In this document: positions 1 through 58,034 of the stretch, one piece after another | Position numbering within the stretch: the first letter of the stretch is position 1 | Layout: each line of letters opens with the position of its first letter | NCBI GenBank assembly: GCA_016929395.1 | Contig: JAFGIX010000011.1 | Coordinates: forward strand, 1 to 58,034 | DNA length: 58,034 nt | Direction of reading: 5' to 3' | Source: Candidatus Zymogenus saltonus | Lineage (GTDB): Bacteria > Desulfobacterota > Zymogenia > Zymogenales > Zymogenaceae | The notes under the pieces: generated by a model | Database searches by the model: none | What the model was told of the DNA's origin: nothing | What the model saw: the letters and a program-made list of their open reading frames with translations, nothing else | Made by a program: the position numbers and the translations under genes

Positions 1-246
1 AAGAAAAGAAACGAGATACCAAAGGAAGCCGCCTAAATCGGCGGCCCCGAGAGGACATACTGTACGGAAGGTGCTTGACTTTTACAAATAATTGATACAT
101 TTCAAATTCATTCATTGACTTGGTACGTCCATTGTAGTTAAAATGATATATTATTGTTAAATGTAGTGTAATAAAATATAGGGTAAAAATAGCGCAAAAT
201 TGTGTAGAATAAGGAAATATAGGTGCAAAAAAGGTGCAAATAGTGC
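1..246. other. AT-rich upstream region without a complete gene
   Basis: Frame 1 is open for 11 codons (to the TAA at 34-36) and could be the 3' end of a gene that begins outside the window, but it is too short to identify. A GC-rich inverted repeat (GCCGCC at 28-33, GGCGGC at 40-45) overlaps that stop and lacks a T-run. A weak TTGACT at 75-80 has no convincing -10. Nothing else is visible before the promoter at 247. Confidence 0.3.
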
Positions 247-275
247 TTGACAAGTTGTATGATGTATACTATTTT
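247..275 (+). promoter_or_regulatory. Sigma-70-type promoter ahead of the hairpin leader
   Basis: A perfect TTGACA (247-252) is followed after 17 nt by TATTTT (270-275). Transcription would start near 282, about 110 nt before the NYN gene and about 60 nt before an intrinsic-terminator-like hairpin. Confidence 0.5.
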
Positions 276-281
276 AAATAC

Positions 282-378
282 AATATCAATTTTTTAAAAT
301 CAAAGCCCTATCTTTGCCCTGCAACGATAGGTTAATAACCGCCAGGGGATTGAGCAATCAATCCCCTGTTTTTTTTAT
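282..378 (+). ncRNA. Candidate small RNA or transcription-attenuating leader
   Basis: The stretch between the promoter at 247 and the terminator at 344-376 could give a transcript of about 95 nt. It holds a 6-bp stem (CCTATC 307-312, GATAGG 326-331) and then the terminator stem. Two readings fit: a free-standing small RNA, or a leader that controls read-through into the NYN gene 14 nt further on. No known riboswitch class was recognised. The role is inferred. Confidence 0.35.
344..376 (+). terminator. Intrinsic terminator just upstream of the NYN gene
   Basis: A perfect 9-bp stem (AGGGGATTG 344-352, CAATCCCCT 359-367) with a 6-nt loop is followed by GTTTTTTTT. It lies between the only visible promoter and the gene at 392. 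Confidence 0.75.
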
Positions 379-391
379 ATGGGAGCTACTT

Positions 392-916
392 ATGAGTAAT
401 ACCGAGAGGGTGGCTATCTTTATCGATGGCAGTAATTTTTACCATGGATTGAAGACCTTTTTAGGACATGCAAGGGTTAACTTTGAAAAGTTCTGTAATG
501 TCTTAACGGAAGGAAGACATTTAACAAGGATCTATTACTATAATGCACCGCTTCCTCAGGATTTTGACAGCGAAAGATATCGAGAACAGCAAAAATTCTT
601 CGAGAGTATTAGAAAAATACCTTATCTTGACCTGAAACTGGGTAAGATCGAAATAAGGGGCGCAGCACTTGTTGAAAAAGGTGTTGATGTACTTATAGCT
701 ATAGATATGATTAAGTATGCAAAAAATAATGCATACGATACCGCAATCCTTGTTTCCGGTGATGGGGACTTTGCCCCCGTATTGGAGTTTTTAAAAGACT
801 ACGGAAAACATATAGAGAATGCATACTTTAAGAAGGGCAGATCATATAATCTTAGCAATCATTCCGACAGGTTTATAAAGTTAGATAACCTGAATTGGGA
901 AGATTTGATTTTGTAG
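392..916 (+). CDS. NYN-domain (LabA/DUF88-like) putative ribonuclease
   Basis: The product is a 174-aa single-domain protein of the NYN/PIN-like family, which are metal-dependent RNases. The N-terminal strand carries IFIDGSNFYHG, with the first conserved Asp. The C-terminal half has DVLIAIDMIKYA and the LVSGDGDF motif, which supply the other acidic residues of the PIN-like centre. ATG 392 is chosen because GGGAG at 381-385 precedes it. A longer frame starting upstream would run through the terminator hairpin. The stop is 8 bp before the next gene, so the two are probably co-transcribed. The substrate is unknown. The family call is firm and the nuclease activity is inferred from the family. 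Confidence 0.85.
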   Translation: MSNTERVAIFIDGSNFYHGLKTFLGHARVNFEKFCNVLTEGRHLTRIYYYNAPLPQDFDSERYREQQKFFESIRKIPYLDLKLGKIEIRGAALVEKGVDVLIAIDMIKYAKNNAYDTAILVSGDGDFAPVLEFLKDYGKHIENAYFKKGRSYNLSNHSDRFIKLDNLNWEDLIL

Positions 917-924
917 GATTCATT

Positions 925-1779
925 ATGGCAAACGTAGCTTTAGGCAAGAGAGTAGAAGAGGATTGGAGTAATTCAATTGAAGCAACAAATGGTAATGTTT
1001 CTAAATACACGGGTAATGCAGGTTTTGCTTATACACCCTGGCCGGATAATTTGACAATTGATTTGGAAAATATTTATGAATTGCATGTAATAAGATTTTT
1101 ATTGTTTGATGGACTTGGGCGACCTAATAGTAAAACCAGAGACACAAGGATATATAAGTATAGATTATTGACATCTAAGGATCACAGGGAATGGCACCTA
1201 CATTTTGATACCGGAAAAGATGGTTATAACGGATGGCAGGAATTCGAATTTATTCCACCTGTTCAGGCAAGGTATGTAAGAATTCATGCAATGTGGAACT
1301 CAGCAAACAAGTGGTTTCATGTTGTTGAAGTAGAGGCACATGATAGTCCCGCACCTAAAATGACAGCCGAGTGTGTGCTAAAAAGAACTATAAGAAACTC
1401 AATTGATAGTAATGAAATTGAATTGGGAGAAACTTATCCCTTGGCAAGAAAGGTATCTGATTTGGCAGATCAAATTGAGGAAATAGTAAATAAACATCCC
1501 GACTGGCTCAAAGAAGAACCACTTTTAGAAGTTGTAAAAGAGTTACGCATAAGATTTAGAGATATTAATTTGATAGAACAGAATATTGACTCTATAAGAA
1601 GTGAAATTATTGAACCAGTTACAAATGAAATGGATAAAGCTAGTAAGCTGGGTAAGTATTCAAAATACGGTTTTATTTTCGGAATTATCGGTATAATAGT
1701 TACAATTATTGGTTTGGTTATTTCAAATTATTCGTATTTAAAAATCATAAATTATCTGAAACAACTCTCAGGCCATTAG
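925..1779 (+). CDS. Discoidin (F5/8 type C)-like protein with C-terminal membrane anchor
   Basis: The product has 284 aa. Residues about 1-145 resemble an F5/8-type C (galactose-binding-like) domain: an N-terminal NVALGKRV-type start, WPDNLTIDLENIYELHVIRF, and QEFEFIPPVQARYVRIHA near the end. Residues about 150-245 are charged and probably helical or coiled. A hydrophobic segment (FGIIGIIVTIIGLVI) at about 252-272 is followed by a short basic tail. There is no signal peptide, which is odd for a sugar-binding module: the domain may face the cytoplasm with a tail anchor. ATG 925 follows an AGGA-type ribosome site overlapping the stop of the NYN gene. Codon use is AT-rich, unlike most of the window. 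Confidence 0.65.
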   Translation: MANVALGKRVEEDWSNSIEATNGNVSKYTGNAGFAYTPWPDNLTIDLENIYELHVIRFLLFDGLGRPNSKTRDTRIYKYRLLTSKDHREWHLHFDTGKDGYNGWQEFEFIPPVQARYVRIHAMWNSANKWFHVVEVEAHDSPAPKMTAECVLKRTIRNSIDSNEIELGETYPLARKVSDLADQIEEIVNKHPDWLKEEPLLEVVKELRIRFRDINLIEQNIDSIRSEIIEPVTNEMDKASKLGKYSKYGFIFGIIGIIVTIIGLVISNYSYLKIINYLKQLSGH

Positions 1780-1839
1780 TTATCAGCATTTTTTTATCGA
1801 AAATATCGATAATAAAAAAAACCCCTGTTTATCCCCCCC

Positions 1840-3258
1840 TCACTCAACCCCATTACACCTTAGATAATTCTCCAGAATCCTGTCTTTCACCGTCCCCACG
1901 ACCAGCCTTGCGGCGCACTCGAGGTTGTCGGCCAGCTCCGGTTTGATCTGAAACCGCGTCGGCGTCTTCTGGAACCTCTCCACGATAACGTCAAGCTCGG
2001 AGGGGGTGTAGCGCTCGAATCCCTGCTCGTCTCTCAGGCTCTCCAATATGGCCGGGTCCTTGACGAGGTAGGGCGAGATGTATACGAAGTCGATATCCTT
2101 GTACCTGGAATTATCTTGGATGAACATGATGGTGATGTAGGCCAGCGTCTTTCCCCGGTAGGCGTATATCACCCTCGTTCGCTCTATGGTTGCGCCCGCC
2201 TTCAGCCCGCGGATTAGATTTTCCGAGGCGGTCGGGTCGATTCGCTGGTTGGCGTCGATGATGATCACCATGCCGCCCCTGTACTTCTTGCCCGGACTGT
2301 TGTACCTGTCAAAGACGAGCTCCATGATCGACTCGAGGCCCAGGGTGTCCCCCACGCCCCCGTCCACCACGTGGACGTATTTCGGGTTTTCCGGCGTGGA
2401 GGTTATCTCGTCCTTGAAAATGATGGGGCCGAATATAAGCGGGACGGCCGCCGAGGCGACCACCGCCCTCGACACCTCCATATCACCTACCGAGATTCCG
2501 ATGTCCTCGCACAGCTTTATGTTCAGGAGACCCTCCTCGAGCGGCACGTTGCTCTTGCCCATACCGGTGTCAATGAGCTTGCTTCCCAGCTCCTCCTCCG
2601 CGTGGGAGCTGAAGACGTCCCTCCTGACCGTGGTGAAGAGGAACTTCGAGCCCGTGTCCATCACCGTTCCGTTTACGATCAGCGTGGGACAGATCCCCTC
2701 TATCTGCCTTTTGTATAGATCGTTGAAGGTGGCGTTGTGAAAATAGTATTTGTCGAAGTCCCACTTCAGGAAGTAGGCCCTCTCGACCGACTGGAGAAAT
2801 ATCCTGTGCCAGAGCCAGGGCTTGAAGAGGATATCCCTCTCGATATTTCTCCTCATCTCCTTGACGAACTTGTCGAAAAATGCGGCGTGCTCTTCGATGT
2901 TGGTCGTGTCCGACTCCGGCTTGTTCAGGCAGTAGTAGGCGGAGGAGACGCTCCCCCCGGATACGCTGGAGATGTAGTCGATCTCATCGAGGATGCTCCG
3001 GCCGTCCGGGAGCTTCGCCTGACGAAACAGCTCCCTGAATACGGCGGCGCTCCAGACCGCTGACCTGCTCCCGCCGCCCGAGACGGTAACCGCCAGGAAG
3101 TAGTCGCCGTCATCCAGCGCGTTGTAGGCCTTGGGTTGGGGAATGGGCTGCGAGTAGACGACAAATTTGTTGCTGAAGATGCTGCATCCTGTGGTAGAGG
3201 CGAGAAATATTAGAAAGGCAAGAAGAATCGATAGGTTAAGTATCCTCTTAGAAATCAT
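1840..3258 (-). CDS. Patatin-like phospholipase lipoprotein
   Basis: The product is a 472-aa predicted acyl hydrolase. It starts with a lipoprotein signal (hydrophobic core, STTGC lipobox, Cys25), so it should sit in the periplasm or an outer-membrane leaflet. Patatin features are the oxyanion loop SGGGSR (about 60-65), a nucleophile elbow SVSGGS with Ser100, and the catalytic Asp in VVDGGVGD in the second half. The first Gly of the usual GXSXG is Ser here. ATG 3258 is chosen because GGAGA lies 8-12 nt upstream and the lipobox is then at normal distance. A longer frame to 3360 adds 34 residues that break the signal. It is convergent with the discoidin-like gene and divergent from hrcA. The substrate is unknown. 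Confidence 0.85.
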   Translation of the reverse strand: MISKRILNLSILLAFLIFLASTTGCSIFSNKFVVYSQPIPQPKAYNALDDGDYFLAVTVSGGGSRSAVWSAAVFRELFRQAKLPDGRSILDEIDYISSVSGGSVSSAYYCLNKPESDTTNIEEHAAFFDKFVKEMRRNIERDILFKPWLWHRIFLQSVERAYFLKWDFDKYYFHNATFNDLYKRQIEGICPTLIVNGTVMDTGSKFLFTTVRRDVFSSHAEEELGSKLIDTGMGKSNVPLEEGLLNIKLCEDIGISVGDMEVSRAVVASAAVPLIFGPIIFKDEITSTPENPKYVHVVDGGVGDTLGLESIMELVFDRYNSPGKKYRGGMVIIIDANQRIDPTASENLIRGLKAGATIERTRVIYAYRGKTLAYITIMFIQDNSRYKDIDFVYISPYLVKDPAILESLRDEQGFERYTPSELDVIVERFQKTPTRFQIKPELADNLECAARLVVGTVKDRILENYLRCNGVE

Positions 3259-3432
3259 ATTTATTCTCCAGAGTTTTTTGTATGTTGGTATAATTAAACA
3301 GTCATTTCCAATATTGCCGTTTTGGGAGCGCCGACGATTAGAAATTAAAACGGTGCCCATATCTTAGGACTGAGAACAGCGGGCGGGTCTGTGTCGCCCC
3401 CCCCCTTTTTTCGGACTTGAATAGTCTGAAAG

Positions 3433-3459
3433 CTTATAGATATTTTTCCCATTTGTCAA
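3433..3459 (-). promoter_or_regulatory. Possible promoter for the patatin lipoprotein gene
   Basis: On the minus strand TTGACA (3459-3454) is followed after 15 nt by TATAAG (3438-3433). The spacing is short and the leader would be about 170 nt, so this is tentative. Confidence 0.3.
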
Positions 3460-3582
3460 GAGAAAGGCATGCTTTTTAAGGCCTCCTTTTGTCATCGCTG
3501 TGTTATAATTATACATCGGCCTATTTTTAGGTCAATGGCCGTTTTGCCCGCACAATCGGGGAATTTGCCCGGATTTTTTAAC

Positions 3583-3611
3583 TTGACAAAACGGGAAATC
3601 GTGGTTATCTT
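3583..3611 (+). promoter_or_regulatory. Promoter of the hrcA-grpE-dnaK-dnaJ operon
   Basis: TTGACA (3583-3588), a 17-nt spacer and TATCTT (3606-3611) form a vegetative-type promoter. The CIRCE operator begins 8 nt downstream, where a bound HrcA dimer would cover the start site. Confidence 0.75.
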
Positions 3612-3619
3612 AAAAGATA

Positions 3620-3646
3620 ATAGCACTCGAATGAGCGGAGTGCTAA
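3620..3646 (+). promoter_or_regulatory. CIRCE operator (HrcA-binding) ahead of hrcA
   Basis: The inverted repeat TAGCACTC-N9-GAGTGCTAA (3621-3646) matches the CIRCE consensus except for the first base of the left arm. It lies between the promoter and hrcA, as expected for autoregulation of the heat-shock operon. Confidence 0.93.
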
Positions 3647-3719
3647 ATTTTTAAAAACACCTTCAAGTTGTCTCGAGACTTTTCATTTCTTGTAGGTTTA
3701 GTATAGAGGCGGGTATCTT

Positions 3720-4760
3720 ATGATACCAAAGATCGGGGATAGGGCGAGGGAAGTACTCCTTGCCGTAATAGACGATTTCATAAAGCACGGTGAGCCGGTG
3801 GGCTCGCGGACGGTTTCCAAGAGAAAGGATATCGACGTGAGCTCCGCGACGATAAGAAACATCATGTCCGATCTGGAGGAGATAGGTTTTCTCACTCAGC
3901 CCCATACATCGGCCGGCAGGGTGCCCACGGATAACGCCTTCAGGTTCTACGTGGACAGCCTCATAAAGGTAAGCGACCTCACGAGGAGCGAGGAGCTGGA
4001 GATAGAGCGGAGCGTGAGGCCGCAGAGCTCCGATATAAAGGACGTTATCAAGGAGACATCGAGGGTACTCTCGGAGATGTCTCAATACATCGCGCTGGTG
4101 AGCACGCCGAGTTTCACCGATACCGTATTCAGACAGATAGATTTTGTGAGGCTTACGGGGAGCAAGATTCTCACAATCCTCGTTTCAAGCAGCGGGATGA
4201 TCTACAACAAGATTATCAACGCCGAAGAAGAATTGGATCAGGAGAAGCTGGATTGGATGTCCCGGTATCTCAACGATGTTTTGTCCGATCTGACCCTGGT
4301 GGAGGTAAGGGGGAAGATACTCGAAGAGATGCAGAAGGAGAAGAACCTTTACGACGAGCTGTTGATCAAGGCTCTGTCGATCTCGGACAAGGTGATAAAC
4401 GAGGAGATCATCGATGATGAGATATTTATCGAGGGAAGCGCAAATATCTTCAGCCATCCGGAGTTTACCGACATAAACAAGATGAAGAGGATATTCATGG
4501 CTTTTGAGAATAAGCATTACTTATTGAAATTATTGGAAAAGGTCGCGAAGGCCAACGGGATCAAGGTCTTTATCGGATCGGAGAGCAAAATCAAATATAT
4601 AAGCGACTGTACGATTATCGCCTCTCCCTATGAGAAGGGGGGACAGGTGCTCGGAAGCATCGGGGTGATCGGGCCGATGAGGATGGATTATGCGAAGATC
4701 ATCCCGGTTGTTGATTTTGCCGCGAGTCTGGTATCGAGGTTTTTGGAAGAAGATGATTAA
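3720..4760 (+). CDS. hrcA: Heat-inducible transcription repressor HrcA
   Basis: This is the 346-aa repressor that binds CIRCE elements and needs the GroE chaperonin to stay active, releasing transcription on heat shock. The N-terminal 75 residues form the winged helix (KDIDVSSATIRNIMSDLEEIGFL, followed by PHTSAGRVPTD, a hallmark of the family). The rest is the GAF-like and dimerisation region, ending in GGQVLGSIGVIGPMRMDY. ATG 3720 has GAGG about 10 nt upstream. It is the first gene of a four-gene operon behind a CIRCE. A second CIRCE next to rpoH suggests a wider regulon. Length and order match the family norm. Confidence 0.97.
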   Translation: MIPKIGDRAREVLLAVIDDFIKHGEPVGSRTVSKRKDIDVSSATIRNIMSDLEEIGFLTQPHTSAGRVPTDNAFRFYVDSLIKVSDLTRSEELEIERSVRPQSSDIKDVIKETSRVLSEMSQYIALVSTPSFTDTVFRQIDFVRLTGSKILTILVSSSGMIYNKIINAEEELDQEKLDWMSRYLNDVLSDLTLVEVRGKILEEMQKEKNLYDELLIKALSISDKVINEEIIDDEIFIEGSANIFSHPEFTDINKMKRIFMAFENKHYLLKLLEKVAKANGIKVFIGSESKIKYISDCTIIASPYEKGGQVLGSIGVIGPMRMDYAKIIPVVDFAASLVSRFLEEDD

Positions 4761-4777
4761 GGAGATTTTGTCGGTTT

Positions 4778-5584
4778 ATGGATGAAAGAGAGAAGAAAGG
4801 GGCACAGGTAGAAGGTGGAGAGGAGATCGATAATGAGATCCCCAAGGAAGATATAGACGAGGCGCTCAAGGAGGCGGAGGATATTTCAGGGGATAGGTCT
4901 ATGAAGGCGGAGGGCGATTCCGGGGAGGGGTATGAAGGGAGAGATGATAAAAGGGGGGTTGATGAGGGCATGGAGGGTGAGGGCGGGGAGGACGGCTCCT
5001 CCGAGGTTGGCGTCGTGAGGGAGGAGCTGGAGAACGCCAAGAGGGAGGCTTCGGAGAAGCACGATCAGTATCTCAGGGTGCTGGCGGAGTTCGAGAATTT
5101 CAAAAAGAGGGTCCAGAAGGAGTCGGCCGAATCGAGGAGATACGCCAACGAGGAGCTTCTCAAGGCTATGCTTCCGGTGATCGACAACCTCGAGCGGGCC
5201 CTGGAGCACGGCGGCAACGATGCCAAGGACGATCCAATGGTTGAGGGGATCAAGATGGTTCAGAAGCAGTTTCTGGAGACCCTCACGAAATTCGGCGTTT
5301 CACAGGTAGAGGCGTTGGGGGAGCCCTTCGATCCGAATTTCCATGAGGCGATGATGCAGATCGCCACGAACGATTCCCCCCCAAACACGGTCGTTACCGA
5401 GATAGCCAAGGGTTATCTTTTTAACGACAGGCTTATCAGGCCCGCGATGGTGGGGGTCTCGGTAGCAGCGGGCAATGCCGATGCTCAGGGTCTCTCATCA
5501 GACGAAGATGACAAGGCGGAGGGCGAAGATACAGGTAAGGAGGGGGCGGACGATATGAAGGAGGACGGAGAGGGTCTCGATTGA
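4778..5584 (+). CDS. grpE: Nucleotide exchange factor GrpE
   Basis: GrpE promotes ADP release from DnaK. The 268-aa protein is longer than usual (about 190-200 aa) because of an acidic low-complexity N-terminus (about residues 1-75, rich in Glu, Gly and Asp) and an acidic C-terminal tail after about 238. The core is intact: the long coiled-coil helix (YLRVLAEFENFKKRVQKE), the LLKAMLPVIDNLERAL helices, and the beta-wing with FDPNFHEAM and LIRPAMVGVS. It begins 17 nt after hrcA with AAGGAG near the hrcA stop, and is followed by dnaK after 80 nt. Confidence 0.96.
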   Translation: MDEREKKGAQVEGGEEIDNEIPKEDIDEALKEAEDISGDRSMKAEGDSGEGYEGRDDKRGVDEGMEGEGGEDGSSEVGVVREELENAKREASEKHDQYLRVLAEFENFKKRVQKESAESRRYANEELLKAMLPVIDNLERALEHGGNDAKDDPMVEGIKMVQKQFLETLTKFGVSQVEALGEPFDPNFHEAMMQIATNDSPPNTVVTEIAKGYLFNDRLIRPAMVGVSVAAGNADAQGLSSDEDDKAEGEDTGKEGADDMKEDGEGLD

Positions 5585-5664
5585 GCCCCGTTCAAGACAG
5601 GAAATGACAAAGTATACTAACTATAAATTCACACCATTTTCATTGAGAATGAAGGAGGAAAGAT

Positions 5665-7620
5665 ATGGGTAAGGTTATTGGTATCGATCTCGGTACGACA
5701 AATTCATGTGTTGCCGTGATGGAGGCCGGAGATCCGAAGGTCCTCACGAATGCCGAGGGGAGCCGCACAACCCCATCGATGGTTGCGTTTACCGACAGCG
5801 GTGAGCGCCTTGTGGGGCAGGTTGCGAAGAGACAGGCGATTACCAATCCGGAAAGGACAATCTACGCCGTGAAGCGTTTCATCGGAAGAAAGTTTGACGA
5901 CGCGGAGGTTCAGAAGGACGTCCGGATTTGTCCCTTTAAGATAATTGAGGCCAAAAACGGCGACGCCCACGTATCCGTTGACGACAAGGATTACAGTCCC
6001 GCAGAGATATCCGCTATTATTTTAACCAAGATGAAGCAGACCGCGGAGGATTACCTGGGCGAAAAGGTGCAGGATGCGGTTATCACCGTTCCGGCTTATT
6101 TCAACGACAGCCAGAGGCAGGCGACGAAGGACGCCGGGAAGATCGCCGGATTGAACGTGCTCAGGATAATAAACGAGCCGACGGCGGCCTCGCTGGCCTA
6201 CGGCCTCGAAAAGAAGACCGAGGAGAAGATAGCGGTCTTCGACCTCGGCGGCGGGACATTCGATATCTCGATTCTCGAGCTCGGCGAGGGGGTGTTCGAG
6301 GTAAAATCGACCAACGGCGACACCCACCTGGGCGGTGAGGACTTCGACCAGAATGTCATCGAGTACCTGGCCGATGAGTTCAGGAGGGACCAGGGGATCG
6401 ATCTCAGGGGCGACAAGATGGCCCTACAGAGGCTGAAGGAGGGGGCGGAGAAGGCCAAGATGGAGCTCTCCACCTCGATGGAGACCGATATTAATCTCCC
6501 CTTTATAACGGCCGACGCCTCCGGCCCGAAGCACCTTAACATTAAGCTGACACGGGCGAAGCTCGAGGCCTTGGTGGACGAACTCATCCAGAAGCTCGAG
6601 GGGCCGTGCAGGACGGCTCTCAAGGACGCGGGCATGTCTTCGGGTGACATAGACGAGGTAATCCTCGTTGGCGGCATGACCCGGATGCCGAAGGTGCAGG
6701 AGAAGGTCAAGGCCATCTTCGGCAAAGACCCTCACAAGGGTGTAAACCCGGACGAGGTCGTTGCGATGGGCGCCGCGATTCAGGGAGGGGTGCTGACCGG
6801 GGATGTCAAGGACGTCCTGCTCCTCGATGTTACTCCCCTCTCCCTCGGCATCGAGACCCTGGGCGGCGTGTTCACCAAGCTCATAGAGAAGAACACCACA
6901 ATCCCGACGAAGAAGGGGCAGATATTTTCCACGGCGGCCGACAACCAGACTGCTGTGTCGATCCACGTCCTTCAGGGCGAGCGGGAGATGGCGGCGTACA
7001 ACAAGACGATCGGGCGGTTCGACCTGGTCGGCATCCCGCCGGCGCCCAGGGGTATTCCCCAGATCGAGGTCACGTTCGACATCGACGCAAACGGCATCAT
7101 GCACGTTTACGCCAAGGACCTCGGCACCGGAAAGGAGCAGTCCATCAGGATAACCGCCTCGAGCGGACTCTCCGAGGAGGAGATCGAGAAGCTGATAAAG
7201 GACGCCGAGGCCCACGCCGGCGAGGACAAGAAGAAGAAGGAACTCGCGGAGGCGAGGAACGAGGCGGACGGTCTCGTCTATACGACCGAGAAGTCTCTCT
7301 CGGAGTTCGGCGACAAGCTCGATCCCGCCAACAAGTCCGAGGTGGAGGCGGCGCTGAAGAAGGCCAAGGAGGCGATGGAGGGGACGGACGCGGAGGCGAT
7401 AAAGGCCGCAACGAAGAGGCTTATGGAATCGTCCCATAAGCTCGCGGAGGCGATGTACGCCCGGGCCTCCTCAACAAGCGATGCGGGGCCGGGCCCCGGA
7501 CCTGAGCCGAATGCTGGGGGTGCCGGAGGCGGCCCAGGGCCGGGAGCGGGCGCCGATTCAGGCGCGGATGACGTTGTGGACGCGGATTTTGAAGAGGTGG
7601 ACGAGGATAAAAAGGAATAG
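5665..7620 (+). CDS. dnaK: Chaperone DnaK (Hsp70)
   Basis: This is a 651-aa ATP-dependent Hsp70. The nucleotide-binding domain shows [14 protein letters not shown] at the N-terminus, [13 protein letters not shown] near 190 and the VGGMTRMP phosphate-2 motif near 335. The linker [13 protein letters not shown] joins it to the substrate-binding domain. The C-terminus is a Gly/Pro-rich stretch and then the conserved acidic tail ([10 protein letters not shown]) for client and cochaperone contact. The start is certain: AAGGAGGAA lies 6-14 nt before ATG 5665. It stands between grpE and dnaJ in the HrcA operon. No separate promoter is obvious in the 80-nt gap before it. Confidence 0.98.
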
Positions 7621-7625
7621 TGTAG

Positions 7626-8738
7626 TTGATTAAGAGAGATTACTACGAGGTCCTCGGGGTCGGCAGAAGCGCGGACAATGAAGAGATAAAGAAGGCTTAC
7701 AGAAAAGCCGCTCTCAAATACCATCCCGACAAGAATCCGGGGGACTCTCAGGCAGAGGATAAATTCAAGGAGGCCTCCGAGGCCTATCAGGTCCTCTCCG
7801 ATCGCGAGAAGAGGGACCTCTACGACAGGTTCGGTCACGACGGCCTCTCCGGCGCGGGGTTCAGGGGATTCGGCGATTTCGACTTCGGATTTAGGGGCTT
7901 CGAGGATATATTCTCCGACGTCTTCGGCGATATATTCGGGATGAGGGGGAGGAGGCAGAGGGGGATCAGGGGGAGCGATCTGAGGTACCACCTGACGATC
8001 GACTTCGAGGAGGCGGTATTCGGGGTGGACGCCAAGGTCAAGGTCCCGAGGATGGAGAGTTGCGAGAGCTGCGACGGGACCGGGGCCGAGCCGCCCACCA
8101 GTCCGGAGAGCTGTCCCATTTGTCACGGCACCGGACAGATAAGGACGCAGCAGGGTATCTTTGCCATATCGAGGACGTGCACTAAGTGCCGGGGGAGCGG
8201 TCAGATCATCAAGACGCCCTGCAAGACCTGCAACGGCCAGGGGAGGGTGAAGAAGAGCCGCACGATAACGGTGAAGGTTCCGCCCGGCGTGGAGAGTTCG
8301 ACGAGGCTGAGGCTCTCCGGCGAGGGCGAGCTTGGGACCGGCGGGGCGCCTCCCGGAGACCTCTACGTGGTCATCGAGGTAAGGCCCCATTCGATCTTTC
8401 AGAGGGAGGGACAGGACATCTACTGCTACGTCCCGGTTACGTTCCCTGAGGCCGCATTGGGAACGGAGATAGATGTCCCGACGCTGGAGGGTCTGATAAA
8501 GATGAAGGTCTCCTCCGGGACGCAGTCGGGGACGGTTCTGACGCTCAAGGGGAAGGGAGTGCCGCACCTCAACGGCCACGGCAGGGGCGATGAGCACGTC
8601 ATTGTCAAGGTGGAGACGCCCACAAAGCTCACGAAGAGACAGAAAGACCTGCTCAAGGAGTTCGCCCACGAAAGCGGCGGCGAGACCCATCCGGAGAGGG
8701 AGGGCTTCTTCGAGAAGGTCAAGGGGATATTCAATTGA
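7626..8738 (+). CDS. dnaJ: Co-chaperone DnaJ (type I/A Hsp40)
   Basis: DnaJ stimulates DnaK ATPase and delivers substrates. In the 370-aa protein the J domain (1-70) has HPD at 33-35, followed by a Gly/Phe-rich segment (about 72-115). Four CXXCXGXG zinc repeats ([32 protein letters not shown]) mark type I DnaJ, and the C-terminal beta domains follow. The start is TTG 7626, 5 nt after the dnaK stop; no ATG fits the conserved N-terminus. It is the last gene of the operon, and the next terminator-like hairpin is about 240 nt downstream. Confidence 0.96.
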
Positions 8739-8778
8739 CGTGGGGACGGGCGGGGAGGCGGGTCGGGTGAGGTGGTGA

Positions 8779-8899
8779 GGATGTATAAAAGGGAGGCCGG
8801 ATGGATAAAAGGGGGGCCGGATGGATAAAAGGGGGGTGAGATGGACAAGAGGGACGGTGGAATAGATAGAAGGGACGGCGGAATGGACTAAAGATAGAT
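8779..8899. repeat. Decaying 20-bp tandem repeat downstream of dnaJ
   Basis: About six units of a 20-bp purine-rich motif (GGATGGATAAAAGGGGGGCC type) run from 8779 to 8899. The first three are nearly identical and later ones are progressively diverged. There is no coding potential across it. It is one of several local degenerate tandem repeats in intergenic DNA of this window. Confidence 0.8.
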
Positions 8900-8979
8900 G
8901 GGATGGACGAAAATCTAACGGAGTCGGTGGTGAGGGGGAGGCAAGTCAAAGAACATTTGATTTTATATATTATTTAAGG

Positions 8980-9012
8980 AAGGGATTATTTCACGATAAT
9001 CCCTTTTTGATT
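8980..9012 (+). terminator. Intrinsic terminator downstream of the dnaJ operon
   Basis: A perfect 10-bp stem (AAGGGATTAT 8980-8989, ATAATCCCTT 8996-9005) with a 6-nt loop is followed by a T-rich run with seven consecutive T. It is the first terminator after dnaJ, beyond the 20-bp repeat array. Confidence 0.75.
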
Positions 9013-9734
9013 TTTTTGTACTGTAAATTCGAACTGAAGAAAATATGGAACTGCGGCCTTATGCGGGCCGGCTATCTGTTGGGCCTGTATCTCCGCTACC
9101 CGATTTATTCTTCGCAATGGTTTAGAGGGTGAGCCGTTGAGATGCCAATAGGCGTTTAATCCGAAAAAAAATACGGCATCCCGCACTTAGAAACGGCGGT
9201 TGATTAAGGTGTCTGCGGCGCCCCTGTCAACCAAAGGTTCCCACCTCCGGGATAAGGAAGAGCCGGAGGACGGCCAATCGGCTTGGGGCATTCAGGGAAT
9301 AGGATTGCGGCTAAAAGATTTGGGATTGACAAGGGGTTGGCAACTTATGGTGGTTGGTTTAAGGTCAAAAGACTCAGGATTTCTGAAAAGCCGATGATAG
9401 GTCAAGGAGATTGACTACCTGCGATGAGCAAATGGGCCGATGGGTCGTTGATCGGTTTGGGATTTCTAAAAGGAAGACGATTTTCGAGAACCGCGTGGTT
9501 AATCGATCGGCTTGGGGCTTTCAAAGAGAACTGGGTGACGGTTAAAGAGTTTGGGAGTTTCAAGGGATTGACAATTTATTAATAACCGGCTGCCGGTTAA
9601 AGGGTTCAGGGTCTCCGCGGATTTAACAATCTGAAATATTGCCGCCCCTTAAAATAGCGCCGTCCCATTAAACGGTACTGGCCCTCTCAAATGGTGGCGG
9701 CCCCTCTTCAAATATTGCCGGCCCCCCCCTGACG
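9013..9734. repeat. Gene-free region with diverged direct repeats
   Basis: No reading frame here looks coding. Two related stretches of about 75 bp occur at 9276-9348 and 9505-9580: both begin ATCGGCTTGGGGC, have AAAGA(G)TTTGGGA in the middle and end near GGATTGACAA or GGGTTGGCAAC followed by TTAT. A shorter relative (GATCGGTTTGGGATTTCT) lies at 9450-9476. Between 9635 and 9728 a second pattern with AAATATTGCCG(G)CCC recurs. These look like old local duplications. Confidence 0.5.
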
Positions 9735-10451
9735 TTATGAGATAATGTCCGCCTCTATCATCTGGAGGTAGAATTTGGCCCTTTTTTCATCGGGGTTTTG
9801 TTTCAGGGCCTTTTCCCAATATTTTTTTGCTTCTTCGATGTTTTCTTCTATATAGTGGCTCAAGCCGATGGCCAAGAGCGCCTGGGTATAATCGGGCTTT
9901 AGGGCCAGTGCTTTTTCCAGTTCCTCTATTGATTCCCGGGGTTTTCCCGATTCTCTCAGTGCGATTCCGAGCTTGGTCCTGATGTCGACGAAATCGGGAC
10001 TCAGGGCCAGGGCCTTTTGGTACTCTTTTATCGCCTCTTTATATATTCCGTGGGCGTAGTAAATGTCCGCGAGATTAGCGTGGAGGTTTGAGAGTTTTCC
10101 CAGGGAGAAGGGATCGAGCCCATCGGTTGTGGTCTCTTCTTTTACGATCTGTTTGGCTTTGGCGTATATTTTCCTGGCCTTTTCCAGCTGACCCATGTCG
10201 TTGTAGATTACTGCCAGGTTGAGCGAGGCATCGGTATATTTAGGATTCAACTTGATCGCTTTTTCAAGGGCCTGAACCGCCTTATCAAACTTCCCGTTGT
10301 CATGGTGGATAATCCCCACCATGTTGTAGACATCCGCAAACTCGTATCCCTCTTTTATTATCTCGGAAAAGTACTCCATGGCCGCATCATAGTCGTTGTT
10401 TATGTAAGCCTCTTTGCCGAGCCAATAGAGATTGCTTTTTAGCTTAATCAT
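9735..10451 (-). CDS. TPR-repeat protein
   Basis: The product is a 238-aa protein made almost entirely of tetratricopeptide repeats, about six units with the usual AxxNLAxxYxxxGxxxxAxxxYxxALxLxP pattern (for example ASLNLAVIYNDMG and ALLAIGLSHYIEENIEEAKKYWEKAL). No signal peptide is present, so a cytoplasmic scaffold is likely. ATG 10451 is preferred over a TTG at 10466, but neither has a clear ribosome site. It lies downstream of the BamD-like gene in the same direction with a gap of about 110 nt. No specific partner can be named. Confidence 0.75.
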   Translation of the reverse strand: MIKLKSNLYWLGKEAYINNDYDAAMEYFSEIIKEGYEFADVYNMVGIIHHDNGKFDKAVQALEKAIKLNPKYTDASLNLAVIYNDMGQLEKARKIYAKAKQIVKEETTTDGLDPFSLGKLSNLHANLADIYYAHGIYKEAIKEYQKALALSPDFVDIRTKLGIALRESGKPRESIEELEKALALKPDYTQALLAIGLSHYIEENIEEAKKYWEKALKQNPDEKRAKFYLQMIEADIIS

Positions 10452-10562
10452 GGTCAAAAAGCACAAGGTTTGGGATACGGACTAATGCGATACTTCGCCC
10501 AAAGCTTCCGATATAAATCGGGCTTGACTCTTTTAAACTTATGGAGATTAAAATCCCTGAAG

Positions 10563-11201
10563 TTATTTTAGTTCGGAGAGACGCTTTTTGCTCTCTTCGA
10601 TGTACCTCTTTGACTGTTCATCGAATCCAAAGCCGGAGTATTTATTTATGACCTCTTCAAAACGTATTATGGCCGCGTTGTATTCTTCCCTGTCGAAATA
10701 GTATATGCCCACGTTGTAGTTGTATTCCGCAAGTCTTTCGTGGCACAGTCTTAGGTAGCTCATGGAGTTGGATGTGTATTTGCTGTTCGGGTACGTGAGA
10801 ATGAGCTGGGAAAATTTCATGGCCGCCTTTTCGGTAGGCGTCTGGTCGCGCTTTGGGTCCGTGGATGACTTGAAGTATGCAAGACCTTCACGAAAGAGGG
10901 CATACGGGACATTGTCGTTCAATGGGTGTTTCTTTATGAAGTTTTCGTAGGCTACTGCGGCATCTTCGTATTCTTCATCCGCGAATAGTTTCTCGGCGGT
11001 CTTCAGATCATAATCGAGGGTAGGCTCCGGCTCTCCGGTGCTGGTTCTTACGTTTTTATCACCGCCACCACATCCCGAGGCTGCGAACAGCATCGCTAAA
11101 GTGGCGATTATTATTACGGGAAGCAATGTAATCGATAGCTTCCGCTTCATATATTTTATTGTGTTTGTTTTTACCGTGTTTGTCCTGAAAAAGTTCAACA
11201 T
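10563..11201 (-). CDS. BamD/YfiO-like TPR lipoprotein
   Basis: The product is a 212-aa predicted outer-membrane lipoprotein. The N-terminal hydrophobic segment ends in AASGC (Cys44 with this start), then a Gly/Asp linker. The mature part has TPR-like helices typical of the BamD (YfiO/ComL) family: DLKTAEKLFADEEYEDAAVAYENFIKKHP, ALFREGLAYF, FSQLILTYPNSKYT and YYFDREEYNAAIIRFEEVINKY. BamD partners with BamA in outer-membrane protein assembly. ATG 11201 has AAAAGGGGGG 8 nt upstream. The inner ATG 11150 gives a more normal signal length (Cys27) but has no ribosome site. At 212 aa it is a little shorter than E. coli BamD (245 aa), so a BamD-like paralogue remains possible. Confidence 0.7.
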   Translation of the reverse strand: MLNFFRTNTVKTNTIKYMKRKLSITLLPVIIIATLAMLFAASGCGGGDKNVRTSTGEPEPTLDYDLKTAEKLFADEEYEDAAVAYENFIKKHPLNDNVPYALFREGLAYFKSSTDPKRDQTPTEKAAMKFSQLILTYPNSKYTSNSMSYLRLCHERLAEYNYNVGIYYFDREEYNAAIIRFEEVINKYSGFGFDEQSKRYIEESKKRLSELK

Positions 11202-11276
11202 CTTATTGACCCCCCTTTTTAAGTCAATAATTACCATTTAAGGGTTGACTTTGTCAACAAAATTCTATTGTTTGTG

Positions 11277-11317
11277 AAAAATAGGGGTTCCCTTAAAGAA
11301 CAAGAGAACCCCTATTT
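11277..11317 (-). terminator. Intrinsic terminator of the XRE-regulator gene
   Basis: A 12-bp perfect inverted repeat (11279-11290 and 11306-11317, AAATAGGGGTTC arms) has a 15-nt loop. On the minus strand it ends in a run of T (complement of AAAAA 11277-11281). It lies 28 nt past the stop of the gene at 11346. Confidence 0.8.
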
Positions 11318-11345
11318 AACTCCTTAAATGGAGTGTGTATCCAAC

Positions 11346-11885
11346 TTACTTTTTTGATTTTTCAACTCTGATCTGGTCCTCCGTGTACTCCAACACCTTT
11401 TCCTGATTCTTTTCTGAAAGCAGCCTGAAGTTGGAAAGGAGGGATACTTCATCAGGATTGATCTTTTCGGGATCGGCGTCTTTGTAATCGCCGCCGGACT
11501 CCATAACGCTCATGACCTCCTGGGTGGACCTGAGAAGGTTTTCGGCCTCCAATGCCTTTTCCCTCCAGATCTCGATTTCGTCGGCCATATCTTTAAGCAC
11601 CTGATTGTGGAATTCGTCACCCTTTTCCATGATTTGCTCGTTTACCGTTTTCCCCGTGAGCAGCCATTCCATGGAGGTGTTTGTGAAGTCTGCGATCCTC
11701 GCGAGAATTGCGGATTCGGGGATTCTCTCCTTATTGAGGTAGGTGGAGAGGGCCGCTGCGGTGATGTTGCATTTTTCGGCAAACTGATACTGCTTGAGAC
11801 CAGTCTTTTTGATCAGCTCGTTAAGTCTTTCGGAGACTTTTTTAGGGTTGATATTTGTTAGATACTTGTTTTTTCTCTGTCTCAT
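11346..11885 (-). CDS. XRE-family HTH transcriptional regulator
   Basis: The product has 179 aa. Residues about 15-75 form a Cro/CI-type helix-turn-helix (SERLNELIKKTGLKQYQFAEKC, then NITAAALSTYLN as recognition segment and PESAILARIADFTNTSMEWLLTG). The remainder is a charged helical region (about 90-178), possibly for oligomerisation. ATG 11885 has a weak GGTGA 5 nt upstream. A 6-bp inverted repeat is 20 nt further upstream and could be its operator. It stands between rpoH and the BamD-like gene in the same direction, with its own terminator. Targets are unknown. Confidence 0.85.
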   Translation of the reverse strand: MRQRKNKYLTNINPKKVSERLNELIKKTGLKQYQFAEKCNITAAALSTYLNKERIPESAILARIADFTNTSMEWLLTGKTVNEQIMEKGDEFHNQVLKDMADEIEIWREKALEAENLLRSTQEVMSVMESGGDYKDADPEKINPDEVSLLSNFRLLSEKNQEKVLEYTEDQIRVEKSKK

Positions 11886-11904
11886 ATTTTCACCATTGTA
11901 AATA

Positions 11905-11918
11905 GATTATAAATAATC
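11905..11918. promoter_or_regulatory. Candidate operator of the XRE regulator
   Basis: The palindrome GATTAT-AA-ATAATC lies 20 nt upstream of the regulator start, within an AT-rich region containing possible -10 sequences (for example TACAAT on the minus strand). Autoregulation is inferred from position only. Confidence 0.3.
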
Positions 11919-12042
11919 ACAACCTCACGATGCGCTAATATATTGTGTGATAGAATTTCTTATCAAAATTATAAGTAATAATACCACACTTAATTATCTT
12001 TGTAAAGGAAAATTTAGGAGGTTAATAGTTTTTTTTATTTTT

Positions 12043-12894
12043 CTATTTTACGGCGTAATTGTCCATAGCGGGGACATTCCTCAATTTTTTTAATGCTCCG
12101 ACCTCGATCTGGCGAATCCTCTCCCTTGAAACGCTGTATTTGTCTGCTATCTCTTGGAGCGTTTTGGGCTTTTGTGACATTATTCGGTGTTTTACTATAT
12201 ATCTCTCCTTCTCGTTCAGTACCTTGAGGGCGTCTTTAATATCCTCTGCAAGCATACGCTTCTCTTCGTCCTCTATGAGGCCGGACTCCTGGGCAGGTTC
12301 TTCCGATATGAAGTCAATATATGTGGTTTCATCATCTTCATCGCCGATACTGCTGTTAAGCGAGAGGTCCCGGCCCGAAAGCCTCTGGTCCATCTCCCTT
12401 ACGACGTCGTCATTGACGTCCAGTTCCTTGGCTATTGCGGAGATGTCATCCTCCTTGGTAATGTCGATTCCCAGGGCCCTCTTGGCCCCCTTCATCTTGT
12501 AGAAGAGCTTCTTCTGTGCCTGGGTTGTGCCTATCTTGACAAGGCTCCACGACTTTATGATGAAGTTCTGGATGTAGGCCCGTATCCACCAGACGGCGTA
12601 CGATATAAGCCTGAATCCCTTGTAGGGATCGAATTTCTTTACAGCCTGCATGAGGCCGATGTTCCCCTCTTGAACGAGGTCCATGAGCTTGAGGCCGTAG
12701 TCTTTGTATTCATGGGCAATCTTCACCACGAACCTCAGGTTGGAGACAACCAACTTATGGGCGGCGTCTATGTCTTTATGTTCCTTCCACCTGACGGCCA
12801 GATCGAACTCCTCCTCGCGGCTGAGGAGCGGATAGCGATTTATCTCGTTCATGTAAATGCTTTGAGGATTTGTCGTTGCCGGTAGTCCATTCAT
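12043..12894 (-). CDS. rpoH: RNA polymerase sigma factor RpoH (sigma-32)
   Basis: This is a 283-aa heat-shock sigma factor. Region 1.2/2 is clear (LVVSNLRFVVKIAHEY, GLKLMDLVQEGNIGLMQAV, SYAVWWIRAYIQNFI). QKKLFYKMKGAK corresponds to the RpoH box, which separates it from housekeeping sigma factors. Region 4 ends in the HTH (TLQEIADKYSVSRERIRQIEVGALKKLR). ATG 12894 has GAGAGG upstream. It lacks the long region 1.1 of RpoD. A CIRCE lies 35 nt upstream, so HrcA probably represses rpoH and links the two heat-shock circuits. Confidence 0.93.
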   Translation of the reverse strand: MNGLPATTNPQSIYMNEINRYPLLSREEEFDLAVRWKEHKDIDAAHKLVVSNLRFVVKIAHEYKDYGLKLMDLVQEGNIGLMQAVKKFDPYKGFRLISYAVWWIRAYIQNFIIKSWSLVKIGTTQAQKKLFYKMKGAKRALGIDITKEDDISAIAKELDVNDDVVREMDQRLSGRDLSLNSSIGDEDDETTYIDFISEEPAQESGLIEDEEKRMLAEDIKDALKVLNEKERYIVKHRIMSQKPKTLQEIADKYSVSRERIRQIEVGALKKLRNVPAMDNYAVK

Positions 12895-12928
12895 TTTATT
12901 TACCTCTCACAAAGTATCATTTTTATTA

Positions 12929-12955
12929 TCAGCACTCATCAAGGAAGAGTGCTAA
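12929..12955 (-). promoter_or_regulatory. CIRCE operator upstream of rpoH
   Basis: AGCACTC-N9-GAGTGCT, with outer bases giving one mismatch to the TTAGCACTC-N9-GAGTGCTAA consensus. It is 35 nt upstream of rpoH. Its edge overlaps a minus-strand TACAAT -10 (12960-12955), a position where HrcA binding would block initiation. Confidence 0.9.
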
Positions 12956-13097
12956 TTGTACCATAAAAAAAATTTATTTAAAAGTAAAATTAGATATAAT
13001 TATGATTTAAAGTCCTTTTTTTAGGAATTGTATCCCGCTAATACCCGAAATCCGTTCCAAATTTCCCTTCAGTTTCATCCTTATTGCCCCATTTCCA

Positions 13098-13124
13098 TTG
13101 ACAAGGAGCTAAAATTATTATAAA
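13098..13124 (+). promoter_or_regulatory. Possible promoter for the cytosolic patatin gene
   Basis: TTGACA (13098-13103) is followed after 15 nt by TATAAA (13119-13124), about 95 nt before the TTG start. The spacing is short but both boxes are good. Confidence 0.4.
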
Positions 13125-13216
13125 TTCAATTAAACTCTTTTCGTACATATAGATGCACGGGGAGAAGAAAGGATTCACGATATTCGTTAACGTTAAGAGA
13201 ATAGGGGGGAAAGATA

Positions 13217-14149
13217 TTGATCAGCTTCAAGGATATTTTAAAGCATTTGCCGTTTATAGGCCAAAAGAGCGTGGGGATTGCCCTGGGGAGCGGGGCGGCC
13301 AGGGGACTTGCCCATCTGGGGATCTTGGATGTCCTCATGGAGGCGGGGGTGGAGATAGAGTTCGTTTCCGGCACCAGCATAGGCGCCTTTGTGGGGGCGT
13401 TTTTTTGCGCCGGTAAGATAGACGAGCTTGTAAGATTTGCCAAGAACTTGACGAGCTGGGAATCTTTGAAGTTTGCCGATTTTATGATACCGAAGAACGG
13501 ACTCATCGAGGGGAAAAAGATAGAGAAGTTCATGAGGGATCACCTCGGAGACAGGAGGATACAAGATCTGGATATTCCTTTCGCATGTGTCGCAGCGGAC
13601 TACTACACGGGGGCGGAGGTGATATTGAACAAGGGGGACCTCGTGGACGCGGTGAGGGCCTCCATATCCATTCCGGGCATCTTCAAGCCGGTGCCTGTAA
13701 ACGGGCTCTTGCTGGTTGACGGTGGAGTGGTCAATCCAGTTCCCGTCGAGGTTGTGAGGGGGCTCGGCGCCGATTACATCATAGCCGTTGATATAAGCCC
13801 GAGTATCGCCAACATGACCATATCGAAGGACGTTGACAATTTTAGGCAGGAAGACATGGCGGCTCTGTCCAAGTTCAGATCCGATGGAAGAAATTTGGAA
13901 CACTCTCCCAACATATTCGAGGTCATCATGGGATCCATCAGCATCATGGAGGCGCTGGTAAATACAATGAGGCTTAAGAGCGAAAAACCGGATATAATCA
14001 TCAAACCGGATGTCTTCGATTTGGGCCTATTTGAATTCTATAAGTACAAGCTCGGCGTCTCGCGGGGGGAGGAGGCGGCCAAGGGTGTCCTTAATAAGAT
14101 AGACAGGTTCGTAAAGAGGAGGGAGAGGGCTTTGATAAAGGCGTCTTAA
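13217..14149 (+). CDS. Patatin-like phospholipase, RssA/NTE type
   Basis: The product is a 310-aa cytosolic patatin without signal peptide. The N-terminal GIALGSGAARGLAHLG holds the oxyanion loop, SGTSIGA the GXSXG nucleophile serine, and LLVDGGVVNP the catalytic Asp. This layout is that of bacterial RssA and the neuropathy-target-esterase-like family, predicted to cleave acyl chains from phospholipids or lysophospholipids. The TTG at 13217 is chosen because AGGGGGG lies about 8 nt upstream and no ATG precedes the conserved motif. It leads a same-strand run with the diadenylate cyclase, dus and a regulator, though a 176-nt gap follows it. The substrate is unknown. Confidence 0.85.
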   Translation: MISFKDILKHLPFIGQKSVGIALGSGAARGLAHLGILDVLMEAGVEIEFVSGTSIGAFVGAFFCAGKIDELVRFAKNLTSWESLKFADFMIPKNGLIEGKKIEKFMRDHLGDRRIQDLDIPFACVAADYYTGAEVILNKGDLVDAVRASISIPGIFKPVPVNGLLLVDGGVVNPVPVEVVRGLGADYIIAVDISPSIANMTISKDVDNFRQEDMAALSKFRSDGRNLEHSPNIFEVIMGSISIMEALVNTMRLKSEKPDIIIKPDVFDLGLFEFYKYKLGVSRGEEAAKGVLNKIDRFVKRRERALIKAS

Positions 14150-14325
14150 GGGATTGAGTGTCTGCCGATTGAGCTTTATATATTTTTAAATAAAGGCCAA
14201 CAAGATTTCTGTTCAGATATGAAGCGGGGTCTTAAGAGAGGCCGCCATGAAGTTGATTCGGATGATTTCTGATTAGGGCTTTCAAGTGAGGATTGAAATA
14301 TTTTTTGGGGATAACCGAGGGAAGT

Positions 14326-15240
14326 ATGAAAAAAAAGAAGGCTGTATCGAAGGAGGCGAAGCTCACCAAGGTAATCCTGGAGAGCGCATTTGATATTGCG
14401 GAAAAGCTTAAGGTCAAAGAGACCTTCGTCTTTGCCACCGACCAGCTGCTTCAGGACACAAATCAATTTATAGAGCAGATGGAGAAGGTGGATGCCCTCT
14501 TGGTTGTCAGGGGTGAAAAACAGATGGAGCAGTTTTCCGGGAGGCTTTCCAAGGTCTTGAAAATCCCCGATGTCGCCCTTTCCAGAATGAACCAGATCAA
14601 GGTGGCGGTTATGCTGGCGCTGTCATCGGGGCTTATCGAGCAGGGGGACAAGATCGTCTGCGTCACGGGTGTTATAGCACTTGGCTTCAATGACACCGTT
14701 GTGGTTATAGACACCGGCATCGAGTTCGAGATTTTCAGCTCCGCGAACCTGGTAGATATTTCCAAAATGGTTCGTCCCGACGTGTTTGAGACGGTCTTGA
14801 AGCTTTCCATGGAGCTGGCCAACCAGGGGAGAGAGGGGAGGGCGGTGGGTACGATCTTCGTCCTGGGGGACGACGAGAAGGTCCTCCAGCTCTCCCGACA
14901 GATCATCATCAACCCCTTCAAGGGCTACTCCGAGGAAGAGCTTTCCATCCACGACCCGGAGCTCAGGGAGGCGATAAAGGAGTTTTCGGTCATAGACGGG
15001 GCCTTTGTGATAAGGGGGGACGGCGTTCTCCTTACGGCCGGTCGGCACCTCAACGCCGCCGTGGAGGGGGAGAACCTGCCCCAGGGATTGGGGAGTCGTC
15101 ATATGGCGGCGGCCGGGATAACATCGTTGACCGACTCCATCGCCATCGTGATCTCCGAGTCCACGGGCAGCGTCAGGATATTTAAAAAGGGAAATATCTT
15201 CATGGAGATAGAGAGGCTTTCCATCGGGCCATGGAGATAG
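14326..15240 (+). CDS. Diadenylate cyclase (DisA_N/DAC domain) with PK_C-like N-terminus
   Basis: The product has 304 aa and is a predicted c-di-AMP synthase. The C-terminal DAC domain has the ATP-binding DGA motif (D224-A226) and GSRHMAAAGI (R258, H259), then SIAIVISESTGSVRIF. The classical second motif is RHR; here the third residue is Met. The N-terminal part (about 10-135: AKLTKVILESAFDIAEKL, DALLVVRG, GDKIVCVTGV) resembles the pyruvate-kinase C-terminal fold, as in DacZ/CdaZ-type cyclases rather than membrane CdaA or DNA-scanning DisA. ATG 14326 with AGGG just upstream is preferred over TTG 14293. The 3' end overlaps dus by 10 bp. The activity is inferred. Confidence 0.8.
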   Translation: MKKKKAVSKEAKLTKVILESAFDIAEKLKVKETFVFATDQLLQDTNQFIEQMEKVDALLVVRGEKQMEQFSGRLSKVLKIPDVALSRMNQIKVAVMLALSSGLIEQGDKIVCVTGVIALGFNDTVVVIDTGIEFEIFSSANLVDISKMVRPDVFETVLKLSMELANQGREGRAVGTIFVLGDDEKVLQLSRQIIINPFKGYSEEELSIHDPELREAIKEFSVIDGAFVIRGDGVLLTAGRHLNAAVEGENLPQGLGSRHMAAAGITSLTDSIAIVISESTGSVRIFKKGNIFMEIERLSIGPWR

Positions 15241-16205
15241 GGACGCTCAAACTCCGCTCCCGGGTGCTCGCGGCGCCGATGGCGGGCGTGATAGACCTCC
15301 CCATGCGTATCCTCTCAGCGAGCTTCGGGGCGGGTCTCGTTTTTACCGAGATGATAAGCGCCGAGGGAATGGTGAGGGAGCAGAAGAGGACCTTAAGATA
15401 CATCACGTGCCATCTGGAGGAGATGCCTCTTGGCGTCCAGATATTCGGGAAAAATCCTTCAACGATGGCCCGGGCGGCGAAGATGGCCCAAGACCTCGGG
15501 GCTTCCATTATCGATATCAACATGGGCTGCCCGGTGAGAAAGATCACGAGGCAGGGGGCGGGAGCGTCCCTTCTAAAGGACCCCGACCTTGCAGGGTCGA
15601 TCGTCAAAGAGGTAAGGCGGGCCGTCGATGTCCCCCTCACCGTGAAGATAAGGGCCGGGTGGGACGAATCGGGCGTAAACTTCATCGATATAGGGAGGAT
15701 GATCGAGGAGGCCGGGGCCGACGCCGTAATACTTCACCCCAGGGTTGCGACCGAGTTTTTTGCGGGAAAGGCTGACTGGGACAAGGTGGGAGAGCTGTCG
15801 GAGGCGCTCTCAATACCGGTCGTGGGGAGCGGGGACATTCTGTCCTACGAGGAGGCGCTTGGAAGAATCGAGGAGACGGGTGCGAAATTCGCCATGATCG
15901 GAAGGGGGGCGATGGGAAGGCCGTGGGTCTTTTCCCCCGCATCGGATCCCGGGCCCTACGAGATATTGTCGGTGATTCAAAGACATATCGGGCTCATCGT
16001 TGACCACTACGGCGGGGAGAGGGCGGTGCCGATAATAAGGAAACACGTCTCGTATTACATAAAAGGTATGAGGGGGGCGGTTGATGTGAGAAGGAGGCTT
16101 ATGGGAATGGGGGATATAGACGAGATAACAAGCAGTATCGGAGAGTATCTGAAAGAGGGGGGCGAAATAGAAAATGGCGCCAAGAAAATCGGGACCCCCC
16201 TTTAA
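15231..16205 (+). CDS. dusB: tRNA-dihydrouridine synthase (DusB-like)
   Basis: This is a 324-aa FMN enzyme that reduces uridines in tRNA to dihydrouridine. The TIM-barrel start LAAPMAGVIDLPMRIL binds FMN, INMGCPVRK holds the catalytic Cys100, and LTVKIRAGWD, the AVILHPR strand and MIGRGAMGRPWVF (phosphate loop) follow. The C-terminal helical domain is short. The start ATG overlaps the end of the cyclase gene by 10 bp, which implies coupling, and its own end overlaps the next gene by 32 bp. The Dus family is certain. DusB rather than DusA or DusC rests on overall resemblance. Confidence 0.92.
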   Translation: MEIGTLKLRSRVLAAPMAGVIDLPMRILSASFGAGLVFTEMISAEGMVREQKRTLRYITCHLEEMPLGVQIFGKNPSTMARAAKMAQDLGASIIDINMGCPVRKITRQGAGASLLKDPDLAGSIVKEVRRAVDVPLTVKIRAGWDESGVNFIDIGRMIEEAGADAVILHPRVATEFFAGKADWDKVGELSEALSIPVVGSGDILSYEEALGRIEETGAKFAMIGRGAMGRPWVFSPASDPGPYEILSVIQRHIGLIVDHYGGERAVPIIRKHVSYYIKGMRGAVDVRRRLMGMGDIDEITSSIGEYLKEGGEIENGAKKIGTPL

Positions 16206-17547
16206 GAGGGCGGTTATCTTTCATCTCGATGAGGACGTTTCAAGTACCTTTCGCAATATCTTGGAAGGCAGAAAGATCGATGTATGGGAGGAGAAGAACC
16301 TGAGGGATCTGAGGTTCACCCTCAAGACATACAATCCCGATTTCCTCTTTATTGGATCCGGTTACGTTATCAAAAGGGAAATAGGATTCATATCCTCCTT
16401 GAAAAAGGGAACGGACGGCCTCTCGATTGTCGTGGTTTCCACGTTGGGAGACAGGGAGGGAATTCACCCATTCTTGGACGAGTCTATTTTTAGCGTTATC
16501 CTCGATCCGTACCATCCAAAGGAGATAGCCCATCTGATAAAGTCCGCCGAGGGAACAAGGAGGGCGGAGATTCAGGATAAAACCCTGAAGGGAATTCTGG
16601 ATCAGATCGCAAATCCGAATAAATTTTTTATTGGGAAGTCCCCGAACGCCATTCAGGTCAGGAAATCGATTCAAAACGCCAAGAAGGATAACGCCCCAAT
16701 ATTGATAACGGGCGAGGGCGGAACCGGAAAGACCCATATATCATACTCAATCCACGTCAGGCCGCAGTCAGGATTGACCTCCATTCGGATATATGACCCA
16801 ATATCCGAGCCGGAGAGGGGAAGGGGGCTTGTAAAGTACGTCGAAAGCCTCGGGCACCTGGATACCCTTGTAATCAAGAACACCCAGCATTTAGACTCGG
16901 TCGAGCTTAACGGACTGGTTTCGATGATGAAGGAATCGGAGAGGTGGGGCGAAAACCTGCCCCGTTTTATTCTCCACCACAATCCCTCCCACGGCATCCC
17001 CCACAGATTTGACGGTTTCTCCTCCCTTAAAAAAATAACGATAGATCCCTTGAGGGAGAGGAGAAACGATATCAGGCTTCTTGTTGACTACTTCCAAAAT
17101 ATCTTCACGAAGCATGTCGACGGTCCGAAGGTGGAAATAACCCCCCCCGCCAGGAAGCTCTTGAAAAATTACCGCTGGCCGTACAACGTCACCGAGCTTA
17201 TGGGCGTTATCCTGTACGGCATCGTGTCGACCGGCGGCGGGGCGATATACCCCTTTAACTTCCCAGATTTCATCACGATCAGTGACCCGTTTGCCATGGA
17301 GAAGATGTCGCTGGAAAATTTCTTTTTGTCCAAGCTGACTCCCGTCATAAAAAAGATGAGCAGACACAACGTCGAGGGTCTGTATCCGATAGTCTTGAGC
17401 CGCATGGAGATCCCCCTGATAAAGCTGGTGTTGCAGGAGACGGGGGGAAATCAGCTGAAGACGGCCAAGATCCTCGGGATCAACAGAAACACCTTGATGA
17501 AGAAGATCAAGAAGCACAAGATAGTGATAAATGAGATCGATTCGTGA
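16174..17547 (+). CDS. Degenerate NtrC-like AAA+ protein with Fis-type HTH
   Basis: The product has 457 aa and three parts. The first (about 8-125) is receiver-like, but the acidic pocket and phosphoacceptor are not conserved (FHLDEDV, then FLFIGSGY where Asp is expected). The central AAA+ part (about 150-370) has a Walker A GEGGTGKT at 180-187, a degenerate Walker B (LDTLVIKNTQ) and no GAFTGA, so it should not remodel sigma-54 polymerase. The C-terminal Fis-like HTH (ETGGNQLKTAKILGINRNTLMKKIKK) is intact. It may bind DNA without sigma-54 dependence. ATG 16174 overlaps dusB by 32 bp and has GAGGGGGG 11 nt upstream. No close family can be named. Confidence 0.7.
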   Translation: MAPRKSGPPFKRAVIFHLDEDVSSTFRNILEGRKIDVWEEKNLRDLRFTLKTYNPDFLFIGSGYVIKREIGFISSLKKGTDGLSIVVVSTLGDREGIHPFLDESIFSVILDPYHPKEIAHLIKSAEGTRRAEIQDKTLKGILDQIANPNKFFIGKSPNAIQVRKSIQNAKKDNAPILITGEGGTGKTHISYSIHVRPQSGLTSIRIYDPISEPERGRGLVKYVESLGHLDTLVIKNTQHLDSVELNGLVSMMKESERWGENLPRFILHHNPSHGIPHRFDGFSSLKKITIDPLRERRNDIRLLVDYFQNIFTKHVDGPKVEITPPARKLLKNYRWPYNVTELMGVILYGIVSTGGGAIYPFNFPDFITISDPFAMEKMSLENFFLSKLTPVIKKMSRHNVEGLYPIVLSRMEIPLIKLVLQETGGNQLKTAKILGINRNTLMKKIKKHKIVINEIDS

Positions 17548-17560
17548 GGGGTGATTCTCC

Positions 17561-17589
17561 TTGACATAATGGGGCCTTTTCTATATCAT
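17561..17589 (+). promoter_or_regulatory. Promoter of the gmhA operon
   Basis: TTGACA (17561-17566), a 17-nt spacer and TATCAT (17584-17589, five of six bases) lie about 40 nt before gmhA. Confidence 0.75.
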
Positions 17590-17627
17590 TAATCTCTTGA
17601 GCACATTTTTGAGATCAGGGGAGTAGG

Positions 17628-18203
17628 ATGGACCAGATCATCAGAGAGGCCTTCATTGACAGCGCAGATATCAAAAGGAAATTTGCCGAGGCCAATGAAT
17701 CGAAAATCGAGGAGGTTGTCGGAGAGATAGTCGAGGCCTTCAAGCGCGGAAACAAGCTCCTGCTTTTCGGAAACGGCGGGAGCGCCGCGGACTGCCAACA
17801 TATAGCTGCCGAGTTTGTGAACCGCTTCAAGATAGAGAGGCCTCCCCTTCCGGCCATCGCCCTTACCACGGACACCTCGATTATAACGAGCATCGGAAAC
17901 GACTACGATTTTTCCGATATATTTGCAAAGCAGATAAAGGCCCTTGCCGCCGAGGGCGATATCGTCATCGCAATAAGCACAAGCGGCAACTCCCCCAACG
18001 TGCTGAAGGGTATGGAGGCGGGCAAGAAGCTTGATCTGCTGACGATTCTCTTTTCGGGCGGGAACGGCGGAAAGGCCCTGGAGCTTTCGGATTACACCTT
18101 TCTGGTTCCCTCGGGGGATACCCCCAGAATCCAGGAGGTTCACATCACACTGGCCCATGTCCTATGTGAAATGGTTGACTTCAAACTCTTTAAGGGCGCG
18201 TAG
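17628..18203 (+). CDS. gmhA: Phosphoheptose isomerase GmhA (SIS domain)
   Basis: GmhA converts sedoheptulose 7-phosphate to D-glycero-D-manno-heptose 7-phosphate, the first step of ADP-heptose synthesis for LPS inner core. The 191-aa protein matches the family length. Motifs are LLFGNGGSAADCQHIAAEFVNRF, IGNDYDF, IAISTSGNSPNVL (the SIS phosphosugar loop) and IQEVHITLAHVLCEMVD, with the conserved Glu and His. ATG 17628 has GGGGAG upstream. The following gene starts on the base after its stop, so the two are translated together. Other heptose genes are not in the window. Confidence 0.95.
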   Translation: MDQIIREAFIDSADIKRKFAEANESKIEEVVGEIVEAFKRGNKLLLFGNGGSAADCQHIAAEFVNRFKIERPPLPAIALTTDTSIITSIGNDYDFSDIFAKQIKALAAEGDIVIAISTSGNSPNVLKGMEAGKKLDLLTILFSGGNGGKALELSDYTFLVPSGDTPRIQEVHITLAHVLCEMVDFKLFKGA

Positions 18204-19178
18204 ATGAAGAGAGACCGCTTTGAGCCTCTCGACACTTCAAAGGTAAAGACCTATCCCCTGTCCAGGCGGGAAAGCAAGGTTTCAATCAAAGATGTCTGCA
18301 CCCCGCCCGTGGCCGGAATGACGCTTAATGACTATTTCAATCGTCTCCCGAACATCTTGGCAGCGAAAGACTTGAAGGACGCCGTCTCCGCCGTCGCCGA
18401 GTCGGTAATGGGAAAAAAGACGGTAATCCTGGCCATGGGTGCCCACGTGATCAAGGTGGGCCTGGGGCCGCTGATAGTCGATCTGATGGAGCGGGGGATC
18501 GTAAGCCTCGTGGCCCTCAACGGCGCCGGGATAATCCACGACTTCGAGATGGCCTATATCGGTCACACCTCCGAGAACGTGGAGGACGTGATAGGGGGTG
18601 GAGAGTTCGGAATGGCGGAAGAGACGTCAAAGATGCTGAACGCCGCTATTGTTGACGGGGCGAAGGAGGGACTGGGATTGGGGGAGGCCGTCGGGAAGAT
18701 GATAGAGGATGAAAAGCTCCCCCACAGGGATGTAAGTATAATTGCCGGCGGAATGAGAACGGGAACACCCGTTACGGTGCACGTCGCCGTAGGGACCGAT
18801 ATCATCCACATGCACCCGGATGCGTCGGGGGAGGCAATAGGGAAGAGTTCTATGGAGGACTTCAGGAGGTTTGCGGCCGCGGTGGCGACGCTTAAGCGGG
18901 GAGTATATTTCAACATCGGCTCGGCGGTGCTCCTTCCGGAGGTGTTTCTGAAGGCCCTGACCCTTGCCAGGAATCTCGGCCACGACGTGGACGACTTCAC
19001 CGCGATAAACATGGATTTTATGAGACAGTACAGGCCGGAGACGAACGTAGTGGGAAGGCCCACCTCGAAATCGGGGAGGGGCATATCGCTTACCGGTCAC
19101 CACGAGATAATGCTCCCCCTCCTATTCGGGGGCGTGATCGACGCCGTCTCGGAAGGCAAAAAGGGGTCCAAGGGATAA
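18204..19178 (+). CDS. Conserved protein, possibly deoxyhypusine-synthase-like
   Basis: The product has 324 aa and a Rossmann-type alternation of hydrophobic strands and glycine turns: VILAMGAHVIKVGLGPLI, VALNGAGIIHDFEMAYIG, GGGEFGMAEE, IIAGGMRTGTPVTVHVAVGTDIIHMHP and YFNIGSAVLLPEVFLKAL, ending in SLTGHHEIMLPLL. The GAGIIHDFE and GHHEI segments recall deoxyhypusine synthase, but the catalytic Lys that precedes the HH pair in that enzyme is not seen, so hypusine chemistry is not claimed. It begins on the base after the gmhA stop, which ties it to heptose or cell-envelope metabolism. A sugar- or nucleotide-binding enzyme is an alternative. Confidence 0.5.
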   Translation: MKRDRFEPLDTSKVKTYPLSRRESKVSIKDVCTPPVAGMTLNDYFNRLPNILAAKDLKDAVSAVAESVMGKKTVILAMGAHVIKVGLGPLIVDLMERGIVSLVALNGAGIIHDFEMAYIGHTSENVEDVIGGGEFGMAEETSKMLNAAIVDGAKEGLGLGEAVGKMIEDEKLPHRDVSIIAGGMRTGTPVTVHVAVGTDIIHMHPDASGEAIGKSSMEDFRRFAAAVATLKRGVYFNIGSAVLLPEVFLKALTLARNLGHDVDDFTAINMDFMRQYRPETNVVGRPTSKSGRGISLTGHHEIMLPLLFGGVIDAVSEGKKGSKG

Positions 19179-19356
19179 ACTGCTTCGGCTTTTTTTGGGC
19201 AGGGGAGTGCTTCAGGATTTTGCGATGCTGTGCGGGATTGGCTAAAGGGTGCGATCGAGGCGCACCGAGGCTTTATTATCCGGGACGGTTTGGGTTTGGC
19301 GGAGGGGTGGGGGCTAAAGTTTTTCAATATTTTGAATATTTGCGATACCGATGACC

Positions 19357-19385
19357 TTGACTTGAGAGATAAAGGTCTATGTTAT
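19357..19385 (+). promoter_or_regulatory. Promoter for the small membrane protein gene
   Basis: TTGACT (19357-19362), a 17-nt spacer and TGTTAT (19380-19385) lie 37 nt before ATG 19423. Confidence 0.5.
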
Positions 19386-19422
19386 TAATATCCTGTTAAT
19401 ATTATATCAGGGGTGACTATTT

Positions 19423-19842
19423 ATGGTAGGTGCACAGGGCAAAGATCGAAAAGGCGAGGGGAATGCCGCGGGGAAAAATCCGCAGGGCAAGGGGAAAGGG
19501 GGTCTTAACCTTTCCCGGAGTCTTATCCTTGCCGTGATCGTTGCGCTTTCTCTTTTGATAGGCGCTTTTTTCACCTATCGGATCGGTGTGAGGGCCGTAT
19601 CGGAGATCGAAAATCAGGGGGATCGGCTCTCGGCAGTTCTGCCTTATGGATACGGAGCGAAGGATATTATAAGGCCCCTCTTCGATTTCACGGTTAAGGT
19701 CGTCAGGGACGAGATGGAGCCTCAGATGATATTCGGGGTTTTTATTGAATTATTTTCGGCCCTCGAAGATGGAGTATTGACCGAAGGCGAATTTCTGGTT
19801 ATAATAAATAAGATATACGCCGAAGATAAAATTTGCCTGTAG
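19423..19842 (+). CDS. Hypothetical single-pass membrane protein
   Basis: The product is a 139-aa protein of unknown family. The first 30 residues are basic and rich in Gly and Lys (likely cytoplasmic). One transmembrane helix (SLILAVIVALSLLIGAFFTY, about 33-52) follows, then a mixed domain of about 85 residues that should lie outside the membrane. That part contains GAKDIIRPLFDFTVKVVRDEM and ends IYAEDKICL. ATG 19423 has GGGGTG upstream. A CheY-like gene follows 27 nt downstream, so the two may be co-transcribed. No function is proposed. Confidence 0.65.
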   Translation: MVGAQGKDRKGEGNAAGKNPQGKGKGGLNLSRSLILAVIVALSLLIGAFFTYRIGVRAVSEIENQGDRLSAVLPYGYGAKDIIRPLFDFTVKVVRDEMEPQMIFGVFIELFSALEDGVLTEGEFLVIINKIYAEDKICL

Positions 19843-19869
19843 TCCATAAGACTGTGTTATGGTGGGGAT

Positions 19870-20259
19870 ATGGTAGCAAAGAAAACAGTATTGATAGTCG
19901 ACGACGATAAGTTCTTTCGGGAGATTCTGAGCAAGGAATTTGTCGAGGCGGGATTCAAGGTCATTACCGCGGTGGACGGGGAAGACGGCCTGGAGAAATT
20001 CCAGGAGTCCAAGCCGGAGATAGTCATTTCCGACAAGATCATGCCCAAGATGGGCGGGACGAGATTCATGAGCCTGGCCAAGGAAATGGAGTTCAGCAAA
20101 GACGTTATCTTCGTAACCATGAGCTCGATGATCAAGGGCGCTCCCCACGAGCACGACAAGGACGTGCTGGGCTCCAGGGTTCATATCCCGAAGTCGACAA
20201 ATCCGATAGATGTCGTGATAATAGTAGAACAACTTCTCGACAGGAAGCAGAGGGAGTGA
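19870..20259 (+). CDS. CheY-like single-domain response regulator
   Basis: The product is a 129-aa stand-alone receiver domain. The acidic pocket is D11-D13 (VDDD), the phosphoacceptor Asp55 is in ISDKIMPKMGG, the switch Thr83 in IFVTMSS, and Lys108 in IPKS is followed by an atypical Ser in place of Pro. There is no output domain, so it should act by protein contact or as a phosphorelay intermediate. A partner kinase is not in the window. The gene ends 28 nt before a strong terminator. Confidence 0.9.
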   Translation: MVAKKTVLIVDDDKFFREILSKEFVEAGFKVITAVDGEDGLEKFQESKPEIVISDKIMPKMGGTRFMSLAKEMEFSKDVIFVTMSSMIKGAPHEHDKDVLGSRVHIPKSTNPIDVVIIVEQLLDRKQRE

Positions 20260-20286
20260 TTACCTGCTGGCCTGTATTACCTTTTC

Positions 20287-20314
20287 GGCCGCCGGATAAT
20301 AATGGCGGCCTTTT
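20287..20314 (+). terminator. Intrinsic terminator after the CheY-like gene
   Basis: The stem GGCCGCC (20287-20293) and GGCGGCC (20304-20310), with a 10-nt loop, is followed by TTTT. It separates this unit from the tetrapyrrole cluster. Confidence 0.75.
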
Positions 20315-20354
20315 ATATGCGTCAGGATAATTAAGTAGTTAGGTTAATAGATAT

Positions 20355-22358
20355 ATGAGTCCCAAAAACCTCTTTCCCATGTTCATAAAGCTTAAAGGCA
20401 GAAAGACCCTGGTGGTGGGAGGGGGAGAGGTGGGGACGAGGAAGGCGGCGGCCCTTATTGAGTCGGGGGCGGATGTCACCGTCGTCTCCCCGGAAGTCAC
20501 AGATAGGCTCAAACGACTTATCGATGAGGGGAAGGTCAAGTACGTCAAGGGGAGGTTTAAAGAGGAGCTTTTAGACGACGTCTTTATCTGTGTTTCGGCC
20601 GTGGGCGACGATGAGACGGATAGCGAGATCGAGAGGCAGTGCCGAGGCCGGGGGGTCTTGGTAAACGTCGTCGATGTTCCGGAGAGATGCGATTTTTACT
20701 TCCCCTCGGTAGTCTCCCGGGGCGACCTCACGATAGCCATATCCTCCGGCGGCGTCTCCCCCGCCATGACAAAAAAGATCAGGCAGGACATGGAAGTGAT
20801 CTACGGGCCGGAGTACGAGGGCGTCATCCAGCTGATGGGGAGCATCAGGGAATACTTGAGGGGGGCGGGCCTCTTCGGAAAGCGCCTTTCCGAGGTCATG
20901 GGGAAGGTGGCCAGGCTGCCTCTGGCCAGGATAATCAGCGAAGGTAAAACCAAAGAGCTTAACGCCGTAATCGACAGTCTCCTCAACGGGGACGGCAAGT
21001 TGAAGGACGTCGACCTCGACATCGAGCTGGATCCCGTTTCTCGGTGGGGCGAGGAAGGCGTCAAGATATTCGTCGTCGGGATGAGCCACAAATCGGCCCC
21101 CGTCGACGTCCGGGAGAAGATGGGCCTGAGCAAGGATTCTATTGAGAAGTTCCTGGAGGGTCTGAAGGAGTTCAACGAAATAACGGAGTGCGTGTTCCTG
21201 TCCACCTGCAACCGGGTGGAGATACTCGGGTGTGCCGTCGACGTGGACAGGGCGGTCGAGTCTTCGATCTCCTACCTCGGGAGGTTCCACGGCAGGGTTC
21301 CGGAGGAGATGCGGAGCTATTTCTACATCAAGGAGGGGAGGGAGGCGGTCGAGCACGTCTTCAGCGTCGCCTCTTCCCTCGATTCGATGGTCGTGGGCGA
21401 GCCCCAGATACTGGGGCAGGTAAAGGACTCTTATCGGGCCGCCACCTCCGCAGACGCCACCGGCATAATACTGAACAGGCTCATGCACAGGGCCTTCTTT
21501 GCGGCTAAGCGCGTCAAGAATGAGACCGACATCGCATCGCGCCCCGTATCGATAGGCTCCGCCGCCGTCTGGCTCGCCGAGGAGGCCCTGGGCGGTGTGT
21601 CGGGAAAGACGGTCTTCATGATAGGGGCCGGCGAGATGGGGGAGGAGACGCTGCGAAACCTGATAGGATCGAGCGTCGGGTCGATCCTGCTGGCCAACAG
21701 GACCCACGAGACCGCGCTCTCCCTGGCGGAGAGGTTTTGCGCGAGGGCGATGCCCTGGGACGAAATCCATAAAGGTCTCGAGGCCGCGGACATCGTCATC
21801 TGTTCGACCGGGTCGAAGGAGCCGATAATAATGAAGTCGATGGTGGAGGGGGCCTTTTCTGGAAGGGGGGAAAGGCCGATTACGATAATCGACATCGCCG
21901 TACCGAGGGACGTGGAGGATTCGGTCGCCGATATCGACAATGTCTCCCTGTATAACATCGATGACCTCGACTCCGTGATAAGGAGAAACCTGAAGGAGCG
22001 GGAGGGCTCGGCCGAGGACTGCAGGAGGATAATCGCCGAGGAGTCGGAAAAGTTCACCCGCTGGCTCGAATCCCTCGACGTGGTTCCCACCATCGTGTCG
22101 CTCAGAGAGAAACTCGAGAAGATAGGTGAGGAGGAGACCGAAAAGCTTATCTCCTCATGGAGGGGGATCAATGACAAGGAGAGGGAGGCGGTAAGGAGGC
22201 TTACGAATTCAATAATCAACAAGATACTCCACGACCCCACGGTCTACCTCAAGAAGGAGGCGTGGCTCGCCGGGGATATGACCATCGACCTCGTAAAGGG
22301 GATCCTCGGCCTTTCGGAAAATCGACATGAAGAAGATCAGGATAGGGACGAGGGGTAG
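20355..22358 (+). CDS. hemA: Fused precorrin-2 dehydrogenase (Met8/CysG-N type) and glutamyl-tRNA reductase
   Basis: The product has 667 aa and two enzymes. Residues about 1-200 are a Met8/SirC-like domain: NAD site LVVGGGEVGTRKAAAL, VNVVDVPERCDFYFPSVVSRGDL and ISSGGVSPAMTKKIR. It oxidises precorrin-2 to sirohydrochlorin and may insert iron. Residues about 236-660 are glutamyl-tRNA reductase, which makes glutamate 1-semialdehyde: GMSHKSAPVDVREK, STCNRVE with the catalytic Cys285, VVGEPQILGQVK and the NADPH site IGAGEMGEET. So the first step of tetrapyrrole synthesis is fused to the branch step towards siroheme. It overlaps hemC by 32 bp. A clear ribosome site is not visible. Confidence 0.93.
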   Translation: MSPKNLFPMFIKLKGRKTLVVGGGEVGTRKAAALIESGADVTVVSPEVTDRLKRLIDEGKVKYVKGRFKEELLDDVFICVSAVGDDETDSEIERQCRGRGVLVNVVDVPERCDFYFPSVVSRGDLTIAISSGGVSPAMTKKIRQDMEVIYGPEYEGVIQLMGSIREYLRGAGLFGKRLSEVMGKVARLPLARIISEGKTKELNAVIDSLLNGDGKLKDVDLDIELDPVSRWGEEGVKIFVVGMSHKSAPVDVREKMGLSKDSIEKFLEGLKEFNEITECVFLSTCNRVEILGCAVDVDRAVESSISYLGRFHGRVPEEMRSYFYIKEGREAVEHVFSVASSLDSMVVGEPQILGQVKDSYRAATSADATGIILNRLMHRAFFAAKRVKNETDIASRPVSIGSAAVWLAEEALGGVSGKTVFMIGAGEMGEETLRNLIGSSVGSILLANRTHETALSLAERFCARAMPWDEIHKGLEAADIVICSTGSKEPIIMKSMVEGAFSGRGERPITIIDIAVPRDVEDSVADIDNVSLYNIDDLDSVIRRNLKEREGSAEDCRRIIAEESEKFTRWLESLDVVPTIVSLREKLEKIGEEETEKLISSWRGINDKEREAVRRLTNSIINKILHDPTVYLKKEAWLAGDMTIDLVKGILGLSENRHEEDQDRDEG

Positions 22359-23262
22359 CCGACTGGCGCTGGCGCAGGCGAATACAGTGGCCGGGATGCT
22401 GAAGGGTGCCCTTGGCTGCGATACCGAGATCGTCACGATAAAGACGGCGGGCGACAGTGTGAATAACGTCCCCTTGTGGAAGGTGGGGGGAAAGGGGCTG
22501 TTCGTTAAAGAGATAGAGACGGCGCTTCTCAAAGGGGAGATAGACATCGCGGTCCACAGTATGAAAGACCTCCCCGCCGAGATTTCGGAGGGGCTTGTTG
22601 TCGGGGCCGTCCCCAGGAGGCTCAACCCGGAGGATTGTCTTATCGTATCGAGGCGGGTGGGCGACTCCCCCCCAAGTATTGGAGGCATTGGGGATTTGCC
22701 GGAGGGCGCCGTCGTCGGCACTTCGAGCCTGAGGAGGGGCGCCCAGCTCCTCATGATCCGCCCCGACCTCAGGGTTATCCCCATGAGGGGAAACGTGGAC
22801 ACGAGGCTCAAAAAGCTTGGGCAAGGGGAGTGCGACGCGACGGTCCTTGCCGCCGCGGGGATGGACAGGTTGGGGCTGGATGACGTTGAGCGCGTTCACC
22901 TTAATCCGGCGGAGTTTATTCCCGCCGTCGGCCAGGGGGCGCTGGCCGTCGAGGTGGGGCGAAGATTCCGGGAAGAGGTCTCATCGATAGACGACGCCGA
23001 GAGCCGGGCCGCGGTCCTGGCGGAGCGGGCCCTCGTCAGGACGCTCGGCGCCACCTGCCGCTCGGCCGTGGGGGGGTACGCGAGAATCGTTGACGGGAGG
23101 CTCATGCTCAAGGGAAGGGTCCTCTCCCCGGACGGGAGGGATATGTTGGAGGGGGAGGCTTCGGGGGAGATGGAGGATGGAGCAGAGATAGGGAGGGAGC
23201 TTGGGGAGGAGCTTTTGGGGAGGGGCGCGGGGAGGCTGCTTGACATGGCGCCGGAGGGTTAA
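22327..23262 (+). CDS. hemC: Porphobilinogen deaminase (hydroxymethylbilane synthase)
   Basis: HemC joins four porphobilinogens into hydroxymethylbilane. The 311-aa protein has the RGSRLALAQAN start, VHSMKDLPAEISEGL, GTSSLRRGAQLL, RGNVDTRLKKL and the dipyrromethane-cofactor cysteine Cys244 in GATCRSAVGGYA. Length is normal. The ATG is inside hemA (32-bp overlap), which implies coupled translation. The next gene, cobA-hemD, is about 80 bp away. Confidence 0.96.
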   Translation: MKKIRIGTRGSRLALAQANTVAGMLKGALGCDTEIVTIKTAGDSVNNVPLWKVGGKGLFVKEIETALLKGEIDIAVHSMKDLPAEISEGLVVGAVPRRLNPEDCLIVSRRVGDSPPSIGGIGDLPEGAVVGTSSLRRGAQLLMIRPDLRVIPMRGNVDTRLKKLGQGECDATVLAAAGMDRLGLDDVERVHLNPAEFIPAVGQGALAVEVGRRFREEVSSIDDAESRAAVLAERALVRTLGATCRSAVGGYARIVDGRLMLKGRVLSPDGRDMLEGEASGEMEDGAEIGRELGEELLGRGAGRLLDMAPEG

Positions 23263-23344
23263 TAAAATTTGTTTTTTTTGGGGGGGCTTGGGGTGATGAA
23301 TTGTTCCTTTTGCTTCATAAAGACTTGGGGGGGTAAGATAGTTG

Positions 23345-24988
23345 ATGGATAAAGGCGGCAGGGAGAAGGGATTCCGCGGGGTGGTATATTTCGTGGGGGC
23401 GGGGCCGGGCGATCCGGGCCTCCTTACGCTTAAAGGTGCATGGGCCCTTGCAGGTGCCGATGTTGTAATCTACGACTACCTCGTCAACAAGGAGATCCTC
23501 TCCCACACGAGGAAGGACGCCGAGCTGGTCTACGTGGGGAAGATGGGGGGGAAGGCCTCGATGTCCCAGAAGGAGATAAACGATCTCATTGTAAAAGAGG
23601 CGAAGAAGGGGCAGTTCGTGGTGCGTCTGAAGGGTGGAGACCCCTTCGTCTTTGGGCGTGGGGGGGAGGAGGCGATGGCGCTCACGGCAAAGGAGATAGA
23701 CTACGAGGTGATACCGGGCGTCACGTCGGCCACCGCGGTTCCAGCCTATGCGGGAATACCGGTAACCCACAGGGAGTACGCTTCGGCGGTGGCGTTTGTC
23801 ACCGGGCACGAAGACCCGACGAAGGATGATACGAGCGTGGACTGGGAGTATCTCTCCCGGTTCCCGGGGACGATAGTGATCCTCATGGGGATTATGCGGA
23901 TAAGGGAGAACGTGGATGCCCTTATCTCCGGGGGGATGGATCCCGACACTCCGGCGGGGGTGATCTCATGGGGAACGACGCCGAGGCAGAGGAGCGTCTT
24001 AGGCGACCTCGAGGAGATAGCGGATATCGTCGAGGAAGAGGGGATAGAGGCCCCGGCGGTGATGGTGGTGGGCGAGGTGGTTGACCTGGCCGAGGGGCTG
24101 TCGTGGTTCGAGCACCAGCCCCTCTTCGGCAAGAAGATCGTGGTTACCAGGGCCAGGGATCAGGCCTTCGAGCTTACGGATCACCTGAAGAGCCTCGGGG
24201 CGGAGCCCGCGCTCCTCCCAACAATCGAGATAGTCCCCCCTCAATCGGATGAACCGATCATCGAGGCGATAAGAAACCTGAAGGACTACGACGTAGTAGT
24301 CTTCACGAGTCCCAACGGGGCGAGGACATTTTTTCAGTATCTCGACGGGGAGAACCTCGACGGGCGCTCCCTCGCCGGGATCGAAGTGGCGGTAATGGGT
24401 CCGGGCACGGCCCGGGCCCTCCATGAGTTCGGGATATTGGCCGACATAATGCCGGACGACTACATCGCCGAGGCGTTGGCGGAAGCGATCATCGAGGCGA
24501 AGGGGGGGGAACTCTCAGGGAAAAAGATGCTCCTCTTCAGGGCCGAGGGCGCGAGGAAGGTCCTTCCGGAGTTTCTTATCGGTGCCGGGGCTGAAGTCGA
24601 CGACGTTCCCGCCTACAGAACGGTCTGCCCCGACATCTCCAGAGACGAGATGATGGAGGCCCTTGAAGGGGCGGACCTCGTCACATTTACCAGCGGCTCC
24701 ACCGCGAAGAACTTCAGGGAGCTGGTGGATAAAAACGGCATCCTCGATGAGGCCGATTTCACCATTCCCCCGGCGGCGTCCATCGGCCCGATAACGACCG
24801 AGGCGGCCGAAGGGGCCGGGCTTAAGGTGGCGGTGGAGGCCCTCGATCACACCGTATTCGGCCTTGTGGGGTCGATAATGGAGTACTTCGTGGGGCCCCC
24901 TCCGGAGCTAACGGGAATCTCAATGGGGGGGCCGGGCGCTCCCGGTGGTTCGCGCCGGCCGAAAGGTGGCAAGGGGAGGAGACGATGA
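23345..24988 (+). CDS. Fused uroporphyrinogen-III methyltransferase (CobA) and uroporphyrinogen-III synthase (HemD)
   Basis: The product has 547 aa. Residues about 10-250 are the SAM-dependent CobA domain: VYFVGAGPGDPGLLTLKG, VRLKGGDPFVFGRGGEE, VIPGVTSATAVPAYAGIPVTHR and ISWGTTPRQ. It methylates uroporphyrinogen III to precorrin-2. Residues about 260-520 are HemD, which closes and inverts ring D (KKIVVTRARDQA, VVVFTSPNGARTFF, VTFTSGSTAKNF). The Gly/Pro/Arg-rich end (about 520-547) is extra. ATG 23345 follows GGGGGG after 11 nt; a TTG precedes it directly. The fusion commits flux to siroheme-type intermediates, in line with the AhbC-like gene next to it. Confidence 0.94.
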   Translation: MDKGGREKGFRGVVYFVGAGPGDPGLLTLKGAWALAGADVVIYDYLVNKEILSHTRKDAELVYVGKMGGKASMSQKEINDLIVKEAKKGQFVVRLKGGDPFVFGRGGEEAMALTAKEIDYEVIPGVTSATAVPAYAGIPVTHREYASAVAFVTGHEDPTKDDTSVDWEYLSRFPGTIVILMGIMRIRENVDALISGGMDPDTPAGVISWGTTPRQRSVLGDLEEIADIVEEEGIEAPAVMVVGEVVDLAEGLSWFEHQPLFGKKIVVTRARDQAFELTDHLKSLGAEPALLPTIEIVPPQSDEPIIEAIRNLKDYDVVVFTSPNGARTFFQYLDGENLDGRSLAGIEVAVMGPGTARALHEFGILADIMPDDYIAEALAEAIIEAKGGELSGKKMLLFRAEGARKVLPEFLIGAGAEVDDVPAYRTVCPDISRDEMMEALEGADLVTFTSGSTAKNFRELVDKNGILDEADFTIPPAASIGPITTEAAEGAGLKVAVEALDHTVFGLVGSIMEYFVGPPPELTGISMGGPGAPGGSRRPKGGKGRRR

Positions 24989-25007
24989 CAATATTTGATA
25001 GATTGAT

Positions 25008-26192
25008 ATGATAGGTATCTCGAAACTATACATGGGGGCGGTGGAGCAGTCGGACGTGATCCGCTACGGGGCGAGGTCGAAGGATCTTCCCTCCCACCTA
25101 CTCCAGTTCTCCGAGGACAAGAAGCCGGTGGTGGTCTTCAACTGCACCCGGCGCTGCAACCTGAGGTGCATCCACTGCTACAGCGACTCGGAAAACCTCG
25201 ATTATGCGGGGGAGCTTGACACCGGCGAGGCGAAGGGGCTGATCGAGGACCTCGCCTCCTTCGGGAGTCCCGTTATCCTCTTTTCCGGCGGGGAGCCGCT
25301 GATGAGAAGAGACCTCGTCCAGCTCGTGGACTTCGCCGTAGAGAAGGGAATAAGGGCGGTCATCTCCACCAACGGGACGCTGATCACGAAGAGGTGGGCG
25401 AGAGAGATGAAATTGAGAAACCTCTCCTACGTGGGGGTGAGCCTTGACGGTTTGAGGAAGACCCACGACTCCTTCAGGCGCACCCAAGGCGCCTTTGACA
25501 GGGCGATTGGAGGGGTGGAGAACTGCATGGAGGAGGGGATAAAGGTCGGCTTACGCTTCACGATAAACAGGATGAACATGGCCGAGATCCCGGGGATATT
25601 CGACATGGTGGAATCAATGGAGATTCCGAGGATATGCTTCTATCACCTCGTCGTGACAGGCAGGGGGGGCGGCATCACAGACCTAATGCTTTCTCACGAC
25701 GAGACGAGGGGAGTCCTCGATCTGATCATGGAGAGGACAAAAAAGCTCTTCGAGGCCGGCCAAGAGACGGAGGTCCTGACCGTGGACAACCACGCCGACG
25801 GCCCATATATTTATCTTAAGCTCAAGGAGGAAGACCCGGCGAGGGCCGAGGAGGTAATGGGCCTCCTCATAATGAACAAGGGGAACTCCTCCGGTCTGGG
25901 GATCGGGTGCGTGGGCTGGGACGGGGAGGTCTACCCTGACCAGTTCTGGAGAAGCCGCCCCCTCGGAAACGTCAGGGAAAGGCCCTTCTCCGAGATCTGG
26001 ACCGACACCACGAATACGCTCATGGCGAGGCTCAAGAAAAAAGGGGAGTTCGTGAAAGGGAGGTGCGCCTCCTGCCGGTGGCTTGATGTCTGCGCCGGAA
26101 ACTTCAGGGCCAGGGCCGAGGCGATGACCGGCGACACCTGGGCCGCAGATCCCGCCTGCTACCTCACCGACGAGGAGATCGGGATCGGGTAG
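25008..26192 (+). CDS. ahbC: Radical SAM/SPASM haem-pathway enzyme, AhbC-like (12,18-didecarboxysiroheme deacetylase)
   Basis: The product has 394 aa. The [4Fe-4S]-SAM motif is CNLRCIHC (Cys50, 54, 57), followed by the SAM-binding FSGGEPL and ISTNGTL segments. A cysteine-rich C-terminal region (CVGWDGEVYPDQFW, then CASCRWLDVC) would bind a further cluster, and the protein ends DPACYLTDEEIG. This pattern fits AhbC, which removes two acetate side chains from didecarboxysiroheme to give iron-coproporphyrin III in the siroheme-dependent haem route. AhbD is a related family, so AhbC is the better but not the only choice. It starts 19 nt after cobA-hemD; no strong ribosome site is close to ATG 25008. 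Confidence 0.82.
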   Translation: MIGISKLYMGAVEQSDVIRYGARSKDLPSHLLQFSEDKKPVVVFNCTRRCNLRCIHCYSDSENLDYAGELDTGEAKGLIEDLASFGSPVILFSGGEPLMRRDLVQLVDFAVEKGIRAVISTNGTLITKRWAREMKLRNLSYVGVSLDGLRKTHDSFRRTQGAFDRAIGGVENCMEEGIKVGLRFTINRMNMAEIPGIFDMVESMEIPRICFYHLVVTGRGGGITDLMLSHDETRGVLDLIMERTKKLFEAGQETEVLTVDNHADGPYIYLKLKEEDPARAEEVMGLLIMNKGNSSGLGIGCVGWDGEVYPDQFWRSRPLGNVRERPFSEIWTDTTNTLMARLKKKGEFVKGRCASCRWLDVCAGNFRARAEAMTGDTWAADPACYLTDEEIGIG

Positions 26193-26317
26193 GGGCAGGG
26201 GGACAGGGTCTTGCTTGTCAGGACTGATTTGATTAAAAAATCCACGCCGTGAGTTTTTTGTTCAATACCCTTTGTAATGTTTTTCACGCCCTTTAAAAAG
26301 ATAAGATCAAAGGCTCC

Positions 26318-28177
26318 ATGAAGAGATACGATGTAATAGTCGTTGGGGCGGGCCACGCCGGGTGCGAGGCGGCGCTGGCGGCCGCCCGGATGGGGAGAAA
26401 GACCCTGCTCATAACCAGCAACGCCGACAACATCGGGCAGATGTCCTGCAACCCGGCCGTGGGGGGGCTGGCCAAGGGGCAGCTGGTAAAGGAGATAGAC
26501 GCCCTCGGGGGAGAGATGGGCCTTGCCACAGACAGCTCCGGGATCCAGTTCAGGACGCTCAACTCCACAAAGGGGCCGGCGGTGAGGTCTTCGAGGGCAC
26601 AGGCGGACAGGACGGCGTATCGCGCCTACATGAAGTGGACGCTGGAGAAGGAGGAGAACCTCGACCTCAAGCAGGAGATGGTCGATAAGATCATTGCCGA
26701 GGGGGGGGAGGTCTCCGGTGTCGTCACCGCCACGGGGGACGAGTATCTTTCGACCTCCGTGGTCCTCGCCACGGGGACCTTCATGCGGGGGATGATCAGC
26801 ATCGGCGACTTCGAGTTTCCGGCCGGAAGGCTGGGCGATTTTCCCTCCATAAGGCTCTCCGACTCCCTTATGGAGCTGGGATTTGAGATAGAGAGGTTCG
26901 CAACCGCCACAACGCCCAGGGTGGACGGAAAGACGATAGAGTGGGAGAGGACGGAGCTTCAGCCCCTCCAATGGCCGATACGCCCCTTTTCCTTCAGGTC
27001 GCCGCCGATAGAGAGGGATCAGCTTCCCTGCTATATAACCTATACCAACGAGAATACCCACAGGGTAATCAGGGATGCCGTTGACGCGAAATACGTGGAG
27101 GAAAAGTTCCTCGCCAGAAAGGGCCCACGGTACTGCCCCTCCATCGAGGAGAAGGTGATCTTCTTCCCGGAAAAGGAGCGCCACCAGATATTCCTGGAGC
27201 CGGAGGGGATAGCTACGACCGAGGTCTACGTCAACGGGATATTCACGATACTGAGCCTGGAGATACAGCGAAAGATCATCGGCTCGATCCCGGGGCTCGA
27301 AGCGGCGGAAATAGTCAGGCCCGCCTATCGGATCCAGTACGACATGATCCCCCCCACTGAGCTTAAGATGTCGCTCGAGACGAAGCGGGTCTCGGGCCTC
27401 TACTTCGCCGGGCAGATAAACGGCACCTCCGGCTACGAGGAGGCGGCGGCCCAGGGGATAATCGCCGGGATAAACGCCGCGCTGAGGACCGAAGGGAGGG
27501 GGCCGCTGATCCTTAAGCGCTCCGAGGCCTACATCGGCGTCATGATAAGCGACCTCGTCACCAAGGGGACGAAGGAGCCCTACAGGATGTTCACCTCCCG
27601 GGCGGAGTACCGCCTGAGCCTGAGGGAAGGAAACAGCATTTTCAGACTGACGCCGACGGGTCGCGACGTTGGGCTTGTCTCGGACGACGACTGGAGGCTC
27701 TACCTCGAAAAGAAGGAGGCGCTTAAGAGGGGGCTTTCCGCCGTCGAAGAGAAGATAAACCCGAAGAGAGAGGTGAACGAGATGCTTAACCGCCTCAACG
27801 TACCGGAGATAAAAAAACAGGTCACGTTAAGGGAGATATTGAGGAGGCCGGAGGTGACGATCGAGACGATCAGGGCGATCGCCCCCCAGATCTCGGAGGT
27901 GGACGACGAGGCCCTATCCGAGGTGGAGGTGGAGGTCAAGTACGAGGGGTATATAAGGCGCCAGGACGAGCAGATAGGGAGGCTTGAGAAGATGGACGGC
28001 GTGGTGATCCCGGAGGACTTCGACTACCGGGGGCTATCCGGCCTTTCGCTTGAGGTCACCGAAAAGTTAGAAGGGGTGAGGCCCTCCTCCATCGGCCAGG
28101 CCTCGATGATACCGGGCGTCACCCCGGCGGCGATTTCCATCCTCATGGTTCACATGAAGAAGGGGGGGCTGATTTAG
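26318..28177 (+). CDS. mnmG: tRNA uridine 5-carboxymethylaminomethyl modification enzyme MnmG (GidA)
   Basis: MnmG with MnmE modifies U34 of certain tRNAs, using FAD, NADH and methylene-THF. The 619-aa length is normal. Motifs are the dinucleotide site [21 protein letters not shown] at the N-terminus, [35 protein letters not shown] with a conserved Cys, and [21 protein letters not shown]. The C-terminal helical domain for MnmE and tRNA contact is present ([16 protein letters not shown]). mnmE is not in the window, and the gene is not followed by rsmG, which is a common neighbour elsewhere. Confidence 0.97.
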
Positions 28178-28356
28178 TGAGGCCGAAGGTGTTTAGATTT
28201 TTTTTGGCGTCCGTCTACAGCCCAACGTCTTGATTCAGGCCGGTTCTGATTTTCCTACTGTCAACTTATCAGAGCGTTCCCGTCCGCAATAGAATCCCTC
28301 CGATAATATGTGTATCTAATTGATGGCGTGAAAAATCCATAAAGGGACAATACCTT

Positions 28357-28384
28357 TTGACATATGGCCGTTGTGTGATATATT
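28357..28384 (+). promoter_or_regulatory. Promoter for the 58-aa membrane microprotein
   Basis: TTGACA (28357-28362), a 16-nt spacer and TATATT (28379-28384, five of six) lie about 70 nt before ATG 28457. Confidence 0.6.
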
Positions 28385-28456
28385 AGAGATAAAAGGTTAA
28401 TATAGTGTTCATTTTTAATGGGGCGGGAAAAACGGGATAATTAAAAGGAGTGATCG

Positions 28457-28633
28457 ATGATCTGGCACATTATGACCATCCTTTGTGGAATACTTACCGT
28501 TTTAGCGGCCCTTTTCCCTGAATCTTATTCACACCTTCTTGCCGGTGATTTCAAGGCTATGGTGACGTTTTTTGCGTCTTCGGTTGTACTGTTTGCGGCG
28601 CTGGCGTTGGGTAGCTACAGAGACTGGATATAG
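28457..28633 (+). CDS. Small (58-aa) predicted membrane protein
   Basis: A short gene with AAAAGGAG 6 nt before the ATG and a good promoter upstream. The product has two hydrophobic helices (about 5-20, IMTILCGILTVLAALF; and about 36-52, VTFFASSVVLFAALALG) joined by a polar loop with PESYSHLLAGDFK, and ends SYRDWI. The amphiphilic layout and matched expression signals make it likely real. The family is not recognised. It stands alone between mnmG and the palindromic repeats. Confidence 0.7.
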   Translation: MIWHIMTILCGILTVLAALFPESYSHLLAGDFKAMVTFFASSVVLFAALALGSYRDWI

Positions 28634-28754
28634 AGTTCTTTTTGGCAGATTTTTTGTAATCGTGGGTAAAGGTTTCAGATTCTATGCGGAGCTTCGCCTT
28701 TAGATATTGGAAAGGCCCTGTTTATTGGTCCATCGGTCGTTGTTAAATTTACAT

Positions 28755-28851
28755 CTCATTCTCTTGGGAAACGGGAATCCAAACCCGTCCTCGCGAAAGC
28801 GGGGAACACTGTTGATATTCACTGGATTCCCAGTCAAGCTGGGAATGATGG
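28755..28851. repeat. Dispersed palindromic repeat, type 1
   Basis: Imperfect palindromic element: a CATTCTC...GGGAATCC arm, a CGCGAAAGCGGGGAA middle hairpin, and ACTGGATTCCCAGTCAAGCTGGGAATGA at the far end. The same order recurs at 29005-29073, 35028-35097 and twice within 37031-37320, so it is a dispersed element rather than a terminator. Confidence 0.8.
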
Positions 28852-28896
28852 AATAATTTGAAATGAAGCAGGGAGGGACAATACAATTTATTTATT

Positions 28897-28980
28897 GTCA
28901 TTCCCGCGCAAGAGGGAATCCAGAGGGATGGTGTCTTTGGCTTGGGTGACACTGACAAGCTCCGGCTTGTCAGTGAGGAT
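28897..28980. repeat. Dispersed two-hairpin repeat, type 2
   Basis: The unit has a first hairpin ATTCCC...GGGAAT, about 25 bp of conserved spacer, and a second perfect 11-bp hairpin (CACTGACAAGC 28950-28960, GCTTGTCAGTG 28965-28975). A second copy lies at 35173-35260, where the first hairpin is perfect and the second is 9 bp with compensating changes in the arms. Confidence 0.75.
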
Positions 28981-29004
28981 GGCCGAAGGAAATATTGTAT
29001 TATT

Positions 29005-29073
29005 TGTCATTCCCTTGGGAAGCGGGAATCCAGACTGATTCTTACTGGATTTTCAATCAAGCTGGGAATGACA
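29005..29073. repeat. Dispersed palindromic repeat, type 1 (short form)
   Basis: TGTCATTCCC...GGGAATCCAG and TACTGGATTTTCAATCAAGC...GGGAATGACA form the two ends, without the middle hairpin of the longer copies. It ends about 60 bp before the first DUF4013-like gene. Confidence 0.75.
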
Positions 29074-29139
29074 TAAGAACGGCTTCCTTCGTCCCGCCGA
29101 GGGTGGCAAGGGAAACAGAAAAACGAAAAACAGGAGAAA

Positions 29140-29850
29140 ATGATGGATGTCAAAGAGGCGTTTTCGTATCCGTTTGAGGATGATGACTGGGCTATAAAGC
29201 TTCTGATCGGCACGGTCTTCGTCTTTATTCCGATAGTAAACTTCTTCAGCAAGGGCTATGCCTACACCGTCTTCAAGGCGGCTGTGAACAACGAGGAGCT
29301 CTATATGCCGGAATGGGACGATTTCAAGGGATATTTTATTCGGGGATTCTGGGTGTTTTTCATTCAGCTCTGCTACTATTTTATCCCGCTGTTCTTGATC
29401 CTTTTCGGCGTAGGATTGGCTGTAGGGGGATGGTATTTTTATGATTTGAAAAATGGGGACGAGTTTATCGTTGTAGCGTTCATGGGCATATTCTTTTTCC
29501 TTATCGGCTTAATCCTCGCATTTATTGCGATAGCCCTTTACCCGATGGCCCTGGCCAATTACGCAAAGAGTGGAGAGAGGTTCGGGGAGGCATTTCGGTT
29601 GTTCGATATTATTTCCAAGATATTCATGGTCTTCGGAGACTACGTTATCGCCTATCTTATAATGTTCTGTGTCGTTTTCTTTATCTCCCTTTTGACCATA
29701 TTGCCTTTTATTGGGCTGCTCTTTTCCATTGCAAACCTTTTCTTGATCTTTTACCTTTACTATCTCGTCTGGTTCGGCCTTATCGGACGCGCCTGCTCGA
29801 AGGCGTTTATCGGAGATGTCGGATCTGTACCGGTAGTCCCGGGGAAATAA
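29140..29850 (+). CDS. DUF4013-like polytopic membrane protein (copy 1)
   Basis: The product is a 236-aa protein with several hydrophobic helices (around 22-40, 68-100, 112-135, 165-195 and 200-220). It starts with the signature AFSYPFEDDDWAIKLLIG and has PEWDDFKGYFIRGF, which matches the DUF4013 membrane family as recalled; the role is unknown. Two ATG codons in tandem (29140, 29143) follow AGGAG; the second has better spacing. A paralogue lies 147 bp downstream, sharing the N-terminal signature, the PEWDDFK loop and the YPMA(L/V)ANYAK segment. The pair probably arose by tandem duplication. Confidence 0.75.
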   Translation: MMDVKEAFSYPFEDDDWAIKLLIGTVFVFIPIVNFFSKGYAYTVFKAAVNNEELYMPEWDDFKGYFIRGFWVFFIQLCYYFIPLFLILFGVGLAVGGWYFYDLKNGDEFIVVAFMGIFFFLIGLILAFIAIALYPMALANYAKSGERFGEAFRLFDIISKIFMVFGDYVIAYLIMFCVVFFISLLTILPFIGLLFSIANLFLIFYLYYLVWFGLIGRACSKAFIGDVGSVPVVPGK

Positions 29851-29997
29851 AGGCGGTGTAGCTATCTTACTGATCGGAATGAAAAATGTACGATGCTTCT
29901 GTGTGGATGAACAGAGGTATATGTAATAAAGATATGTTGATGATATGCGATTGAGATTTAGATTTCTTTTTGACAGATTCAGATTTGGGAGACTGCG

Positions 29998-30750
29998 GTG
30001 ATAAATATCAATAGGGCGTTTTCTTATCCGTTTGGGGACGAAGAGTGGCCGATCAAGATACTCATTGGGGCGGCGATAAGCGCATGTCCCATAGCGAATT
30101 TCATTTCGGTCGGATACATGTATAAAATCTTTAAATCGGTCTTAAACGGGGGTGAGCCTTATTTGCCGGAATGGGACGACTTCAAGGAACTCTTTTTTCA
30201 GGGATTATGGCTCTTTCTCATCGGCCTGTGTTACATCGTACCCCCGATGATCGTGGGCTCTTTCGGCATGACGGTCCTCTTTATCGGCGTGCTCGTCCTC
30301 TTTGCGAAGGTCAGCGTGGGAGTCACAATAGTAATAATAGGGGTTTCCATTCTTGCGGTAAGTTTCTTTTTGGTGATGCTGATCGCGTTTTTATATCCTA
30401 TGGCGGTTGCGAACTACGCGAAGGGAGACGAGAATTATACCGACGCCTTCAGGATATTCGACATATTTAAAAGGATCTTAAAGGTCTTTGGGGACTACAT
30501 AATTGCCTTCGTTGTGATATATGCCGCAGTTTTTGCGATGCTGGCGCTCCTTGTGTTTCCCCTTTTGGGGATAATGTTCTCGATTGTCAGCATATTTTTT
30601 GCCTTCTACATTTCATATCTCCTGTGGCCCGCCCTCTTCGGCTCGGCCTGCGCCAATGCGTTTGAGGGAGACACGGCCCCCAAAACCGCCCTGAAGCAGA
30701 GAAGGCCCGCAAAGAAAGAGCCCGCAAAGAAAGGACGGAAGTCGAAATAA
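29998..30750 (+). CDS. DUF4013-like polytopic membrane protein (copy 2)
   Basis: The product is a 250-aa paralogue of the preceding gene with the same order of motifs (AFSYPFGDEEWPIKILIG, PEWDDFKELFFQGL, YPMAVANYAK, FGDYIIAF). It differs by a basic Lys/Pro/Ala-rich tail (RRPAKKEPAKKGRKSK) that would be cytoplasmic and could contact nucleic acid or phospholipid heads. The start is GTG 29998 with GGGAG upstream. The function is unknown. Confidence 0.75.
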   Translation: MININRAFSYPFGDEEWPIKILIGAAISACPIANFISVGYMYKIFKSVLNGGEPYLPEWDDFKELFFQGLWLFLIGLCYIVPPMIVGSFGMTVLFIGVLVLFAKVSVGVTIVIIGVSILAVSFFLVMLIAFLYPMAVANYAKGDENYTDAFRIFDIFKRILKVFGDYIIAFVVIYAAVFAMLALLVFPLLGIMFSIVSIFFAFYISYLLWPALFGSACANAFEGDTAPKTALKQRRPAKKEPAKKGRKSK

Positions 30751-30875
30751 ATTCTGTTCAGGCCTGAAAGATTTTTTTAGGGAGGGGCTGCAGTGGAATT
30801 TAGATAAACTTTCGCTTTTCCCGTGTTAATCAAAGGTTGAGTTGTGTTACTCATCCATGAAAAAGGATTTGAACC

Positions 30876-31421
30876 ATGATCGATTTCAAGCTGAAGCAGA
30901 TAGGAACGGTGAAAAGCGGCCGCAAAGAAGCGTGTCTCTATCCCGAAGATCAGGACCTAAAGATCGACAGGGAGCTGGCCCTCGATCAGTACGTGGAGAT
31001 GGAGGTTTCGGAGATAGTCGTCGACGAGGAGTACGCCGGTTGTCTTGACGGAATAGAGGAGTTCAGTCACGTTATAGTCCTCTTTCTGACCCAGTTTACC
31101 AATGAAGGGGCCCGCCGGATAAAAAGGGTCCACCCCGGGGGATTCAAGGAATTCCCGGTGAAAGGGATCTTCTCCACGCGCTCGCCTGTAAGGCCGAATC
31201 CGATCGGACTTACGGTGGTGGAGCTTCTTGAGCGGAGGGAAAACGTACTGGTGCTGAAGGGATTGGACGCTATCGACGACACCGAGGTCCTCGACATAAA
31301 GCCCTTCATCTCCTTTCTCGACATGCCGGAAGACCCGAAAGACCCTAAGTGGATACTCGATCTTTTCGACTACATTGCCAAGGAAAAGGGGCGGCTTGTG
31401 GAGGAGAGAAAACGGAGTTAA
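30876..31421 (+). CDS. trmO: TsaA/TrmO-family tRNA t6A37 N6-methyltransferase
   Basis: The product is a 181-aa SAM-dependent methyltransferase of the TsaA (YaeB/VirR-like) beta-barrel family, expected to methylate t6A at position 37 of threonine tRNAs. Evidence is the N-terminal IGTVKSGRKEA, GIEEFSHVIVLFL, the family hallmark GIFSTRSPVRPNPIGLTVVEL, and LDIKPF. It is shorter than E. coli TrmO (about 235 aa), lacking the extra C-terminal part, as in many single-domain homologues. ATG 30876 has AAGGA about 8 nt upstream. The family call is firm. Substrate specificity is inferred. Confidence 0.85.
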   Translation: MIDFKLKQIGTVKSGRKEACLYPEDQDLKIDRELALDQYVEMEVSEIVVDEEYAGCLDGIEEFSHVIVLFLTQFTNEGARRIKRVHPGGFKEFPVKGIFSTRSPVRPNPIGLTVVELLERRENVLVLKGLDAIDDTEVLDIKPFISFLDMPEDPKDPKWILDLFDYIAKEKGRLVEERKRS

Positions 31422-31668
31422 ACGGTGTTGGGGGGGGGCGGACTCTGAATTACATATATCAAGCGGCGGACGCAAACAGCGAACGCAAAAGGCGGAAGGC
31501 AAATTTTAGACGGCAAACGGGAAAAGGGTGGATGGCAGGCGGGAAACGGCCGAGGGCAGGCTGAAAAGGGCAAAGAGTTGACAATAGGTGAGAGGCGGTG
31601 GATAGCCAGCATAACAAGGTTAAAACAACCGGGGCGGGTGGGACGGGGGCGGGCGGCCGGGGCGGTAT
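31422..31668. other. Purine-rich intergenic DNA without genes
   Basis: GC-rich stretch with many short variants of GGCGG(A/G)...GGCAAA...GGGAAA (about 31455-31570), resembling a worn-down local repeat. No promoter, ribosome site or coding frame with family resemblance is seen. Confidence 0.4.
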
Positions 31669-31737
31669 ATCGCGAGCCGGCCGAGCGGCAAATCGCGAGC
31701 CTGTCGAGCGGCACATCGCGAGCCTGTCGAGCGACGC
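31669..31737. repeat. Three tandem copies of a 23-bp repeat
   Basis: The unit ATCGCGAGCCTGTCGAGCGG plus CAC starts at 31669, 31692 and 31715. Copies two and three differ only at the last bases and copy one at a few positions. There are no spacers, so it is a simple tandem array, not a CRISPR. Confidence 0.85.
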
Positions 31738-31749
31738 CGGATGATTGAT

Positions 31750-31785
31750 AAAAAAAAGCACTCCATATATGAAGTGCTTTTTAAA
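31750..31785. terminator. Bidirectional intrinsic terminator
   Basis: AAAAAGCACT (31753-31762) and AGTGCTTTTT (31773-31782) form a 10-bp stem with A and T runs on both sides. It can end the trmO side and the minus-strand STAS-like gene that stops at 31809. Confidence 0.8.
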
Positions 31786-31808
31786 TATGGTGGGCGCTTC
31801 CTATTTCA

Positions 31809-32210
31809 TCAATCTTTAAAGCTGTCAAGCCACGCTTCCGCCTCTTTGTATGTGGCAAAGTGTTCGACCTCTGTGCCCATCTCGCTCTCTCTGCTGATCC
31901 TCTGAGAAACAATTTTTATTAGCTTCTTGTCCACGACCCTTGCCACCCTGCCCTGTCCCTTTTTATCGGCGATATTCTTAATCTCAACTAAGAGCTGAGA
32001 GGTTTCCTGGGACGGGGGCTTCATATCTGAGAGGTCTGTGATGCTGGTAAATCCACTTTTAACTTCAGCCATGACTCTTCTGAAATCCTCAAGCAGATTT
32101 GAAACATCGTCAAGACGCTCCCAGAATCCTCTGAAAATAATGTGTGTTCGATTTTTCGCCGTGTCCACGTACATTTCGTACATCTTGGTTTTCGCAATTT
32201 CCTTTTTCAT
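31809..32210 (-). CDS. STAS/SpoIIAA-like hypothetical protein (copy 1)
   Basis: The product is a 133-aa protein, alpha/beta in pattern: a beta-rich start (KMYEMYVDTAKNRTHIIFRGFW), a helix with DVSNLLEDFRRVMAEVKSGFTSITDLSDMK, a middle VEIKNIADKKGQGRVARVV and the ending HFATYKEAEAWLDSFKD. The ending and the length of about 130 aa recall SpoIIAA/STAS-like proteins, but this is tentative. ATG 32210 has GGGGAG 9 nt upstream. A paralogue with about two thirds identical residues lies just upstream in the same direction. Confidence 0.65.
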   Translation of the reverse strand: MKKEIAKTKMYEMYVDTAKNRTHIIFRGFWERLDDVSNLLEDFRRVMAEVKSGFTSITDLSDMKPPSQETSQLLVEIKNIADKKGQGRVARVVDKKLIKIVSQRISRESEMGTEVEHFATYKEAEAWLDSFKD

Positions 32211-32356
32211 GGCAACTTTTCTCCCCTTATCATATTAGAAAGAAATGCGTTGGATTATTTCGATATACCTCAGCAAGAGTCCACAGCCATATTTGAAATA
32301 AAAATACTATTGGTGGTTACCTCGCAATATAAAGGCTTGATATACTCGACCGCCAT

Positions 32357-32390
32357 GAAAAAAAGGCATCGAACTATTAATTCGATGCCT
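32357..32390 (-). terminator. Intrinsic terminator of the second STAS-like gene
   Basis: AGGCATCGAA (32364-32373) and TTCGATGCCT (32381-32390) pair over 10 bp with a 7-nt loop. On the minus strand the stem is followed by seven T. It lies about 40 bp past the stop of the gene at 32432. Confidence 0.85.
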
Positions 32391-32398
32391 ATATATTA

Positions 32399-32452
32399 TC
32401 TCATCGGTTTTCAAAGCTGTCAAGTATCTCATCAATTTTCAAAGCTGTCAAG
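32399..32452. repeat. Duplicated 3' end of the STAS-like gene
   Basis: TCATC(G/A)(G/A)TTTTCAAAGCTGTCAAG occurs twice, at about 32401-32424 and 32429-32452. The second copy is the real 3' end of the gene on the minus strand and the first is a short duplicate beyond the stop. A third relic lies at 32938-32962. Confidence 0.7.
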
Positions 32453-32833
32453 CCACGCTTCCGCCTCCTTGTATGTAGCAAAGTTTTCGACATCCAAATC
32501 CATATCACTCTCCCTATCAACCCTTCGAGATACGATTTTTATTAACGCCTTATCCACGATCCTTGCTATCTTACCCTGTCCTTTTTTATTGGAAATGTTC
32601 CTCATTTCAATTAAGAGCTGAATTACATCTTGGCCTGGTGTTTTCATCTCGGAGATGTCCGTGATACTGGTAAACCCTCTTTTTACTTCACTCATGGCCC
32701 GTTTGTGGTCTTCCAACAAATTTGGAACATCGTTAAGATTTTCCCAGAATCCCCTATAGATAATATGAGTTCGATTTTTTGTCGTGTCTACATAGATTTC
32801 GTACAAGTCGTTTTTTGCAATCTCCTTTTTCAT
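32432..32833 (-). CDS. STAS/SpoIIAA-like hypothetical protein (copy 2)
   Basis: The product is a 133-aa paralogue of the gene at 31809, co-linear over its whole length (KKEIAK, NRTHIIYRGFWENL, GFTSITDISEMK, KKGQGKIARIVD, ENFATYKEAEAWLDSFEN). ATG 32833 is chosen because it aligns with the start of copy 1 and because GTGGAGAAAACGGCC before it matches the leader of copy 1. An upstream GTG at 32848 would overlap the ribosome site. The family is small and AT-rich. Its function is unknown; a STAS-like regulatory fold is the best guess. Confidence 0.65.
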   Translation of the reverse strand: MKKEIAKNDLYEIYVDTTKNRTHIIYRGFWENLNDVPNLLEDHKRAMSEVKRGFTSITDISEMKTPGQDVIQLLIEMRNISNKKGQGKIARIVDKALIKIVSRRVDRESDMDLDVENFATYKEAEAWLDSFEN

Positions 32834-32937
32834 GGCCGTTTTCTCCACTTATTTTATTAAAGAAATGAGTTGAATCATATCTATTTTATTCAGCGAGAGT
32901 TTACAAACATCTTTAAAATAAAATATGGCAATTATGT

Positions 32938-32962
32938 CATCGGTTTTAGAAACTGTCAAGGA
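32938..32962 (-). pseudogene. Relic of a third STAS-like copy
   Basis: TCATCGGTTTTAGAAACTGTCAAGG at 32939-32963 matches the 3' end of the two intact paralogues (TCATC...TTTTCAAAGCTGTCAAG) at most positions. No open frame remains around it. It suggests a longer tandem array that has decayed. Confidence 0.45.
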
Positions 32963-33069
32963 ATACACGCATTCTTTTAATGCGTCTGAAAAATCCAAAG
33001 ATCAGCCAGTAATGCCGTGAAGATCGGTTTGCTTGGACAGTGTTCGAAGGATTGTAGCTTCGACTATCC

Positions 33070-33825
33070 CTACTCCACCTCCACCTCCTTCAGGTCGAGG
33101 CTATTAAGCTTCTTTTTCTCGTCCGTGGGGAGGGTCAGCTCCCCCTTTTCCACCGAATCCTTCAAACCCTTAAGCTTTTTTACGGCCTTGTTGTAGTTCT
33201 TCCTGTAGAGCTTTTCATCCGGCTTCAGCTCCATCGCCGCCTTGAATTCATCGAGAGCCCGGAAAAAATCTCCCTTCCAGTTCAGGGCAATCCCCCCAAG
33301 GTTGTTGTGGGCGTAGTGTATTGTCGGGTCCTTCTCTATGGCGATGATGTACTGGCTCCACGCCTTGTCCCACTTCTTCAATCCCTCGTAGGCGAGCCCC
33401 AGGTTGTAATAATTCCAGCCGTCTTCAGGGTCGAGCCTTATTTCCTCCCTGTAGGCGTCCAGGGCCTTTTCATGCTCCCCCCTGTACCAGTAGACTGTTC
33501 CGAGGGAGTAGTTGACGTATTTCATGTTTGGATCGAGTTCTTTCGCCCTGGCAAGCTCCTTGTACGCCTTGTCGAAGGTTGCCTCCTTGACGTCCATCTC
33601 GGAATAGAGATAGGCTATCCCCAGGAGATAGTGAAGGACTGGGTCGTTGGGATTTTCCTTTACCTGACCCTTATACTTATTTATTACTCCGTCAAGTTTC
33701 CCATCGAGGTGCGCCCTCTCGATCTCGTTTACCCTTGTTTTGAGATCCTGGCCGTATGCCGCGGTCAAAAGCGATACGGCCAAAACGAGAGAGAGGATAA
33801 CCGGAAGTAGGTTTTTTCTCTTCAT
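33070..33825 (-). CDS. Periplasmic TPR protein
   Basis: The product is a 251-aa protein with a classic signal peptide (MKRKNLLPVILSLVLAVSLL, cleavage near AYGQ) and four to five TPR units (LHYLLGIAYLYSEM, VNYSLGTVYWYRGEHEKALDAYREEIRLDPED, WNYYNLGLAYEGLKKWDKAW, YAHNNLGGIALNWKGDFFRALDEF). The end is charged and Lys/Glu-rich. ATG 33825 has GAGGT 7 nt upstream; a longer frame from 33888 would spoil the signal. It is the upstream neighbour of the STAS-like genes in the same direction, with a gap of about 240 bp. Partners are unknown. Confidence 0.8.
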   Translation of the reverse strand: MKRKNLLPVILSLVLAVSLLTAAYGQDLKTRVNEIERAHLDGKLDGVINKYKGQVKENPNDPVLHYLLGIAYLYSEMDVKEATFDKAYKELARAKELDPNMKYVNYSLGTVYWYRGEHEKALDAYREEIRLDPEDGWNYYNLGLAYEGLKKWDKAWSQYIIAIEKDPTIHYAHNNLGGIALNWKGDFFRALDEFKAAMELKPDEKLYRKNYNKAVKKLKGLKDSVEKGELTLPTDEKKKLNSLDLKEVEVE

Positions 33826-33995
33826 ATATTTTACCTCATTTAAATTCTTTTGAAAAATCTCAGCCCCCCTATTGCATATTGTAGGCAAATAGTACCAGAG
33901 AGAAATGAATTGTTCAAGCCCAATTTCAATTTTCCTTTACCTCCGCTGGAAAAGTTAGTATACTTTCAAAAATAATTCAGTTGCCGGAGGTTATT

Positions 33996-34949
33996 ATGTT
34001 TAAGACGGAACTTTGCGATCTGCTCGGTATCGAATATCCGATAATTCAGGGGGGTATGGTCTGGATATGTTACCATGAGCTCTGCTCCGCCGTCTCGGAA
34101 GCGGGGGGGCTGGGGATTCTCGCCGCCGGCGGTATGACGGTGGAAGAGCTTAAAAAGGAGATTGAGCTCGTAAAAGGGCTGACCAAAAAGCCCTTCGGGG
34201 TGAACATCCCCCTCATGAGGCCGGATGCGGAAGATCTGATAGATGCTGTGATCGCAGGCGGTGCGAACGTCATATCGACGTCCGCCGGGAGCCCCAAGCG
34301 TTTCACTGGAAAGATTCACGATGCGGGACTGAAGGTGATTCACGTCTCTCCCAACGTCTCCCTTGCGGAGAAGGGGGCCCATGCCGGCGTGGATGCGATA
34401 GTCGTGGAGGGTATAGAAGCGGGGGGACACGACGGCTTTGACGAGATAACCACGGTGGCCCTTGTCCCACAGACCGTCGACAGGGTCTCTATCCCTGTTG
34501 TCGCGGCCGGTGGAATTGCGGACGGGAGGGGCTTTGTGGCGGCCCTGGCGCTGGGGGCCAAGGGCGTCCAGGTGGGGACGAGGTTCGCCGCAACCCACGA
34601 GGCGAGGGCGCACCCGAAGTTCAAGGAGGCGATTCTCAACGTCACGGACACGGGCACCATCCTGACCGCAAGGACAATCGCCCCGGTGAGGAGCGTCAAA
34701 AACTCGCTGACCGAGAGGATAAACAAGGCGGAGATGTCAGGCGCCACAGCCGAGGAACTTGCCGACCTGATAGGGGAGGGACGCTCCCAGCTGGCGTCCC
34801 AGAACGGCGACATCGACGAGGGGACGGTCTACTGCGGGCAGATCGGCGGGATGATAACTAGGCTTAAACACGCCGGGGACGTTGTGAGGGAGATGATAGG
34901 CGAGGCCGAGGCGATAGTCAAGGGGCTTGGCTCCCTTGTCGGTTCTTGA
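33996..34949 (+). CDS. FMN-dependent 2-nitropropane dioxygenase-family enzyme (nitronate monooxygenase or FabK-like)
   Basis: The product has 317 aa and a TIM-barrel flavoprotein pattern: YPIIQGGMVWI at the N-terminus, AVSEAGGLGILAAGGM, KPFGVNIPLM, the conserved EGIEAGGHDG, then PVVAAGGIADGRGFVAALALGAKGVQVGTRF for FMN phosphate. Relatives are nitronate monooxygenases and the FabK enoyl-ACP reductases; these motifs do not separate them. ATG 33996 is chosen for the GGAGG 5 nt upstream; a TTG at 33981 is less likely. It stands alone, divergent from the TPR gene. The role could be nitronate detoxification or fatty-acid synthesis. Confidence 0.85.
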   Translation: MFKTELCDLLGIEYPIIQGGMVWICYHELCSAVSEAGGLGILAAGGMTVEELKKEIELVKGLTKKPFGVNIPLMRPDAEDLIDAVIAGGANVISTSAGSPKRFTGKIHDAGLKVIHVSPNVSLAEKGAHAGVDAIVVEGIEAGGHDGFDEITTVALVPQTVDRVSIPVVAAGGIADGRGFVAALALGAKGVQVGTRFAATHEARAHPKFKEAILNVTDTGTILTARTIAPVRSVKNSLTERINKAEMSGATAEELADLIGEGRSQLASQNGDIDEGTVYCGQIGGMITRLKHAGDVVREMIGEAEAIVKGLGSLVGS

Positions 34950-35027
34950 AAAAGGGGAATAGTTATTGCCTGTCATCCTTTTTGTGCTTGTCATTACATA
35001 TATATTTGTCATTCCCTATATCTAATG

Positions 35028-35097
35028 TCATTACCTTGGGAAGCGGGGAACTGAAATAGTATTCATTGGATTCCCAATCGAGTTGGGAATGACATTA
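35028..35097. repeat. Dispersed palindromic repeat, type 1
   Basis: GTCATTACC...GGGAA and CATTGGATTCCCAATCGAGTTGGGAATGACA form the ends. A further half-arm (TTCCCGGTCGGGTTAGGAATGG) follows at about 35101-35121. It belongs to the same family as 28755 and 37031. Confidence 0.75.
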
Positions 35098-35172
35098 TAG
35101 TTCCCGGTCGGGTTAGGAATGGCTTTATTATGGGCGGAGTAAATATTGTTAAATGCAATTCCCTTTATATTT

Positions 35173-35260
35173 GTCATTCCCGCGCAAGCGGGAATCCAGA
35201 GGGTGGTGTTTGTGCGTTGGGTATCACTGACAGGTTTTGGTCTGTCAGTGGGGGTTCCGG
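35173..35260. repeat. Dispersed two-hairpin repeat, type 2
   Basis: ATTCCCGC-GCAA-GCGGGAAT (35176-35195) is a perfect 8-bp hairpin. CACTGACAG (35225-35233) and CTGTCAGTG (35242-35250) form the second. The order and spacer match 28897-28980. Confidence 0.8.
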
Positions 35261-35402
35261 AACCGGGTTAATATAATATGTAAGGTAAGTAAAAAAATTT
35301 TGATTTGGAGATAACAGGTGATATAATAAAAAGTTAATGTTATCTTGATCTTTCAAATCAGGGTTCATACACTGTTTATTAATAGCGATAGGGGAGCAAG
35401 AC

Positions 35403-36890
35403 ATGGGCGGATATATCATGGCCATCGATCAGGGCACAACCGGAAGCAGGGTCTTTATTTTTGATGAAAAGGGGGCCGTTGTCGGAAGCGCGTACAAGGA
35501 GTTCACGCAGATATACCCGAAGCCGGGCTGGGTCGAGCACAACCCAATGGAGATATGGAAGAGCGTCGAGGAGACGATGCTCGACGCCTGCGTGAGGAGC
35601 GGAGTGGAGCTCAAGGAAATCCACGCCATAGGTATCACCAACCAGCGGGAGACCACCGTCCTATGGGAGAAGGAGACCGGAGTGCCTATCCACAACGCCA
35701 TAGTCTGGCAGTGCAGGAGGACCGCCGGGATATGCGACGAGCTTAAATCGGCGGGGTATGAGCCGCTCTTCAAGAAAAACACCGGCCTTGTGGTCGACGC
35801 CTATTTCTCCGGCACGAAGGTCAAGTGGCTTTTGGATAACGTCCCCGGGGCGAGGGATAAGGCAGAGAAGGGGGAGATACTCTTCGGGACGATAGACACG
35901 TGGCTCATGTACAACCTCTCGGGCGGAGAAGTCCACGCCACCGACTACACCAACGCCTCGAGGACCCTGATGTTCAACATAGAGAAGAAGGAGTGGGACA
36001 AAAAGATCCTCGATATTCTCGGCGTTCCCGAGGCGATGCTGCCTGTGGTCAAGGACTCCGCCTCCCTATTCGGCCATACGGCGGAGAAGCTCCCAATGGA
36101 CCGGAAGGTTCCCATAACCGGAGTAGCGGGCGATCAGCAGGCCGCCCTCTTCGGGCAGGGGTGCACGAAGCCCGGCATGGCCAAGAACACCTACGGCACC
36201 GGCTGCTTTCTTCTGTCCGTCACCGACGGGATCGTCCACTCGGAGAAGGGGCTCCTCACGACCATTGCGTGCAGCGACGAGGGAAAACCGATATATTCGC
36301 TGGAGGGGGCGGTGTTCATCGCCGGCGCGGCGATCCAGTGGCTGAGGGACGAGCTGAAGATTATCAAGGACGCGAAGGAGACCGAGGAGCTGGCCAAGAG
36401 CGTCGACGACAACCACGGCCTCTACATGGTGCCCGCCTTCGTGGGTTTGGGCGCCCCCTACTGGGACATGCACGCCCGGGGAGGCATCCTGGGGATAACG
36501 AGGGGCTCCGGCAGGAGTCATCTGGCAAGGGCCGCCCTCGAGTCGATCGCCTATCAGACAAAGGACCTCGTCGAGGTTGTGAACGAGGAGTCGGAGGTCG
36601 ATATGAACCTTCTCAGGGTGGACGGCGGCGCCGCCTCGAACAATTTCCTGATGCAGTTTCAGTCCGACATCCTGGACATCGACGTGGAGAGACCGAAGAT
36701 GATCGAGACCACAGCGGCCGGCGCCGCATACCTGGCGGGCCTCGGCTCCGGCTTCTGGAAGAGCGGAGCGGAGCTTACAGAGTGCAGGGAGGTGGAGAGG
36801 GTTTTCAATCCGGCCATGGACAAGTCGGAGAGGGAGAGGCTATACAAGGGATGGAAGGAGGCGGTTAAGAGGGTGAGCACGAAGTTATGA
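35403..36890 (+). CDS. glpK: Glycerol kinase
   Basis: GlpK phosphorylates glycerol to glycerol 3-phosphate with ATP. The 495-aa protein has the normal length. Motifs are AIDQGTTGSRVFIFD (phosphate 1), PGWVEHNPMEIW, GITNQRETT, NAIVWQCRRT, GVAGDQQAALFGQGC, NTYGTGCFLL, VPAFVGLGAPYWD and LRVDGGAASNNFLMQFQSD. The FGF loop for PTS control cannot be judged here. ATG 35403 has GGGGAG 8 nt upstream. It precedes glpABC but is separated from them by about 550 bp of palindromic repeats. No glpF, glpT or glpR is in the window. Confidence 0.96.
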   Translation: MGGYIMAIDQGTTGSRVFIFDEKGAVVGSAYKEFTQIYPKPGWVEHNPMEIWKSVEETMLDACVRSGVELKEIHAIGITNQRETTVLWEKETGVPIHNAIVWQCRRTAGICDELKSAGYEPLFKKNTGLVVDAYFSGTKVKWLLDNVPGARDKAEKGEILFGTIDTWLMYNLSGGEVHATDYTNASRTLMFNIEKKEWDKKILDILGVPEAMLPVVKDSASLFGHTAEKLPMDRKVPITGVAGDQQAALFGQGCTKPGMAKNTYGTGCFLLSVTDGIVHSEKGLLTTIACSDEGKPIYSLEGAVFIAGAAIQWLRDELKIIKDAKETEELAKSVDDNHGLYMVPAFVGLGAPYWDMHARGGILGITRGSGRSHLARAALESIAYQTKDLVEVVNEESEVDMNLLRVDGGAASNNFLMQFQSDILDIDVERPKMIETTAAGAAYLAGLGSGFWKSGAELTECREVERVFNPAMDKSERERLYKGWKEAVKRVSTKL

Positions 36891-37030
36891 ATTGCCATGT
36901 CGTTTCTTTAAGGGGGGCAGGTAGACGTTTTTTTATAGGGAACAAATATTGATTGTCATTTCCGGTCCGTTTGAGAACGACGGGATTGTAGACGAAACTT
37001 GATATATTATATATATGTATGTTATATGTC
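36891..37030. other. Start of the glpK-glpA intergenic region
   Basis: This stretch holds a T-rich run shortly after glpK and no gene. Together with the repeats at 37031-37375 it makes up a gap of about 550 bp. Confidence 0.3.
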
Positions 37031-37320
37031 ATTCCCTTTATAATTGTCATTCCCATGAAAACGGGAATCCAGGCCTGTCCCCGCGAAAGCGGGGAACCAG
37101 GTTGATATTCACTGGATTCCCAATCAAGTTGGGAATGACAGTATAGTTCCAGGTCGAGTTGGGAATAATGTGCTTATAGACGAATATTGTGATATATGTC
37201 ATTCCCTTTATAATTGTCATTCCCGTGAAAACGGGAATCCAGGCTTGTCCCCGCGAAAGCGGGGAACCAGGTTGATATTCACTGGATTCCCAATCAAGTT
37301 GGGAATGACAGTATAGTCCC
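37031..37320. repeat. Tandem duplication (170-bp period) of palindromic repeats
   Basis: Bases 37031-37150 and 37201-37320 are the same 120 bp with only three differences, at a period of 170. Each copy holds a CATTCCC...GGGAATCC hairpin, a CCCCGCGAAAGCGGGG hairpin and ACTGGATTCCCAATCAAGTTGGGAATGACA. Further half-arms (GAGTT(A/G)GGAATGACA) continue to about 37370. The near identity implies a recent duplication. Confidence 0.9.
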
Positions 37321-37438
37321 AAATCGAGTTAGGAATGACAGGATAATTCCCAATCGAGTTGGGAATGACAACATAATTCACGGCCGTGACGGGGATGGAG
37401 AAATGGAGTTTGGGCCGGATTTTTAGAGAGGAGTGAAA

Positions 37439-39058
37439 TTGGACTTTCACACGGAAGTTGTTGTAATCGGGGGTGGGGTCACCGGAACGGGTATCGCCCG
37501 GGACCTGACCTTGAGGGGGATAGAGACGATCCTCGTGGAGAAGGGTGACCTTGCCGCTGGCGCCACCGGCAGATGCCACGGCCTTTTGCACAGCGGCGGC
37601 AGATACGCCGTCAAAGACCCGGAGTCTGCCAGGGAGTGCGTCGAGGAAAACAGGATTCTTAAGAAAATCGCGTCGAGGAATATTGAGGACACGGGCGGTT
37701 TTTTTGTGAGGCTCCCCCAGGACGACAGGAGGTACGTAGATAAATTCGTCACCGCCTGCGACGAGGTGGGGATCGAGACGGAGTTCATGAGCCTCTCCGC
37801 GGCGAGGAAGATCGAGCCGAACCTCACCGGGAACGCAAGGGAGATAATTCGGGTGCCGGACGCCGCCGTTGACCCCTTCGGCCTCACCATCGACAACGCC
37901 GCGGACAGCGAGGCGAACGGGGGAAGGGTGATGATACACACCGAGGCGGTCGGGATTGTTGTGGAGAGATCGAGGGTCAGGACCGTCCTTGTCAGGGACA
38001 AAAACACGAGCGAGACGCACAGGATTCGCGCCAAGTTCGTGGTCAACGCTACGGGCGGATGGGCGGGGAACGTGGCGGCTCTGTCCGGCGTCCACGTCCC
38101 GTTGAGCCTCTTCAAGGGGAGCCTCCTTATCTTCAACAGGAGGATCAACAATACCATAATCAACAGACTGCGCCCCCCCGGCGACGGCGATATCATCGTT
38201 CCCAACGAGCCCACATCGATTATCGGCACCACCTCCATCGAGGTCGGCGACCCGGAGGAGTTCACCGTGACGAGGGAGGAGGTCGAGATGATGCTGGCGG
38301 AGGCGGCCCTGATGCTCCCGCCCTCGGTCGATGCCAGGGTGATCAGGGCGTACGCGGGGATAAGGCCTCTCCTGGGTTCTAAGGGAGGCGCCGGCGGAAA
38401 CGAGGGGGGCAGGGATATATCGAGAAGCTTTTCCGTTATAAACCACGGGGTTATCGACGATGTGAGGGGTCTTGTGAGCGTCGTCGGGGGAAAGCTGACC
38501 ACATACAGGCTCATGGCGGAGAAGGTCGTGGACCTCATTGCGAAGGAGCTCGGCGTTCATATTCCGTGCAGTACGGCGGAGAGGCCGATTCTCGGCTCCG
38601 AGAGCGGGGAGTTTTACAAGCTGGGGAATCGGTTTGACAAGATAGAGATACTGTCGAGAAAGAAGCCGGAGGGGATCGAGGAGATAATCTGCGAGTGCGA
38701 GCTTGTAACGAAAAAGGAGATACTGAAGGTGATCGAGGAGACGGGCACCACCGACCTCAACGACATACAGCACAGGACCCGCGTCGGAATGGGCTCCTGC
38801 CAGGGGGGTTTCTGCACGTATCGCCTCTTGGGGATTCTCCACGAGCTTGGGATGGTCTCCGACTACAGGGCCAACGACATCCTGATAAGGTTCCTTGAGG
38901 AGCGCTGGAGGGGAATAAGGCCGATCCTCCGGGGAGACCAGCTCGTCGAGGAGCAGCTGATGGAGGGCATCTACCTGGGCCTTTTCGCCCTTGACAAGGT
39001 CGGAAAGGCTGACGGCGATGACAACGCGAAGGTCGATAAAAAGGATAAAAAGGGATGA
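37439..39058 (+). CDS. glpA: Anaerobic glycerol-3-phosphate dehydrogenase subunit A
   Basis: GlpA oxidises glycerol 3-phosphate to dihydroxyacetone phosphate with FAD and passes electrons to GlpB/GlpC. The protein has 539 aa. The FAD site is VVVIGGGVTGTGIARDLTLRG, then GRCHGLLHSGGRYAV and VNATGGWAGNVAALSG. The C-terminal BFD-like region has CECELVTKKE and GMGSCQGGFCTYR, whose cysteines can hold a [2Fe-2S] cluster as in E. coli GlpA. TTG 37439 is chosen because AGGAG (37429-37433) lies 5 nt upstream; GTG 37433 overlaps that site but is possible. It overlaps glpB by 4 bp (ATGA). Confidence 0.93.
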   Translation: MDFHTEVVVIGGGVTGTGIARDLTLRGIETILVEKGDLAAGATGRCHGLLHSGGRYAVKDPESARECVEENRILKKIASRNIEDTGGFFVRLPQDDRRYVDKFVTACDEVGIETEFMSLSAARKIEPNLTGNAREIIRVPDAAVDPFGLTIDNAADSEANGGRVMIHTEAVGIVVERSRVRTVLVRDKNTSETHRIRAKFVVNATGGWAGNVAALSGVHVPLSLFKGSLLIFNRRINNTIINRLRPPGDGDIIVPNEPTSIIGTTSIEVGDPEEFTVTREEVEMMLAEAALMLPPSVDARVIRAYAGIRPLLGSKGGAGGNEGGRDISRSFSVINHGVIDDVRGLVSVVGGKLTTYRLMAEKVVDLIAKELGVHIPCSTAERPILGSESGEFYKLGNRFDKIEILSRKKPEGIEEIICECELVTKKEILKVIEETGTTDLNDIQHRTRVGMGSCQGGFCTYRLLGILHELGMVSDYRANDILIRFLEERWRGIRPILRGDQLVEEQLMEGIYLGLFALDKVGKADGDDNAKVDKKDKKG

Positions 39059-40332
39059 ACTACGATGTGGTCGTAATAGGGGCCGGTCTCGGCGGATTGA
39101 TGTCCGGGATAACGGCGGCAAAGGAGGGGAAGAAAGTCCTCATAGTCGGAAAGGGGATAGGGATCATCACGATATTTACCGGGACGATCGACTATCTGGG
39201 GCACTATCCGCCGGAGGGAATCCGTCCCCTCGATTCGCCCAGGGAGGGGATCGCGGAGCTTATCGCAAAAAATCCGGATCACCCCTACTCGAAGGTGGGG
39301 ATGAATTTCATCGAGGGGGGGGTGACTGCCTTCAAGGAGGCCGCGGAGTCGGGTGGCGTCAAATACGTCGGCGATCTCGACAGGAACTTTCTCCTCCCGA
39401 CCGCCGTGGGAACCATAAAGCCCACCTCCCTTCTCTCCTCCAGCATGGCGGCGGGCGATCTGCGCGACGAGGGGGACGTCTTGATATGCGGGTTTCAGGG
39501 CCTCAGGGACTTCTACCCCGCCTATATGGCCCACAACATTTCGACCTTGACCGTCGAGGGGGTCGAGCTTCCCCACTTCAGGGGGAGGACTATCGATCTC
39601 AAGCTCGGGGCAGGGAGCTCCGGGATGACCTCCCTCACCCTGGCCCGGAAATTCGATGACCCTGACTTCCTCGAGGGGGTCTCCATGGCGCTTTACGAAA
39701 ACGTCAGGGACGGCGAGAGGATCGCGACGCCCGCGGTCCTTGGCTTAAGAAGGGGCGACGAGGTGATCAAGTATATAGAAAAGGTGGTCAAAACCAAGAT
39801 ATTCGAGACCCCGACCCTCCCCCCCTCTGTCAGCGGGTATCGACTCTACAAGGCGCTGGAGGCGGTCGTAAGGTCGCTTGGGGTAAAGCTTCTCTTGGGG
39901 TATGAGGTCACGACAGCAAAGGTCGAGAAAGACAGGGTGCTCGAGGTGACCATATCGATGGGCAAGAGGGAGATGTTGGTGGGGGGAAAGGCCTTCGTCC
40001 TTGCAACGGGGGGGCTTGTGGGGAGGGGGATCGGTTCCTCGGAGACGAACCTCGTCGAGCCGATATTCGGCCTCGATGTTACCGGGCCCAAGACGAGAAG
40101 CGAGTGGTTCAACAAGAGCTTCTTCGACCCCGCAGGACACCCGATAAACAAGGTCGGGATATGTGTTGACGAAAACCTCCTGCCTATGATCAAAAACAAA
40201 AAGCCGAGGTTCGTGAACCTCTTTGTGGCGGGCGCCCAGCTTTGCGGCTACGACGCCCTGAAGGAGAAATCGGGCGGCGGCGTTACAATATCCTCCAGCT
40301 ACAAGGCGGGTGTTATGGCATCGAGCCTTTAA
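39055..40332 (+). CDS. glpB: Anaerobic glycerol-3-phosphate dehydrogenase subunit B
   Basis: This is the 425-aa FAD/NAD-dependent subunit of the GlpABC complex. The dinucleotide site is YDVVVIGAGLGGLMSGITAAKEGKKVLI, then TGTIDYLGHYPPEG as in GlpB proteins, and FVLATGGLVGRGI. The C-terminus has NLFVAGAQLCGYDALKEKSGGGVTISSSYKAGVMA. The start overlaps the glpA stop (ATGA) and glpC begins 12 bp after its stop, so the three are one translational unit. Length fits the family. Confidence 0.93.
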   Translation: MNYDVVVIGAGLGGLMSGITAAKEGKKVLIVGKGIGIITIFTGTIDYLGHYPPEGIRPLDSPREGIAELIAKNPDHPYSKVGMNFIEGGVTAFKEAAESGGVKYVGDLDRNFLLPTAVGTIKPTSLLSSSMAAGDLRDEGDVLICGFQGLRDFYPAYMAHNISTLTVEGVELPHFRGRTIDLKLGAGSSGMTSLTLARKFDDPDFLEGVSMALYENVRDGERIATPAVLGLRRGDEVIKYIEKVVKTKIFETPTLPPSVSGYRLYKALEAVVRSLGVKLLLGYEVTTAKVEKDRVLEVTISMGKREMLVGGKAFVLATGGLVGRGIGSSETNLVEPIFGLDVTGPKTRSEWFNKSFFDPAGHPINKVGICVDENLLPMIKNKKPRFVNLFVAGAQLCGYDALKEKSGGGVTISSSYKAGVMASSL

Positions 40333-40344
40333 TAGAGTTACATT

Positions 40345-41574
40345 ATGAGAAAAGATATACATTATCCCGCAGACCAGTGTGTAAAGTGTACTATATGCGT
40401 CGAGCACTGCCCGGTGGTCAAGGTAACCGACAAGTTCCTCGGCCCAAAGCAGGTCGGCCCAGATTTTCAGAGATTTCGCAGCGACGGGGAGACCCCCCAC
40501 GACATCTCACTGGAATACTGCACCGGTTGCAGGATCTGCGACGTGGTCTGTCCGTCGGGGGTCAATATATCGGAGCTGAACACCAAGGCGAAGATTGCCC
40601 TCAAAAAGGAAAAGGGGATCTCGATAAGGGACAGGCTCCTCTCCCACGCATATATGTTCGGGCACCTGGGGAGCATAGCGGCCCCTGCCACCAACACCTT
40701 TATGAAATCGAAGGCCTTGAGGTGGATCTCGGAGAAGCTCCTCCACCTCGAAAAGGATCTAAGATACCCCTCGTACACCTCGGAGCCGTTCGAGAGGTGG
40801 ATCGAGAAATACTCCTTCCAGTCGGAGAAGAAGGTGGCCTATTTCTACGGCTGTTTCACCAACTTCAACGACCCCGACCTCGGAAAGGCGGTGGTGAAGG
40901 TCCTCGAGAGGAACGGCTATCAGGCGGTCTTCCCGAAGCAGAACTGCTGCGGGCTTCCCCTTCTTGGAAACGGGGACATCAGGGAGGCGAGGAAGCTCGC
41001 CATGGAGAACCTCGAGGGGCTTTTTAAGGCCGCCGATCAGGGGCTCAAGATAATATACAGCTCCACCTCCTGCGGCATGATGATAAGGGACGACTACGCA
41101 ACCTATCTCGACCTCCAGGAGGCGGAGAGGCTCTCCGAGCATCTGGTGGAGGTCTCGGAGTTCCTCTGGGGGCTTTACGAGGCGGGGGAGCTCGACACCG
41201 ATTTTCAAGAGATCAACATGGTCCTCCCGTACCACATCCCGTGCCACCTGCGCTCCCTCGGGATCGGGTTTCCCTCGATAGACCTGATGGGGCTTGTTCC
41301 AGGCCTTGAGGTGGATGAGCTTGGAACCTACTGCTGCGGCCTCGCCGGCACTTACGGGTTCAAGGAGGAGAAGTCCGACATCGCAAACGCCATCGGGGGG
41401 GAGCTGGCCGAGCTCCTCTTGAAGTCGGACGCCGAGTTTGCGGCGTCCGACTGCGAGGCGTGCAGGATGCAGATAGAAAACCTGTCGAACAAAAAGGCCG
41501 TCCATCCGATCAAGATCATCCTCAGGGCCTACGGGCTTGACAAGAAAGAGGATGAGGACGAGGACGAGGATTAG
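40345..41574 (+). CDS. glpC: Anaerobic glycerol-3-phosphate dehydrogenase subunit C (Fe-S)
   Basis: The 409-aa GlpC anchors GlpAB at the membrane and passes electrons towards the quinone pool. Two [4Fe-4S] motifs lie at the N-terminus (CVKCTICVEHCPV, CTGCRICDVVCPSG). Two cysteine-rich CCG domains follow (NCCGLPLLGNGD and TYCCGLAGTYGFKEEK), the type also found in HdrB-like proteins. The acidic end (KKEDEDEDED) is unusual. It closes the glpABC unit. No ribosome site stands out before ATG 40345. Confidence 0.93.
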   Translation: MRKDIHYPADQCVKCTICVEHCPVVKVTDKFLGPKQVGPDFQRFRSDGETPHDISLEYCTGCRICDVVCPSGVNISELNTKAKIALKKEKGISIRDRLLSHAYMFGHLGSIAAPATNTFMKSKALRWISEKLLHLEKDLRYPSYTSEPFERWIEKYSFQSEKKVAYFYGCFTNFNDPDLGKAVVKVLERNGYQAVFPKQNCCGLPLLGNGDIREARKLAMENLEGLFKAADQGLKIIYSSTSCGMMIRDDYATYLDLQEAERLSEHLVEVSEFLWGLYEAGELDTDFQEINMVLPYHIPCHLRSLGIGFPSIDLMGLVPGLEVDELGTYCCGLAGTYGFKEEKSDIANAIGGELAELLLKSDAEFAASDCEACRMQIENLSNKKAVHPIKIILRAYGLDKKEDEDEDED

Positions 41575-41596
41575 TGACCGCCTGCGCCCCGAAGGC

Positions 41597-41680
41597 GGGG
41601 GCAGTGACATAAAAAGGGGTGTAGGGACATGAAAGCGTGTATAGGAAAACAAAAAGGGGCAAAGGGACATAAAAAGATAT
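41597..41680. repeat. Degenerate repeat between glpC and the MBL gene
   Basis: Variants of (A/G)GGGACATAAAAAGGGG recur three to four times over 84 bp. It fits the pattern of worn local repeats in intergenic DNA of this window. Confidence 0.5.
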
Positions 41681-42655
41681 ATGGTATCTATTGAAATATC
41701 CATTGAAAAAGGCGTCCACACCTTCACGCTCCCCCTCCTCTTTCCATTAAATCCGGTAAACGTCTATTTTATTCCAGGGGAAGTCCCTACGCTGATAGAC
41801 ACGGGGCTTGACACGGAGCCGGCCTGGGAGAAGCTCGTCTCCGGCATAGAGCGGCTCGGCTTTTCGATGGCCGATGTCAGGAGAATAATCCTGACGCACG
41901 GCCACATCGACCACATGGGCCTTTGTGGGAAGATCATCGGGCACGTCGACGCCGAGGTATTGATACACCCGGCGGACGAGTTCAGGGTGACAGCCGGGGT
42001 CGAAGAGCTCGTAAAGATGATGGAGAAAAACGCCCATCGTTTTGTTTCTATGGGGCTTTCCGAAAGGGACGTAGACAGGATATTCAGAAACTACATAAAG
42101 CTTATGAGGCGGTTTTACGCGCCCCTCTCCCGCTGCTCCTTTATCGAGGAGGGGGACGAGATAGACCTCGGGGGCTTTACGCTAAAGGTTGTCGGTACGC
42201 CCGGCCACACGGGGGGGAGCATTTCGCTTATCGACGGCAAAGGGGTTCTCTTCTCCGGCGACCACGTGATGAACGGGGTGGCCACAAACCCCCTCCCGGA
42301 GATGACGGCTGACGCCGGCGTAGGGCTCGTGCCTTACATCGAATCCCTCAAAAAGGTTTTGGGGCTTGAGCCGAGGCTGATCTACCCCGGCCACGGGGAT
42401 GCGATCGCGGATCCCCGTGATCACGTTGAGAAAACCCTCGCCTTTCACGACGACCTCTTCGCCAGGGTTGAGAGCAACATCGACGACGGCTGGATAACAC
42501 CGGCCGATCTGACATCGAGGATATTCCCGGAGCTGGCCGGGATTTACGCCTCCCACGTGGTCTTCGAGGTGAATGGCTACCTCGAGGCGCTCTGCGTAAG
42601 TGGAAGAGCGGAGTCGAGGGAGGAGGGGGGCTTGAGCCGGTTTCGCGCCGTTTGA
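41681..42655 (+). CDS. Metallo-beta-lactamase-fold hydrolase
   Basis: The product is a 324-aa MBL-fold protein. Zinc ligands are in LTHGHIDHMG (HxHxDH), GTPGHTGGS, LFSGDHVM and YPGHGD. After the MBL core a C-terminal helical part (about 250-300, VEKTLAFHDDLFARVE, then SRIFPELAGIYASHVVFEVNGYLEAL) resembles the LACTB2-like winged extension. Substrates of this family vary widely (thioesters, phosphodiesters, lactones), so none is assigned. ATG 41681 has no strong ribosome site. It lies 106 bp past glpC in the same direction and may be expressed with it. Confidence 0.85.
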   Translation: MVSIEISIEKGVHTFTLPLLFPLNPVNVYFIPGEVPTLIDTGLDTEPAWEKLVSGIERLGFSMADVRRIILTHGHIDHMGLCGKIIGHVDAEVLIHPADEFRVTAGVEELVKMMEKNAHRFVSMGLSERDVDRIFRNYIKLMRRFYAPLSRCSFIEEGDEIDLGGFTLKVVGTPGHTGGSISLIDGKGVLFSGDHVMNGVATNPLPEMTADAGVGLVPYIESLKKVLGLEPRLIYPGHGDAIADPRDHVEKTLAFHDDLFARVESNIDDGWITPADLTSRIFPELAGIYASHVVFEVNGYLEALCVSGRAESREEGGLSRFRAV

Positions 42656-43030
42656 GGTCTCAATAGCCGACTTCCTTCATCTGTAAGATCAACCATTAAT
42701 CCACATTTTTCACCTGTCTATTGCCTGTCTGATCTTAATGGAAAGAAGTTGCCTTAATATTATAAATGGTGAATTTGATGGCAGCAGAGTCTTTTCGATT
42801 TCCCCCCATTTAATATTCAAAAATGTGAGCTGTTTACAGCGAAGGGGGATAAAGCTTTTACGCCCCCGCCCGTTTCTTTAAACCGGAAGACCCCCCGCTC
42901 TTTTGTATGGGCGACAGTTCCCGAATCCCCGGTCCTCCTTCTATCCGCGGTGGAGCGGTTGATCGAGCTTGAGGCGCGGATCAAAATTGGTCGACATTCT
43001 ATCCAGCAAAAAAATTATAAATAAATCGTG
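42656..43030. other. Intergenic region without a recognised gene
   Basis: About 375 bp between the MBL gene and the next promoter. No open frame with a ribosome site or family resemblance is seen, and there is no clear terminator or repeat. Confidence 0.4.
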
Positions 43031-43058
43031 TTGACAATGCCCGTAATCCTGATATTAT
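43031..43058 (+). promoter_or_regulatory. Promoter of the Cys-Ala-tail/radical SAM pair
   Basis: TTGACA (43031-43036), a 16-nt spacer and TATTAT (43053-43058, five of six bases) lie about 190 nt upstream of the GTG start at 43246. Confidence 0.65.
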
Positions 43059-43245
43059 TGAATTCACTGCGGCAGGTCGACTTCCGGCTTTTCGCAAGGG
43101 GTCCGGCTCTGTCAAAGTCTTTTTTTGCGACGGCAGGGCGTGAAGGGAAGTTGAGCGAAGGCCGTTATTTATTGATGGGGGGGGAGACGCCCTTCCCCTT
43201 TTAAATAAGCAAGTTTAAATGAAACCAAATATCAGGAGCAATAAG

Positions 43246-44910
43246 GTGAAAAGGAAAATATTGTTGGGGATGGCGGTAGCCTTTGCGGCCTTGATGATTA
43301 TATCACTTTCGCCCGGCATCGCCGCGGCCCAGGATTACTCCTTTTCGGTCCCGAAAAACTACTCGGATGTCTATATCAATCAAGACGGATCGATAACGAT
43401 AATATACGGCCTTACGTTCAGCTGCGATTCCGGCGCCCACCCGATAGACATCGTCGACATCGGGCTTCCGAACGGCAACTACAACCTGGGAAGCGCCAAG
43501 GCATCGATCAACAACGTTCCCCTCACCGACATCCGTAAATCGACCTACGTTACCGGGGTGGAGGTTCACCTGGGGGCGCAGACCATCCAGCCGGGGCAGA
43601 CCGGCACTCTGAACTTCTCGATCATCCACCCGAAGATGCTGTTCACCGACGAGGAAAAGGAGGACTACGCCTCGATGGAGTTTTCGCCCACGTGGTACGG
43701 CTCCGCCTACGCCCACGGCACGACCGACCTGAGGCTTAGCGTCCACTTCCCGAAGGGAGTTACCCCGGACGAGACCAGATATCACGAGGGTGGCGGAAAG
43801 AGGAAGTTCGATTCCACGAGATTCGACGAAGATGGAAGGATCGTCTTCACGTGGATAAATGGGTCCGCAAGCCCGTCAACCCAGTACAAATTCGGCGTGT
43901 CGTTCCCCAGCATGTACGTCGCCGAGGGGGCGGTGTCGAAGCCTCCCAAATTCTCCTTTTTCGAGATTATAATCGCTGTTGTGGTTATGCTGGTCACAAA
44001 TCTCCCCATTATGATATTCGGCGGCTTCTTCTTCATAATAATCTGGTCAATAATCAGGAGCAAGATGCGAAGGATGAAGTATTTCCCCTCCAAGGTCTCC
44101 ATTGAGGGCGTCGGGATCAAGCGGGGACTGACAGCCCCGGAGGCGGCGGTTCTCCTGGAGCTTCCCCTCGACAAGGTCGTCACCATGATCCTCTTCGGCC
44201 TTATGAAGAAGAACGTCGTCAGGGTGGAGGACATGGGAAAGGGAAAGATCCCGAAGGTGATGGCCATCGATGGGGCGAACAAGTCCGGCTTGAGGGACTA
44301 CGAGATCGAGTTTTTGGAGGCGATAAAGCCGAACGGTGAGGCGGACTTGAAAAAGATGAGTACGACAATGGTAAAAATGATCAAGGACGTCGATAAGAGG
44401 ATCAAGGGGTTCTCCAGGAGGGAGACGAAGGATTACTACCAGCATATCGTAGACCTCGCCTGGAGGCACGTAACGACCGCCAACACCCCGGAGCTTTTGG
44501 GCGAGGAGTGGAGCGACAAGCTCGAGTGGATAATGATGGACAAGAAGTTCGGCGATCGCATGGAGGAAACCTTCACCGGCCGGGAGGTGGTCGCCCCCCG
44601 CTGGTACACCCGCAACTACTATCCGACTACTTCCGGGGCCGGGGATGTCTCCGCCAAGGGTGTCGGGGAGTCTATGTCCAAGACGTTCACATCGGGGGCG
44701 GACCTGGCGAACAAGATGGTCACCGGCTTCGAGAACTTCTCCGGTAATTTTATCAGGAACATCGAGTCGTTCGCGTCCGGCGTCACGAGGGTTACCAATC
44801 CGGCGCCCCAGAGCTCTGGCAGCTACAGCAGGAGCAGCGGCGGCGGCGGATGCGCCTGCGCCTGTGCCTGCGCCGGCTGTGCCTGCGCCTGTGCGGGAGG
44901 GGGTAGATAG
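43246..44910 (+). CDS. DUF2207-like membrane protein with a C-terminal Cys-Ala repeat tail
   Basis: The product has 554 aa. A signal peptide (residues about 1-30, ending GIAAAQ) leads to an extracytoplasmic beta-rich domain (YSDVYINQDGSITIIYGLTF, about 40-230). A hydrophobic segment (FFEIIIAVVVMLVTNLPIMIFGGFFFIIIW cut in two here: FFEIIIAVVVMLVTNLP, then IMIFGGFFFIIIW; about 244-273) precedes a cytoplasmic part with LTAPEAAVLLELPLDKVVTMILFGL. The last 23 residues are Gly-rich and hold seven Cys (536, 538, 540, 542, 545, 547, 549), each followed by Ala. GTG 43246 is chosen for AGGAG 7 nt upstream. The layout resembles DUF2207 proteins; the cysteine tail is the unusual part. The radical SAM gene starts 2 bp downstream. 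Confidence 0.8.
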   Translation: MKRKILLGMAVAFAALMIISLSPGIAAAQDYSFSVPKNYSDVYINQDGSITIIYGLTFSCDSGAHPIDIVDIGLPNGNYNLGSAKASINNVPLTDIRKSTYVTGVEVHLGAQTIQPGQTGTLNFSIIHPKMLFTDEEKEDYASMEFSPTWYGSAYAHGTTDLRLSVHFPKGVTPDETRYHEGGGKRKFDSTRFDEDGRIVFTWINGSASPSTQYKFGVSFPSMYVAEGAVSKPPKFSFFEIIIAVVVMLVTNLPIMIFGGFFFIIIWSIIRSKMRRMKYFPSKVSIEGVGIKRGLTAPEAAVLLELPLDKVVTMILFGLMKKNVVRVEDMGKGKIPKVMAIDGANKSGLRDYEIEFLEAIKPNGEADLKKMSTTMVKMIKDVDKRIKGFSRRETKDYYQHIVDLAWRHVTTANTPELLGEEWSDKLEWIMMDKKFGDRMEETFTGREVVAPRWYTRNYYPTTSGAGDVSAKGVGESMSKTFTSGADLANKMVTGFENFSGNFIRNIESFASGVTRVTNPAPQSSGSYSRSSGGGGCACACACAGCACACAGGGR

Positions 44911-44912
44911 AT

Positions 44913-46283
44913 ATGAAGATCAAGGATTTCTTTAAGAACGAAAAGCCGCTTGAGGCGGGAATATACCACAGCAGGGTCACGGGGGAGGACGGGAGCAACT
45001 ACAGGCTCCACCTGAGAATCATGGAGTGGGGTAACTCCATCCTCTCCATCAACGCTGCGAGGATACTGCACCTGAACCCCACAGCCACCGAGTTCGCCAA
45101 GCTCATCGTAGAGGGTAAGTCGGAAGAGGAGACGGTCAAGATCGTCAAGGGGCGCTACCGGGGCGTGAAGAAGGAGACGCTGAGGGAGGAGTATGGAAAG
45201 CTCAAGGGCTTGATAGACTCGATGTCGATAATGGAGGACGTCTGTCCCATAACCTACCTCGACGTGGAGAGGATCGAACCGTTCTCGACGCCGTCGGACG
45301 CCCCCTACAGGATGGACCTCGCCCTTACCTACAGGTGCAACAACGACTGCGGCCACTGCTACGTCGATCGGGACAAGGGGGACGGATCCGGCGAGCTGAC
45401 CACCGACCAGTGGAAGAGGGTCATGGAGAAGCTCTGGGGGCTGGGGATATTCCATGTGGCCTTCACCGGCGGGGAGGCGACGATGAGGGACGACCTCCCG
45501 GAGCTCGTCGGCATCGCCGAGGACCTGGGGATGGTCGCGGGACTCCTGACAAACGGCAGGAGGCTCATGGACAAAAAATACATCGGAAGGCTGATAGAGG
45601 AGGGAATAGACTATTTCCAGATAACGCTCGAGTCGTCCGACAAAAATATCCACAACAAGATGGTCGGGGTAAAGGGAAATGTCGATGCCTGGGATGAGAC
45701 GGTTAAGGGGATAAAGAACGCGGCGAAATCGCCCATACACACGATAACCAACACAACCATAACCAAGCACAACGTGAAGACTTTGGGAAAGACCGTGGAT
45801 TTCATCGCGACCCTGGGCGTTGACGCCTTTGCCATGAACGGGATAATCTACTCAGGGGGCGCCAAGGGGGGGGAGATGGCGATAAGCGAGGACGCCCTTC
45901 CCGAAATCCTCCAAGAGGTGATCGATTCCGCCGAGAGAAACGACCTCAGGTTTATCTGGTATACGCCCACGCAGTACTGCAAGTTCAACCCGGTAGAGAT
46001 GAATCTGGGGATGAAGCAGTGCACCGCCGGGAAGTTCAACATGTGCATCGAGCCTAACGGCGATGTCCTGCCGTGCCAGAGCTACTACGAGCCGGTTGGA
46101 AATATCCTCAAAGACGATTGGGAGGCGATATGGAATCACCCGCTCCTCGTCTCCATCAGAAATCGGGAGTATATCATGGACAAGTGCCGCGAGTGCGAGG
46201 AGCTGGCCCTCTGCGGCGGCGGCTGCCCGCTGGAGATAAAAAACGGCGAGTTTCTCTGCTCCGAGAGCATGAGCAATCCGTGA
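44913..46283 (+). CDS. Radical SAM/SPASM peptide-maturase-like protein with PqqD/RRE-like N-terminus
   Basis: The product has 456 aa. Residues about 45-115 resemble a PqqD-like recognition element (LHLNPTATEFAKLIVEGKS followed by EEETVKIVKGRY). The radical SAM core has CNNDCGHC (Cys142, 146, 149) and the FTGGEAT segment. The C-terminal SPASM region has CTAGKFNMCIEPNGDVLPC, then CRECEELALCGGGCPLE and a last Cys before the end, enough to bind two auxiliary clusters, as in PqqE and sactipeptide or ranthipeptide maturases. ATG 44913 uses GGAGGGGG inside the end of the upstream gene. The likely substrate is the Cys-Ala tail of that neighbour, inferred from context. Confidence 0.88.
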   Translation: MKIKDFFKNEKPLEAGIYHSRVTGEDGSNYRLHLRIMEWGNSILSINAARILHLNPTATEFAKLIVEGKSEEETVKIVKGRYRGVKKETLREEYGKLKGLIDSMSIMEDVCPITYLDVERIEPFSTPSDAPYRMDLALTYRCNNDCGHCYVDRDKGDGSGELTTDQWKRVMEKLWGLGIFHVAFTGGEATMRDDLPELVGIAEDLGMVAGLLTNGRRLMDKKYIGRLIEEGIDYFQITLESSDKNIHNKMVGVKGNVDAWDETVKGIKNAAKSPIHTITNTTITKHNVKTLGKTVDFIATLGVDAFAMNGIIYSGGAKGGEMAISEDALPEILQEVIDSAERNDLRFIWYTPTQYCKFNPVEMNLGMKQCTAGKFNMCIEPNGDVLPCQSYYEPVGNILKDDWEAIWNHPLLVSIRNREYIMDKCRECEELALCGGGCPLEIKNGEFLCSESMSNP

Positions 46284-46345
46284 GTCTCGCAGGGGGAGGG
46301 GGGGAGGGGGGGAGAGGGGGGATTGTGAGAAATAGTTAATCAATT

Positions 46346-46383
46346 AAGGGGCCGGCCGATTATTTTGCCGGGCCCCTTTTTTA
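46346..46383 (+). terminator. Intrinsic terminator after the radical SAM gene
   Basis: AAGGGGCCGGC (46346-46356) pairs with GCCGGGCCCCTT (46367-46378) with one bulged base, followed by a run of T. It closes the two-gene unit. Confidence 0.85.
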
Positions 46384-46400
46384 TCTAATACTGTTTAACA

Positions 46401-46429
46401 TTGACAACACAGCAATATTAACATACAAT
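46401..46429 (+). promoter_or_regulatory. Near-consensus promoter of the broken TPR gene
   Basis: TTGACA (46401-46406), a 17-nt spacer ending TTAACA, and TACAAT (46424-46429). The same arrangement with similar flanks recurs at 47162-47190. Confidence 0.85.
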
Positions 46430-46470
46430 ATCTTACAAACTATCTGATAAAATTTCAACGGAGGTGGAAA

Positions 46471-47004
46471 ATGAAGAGGCTTTTAGGCGCAATCTTGATA
46501 GTCTTTGTTATATCGGTATCCGCGGTGTCATGCTATTCGGATGAGGCCTCGGAATGGTATTACAAGGGGGTTGAATATTGCAATTAAGGTCTGTATGGTA
46601 AGTGTATCGAGTGTTTTTATAAGTCAATAGAGCTTAGACCAAAAGTATCAGATGGCTATTTTGTGAGAGGGCAGGCATACTATATGACGGCCAGATATGA
46701 AGCGGCGATCTCCGATTTCACAAAAACAATAAAGTATTATCCTAGTTTTTCACCCGGATATTTCTGGAGGGGTAGATCATACAATGAGATAAAAAAGATA
46801 AAAGAGGCGTTGTCTGATTTCGATCGGGCGATAGAACTTGATCCCGAAAACGCCGAATACTATGCTCATAGGGGAAGTGTTTACTACAACAATAGAAAGA
46901 TATATGGACTGGATGAGGCCGAAAGGGATTCTATAAAGGCCTGTAAGTTGGGTGATAATTTAGCCTGTCATCTGCTTCAACTTATACATAAGAACTATAA
47001 ATAG
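46471..47004 (+). pseudogene. TPR lipoprotein gene with an in-frame stop
   Basis: ATG 46471 (GGAGG 7 nt upstream) opens a 38-codon frame with a lipoprotein-like signal (LLGAILIVFVISVSAVSC) and the start of a TPR, then hits TAA at 46585-46587. The same frame continues without a break to 47004 with good TPR sequence (GLYGKCIECFYKSIELRP, GYFWRGRSYNEIKKIKEALSDFDRAIELDP) and ends ACKLGDNLACHLLQLI. One base change (CAA, AAA or GAA to TAA) explains it. It may be a true pseudogene, a sequencing error, or a gene restarted at an inner ATG. The paralogues at 47231 and 49160 are intact. Confidence 0.8.
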
Positions 47005-47161
47005 AAATAGAGTGCAAAAAATAAATGAAAAATTGGCTTATTGGTAAAATCAACAATAAATACACAGGTGATTGAACATTATGAACTATGGGTGTAGAGT
47101 TTTTTACTAAATGGCTAATACTTTTCATAAAAATCCTGTTTTTGTCCATCGCTTTTTAACA

Positions 47162-47190
47162 TTGACACTATATCAACATTAACATATAAT
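47162..47190 (+). promoter_or_regulatory. Consensus promoter of the membrane TPR gene
   Basis: TTGACA (47162-47167), exactly 17 nt, then TATAAT (47185-47190): a perfect sigma-70-type promoter. The preceding TTTTTAACA and the TTAACA before the -10 match the promoter at 46401, so it is a duplicated regulatory region. Confidence 0.9.
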
Positions 47191-47230
47191 ATTGTGTACA
47201 ATATAGTCAATCTGCTTTCCGGGGAATAAA

Positions 47231-47860
47231 ATGAAGCTGAAAAAATCAAAAGAGATTATGCCAAAGAGTTGTGGTGGATGGTTTGTATGTATATTGGCGA
47301 TACTTCTACTACTAATTGTTTCATTTCTTTCTATTAGGTACATTCTTCTACCCAAGGAAGAAAAATTGTATCGAAAAGGAATGTCTCAACTTAATAATGT
47401 CACTTTGATATATGAGAGAAAATTTGCAGCACTGGAGTATTTCAATGAGGCATTGGAGATTAATCCCGACTACTGGATCGTCTACAGAGAAAGATCTCAA
47501 ATATACTTATCTTTGGCAAGATATGATGATGCCATCTCCGACCTGACAAGGGCGATCGAGCTGAATCCATCCTCTTCAAAGAGTTATTACTACAGGGGCA
47601 ATATCTATTTTGAATTGGAGGAATATGAGAAGGCGATAGAGGATTACGGCAAGGCAATTTCAGTATATCCCAAAAGTGGATCATATTATAATGCCAGAGG
47701 CGATGCATATAGAAAATTAGACAATATAGAAAAGGCGAAAGCAGATTATTATAAGGGATGTAAGCTCAAAGAAGGTTCTGCTTGTGGAAGTCTTAAATTA
47801 ATCATATTAAATGAAAAAAAAGGAAAAATTGAAAACCAAAAAAAAGTAGTGATTTTTTAA
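47231..47860 (+). CDS. Membrane-anchored TPR protein
   Basis: The product has 209 aa. A basic N-terminus is followed by a transmembrane helix (WFVCILAILLLLIVSFLSI, about 18-36). Then come three to four TPR units (WIVYRERSQIYLSLARYDDAISDLTRAIELNP, YYYRGNIYFELEEYEKAIEDYGKAI, YNARGDAYRKLDNIEKAKADYY) and the ending GCKLKEGSACGSLKLI. The last motif is shared with the TPR genes at 46471 and 49160. The repeats would face the periplasm. ATG 47231 has GGGG about 7 nt upstream and a perfect promoter. AT-rich codon use differs from the neighbouring GC-rich genes. Confidence 0.8.
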   Translation: MKLKKSKEIMPKSCGGWFVCILAILLLLIVSFLSIRYILLPKEEKLYRKGMSQLNNVTLIYERKFAALEYFNEALEINPDYWIVYRERSQIYLSLARYDDAISDLTRAIELNPSSSKSYYYRGNIYFELEEYEKAIEDYGKAISVYPKSGSYYNARGDAYRKLDNIEKAKADYYKGCKLKEGSACGSLKLIILNEKKGKIENQKKVVIF

Positions 47861-47953
47861 TATTTTTATAGTGTTGACTCCTTTGTGAGAAAATTTAGTT
47901 AAATGAGATTAGCGGTTAATCTCGAAGGAAAAACCTCGTAAAAGGAGTCGAAA

Positions 47954-48091
47954 ATGAAGGATTGGTATAAAGAGTGGCAGGATCGGAAGGGTAAAGAGGC
48001 CAACTTGAAAAATCAAAAAGAGATAAAGGACAAGCTGGACAAGCTCGGTGGAGTTACAAAGGAGTCTGTTTTTGCCATAAAATACGATTAA
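47954..48091 (+). CDS. Charged 45-aa microprotein
   Basis: AAAGGAG lies 6 nt before the ATG. The product is short, highly charged (Lys, Glu, Asp) and probably one helix: MKDWYKEWQDRKGKEAN, then QKEIKDKLDKLGGVTKE, ending VFAIKYD. A TTGACT at 47874-47879 may be part of a weak promoter. A second tiny gene with a strong ribosome site follows after 52 bp. No family is recognised. It could be a small regulatory or toxin-antitoxin-like peptide, but nothing shows this directly. Confidence 0.5.
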   Translation: MKDWYKEWQDRKGKEANLKNQKEIKDKLDKLGGVTKESVFAIKYD

Positions 48092-48143
48092 ACAATAAAC
48101 CTGAATCCAAAAGGGATTCGTTTCTGAAAAAAGGAGGTTTAAA

Positions 48144-48254
48144 ATGACCGGTCTCGAAGAAGCCATAATTGCGGGATTTATAGTTGAATCTGTTTCTTCA
48201 ACTTTTACGTTTCTATTTTCAAAAACGGAAGCCGAAGTTGAAAAGATTTGCTAA
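48144..48254 (+). CDS. Hydrophobic 36-aa microprotein
   Basis: AAGGAGG lies 6 nt before the ATG, the best ribosome site in the area. The product is a possible short membrane or amphipathic helix: MTGLEEAIIAGFIVESVSS, TFTFLFSK, ending EVEKIC with a terminal Cys. It follows the 45-aa microprotein in the same direction. No family is recognised. Confidence 0.5.
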   Translation: MTGLEEAIIAGFIVESVSSTFTFLFSKTEAEVEKIC

Positions 48255-48268
48255 TTAGAAAATATAGC

Positions 48269-48298
48269 TTGACAAGAAAAATATGGTTGGTATATATA
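48269..48298 (+). promoter_or_regulatory. Promoter for the lipoprotein gene
   Basis: TTGACA (48269-48274) is followed after 18 nt by TATATA (48293-48298), about 95 nt before ATG 48393. Confidence 0.45.
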
Positions 48299-48392
48299 AA
48301 TAGCAATATTAAGGGAATATATTACATAAATAGTACACAAAGAAAAAAGTATATATTGGTAATTTATTATAATTATATAAAGGGATGTTATT

Positions 48393-49124
48393 ATGAAAAG
48401 AGAAAGGATAGTGAGCAACCTTATTTTGTTCTCCGCCCTCCTGATTACCCTTGCCTATCTCCTCGCGTGTGCAACAGTGCCTGCGCCGGATATGCCCAAA
48501 AGGACATACGTTGAAGAATGGACGGTGATCAAGCCCAAATTTGACAACTCGGACATAAAGAAAATCGGCGTGGTGAAGCTGTCGAACGCAACGTTGAGAA
48601 AGGGCATCGAGGACAATATTACCGCAAATATTGTCGCTTATCTAAGGGAAAAAGGAGACTACGGGATAGTGATTATCAACGAGACAGTAGACGGGCTGCC
48701 CACTTCATCGCTCGCCCAAAAGCTCGGGAAGCAGTACGGGGTGGACGCGGTACTGTTCGGAAATCTTGATTTTTACAACTACGACAGCAATACGTGGCAG
48801 GAGTATATTAAGGGTAACGCGTACACGTCCGGCTTCATCGGGTACTACGGATACATCTATTCAAAGCGTTACGGAACCGAAAGCCATTACGTAACGTGGA
48901 TGAAGAGATCGGTCTCCATGACGGTTACATACAACTTCATCAATTCAAAGACAGGGGAGGTCTTGTGGACGGAAACCGCCGACGGGAAGAGCTGGATAAA
49001 AGGAGGGGTGGACGACGTCTCCACGAGGGACGAGAGCGTTTTCTTTAAGGGGGCCCAGGAGGAGATCATTACGTGCCTGAAGGAAATACTAAACTACAAA
49101 ATGAAGTATAGAAAATATATTTAA
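48393..49124 (+). CDS. Lipoprotein, possibly CsgG/LpoB-like fold
   Basis: The product has 243 aa. The signal ends in a lipobox (AYLLAC, Cys26), followed by a Pro-rich linker. The mature part has KKIGVVKLSNATLRKGIEDNITANIVAYL, then SLAQKLGKQYGVDAVLFGNLDFYNYD and later TVTYNFINSKTGEVLWTE. The order resembles small outer-membrane lipoproteins of the CsgG/LpoB/GNA1162 type, in which an N-terminal GV(A/V)(K/P) strand and GADAVLFG strand recur, but this is tentative. The middle is Tyr/Gly-rich. It begins 138 bp after the microprotein, and the TPR gene at 49160 follows after 35 bp, so the two are likely co-transcribed. Confidence 0.65.
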   Translation: MKRERIVSNLILFSALLITLAYLLACATVPAPDMPKRTYVEEWTVIKPKFDNSDIKKIGVVKLSNATLRKGIEDNITANIVAYLREKGDYGIVIINETVDGLPTSSLAQKLGKQYGVDAVLFGNLDFYNYDSNTWQEYIKGNAYTSGFIGYYGYIYSKRYGTESHYVTWMKRSVSMTVTYNFINSKTGEVLWTETADGKSWIKGGVDDVSTRDESVFFKGAQEEIITCLKEILNYKMKYRKYI

Positions 49125-49159
49125 CCGGTTGCTTGACCGACCGGTTACGGAGGTGTGCC

Positions 49160-49621
49160 ATGAAGAGATTATCCGCTGTTATCATTTTATTATTTGTATT
49201 GTTAGGATCTATTTCCGCCCACGCACAGTCGGCGGAGGAGTGGATAAGGCAGGGAAAAAACTATTTAAAAGACCCAGACTCATACTACTGCGATAAATCA
49301 AATTACGAGGAAGCCTTTAAATGCTTTAATAACGCGGTTATTGCAGACCCCAATTTGGCGGATGCGTACTACTGGAGGGGAAAGGTTCTTGTTTGTATAG
49401 CAGTGAGAAATAAATCTAATTCTAATCCTGGATGGCGTGAATATATATTAATGGCTACAGCCGATTTTGATAATGCTATAATGATAGAGCCGGATTATGC
49501 GGAAGCTTTTTGCTTTAGAGGTTCTGGATATCACGTTTTAGAAAATCATGCAAAGGCATTTGCTGATTTGGAAAGGGCGTGTGAGTTGGGCTGTGATTGG
49601 GCATGCAGTATAGTAAAATAG
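49160..49621 (+). CDS. Secreted TPR protein
   Basis: The product has 153 aa. The signal peptide MKRLSAVIILLFVLLGSISA is cleaved near AHAQS. The mature part has two to three TPR units (AFKCFNNAVIADPNLADAYYWRGKVL, ADFDNAIMIEPDYAEAFCFRGSGYHV, AKAFADLE) and ends RACELGCDWACSIVK, the third example of the C-x-LG...AC ending in this island. ATG 49160 is chosen for GGAGG 8 nt upstream. It follows the lipoprotein gene by 35 bp. Confidence 0.75.
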   Translation: MKRLSAVIILLFVLLGSISAHAQSAEEWIRQGKNYLKDPDSYYCDKSNYEEAFKCFNNAVIADPNLADAYYWRGKVLVCIAVRNKSNSNPGWREYILMATADFDNAIMIEPDYAEAFCFRGSGYHVLENHAKAFADLERACELGCDWACSIVK

Positions 49622-49765
49622 GAATTGTGAAAGCGGGCGTCAGGGAGGTCTTGGGACATCTGTTTTTTTTGGGTGTGGGGGGAGGTAAAAGTAGTCCTTT
49701 TTATTTGGTGTAATAGACTTACCGCTTCTTTATTCAGGTGAAGGCGTCTCCCCTCTATAACAACA

Positions 49766-50569
49766 CTATTTATAAAACTCCACCCTGCGGGTTGCGAAGA
49801 TGTCGCTTCTCTCCGTGATCTTCTTGTCATCGGCCTCGGCCGGGTCTATGACCTCTGATGCGAAGCACTCCTTCTTATCGCTCATGGTGAGGATATACTT
49901 CCCCTTCGGCGATACTATCTGGGACCCCCCAGTGAAGCTGTTTTTGCGGCCGCCGTTTTCCTCCTCTCCGATCCTGTTTGCCGTTGCGATGAATACCCTG
50001 TTCTCGATGGCTCTTGCGTACATCGCCCGCTGGCAGTAGGGCAGCACGAGGTTTGCCGGGTGAAGGATCACCTGGGCTCCTTTCAGGGACAGGGTCCTCG
50101 CCGCTTCCGGGAATATCCAGTCGAAGCATATCATCATCCCGAGCCTCGCGCCCCTGTACTCGAAGACCCGAAAGCCGGTGTCTCCCGGCTCGAAGAAATC
50201 CGCCTCGTCGTGGAAGAGGTGGACCTTCCTGTAGTTTGCGATGATCTCCCCGTCGGCGATGAAGAACGACGAATTGTAGATAGAATCGCCCTCCCTCTCG
50301 GAGTAGCCCCCGCAGACGGCGATCGATCTCTCCCTCGTTATCTCGATGAACGGCGAGAGGTGCTCGTTTTCGTTCAGCGGAAACGAGACCCTTTCGACCT
50401 CTCTTCTGTATTTGAATGTGTAGCCGGAGAGAAAGAGCTCCGGAAAGAGGATGACGTCAGGGTTCGAGGAGGAGGTGATTTCTTTGATGAAGCCTGACGC
50501 CCTATCGAGGTTGTTTTTTATGTCCAGGAGGACCGGTTTGAACTGGACCAACGAGATCTCCAGATTCAT
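49766..50569 (-). CDS. Carbon-nitrogen hydrolase (nitrilase superfamily)
   Basis: The product has 267 aa. The catalytic triad Glu-Lys-Cys is visible: ILFPELFLSGY (Glu), IANYRKVHLF (Lys) and GMMICFDWIFPEAAR (Cys). RAMYARAIENRVFIATANRIG and GGSQIVSPKGKYI follow the family layout. The superfamily includes amidases, carbamoyl-putrescine amidase and omega-amidase; the substrate cannot be chosen from sequence alone. ATG 50569 has AAGGA about 8 nt upstream; a TTG directly before it is less likely. No pathway genes adjoin it. Confidence 0.9.
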   Translation of the reverse strand: MNLEISLVQFKPVLLDIKNNLDRASGFIKEITSSSNPDVILFPELFLSGYTFKYRREVERVSFPLNENEHLSPFIEITRERSIAVCGGYSEREGDSIYNSSFFIADGEIIANYRKVHLFHDEADFFEPGDTGFRVFEYRGARLGMMICFDWIFPEAARTLSLKGAQVILHPANLVLPYCQRAMYARAIENRVFIATANRIGEEENGGRKNSFTGGSQIVSPKGKYILTMSDKKECFASEVIDPAEADDKKITERSDIFATRRVEFYK

Positions 50570-50605
50570 CAATTCATCCTTATAATCAATATGGCGGTTT
50601 TTTTT

Positions 50606-50641
50606 CTTATATAAAAAGCCGTCCTTACGGATGGACGGCTT
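50606..50641 (-). terminator. Intrinsic terminator of the minus-strand membrane protein gene
   Basis: AAGCCGTCC (50616-50624) pairs with GGACGGCTT (50633-50641) over 9 bp. On the minus strand it leads into a T-rich stretch. It lies between the gene ending at 50806 and the nitrilase gene. Confidence 0.75.
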
Positions 50642-50805
50642 GGATCGGCTTGTTTGTTCACAGCTTGTTTAAGTTCTATATTTATATGTGTCCCTAAAGA
50701 ATCCTATCTTTTTTTGTTAACGGGGGATTTGAAATACTCCCCCCCACTTTGACTTTCGACCTTTGGCAAGGCTTAAAAGTCCGCTTAAGTTTGAATGCTA
50801 TGGAA

Positions 50806-51198
50806 TCACTTTTTTAAAGCCCTGCAGCCGAAAAAGACTATCGGGAGCTGCATGATTGACCAAACGATCGGCCCGAAGAGCTGTGATTCAAATCCGGGGG
50901 GTTTTGAGAGAATCATGTAAAAGATGTGTAAGAGCGTCAGTACAAGGGTGACGGCTCCCAGAAGTATTGCAAGGATAAATCCCCATCTGGTTTCCCGCGC
51001 ACAGATTGGGATCAGGATCAAGGCCGCTGTCGTCATTATCGTGTGGCGCAGTCCGCCAAGCGTCAGGAGGTAGCTTATAGTGTCCGGGGCTTCGAAACGA
51101 AAGCCGATGTCAAGCCCCATGAAAATCCACCAGACGCTTAGGACGAGCCCAATGAGCAAACCCAGGGTGTTATTGGAGATTTTTAAGGAGTTTTTCAT
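50806..51198 (-). CDS. Hypothetical four-helix membrane protein
   Basis: The product is a 130-aa protein that is mostly hydrophobic, with about four transmembrane helices (LGLLIGLVLSVWWIFMG; ISYLLTLGGLRHTIMTTAALILI; WGFILAILLGAVTLVLTLLHIFYMI; IVWSIMQLPIVFFG). Residues between them are short and the end is basic (CRALKK). No family is recognised. The start at 51198 lacks a strong ribosome site. Its direction matches bactofilin upstream, but the repeat at 51316-51430 and about 230 bp separate them. Confidence 0.6.
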   Translation of the reverse strand: MKNSLKISNNTLGLLIGLVLSVWWIFMGLDIGFRFEAPDTISYLLTLGGLRHTIMTTAALILIPICARETRWGFILAILLGAVTLVLTLLHIFYMILSKPPGFESQLFGPIVWSIMQLPIVFFGCRALKK

Positions 51199-51315
51199 CT
51201 CGGTTATCTGTTTAAGGAGGCTTTTTCAGTCGGTAAGCTTGACCCTCTCCCGCTGTGCTTTCTGCCCTAGTTGGATATTTTTAATCCTGACCGGCTCCCT
51301 CAATTAATGACTATC

Positions 51316-51430
51316 TATTCCGGCGATCCCCCACAGGATTCCGGCGACCCCTCATTAGATGTTTTAAAACTCAGGTGAAGTCCCTGTTTCAGGATTCAGG
51401 CGACCCTCTCTAAATTTCGGCGACCCCCTG
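51316..51430. repeat. Degenerate GGCGACCCC repeat downstream of bactofilin
   Basis: Four to five variants of (T)TCCGGCGA(C/T)CCCC are spread over 115 bp, at about 51318, 51343, 51397 and 51417. The pattern resembles the worn repeats at 9635-9728. Confidence 0.5.
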
Positions 51431-51431
51431 A

Positions 51432-51920
51432 CTAATAGGTGGTCTCCTCTTCCGATGCTTCCGAGACATCTCCCATCGTTATGGCGGATGCGGCCTCCGT
51501 TTTCGCCTTCTTCTTTTTACTCATGGTGATGTTGCCCTCGAAGATGGCGCCGTCCTCTATAACCAGGCGGGAGGCCTCTATATCGCCGATGATCTGTCCT
51601 GTAGGCTTGGCCTCCATGAAGTTATCGGCGATTATATTTCCAACCACCTTTCCGGAAATCTCCACGTCTTCGGCGGTGATGTTACCTTTTATCTCACCGG
51701 TCTCCCCGACTACCACCTTGGAGGAGATATCCAATTCCCCCTTAAAATTACCGTCGATACCCACGCTCTTATTTCCCGTAATCTTCCCCTCAACAGTAAT
51801 TCCCTCCGCGATGTAGCAATCACAATCGAGGCCGCTTTTAGTTTCTATGTAGGACGGTTGCGGCGCCGCCCTGCCGACATCCCCTGTGGACCCTGTTCCC
51901 TTTTTGTCAAATATCCCCAT
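51432..51920 (-). CDS. Bactofilin (DUF583) cytoskeletal protein
   Basis: The product is a 162-aa polymer-forming bactofilin. The core (about 25-130) is a right-handed beta-helix with short repeated turns: YIAEGITVEGKITGNKSVGIDGNFKGEL, KVVVGETGEIKGNITAEDVEISGKVVGNI and LVIEDGAIFEGNITM. The ends are disordered and charged, as usual. Bactofilins shape the cell or place proteins at poles; the role here is not known. ATG 51920 has GGAG about 10 nt upstream. A longer frame to 51947 is less likely. A promoter is visible 33 nt upstream. Confidence 0.92.
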   Translation of the reverse strand: MGIFDKKGTGSTGDVGRAAPQPSYIETKSGLDCDCYIAEGITVEGKITGNKSVGIDGNFKGELDISSKVVVGETGEIKGNITAEDVEISGKVVGNIIADNFMEAKPTGQIIGDIEASRLVIEDGAIFEGNITMSKKKKAKTEAASAITMGDVSEASEEETTY

Positions 51921-51952
51921 GAACTCTTCTCCTCTATTTAGTAACAATTGAA

Positions 51953-51981
51953 AGAATATAACAGTGTAGAAGATTTGTCAA
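51953..51981 (-). promoter_or_regulatory. Promoter of the bactofilin gene
   Basis: On the minus strand TTGACA (51981-51976), a 17-nt spacer and TATTCT (51958-51953) lie 33 nt before the start. Confidence 0.55.
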
Positions 51982-52151
51982 GAAATTCTTGGTTTTGTTA
52001 CAAGAATAGCCAAATATTATTGAAAAATCGATCGATACAAAAGCTCTCGATTGGTTATCCACAGAAATCCGATAGATGTCGAGATTCTCACGATTTTTTC
52101 AAAGGCAACCACGGCATTAAAATCCGGGATTGCCGTTAGGTTTAAGGCCCT

Positions 52152-53222
52152 TTAAGGGACGGCGACTTTCCCCATCGCGTTCTCTACGAGGCTTCCCAGA
52201 TACAGGTATCCGTCGTGCTCGACGACGTTGGTTATCTGGAAGAAGGAGCCTGCCGGGTCCTGGAGGTTGTGGACGACGTTGCCGTTTACGTCAAGGCCCA
52301 GGATGAAATCGTAGTTTTTTGCCGAGGGGAGGAGTGCCTGGGGCAGACGGCTCACTATCTTTCTTAGGCGCGGTCTCGGGAATAGTATCTTGTCGGCCGT
52401 GGCGTCCCTGGGTGAGACGAGTGTCAGCCAGAACGTATCCTTTCCGTTCGAGGATATTCCGTCCGGAAAGCCGGGAAGGTTGTCGATAAAGACCTCATGT
52501 TCGCCCCGCTTTTCGCCGGAGAGCCAGTATCGCAATACCCTGTACATTCCCATCTCGCAGATCAGGACAAAGGATTGGTCTGGGCTTATGGCCACGCCAT
52601 TGGCGAAGTGAATGCCGTCGATGAAAAGAGTGGTCTCTTTTGTCTTCGGGTCGTATTTCAGGAAGCGGCCGTTGGGCCTGTGCTCCATCAGCTCATCGTA
52701 GAACTCGAGTTCGTTGAACTTGGAGGAGCCGTCGGTGAAGTAGATAACGCCGTCTTTTGCAATGTCCAGGTCTTCGGTGTTTTTGAAGGGTATGCCCCCC
52801 TCTTCGGTTGCAAGGGTGGTCACCTTGCCTTTGGGATCGATCGACAACAGCCCCTTCTGTCCGCACGCGACGATCAGGTTTTTTGAGCCGTCGAATTTGA
52901 GCCCCAAGGGTCTGCCCCCCGTTTGGGCGTAGGTCTCACGGCTTTGGCCGTCGGGGGAAAGTTTCACGATGGAACCGTCCTCCATTCCGCCGTAGATATT
53001 GCCGCCGTCGTCTATGGCGACGTCCTCCGGGCCGACGCCCGCGCCCTCTCCCAGCCTCTCGATTTTGGAGAGGTAGTCGTTCGGTTCGTAGACGCCGGTG
53101 AGCTCGGGCGCCTTAAGCGGCGAGTAGGGGGCCGGATCGATGGGGACGGGCCACAGGAGAAGGTACGCGGCTAATATTCCGATTATTGCAAGGATTGTAA
53201 AGGCAACTGTTTTTCTGCTCAT
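52152..53222 (-). CDS. Strictosidine-synthase-like six-bladed propeller (SMP-30 relative)
   Basis: The product has 356 aa. An N-terminal membrane anchor or uncleaved signal (TVAFTILAIIGILAAYLLLW, about 5-24) precedes a beta-propeller (about 60-350) with repeated VAIDDGGNIYGG, LDIAKDGVIYFTDGS and the family segment GRFLKYDPKTKETTLF, then HFANGVAISPDQSFVL, YRVLRYWLSGEKRGEHEVF and LPGFPDGIS. This order is that of strictosidine-synthase-like/APMAP-type proteins, which have esterase or lactonase activity in some members; plant alkaloid chemistry is not implied. ATG 53222 has CGGAG 7 nt upstream. The next gene is divergent, about 190 bp away. Confidence 0.85.
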   Translation of the reverse strand: MSRKTVAFTILAIIGILAAYLLLWPVPIDPAPYSPLKAPELTGVYEPNDYLSKIERLGEGAGVGPEDVAIDDGGNIYGGMEDGSIVKLSPDGQSRETYAQTGGRPLGLKFDGSKNLIVACGQKGLLSIDPKGKVTTLATEEGGIPFKNTEDLDIAKDGVIYFTDGSSKFNELEFYDELMEHRPNGRFLKYDPKTKETTLFIDGIHFANGVAISPDQSFVLICEMGMYRVLRYWLSGEKRGEHEVFIDNLPGFPDGISSNGKDTFWLTLVSPRDATADKILFPRPRLRKIVSRLPQALLPSAKNYDFILGLDVNGNVVHNLQDPAGSFFQITNVVEHDGYLYLGSLVENAMGKVAVP

Positions 53223-53324
53223 GGTTTCACTCCGTTACAAGTTATCAATTGAAAGTTATATTACTTCATCAAGTTAAGGATTTGCAAGACATTTGTTATT
53301 TATTAGTTTTCTTTAACTTTTTTC

Positions 53325-53352
53325 TTGACACTCTCACTAATCTTTTGATAAT
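53325..53352 (+). promoter_or_regulatory. Promoter of the outer-membrane barrel gene
   Basis: TTGACA (53325-53330), a 16-nt spacer and GATAAT (53347-53352, five of six) lie about 60 nt before ATG 53411. Confidence 0.65.
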
Positions 53353-53410
53353 ATTTCCTTGAGTTAGGTCCAAGACTTTTTAATTTCTATATTAAGTTTA
53401 GGAGGTCAGG

Positions 53411-54925
53411 ATGAAAAAAATTGTAGTATTAGCAATTGCTATTGTATTAGCCACCACGGCGTTTACGGCCCTGGCGGCGGAGACCACCTTTAACGGTGAA
53501 TATAGGGTTCGGGCTTGGAACGAGTACAACTTCGACAAGAAGGTGGAAGACATTAGCGCACCTTTTATTCTTCCGGGACATGAAAACGCCCAGTACGACG
53601 GCTGGTTCGACCAGAGGTTCAGGCTTACCATCACCCACACGAGGAGCGAGTTCCTGAAGGCGGTGATCAAATTCGACCTCGTCGAGGATACCTGGGGACA
53701 GCAGAGAAACCTGCTTATTAACAACAGCGCTGCCGGAAACTTCATCGACTGGGCATACATCGAGTTCACGCTGCCGACCCTCGGGACGTTCACAGTGGGG
53801 AAATTCCCAATGCAGTTCGGATACGGCCTGATGCTGAGCATAGGCCAGGACGAGACGCCGGGTATCGAAGGTATAAAATGGTCCAACGCATGGGGGCCGG
53901 TCGCCCTATCCGCCTACTATTTAAAGGGCACCGATAACATAACGTCCGGATCGGGCAATCCGTGGTACAACTGGGATACCGATATCTACGCGATGGACGT
54001 CAAGATCACGCCGATGGAGGATCATCTGATCGAGCTGTTCGGCGGAGTAATGTTCGATAACAACGCCGACACGAATGCTCCTTTCAGCGGAATTCTGTGG
54101 AACTCAACAACATACTGGTGGAACGGCGACGGGGAATATTCTGCGGTGGTCGGCTTCTGGGGACTCGCCTATACGGGAAACATAGCCGACATGATCGACA
54201 TTAAGCTCGAGAACAGCTGGCTCTACGGCCACGCGACCTATATATCCTCTTTTCCAACTGATGGCCCCGGCGCTTTTGCTGATCCCGACAGCTTCACGAT
54301 TTACGGATGGAACGTCTATGCCGATGTCTCTTACTACAACGACCTGTTCAGGCTCGGCCTGGCATTCCTCATGGGGAGCGGTCAGCACCACTACTGGAAC
54401 GACATAAGCCTTACAAACGTGAACATCAATTACTTAATGGGTGACGGTTTCAAGTGGGCGAATATCTTAGGAAGCTGGGGAGGATTAAACTCGGTCTATA
54501 ATGGAGCTATGGGAGTAGGTTGGCCCACCGCCGAAAACCTGACGTCCGTAAAGCTCTACTTCGAGATTTGCCCGGTGGAGAAGCTGAGCCTGAATCTCGC
54601 CGTTGTCTGGGCAAAGTGGACGGAGGACGTGGGAGAAAACTTTGCAGGTACCAGGGCAGCCCTGGTTACAGCCAAGGGCCCCGGATATCCCCATCCCGCA
54701 TCTCTTTACGGTAACTACTGGTATCAGTCGTGGGATGCCGGCGACGACCTGGGCTGGGAGCTCGACTTTGGCTTCTCCTACGAGATCATGGAGGGGCTGA
54801 CATATTCGTTAAGCGCGGGCGTGCTCTTCACCGGCGACTCGTGGGATTACGAGAAGGCGGACGGCACCCGCGGCGACTGGGGCGAGATATGGTCCATCAC
54901 CAACCAACTGCTGTATGAATTCTAA
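53411..54925 (+). CDS. Outer-membrane beta-barrel protein (porin-like)
   Basis: The product has 504 aa. The signal peptide KKIVVLAIAIVLATTAFTA is cleaved near ALAAE. The mature part is rich in Tyr, Trp, Gly and Asn with alternating hydrophobic strands and short polar turns (TTFNGEYRVRAWNEY, QRFRLTITHTR, WAYIEFTLPTLGTFTVGKFPMQFGYGL, AYYLKG, WSITNQLLYEF). It ends in an aromatic residue (Phe), as barrel proteins recognised by the Bam complex do. The GKFPMQFGYG-type strand suggests a relative of alginate-export or phosphate-porin-like barrels, but no cargo is assigned. AGGAGG lies 5 nt before the ATG, with a good promoter and a strong terminator. Confidence 0.8.
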   Translation: MKKIVVLAIAIVLATTAFTALAAETTFNGEYRVRAWNEYNFDKKVEDISAPFILPGHENAQYDGWFDQRFRLTITHTRSEFLKAVIKFDLVEDTWGQQRNLLINNSAAGNFIDWAYIEFTLPTLGTFTVGKFPMQFGYGLMLSIGQDETPGIEGIKWSNAWGPVALSAYYLKGTDNITSGSGNPWYNWDTDIYAMDVKITPMEDHLIELFGGVMFDNNADTNAPFSGILWNSTTYWWNGDGEYSAVVGFWGLAYTGNIADMIDIKLENSWLYGHATYISSFPTDGPGAFADPDSFTIYGWNVYADVSYYNDLFRLGLAFLMGSGQHHYWNDISLTNVNINYLMGDGFKWANILGSWGGLNSVYNGAMGVGWPTAENLTSVKLYFEICPVEKLSLNLAVVWAKWTEDVGENFAGTRAALVTAKGPGYPHPASLYGNYWYQSWDAGDDLGWELDFGFSYEIMEGLTYSLSAGVLFTGDSWDYEKADGTRGDWGEIWSITNQLLYEF

Positions 54926-55025
54926 GGGGGTCGGAAGGATTTTTTGAATGAGTAGGAGGGGAGGAGTTCTTTAAAAGAGGAATTTCAAGGAGTCCCGAAG
55001 GATTCCGGGATTCAAATATTAAAAT

Positions 55026-55067
55026 AAAAGCCCCCGGCCCGATTACTATCAGGTCGGGGGCTTTTTA
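55026..55067 (+). terminator. Intrinsic terminator of the barrel gene
   Basis: AAAAGCCCCCGGCC and GGTCGGGGGCTTTT (55026-55065) form a GC-rich stem with a loop of about 12 nt and a T-run on the plus strand. The A-run on its left makes it usable from the other side as well. Confidence 0.85.
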
Positions 55068-55187
55068 ATGCTTTTCGAGGTTTGGGGCTTTTTTTGCGAA
55101 CGGCGGGGTCTGGGATTTAACGCCGAAGCTTTTCTTTGCCCCTCCCTCCGGCCGGATGAATTGAAAGCCCCGCTTGGGCCATTGGGC

Positions 55188-57044
55188 CTACCTCCCAAAG
55201 ACCATCCTGCCCAGGCTGTGCTCGATCGATTTGTGATACTGCCATTTAGCGAGCTCCCCCGATCTTGCAGACAGGCGTCCGAAGTTGATTCCCCACTCCT
55301 CTCCCAACTTCGGCGGGTCGGCCCCGAAGGCGGAAAGGGGGATCTTGAGCTCCAGCTGATAGAAGCCGTCGGCGCTTTTCGGAGAGATGTACGCCCCCGC
55401 CACGCAGCCGGAGTCCCAGGACGGGTCGGCCTTCCTTTTTTTCCCCTTTCCCTTTTCGATCTTCCTGTCCAGTATGACGCCCAAGGGATTGACGAAGAGC
55501 TGGTATGTGGTGCCCGAGTCAGGATCGGGCGAGATGAAGAGGCCTATGGAGTCGTCCCTAAAGACGTCGCCGTCACGCCCCTCTGCGTTAATGACGAGGT
55601 CTTCCGTGTCCGCCATGCACGATGCGAGGACGTAGAGGTTTTCTTTATCTCGGCCGAAGAGAAAGAGGGTGTCTGAGATCAACGACGCCATACCTTTGGG
55701 ATCTGAGAAGGTGGATTCCGCCACAGCATTCTCCCACTCGCCCCCATCGACCCTGCCGTCTACCGTGACACCGGTAATCCTCGGAACTTCAAGCACCCTC
55801 CTCATTTTGACGGTCCCCCTGAAATCGTAGCTCCTGTCCCGCCGGTAGGGATAAGTGACCTTGAACCTTGGGAGAGGGTATGGATTATCCTTGAGGCGCG
55901 CCGAAAATGCCGCCGTTTTTTTCTCACCCGCCGGTATTTCAACTGTCGCCTCCTTTGGAGAGATCTCCCAGCCTGTGTCCTTCGTCTCCCATTTGATCTC
56001 AAACGGCAGGTTTGTCTCTCTGTTATTCTCTATGTCAATCCTCAACTCGCTCTTCTTTTTCGAGGATTCGGTGCCTAAAAAGAGCTCCCCGGGGACAACG
56101 TATCTGTCTTCAATCCTGTCGAAAAACTTGAGATCCTCTATCGTAACGAAGTCCGCGGGAAGCTCCTCCTCCCCCTCGAGGGGGACAACCTTTATCGTGA
56201 GGTCGTCGTCCTTTATTTCTACCTTGACGCAGCTGTAGAAGTGCCCCTTAATCGATACGTCGTCTTCCATACTCCCGCCTGAGGAGCCGACCATTGTGTA
56301 ATAAATCCCGTCGTAGAGGCTGGAGCCGTAGCGGTGGAGGTGGCCCGAAAATACGGCGTCGACGCCGTTGGCCGTAAATATCTCGTGGAGCCGGTCGGCC
56401 TTTCCCGAGGGGAGCGTTAAATACCAGTAGGGCCTGTGGAGAAAGACGAGGGTCAACCTGGCGTCTCTGTGAGCCTTAAGATCCGCCACGAGCCAATCGA
56501 TCCTTTCTTCCGGCAGGGAATCGAGCGTCATCCATCGGCCGTTTTCAAAGAGGACGAGGTGGATCCCGTCGTAATCGGTGCTGTAGCTGGTCTCCCTCTT
56601 TGTGCGCTTTGACCATATCTTCTCCGAAGCGCCGCTCCAGACGTCGTGGTTTCCGGGAAGGATGAGGAGCCGCCGCCTGATTTTCCTCACGATCCTGAAA
56701 TACTCGCGCCACTGGGCGTTGATCACCCCCTCGTCCACCGTGTAGCCCTCGATCTGATCCCCGATAGTCACGTAGAGGTCGGGGCGCTCCCCCCTCGCCC
56801 CCCTAGATTTCTCGACCACGGCCTCGTATATCCCCTCCCGGTGCCCCGCCGTCCTGTCCCCTAATATGACGATGGTGACATCCCCTTCCTCCCTTGCCGC
56901 GGCCGCGGTCGAGCCCGCAGCCGTCAGAATAATGGAAAGGGAGAGTGCGATTCCTATCCCGACCTTTACGGCTCCTTGACGTGCAACGTTTGACCTTCCC
57001 CCGGCCCTCTTTTTGGCTGAAAATCTCATAGCCCTGAAAATCAT
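55188..57044 (-). CDS. Secreted metallophosphoesterase with C-terminal CBM9-like domain
   Basis: The product has 618 aa. After a basic N-terminus, a hydrophobic segment (VGIGIALSLSIILTAAGSTA, about 27-46) should direct export. The calcineurin-like domain (about 55-290) has ILGDRTAGH, VTIGDQIEGY, LPGNHDVW, LVFLHRPYW and FSGHLHRYG; the first DXH motif is altered (GDRTAGH). A linker and beta domain follow, then a CBM9-like domain (about 440-600: ITGVTVDGRVDGGEWENA, FRDDSIGLFISPD, YQLELKIPLSAFG). The start overlaps the stop of the upstream methyltransferase gene by 4 bp (ATGA). The substrate is unknown; the CBM9 part suggests polysaccharide at the cell surface. Confidence 0.82.
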   Translation of the reverse strand: MIFRAMRFSAKKRAGGRSNVARQGAVKVGIGIALSLSIILTAAGSTAAAAREEGDVTIVILGDRTAGHREGIYEAVVEKSRGARGERPDLYVTIGDQIEGYTVDEGVINAQWREYFRIVRKIRRRLLILPGNHDVWSGASEKIWSKRTKRETSYSTDYDGIHLVLFENGRWMTLDSLPEERIDWLVADLKAHRDARLTLVFLHRPYWYLTLPSGKADRLHEIFTANGVDAVFSGHLHRYGSSLYDGIYYTMVGSSGGSMEDDVSIKGHFYSCVKVEIKDDDLTIKVVPLEGEEELPADFVTIEDLKFFDRIEDRYVVPGELFLGTESSKKKSELRIDIENNRETNLPFEIKWETKDTGWEISPKEATVEIPAGEKKTAAFSARLKDNPYPLPRFKVTYPYRRDRSYDFRGTVKMRRVLEVPRITGVTVDGRVDGGEWENAVAESTFSDPKGMASLISDTLFLFGRDKENLYVLASCMADTEDLVINAEGRDGDVFRDDSIGLFISPDPDSGTTYQLFVNPLGVILDRKIEKGKGKKRKADPSWDSGCVAGAYISPKSADGFYQLELKIPLSAFGADPPKLGEEWGINFGRLSARSGELAKWQYHKSIEHSLGRMVFGR

Positions 57045-57859
57045 CCCTTTCTCGCCGAGACCCTGTTCCAGTGGAAGAGGGAGACCCCCTCGGGCCTCGC
57101 TATCCTCTCCGACAGGATATCGAGGACCCGGTCTATGCTCGCCTCGTCTATATTGCCCCTCTTGACCATCCTCTCCTTTGCTCCCTGGTAGATGTTGAGG
57201 GCGTTTGTCATCCACGCCCTGTACCTCTCCGGGTCGTCTTCCGTGTATATCTCCGGTTCGTAGGTCAGGGTTATATCCACCGCCCCGGCCCTCTTGAAGA
57301 TGTCGAAGAGCTTTCGCCCAATGAAGGGGTCGCCCCCCAGCTCCATCTGGAGGGCGCAGAACTCCCGGCAGACAGCCTCCAATCCATCCACCTCAGGGTG
57401 ATAGAATACCACCGCCAGGTCGTTCTCCTGGGCCTTGATGAGGCCGCCTTGCTTAACGACGCGAAACATCTCTTTTGCCACGGCGACGGGATCGGGGATG
57501 TGCTCCAAGAGGTAGCGGCAGTAGCAGAGGTCGAAGGACTCGTCTTCGAGGCCCGAGCTCAGGACATCCGAGTTTATGAGCGTGAGATTCGGGTTTCCCC
57601 CCATCTTTGCGACCGCCTCGTCATACTGGGCCTTCGATATCTCGACACCGGTAATCTGCGCTCCCTTATATCTGCCTGCGATATCCGACATTAGGTCTCC
57701 GGTGCCGCAGCCGAAGTCGGCGATCTTCCTGCCGTCAATATTCTCTAAAGACTCGCCCAGGAAGTTGATGAAGGAGCCGTTGGTGATCGAGTTCAGAAGC
57801 TTGAGCCTCCCCTGCTCCTGCTTAGCCGTCCCGTGGATGTATCTGTTCTCTTCAGCCAA
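57041..57859 (-). CDS. SAM-dependent methyltransferase, class I
   Basis: The product has 272 aa. The SAM site is KIADFGCGTGDLMSDIA (motif I), TGVEIS (acidic residue after strand 2) and LTLINSDVLSSGLEDESFDLCYCRYLLEHIPDP (quoted in part: INSDVLSSGL, FDLCYCRYLLEHIPDP), of the Methyltransf_11/25 type. The acceptor is unknown. TTG 57859 is chosen because AGGAGG-type GGAGG (57870-57866) lies 6 nt upstream; the ATG codons at 57925 and 57889 have no ribosome site and add only a basic, unrelated N-terminus. It overlaps the metallophosphoesterase gene by 4 bp, so the two are probably translated together. Confidence 0.85.
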   Translation of the reverse strand: MAEENRYIHGTAKQEQGRLKLLNSITNGSFINFLGESLENIDGRKIADFGCGTGDLMSDIAGRYKGAQITGVEISKAQYDEAVAKMGGNPNLTLINSDVLSSGLEDESFDLCYCRYLLEHIPDPVAVAKEMFRVVKQGGLIKAQENDLAVVFYHPEVDGLEAVCREFCALQMELGGDPFIGRKLFDIFKRAGAVDITLTYEPEIYTEDDPERYRAWMTNALNIYQGAKERMVKRGNIDEASIDRVLDILSERIARPEGVSLFHWNRVSARKG

Positions 57860-57941
57860 GATTTTCCTCCTATTTTTTCGCTGTATCATATCATATATGA
57901 CACTGTGTTTAAAATTTGTTTCCATTTTTGATATTTTATGT

Positions 57942-57947
57942 ATTATA
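57942..57947 (-). promoter_or_regulatory. Possible -10 of the methyltransferase operon
   Basis: TATAAT on the minus strand (57947-57942) lies 83 nt upstream of the TTG start. No good -35 is seen at the right distance. Confidence 0.25.
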
Positions 57948-58034
57948 AATTGAAAAAGTTACGATCTTACCTTACAGTTTAGTCGTTTAAAGAGAAGATA
58001 TTTTATCATAGAAGAGCCATCCCCGAACTTTAAT

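Follow-up and report, generated by a model that had tools for sequence, protein, structure and literature searches.

A Cys-Ala-tailed membrane protein strictly paired with a radical SAM/SPASM enzyme, its presumed maturase

The window, a 58,034-nucleotide stretch of DNA from Candidatus Zymogenus saltonus (contig JAFGIX010000011.1), encodes a large membrane protein that ends in a run of Cys-Ala pairs and, directly behind it, a radical SAM/SPASM enzyme. The locus raises the question whether the enzyme modifies the fixed tail of its neighbour and, if so, what the product would be.

The gene pair and the Cys-Ala tail

The two genes, as all features described below, are on the + strand and separated by 2 bp. 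The gene of the membrane protein (43246-44910), the presumed substrate as judged from its sequence and its orthologues, starts with GTG at 43246, 6 nt downstream of AGGAGC, has 554 codons and ends with TAG at 44908-44910. The gene of the enzyme (44913-46283; 456 aa), the presumed tail maturase according to domains, profiles and predicted structure, starts with ATG at 44913, and its ribosome-binding site GGAGGGGG (44896-44903) is inside the tail codons of the membrane protein. Upstream of the pair is a promoter-like, sigma70-like site, TTGACA-16-TATTAT (43031-43058), that agrees with 11 of 12 consensus positions and is a consensus match only; an Rfam search of the upstream region gave no match. 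Downstream is a terminator-like G+C hairpin with a T-run (46346-46382; −21 kcal/mol, z −2.7), a call based on the fold and the T-run because a consensus scanner gave no terminator there. The original prediction had named these two signals, the 554-residue signal-peptide protein with its Cys-Ala end between Gly-rich flanks, and the radical SAM/SPASM gene with its ribosome site in the tail codons; sequence and Pfam bear out the two genes, the tail and the ribosome site.

The tail itself, CACACACA-G-CACACA-GGGR, makes up the 19 terminal residues (44851-44907; full sequence CACACACAGCACACAGGGR), contains seven cysteines and is the presumed site of modification. It is preceded by GGGG and follows the pattern (CA)4-G-(CA)3-GGGR. 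The DNA pattern TGYGCNTGYGCNTGYGCN has its sole match in the 3.76-Mb genome inside this tail (control, 0), which argues against a chance run. Among 29 proteins of this CA-GGGR type the final 17 residues are invariant and third codon positions vary freely: 27 of 27 distinct DNA 51-mers encode the same 17 residues. The tail averages 0.98 identity and the body 0.47. The C-terminal half of these tails always has exactly three CA pairs plus GGGR, and the N-terminal half has three to five pairs.

Could the tail have arisen simply from DNA repeats or from the ribosome site that the next gene needs? The ribosome site does sit in the tail codons, and two genomes have contig breaks within the tail. However, the synonymous variation of the tail codons rules out a repeat artefact, and in one clade, in which the tail is retained, the enzyme gene is upstream, so that the tail cannot derive from the ribosome site of a following gene. 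The present data already refute this explanation, and we give it practically no chance; the tail is conserved as protein.

The membrane protein starts with a signal peptide (about residues 1-28, 43246-43329) that by hydropathy and sequence ends ...GIAAA/QDY, with cleavage between A and Q. In the AF2 model it is followed by an extracytoplasmic beta-sandwich domain (residues about 30-227, 43333-43926) with a fold resembling Ost1/ribophorin I (Z 17) and the N-domain of M1 aminopeptidases (Z about 12). This likeness is no sure pointer to function. The model is of modest quality (pLDDT 65.5), and the alignments behind it and behind the enzyme model were shallow, comprising the window proteins and related loci only. 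Searches with the membrane protein gave no match among PDB chains by sequence and none in Pfam and NCBIfam at E<1. The label 'DUF2207-like' in the original prediction is thus carried only by a relative (L019), which matches PF09972 weakly (0.02, under the cut-off), and not by the window protein.

Hydropathy then gives a single transmembrane stretch (residues about 238-272, 43957-44061) followed by RSKMRRMK. Net positive charge just past the membrane stretch is found in nearly all CA-GGGR relatives in a comparison of hydropathy and charge. The hydrophobic core has 33 residues in the window protein, which could in principle form a short hairpin instead of one helix; in most relatives it has 25-30 residues, a length that points to one helix. 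Signal peptide, one transmembrane helix and positive flank together place the tail in the cytoplasm, as had been foreseen, and hence on the same side as the enzyme. Behind the membrane are a predicted cytoplasmic domain (EGVGIKRGLTAPEAA..., 44074-44610), seen as distant kin of the TIGR04222 domain by profile-profile comparison and through a relative (L144), and a linker (44695-44850) in which the alignment and the tails of relatives reveal a conserved TNPxP motif and a Gly/Ser stretch. This linker is a possible recognition segment for the enzyme.

The radical SAM/SPASM enzyme

Pfam recognises Radical_SAM (E=6e-23) and SPASM (E=2.8e-11) in the enzyme. The CX3CX2C cluster motif (C142 NND C146 GH C149, 45336-45359) is invariant in a 15-member alignment. 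Pfam and the alignment place the SPASM cysteines at C370, C388, C425, C428, C434, C438 and C452 (46020-46268), a full set that fits CX9-15GX4C...CX2CX5CX3C...C; C370, C388 and C438 are invariant in the same alignment, and the last cysteine is missing in many relatives. The PqqD/RRE-like N terminus that had been proposed (residues 16-105, 44958-45227) matches Pfam PqqD with E=6.6e-4 and 20.4 bits, just under the cut-off of 23.4, and is above the cut-off in the clade relative L144, which belongs to the CHSA class described below (2.2e-9, 38 bits). The AF2 model (pLDDT 75, pTM 0.80) gives residues 16-105 four strands and three helices, with beta-hairpins, in an RRE layout, followed by the radical SAM and SPASM parts.

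The nearest solved structures are SkfB (Z 23.9, 340 residues aligned) and SuiB (Z 23.0, 375 aligned), both matching the model over nearly its full length, then PqqE and CteB; TigE (8vpo) is also among the structural matches. Profile matches (SkfB 1.6e-35, PqqE, SuiB, CteB) agree with this. The enzyme had been called PqqE-like, and PqqE is indeed among the matches, but SkfB and SuiB are closer by solved structure. No NCBIfam model reaches its cut-off: the best is NirJ2 (134.6 bits versus 500), and PqqE (125 versus 381), SkfB (99 versus 300), mycofactocin (91 versus 265), ACGX (70 versus 400) and AlbA (68 versus 850) are also below theirs. An identity as a generic PqqE was rejected on this ground.

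Co-occurrence of tail and enzyme

In the own phylum (297 genomes) the full enzyme is present in only four genomes, all of one family, with about 695 bits, and in 4/4 the adjacent protein carries the identical tail. The next match in the phylum has 179 bits and is devoid of the N-terminal domain. In Chloroflexota (301 genomes) the membrane-protein profile found 20 genomes, all 20 with a tail, (CA)3-5-G-(CA)3-GGGR, and an adjoining enzyme; searching 251 genomes in the other direction, with the enzyme profile, gave 16 full-length enzymes (576-661 bits), all within genomes that have the membrane protein. In Bacillota (249 genomes) a blind search for the tail DNA and an independent search with the enzyme profile converged on the same 10 genomes (enzyme scores 477-633 bits); chance overlap would have a probability of 5e-18 if genomes are treated as independent, which ignores phylogeny, and genome counts are not independent because the sampled genomes share ancestry. 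One of the ten, G594, has a contig that stops within the tail. Four genomes come from Actinomycetota, with pairing in 4/4; in one a contig end cuts the tail, and in another both genes are broken by frame changes and only CACACAGGGR is kept. The pair is thus a strictly paired two-gene unit in at least four bacterial phyla.

Other matches to the tail pattern in Bacillota were rejected: they were short out-of-frame reading frames with no adjoining enzyme, or permeases of TRAP-type transporters in which CACACAG is internal. For generic radical SAM proteins, with 196 bits or less, the match is confined to the enzyme core, and the neighbours of two of them that were inspected have no CA-type tail.

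The tails fall into classes. Besides the CA-GGGR type there are tails in Bacillota that end CACACACACASSGGCT or CACACACACAGGGGCT, with the enzyme downstream; in the CAVS class, also of Bacillota, the tail carries CACVSCACACVSCACACACAGGGGAGC and the enzyme is upstream, the reverse of the order in most clades. A TPM-like region follows CACVSCACACVSCACACACAGGGGAGC in two Bacillota genomes and is confirmed by Pfam in L082. Diverged enzymes of about 290-340 bits adjoin related membrane proteins that end ACHSACHDACHSACHS... (ACHSACHS.../ACHSACHD..., the CHSA class); such pairs are in G075 and G200 (Chloroflexota) and in G373 and G460 (Bacillota). Profile-profile comparison shows the membrane proteins of different classes to be homologous: A2 and A6 along their whole length (E=1e-79), A2 and A7 in the extracytoplasmic domain (E=2e-21), A2 and A8 in the C-terminal domain (E=1.6e-17). 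In a maximum-likelihood phylogeny of 52 enzymes, four changes account for the labels CA-GGGR, CA-GGCT, CAVS, CHSA and generic, as few as five labels allow; tail class and enzyme clade coincide without exception.

The co-occurrence that the original prediction had proposed to check, between proteins with CA tails and this SPASM subfamily, is therefore strict in the own family, Chloroflexota, Bacillota and Actinomycetota. Neither the same tail lacking a SPASM neighbour nor a conserved different substrate was found among the genomes examined. Two-way co-occurrence, flipped gene order and the tracking of tail class by enzyme clade are good support for the central claim, and we consider it probable that the enzyme modifies the tail as a dedicated maturase acting on a dedicated substrate.

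Other genes are found near the pair in relatives. A zinc-ribbon protein with two transmembrane helices, ending EEPKW or EDPKW, is upstream of the pair in G002, G003 and Chloroflexota, and a class-I methyltransferase is near it in G002, G003, Actinomycetota and several Chloroflexota; the methyltransferase of the window genome is on another contig (G000:C20, 55% identity). In Chloroflexota a pseudo-enzyme, which has the RRE and is devoid of the cluster cysteines, follows the pair in all 16 genomes with the full-length enzyme except G075, whose second enzyme match is a CHSA enzyme. Since the methyltransferase and the Cys-less pseudo-enzyme are conserved near the pairs of relatives, the system may have components besides the pair. 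The methyltransferase and the zinc-ribbon protein, and the fact that the membrane protein has no assigned role, would suit a tail that merely recruits the enzyme to the membrane, with another cell component as the true substrate. We regard this as very improbable: no gene besides the membrane protein adjoins the enzyme in all clades, and number and spacing of the cysteines are conserved far beyond the needs of docking.

Putative modification and relation to known systems

How might modification of the tail proceed? The membrane protein would be exported via its signal peptide and anchored by one transmembrane helix, and the TIGR04222-like domain and the Cys-Ala tail would stay in the cytoplasm. 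The enzyme would dock on it with its RRE-like N-terminal domain, for which the TNPxP/Gly-rich linker is a possible site, and the radical cluster of the enzyme would act repeatedly on the Ala-Cys units of the array. The product may consist of several thioether cross-links at Cys, the kind of bond that the RiPP maturases closest in structure install. Thioethers of any regiochemistry appear to be the likeliest product, with a chance that we put a little short of even; this chemistry is extrapolated from the fold, because the Cys-Ala pattern has, to our knowledge, no exact match among the substrates of known maturases.

Two other fates of the tail have to be weighed against thioethers. Its modification could be of another kind, such as epimerisation of Ala or Cys, C-C bonds, or oxidation or decarboxylation of Cys. 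SPASM chemistry on repetitive substrates does vary, as exemplified by TvgB (PMC9062424), and TigE is among the structural matches, but in the CA and CHSA tails, which are built differently, every cysteine is strictly conserved, and of the nearest folds, SkfB, SuiB and CteB, SkfB and CteB make thioethers. We take such chemistry to be a tentative option, with a chance of roughly one in three. Alternatively, the tail could be an unmodified, metallothionein-like thiolate array for Cu(I), Zn or an iron-sulfur cluster, in which case the SPASM enzyme would supply or sense the metal or act elsewhere and the pairing would reflect a shared role in metal response. Cu-thiolate metallothioneins have CXCXC-like runs, which the tail resembles. 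Bufferins modified by MNIO enzymes, moreover, chelate copper (PMC12452194). Against this, a match between enzyme clade and tail class, in a SPASM enzyme with an RRE-like domain, is characteristic of a peptide maturase, CX3CX2C is invariant in the maturase, and the catalytically dead paralogue is an extra gene. An unmodified array is improbable in our view. Whatever the modification by the SPASM enzyme, it is a guess that the mature tail gives an envelope protein a cytoplasmic module responsive to metals or redox state. The metal-cluster scaffold proposed in the original prediction is likewise hypothetical.

It is tempting to speculate further on a widespread, protein-scale class of RiPP-like systems, in which a permanent cytoplasmic array of modified cysteines is a membrane-bound metal or redox module, the CA, CA-VS and CHSA sub-classes each have their own radical SAM/SPASM clade, and Chloroflexota add a Cys-less pseudo-maturase; taken as a whole this is a doubtful proposal with about a one-in-three chance. 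Modification of the tail by its neighbour would in itself carry radical SAM/SPASM peptide chemistry beyond the short precursors of natural products, to a large membrane protein with a fixed C-terminal tail, in at least four phyla including Chloroflexota and Bacillota. The RiPP field would gain a defined and testable maturase-substrate family with strongly repetitive substrates.

The locus had been presented as a novelty, a framing that does not hold in full: protein-sized SPASM substrates are already known, and so are Cys-tailed membrane proteins with a modifying enzyme. Anaerobic sulfatase-maturating enzymes are SPASM enzymes with protein-sized substrates. QhpD acts on QhpC, a protein-sized substrate in quinohemoprotein amine dehydrogenase (PMC8172795); it is likewise a SPASM enzyme, and it forms Cys thioethers within a protein rather than in a natural product, but QhpC is a soluble periplasmic enzyme subunit, the acceptors are Asp/Glu and the spacing is different. 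TvgB, which forms cyclopropylglycine on TVGG repeats, is a precedent for repeat motifs as SPASM substrates (PMC9062424). In the NCBIfam ACGX system (TIGR04340) the name links a SPASM enzyme to a peptide of Ala-Cys repeats, and the CHSA tails resemble ACGX repeats; the enzymes described here, however, reach 64-97 bits with this model, whose cut-off is 400.

With the sactipeptide and ranthipeptide maturases (SkfB, AlbA, CteB; by structure also SuiB and PqqE) the enzyme shares the radical SAM core, the SPASM cysteines, probably the N-terminal RRE, and an adjoining Cys-bearing presumed substrate. SkfB carries an RRE, and in CteB a substrate Cys binds at an open site of auxiliary cluster I (PMC6231123). 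In contrast to these systems, the constant neighbour of the enzyme, a membrane protein of 554 aa, keeps its presumed core permanently at the extreme C terminus and is not a short precursor with a cleavable leader; there is no protease or exporter gene, and the enzyme is under every NCBIfam cut-off.

The nearest known logic is that of TIGR04222 and MNIO (DUF692), where large membrane proteins have Cys-rich, low-complexity C-terminal tails and an adjacent modifying enzyme (PMC12452194). Common to both are the large membrane protein, the Gly/Ser/Cys-rich low-complexity C-terminal tail and the adjacent modifying iron enzyme, and there is distant domain homology (L144 versus TIGR04222, 4.3e-5 and 23.3 bits, under the 43-bit cut-off; A2 versus A8 as above). 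The differences are that the enzyme here is a radical SAM/SPASM protein, probably with its own RRE, and no MNIO is adjacent, that CA or CHSA units form a strict array in the tail, which is predicted to be cytoplasmic behind a single transmembrane helix, whereas TIGR04222 tails are predicted to be periplasmic, and that pairing is strict here and loose there. The parallel suggests that different iron enzymes were recruited to modify Cys tails of related membrane proteins, and it bears on what such tails do. Literature searches (radical SAM with DUF2207, ACGX with radical SAM, wider combinations) found no description of the gene pair. Precedents exist for each half, and the combination looks like a new branch of peptide-modification systems.

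Genes beside the pair and its leader

Near the pair of membrane protein and radical SAM/SPASM enzyme, a class-I methyltransferase is conserved across several phyla (loci L092, 10372-11112; L093, 8628-9455; L174, 724-1467; L085, 12506-13267). The window's genome carries it on a contig other than that of the pair (G000:C20, 21213-21965), next to an MMPL/RND-like gene, an arrangement shared by G002 and G003, genomes of the same family. Directly upstream of the pair, Chloroflexota and the window's family encode a small protein that has two TM segments and, at its C-terminus, a zinc ribbon with the end EEPKW or EDPKW (L085, 5154-5549; L092, 4929-5324; L093, 4476-4871); in the window itself, the region upstream of the pair is devoid of it. 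The 5' untranslated region of the window pair contains a G-rich hairpin followed by TTTT (43177-43198), which has no match in Rfam and could be an attenuator.

Variants of tail and substrate

A second class of tails (ACHSACHDACHS...), with at least nine cysteines, is found on membrane proteins at L144 (2784-4229, reverse strand), L138, L162 and L163, and these are adjoined by a diverged clade of the pair's enzyme. At L082 (5367-7439) and L083 (5446-7284), both on the reverse strand, the tail is mid-protein rather than terminal and a LemA-like gene adjoins; in L082 a TPM_phosphatase domain (9e-9) follows C-terminal to the tail. In Eubacterium RGIG546 (L019), the presumed substrate has a zinc ribbon that lies between TM and tail (SSCASSCASSCACASSCACACACASSGRAGC), and the enzyme stops early within the SPASM region. 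Frame changes break both genes of the pair in one genome, G951 (L177/L178), reflecting either joint decay or an assembly error. The internal VACACACAG motif of membrane transport proteins resembling TRAP-type permeases in Bacillota (L051, L071) is unrelated to the tail/enzyme system.

A pseudo-maturase paralogue in Chloroflexota

Chloroflexota operons contain a second radical SAM-like gene (L085, 9702-10841, and the second matches of the Chloroflexota enzyme-profile search). Its product has kept the RRE and lost the CX3CX2C motif together with the SPASM cysteines; it is a pseudo-maturase paralogue, 33% identical to the window enzyme.
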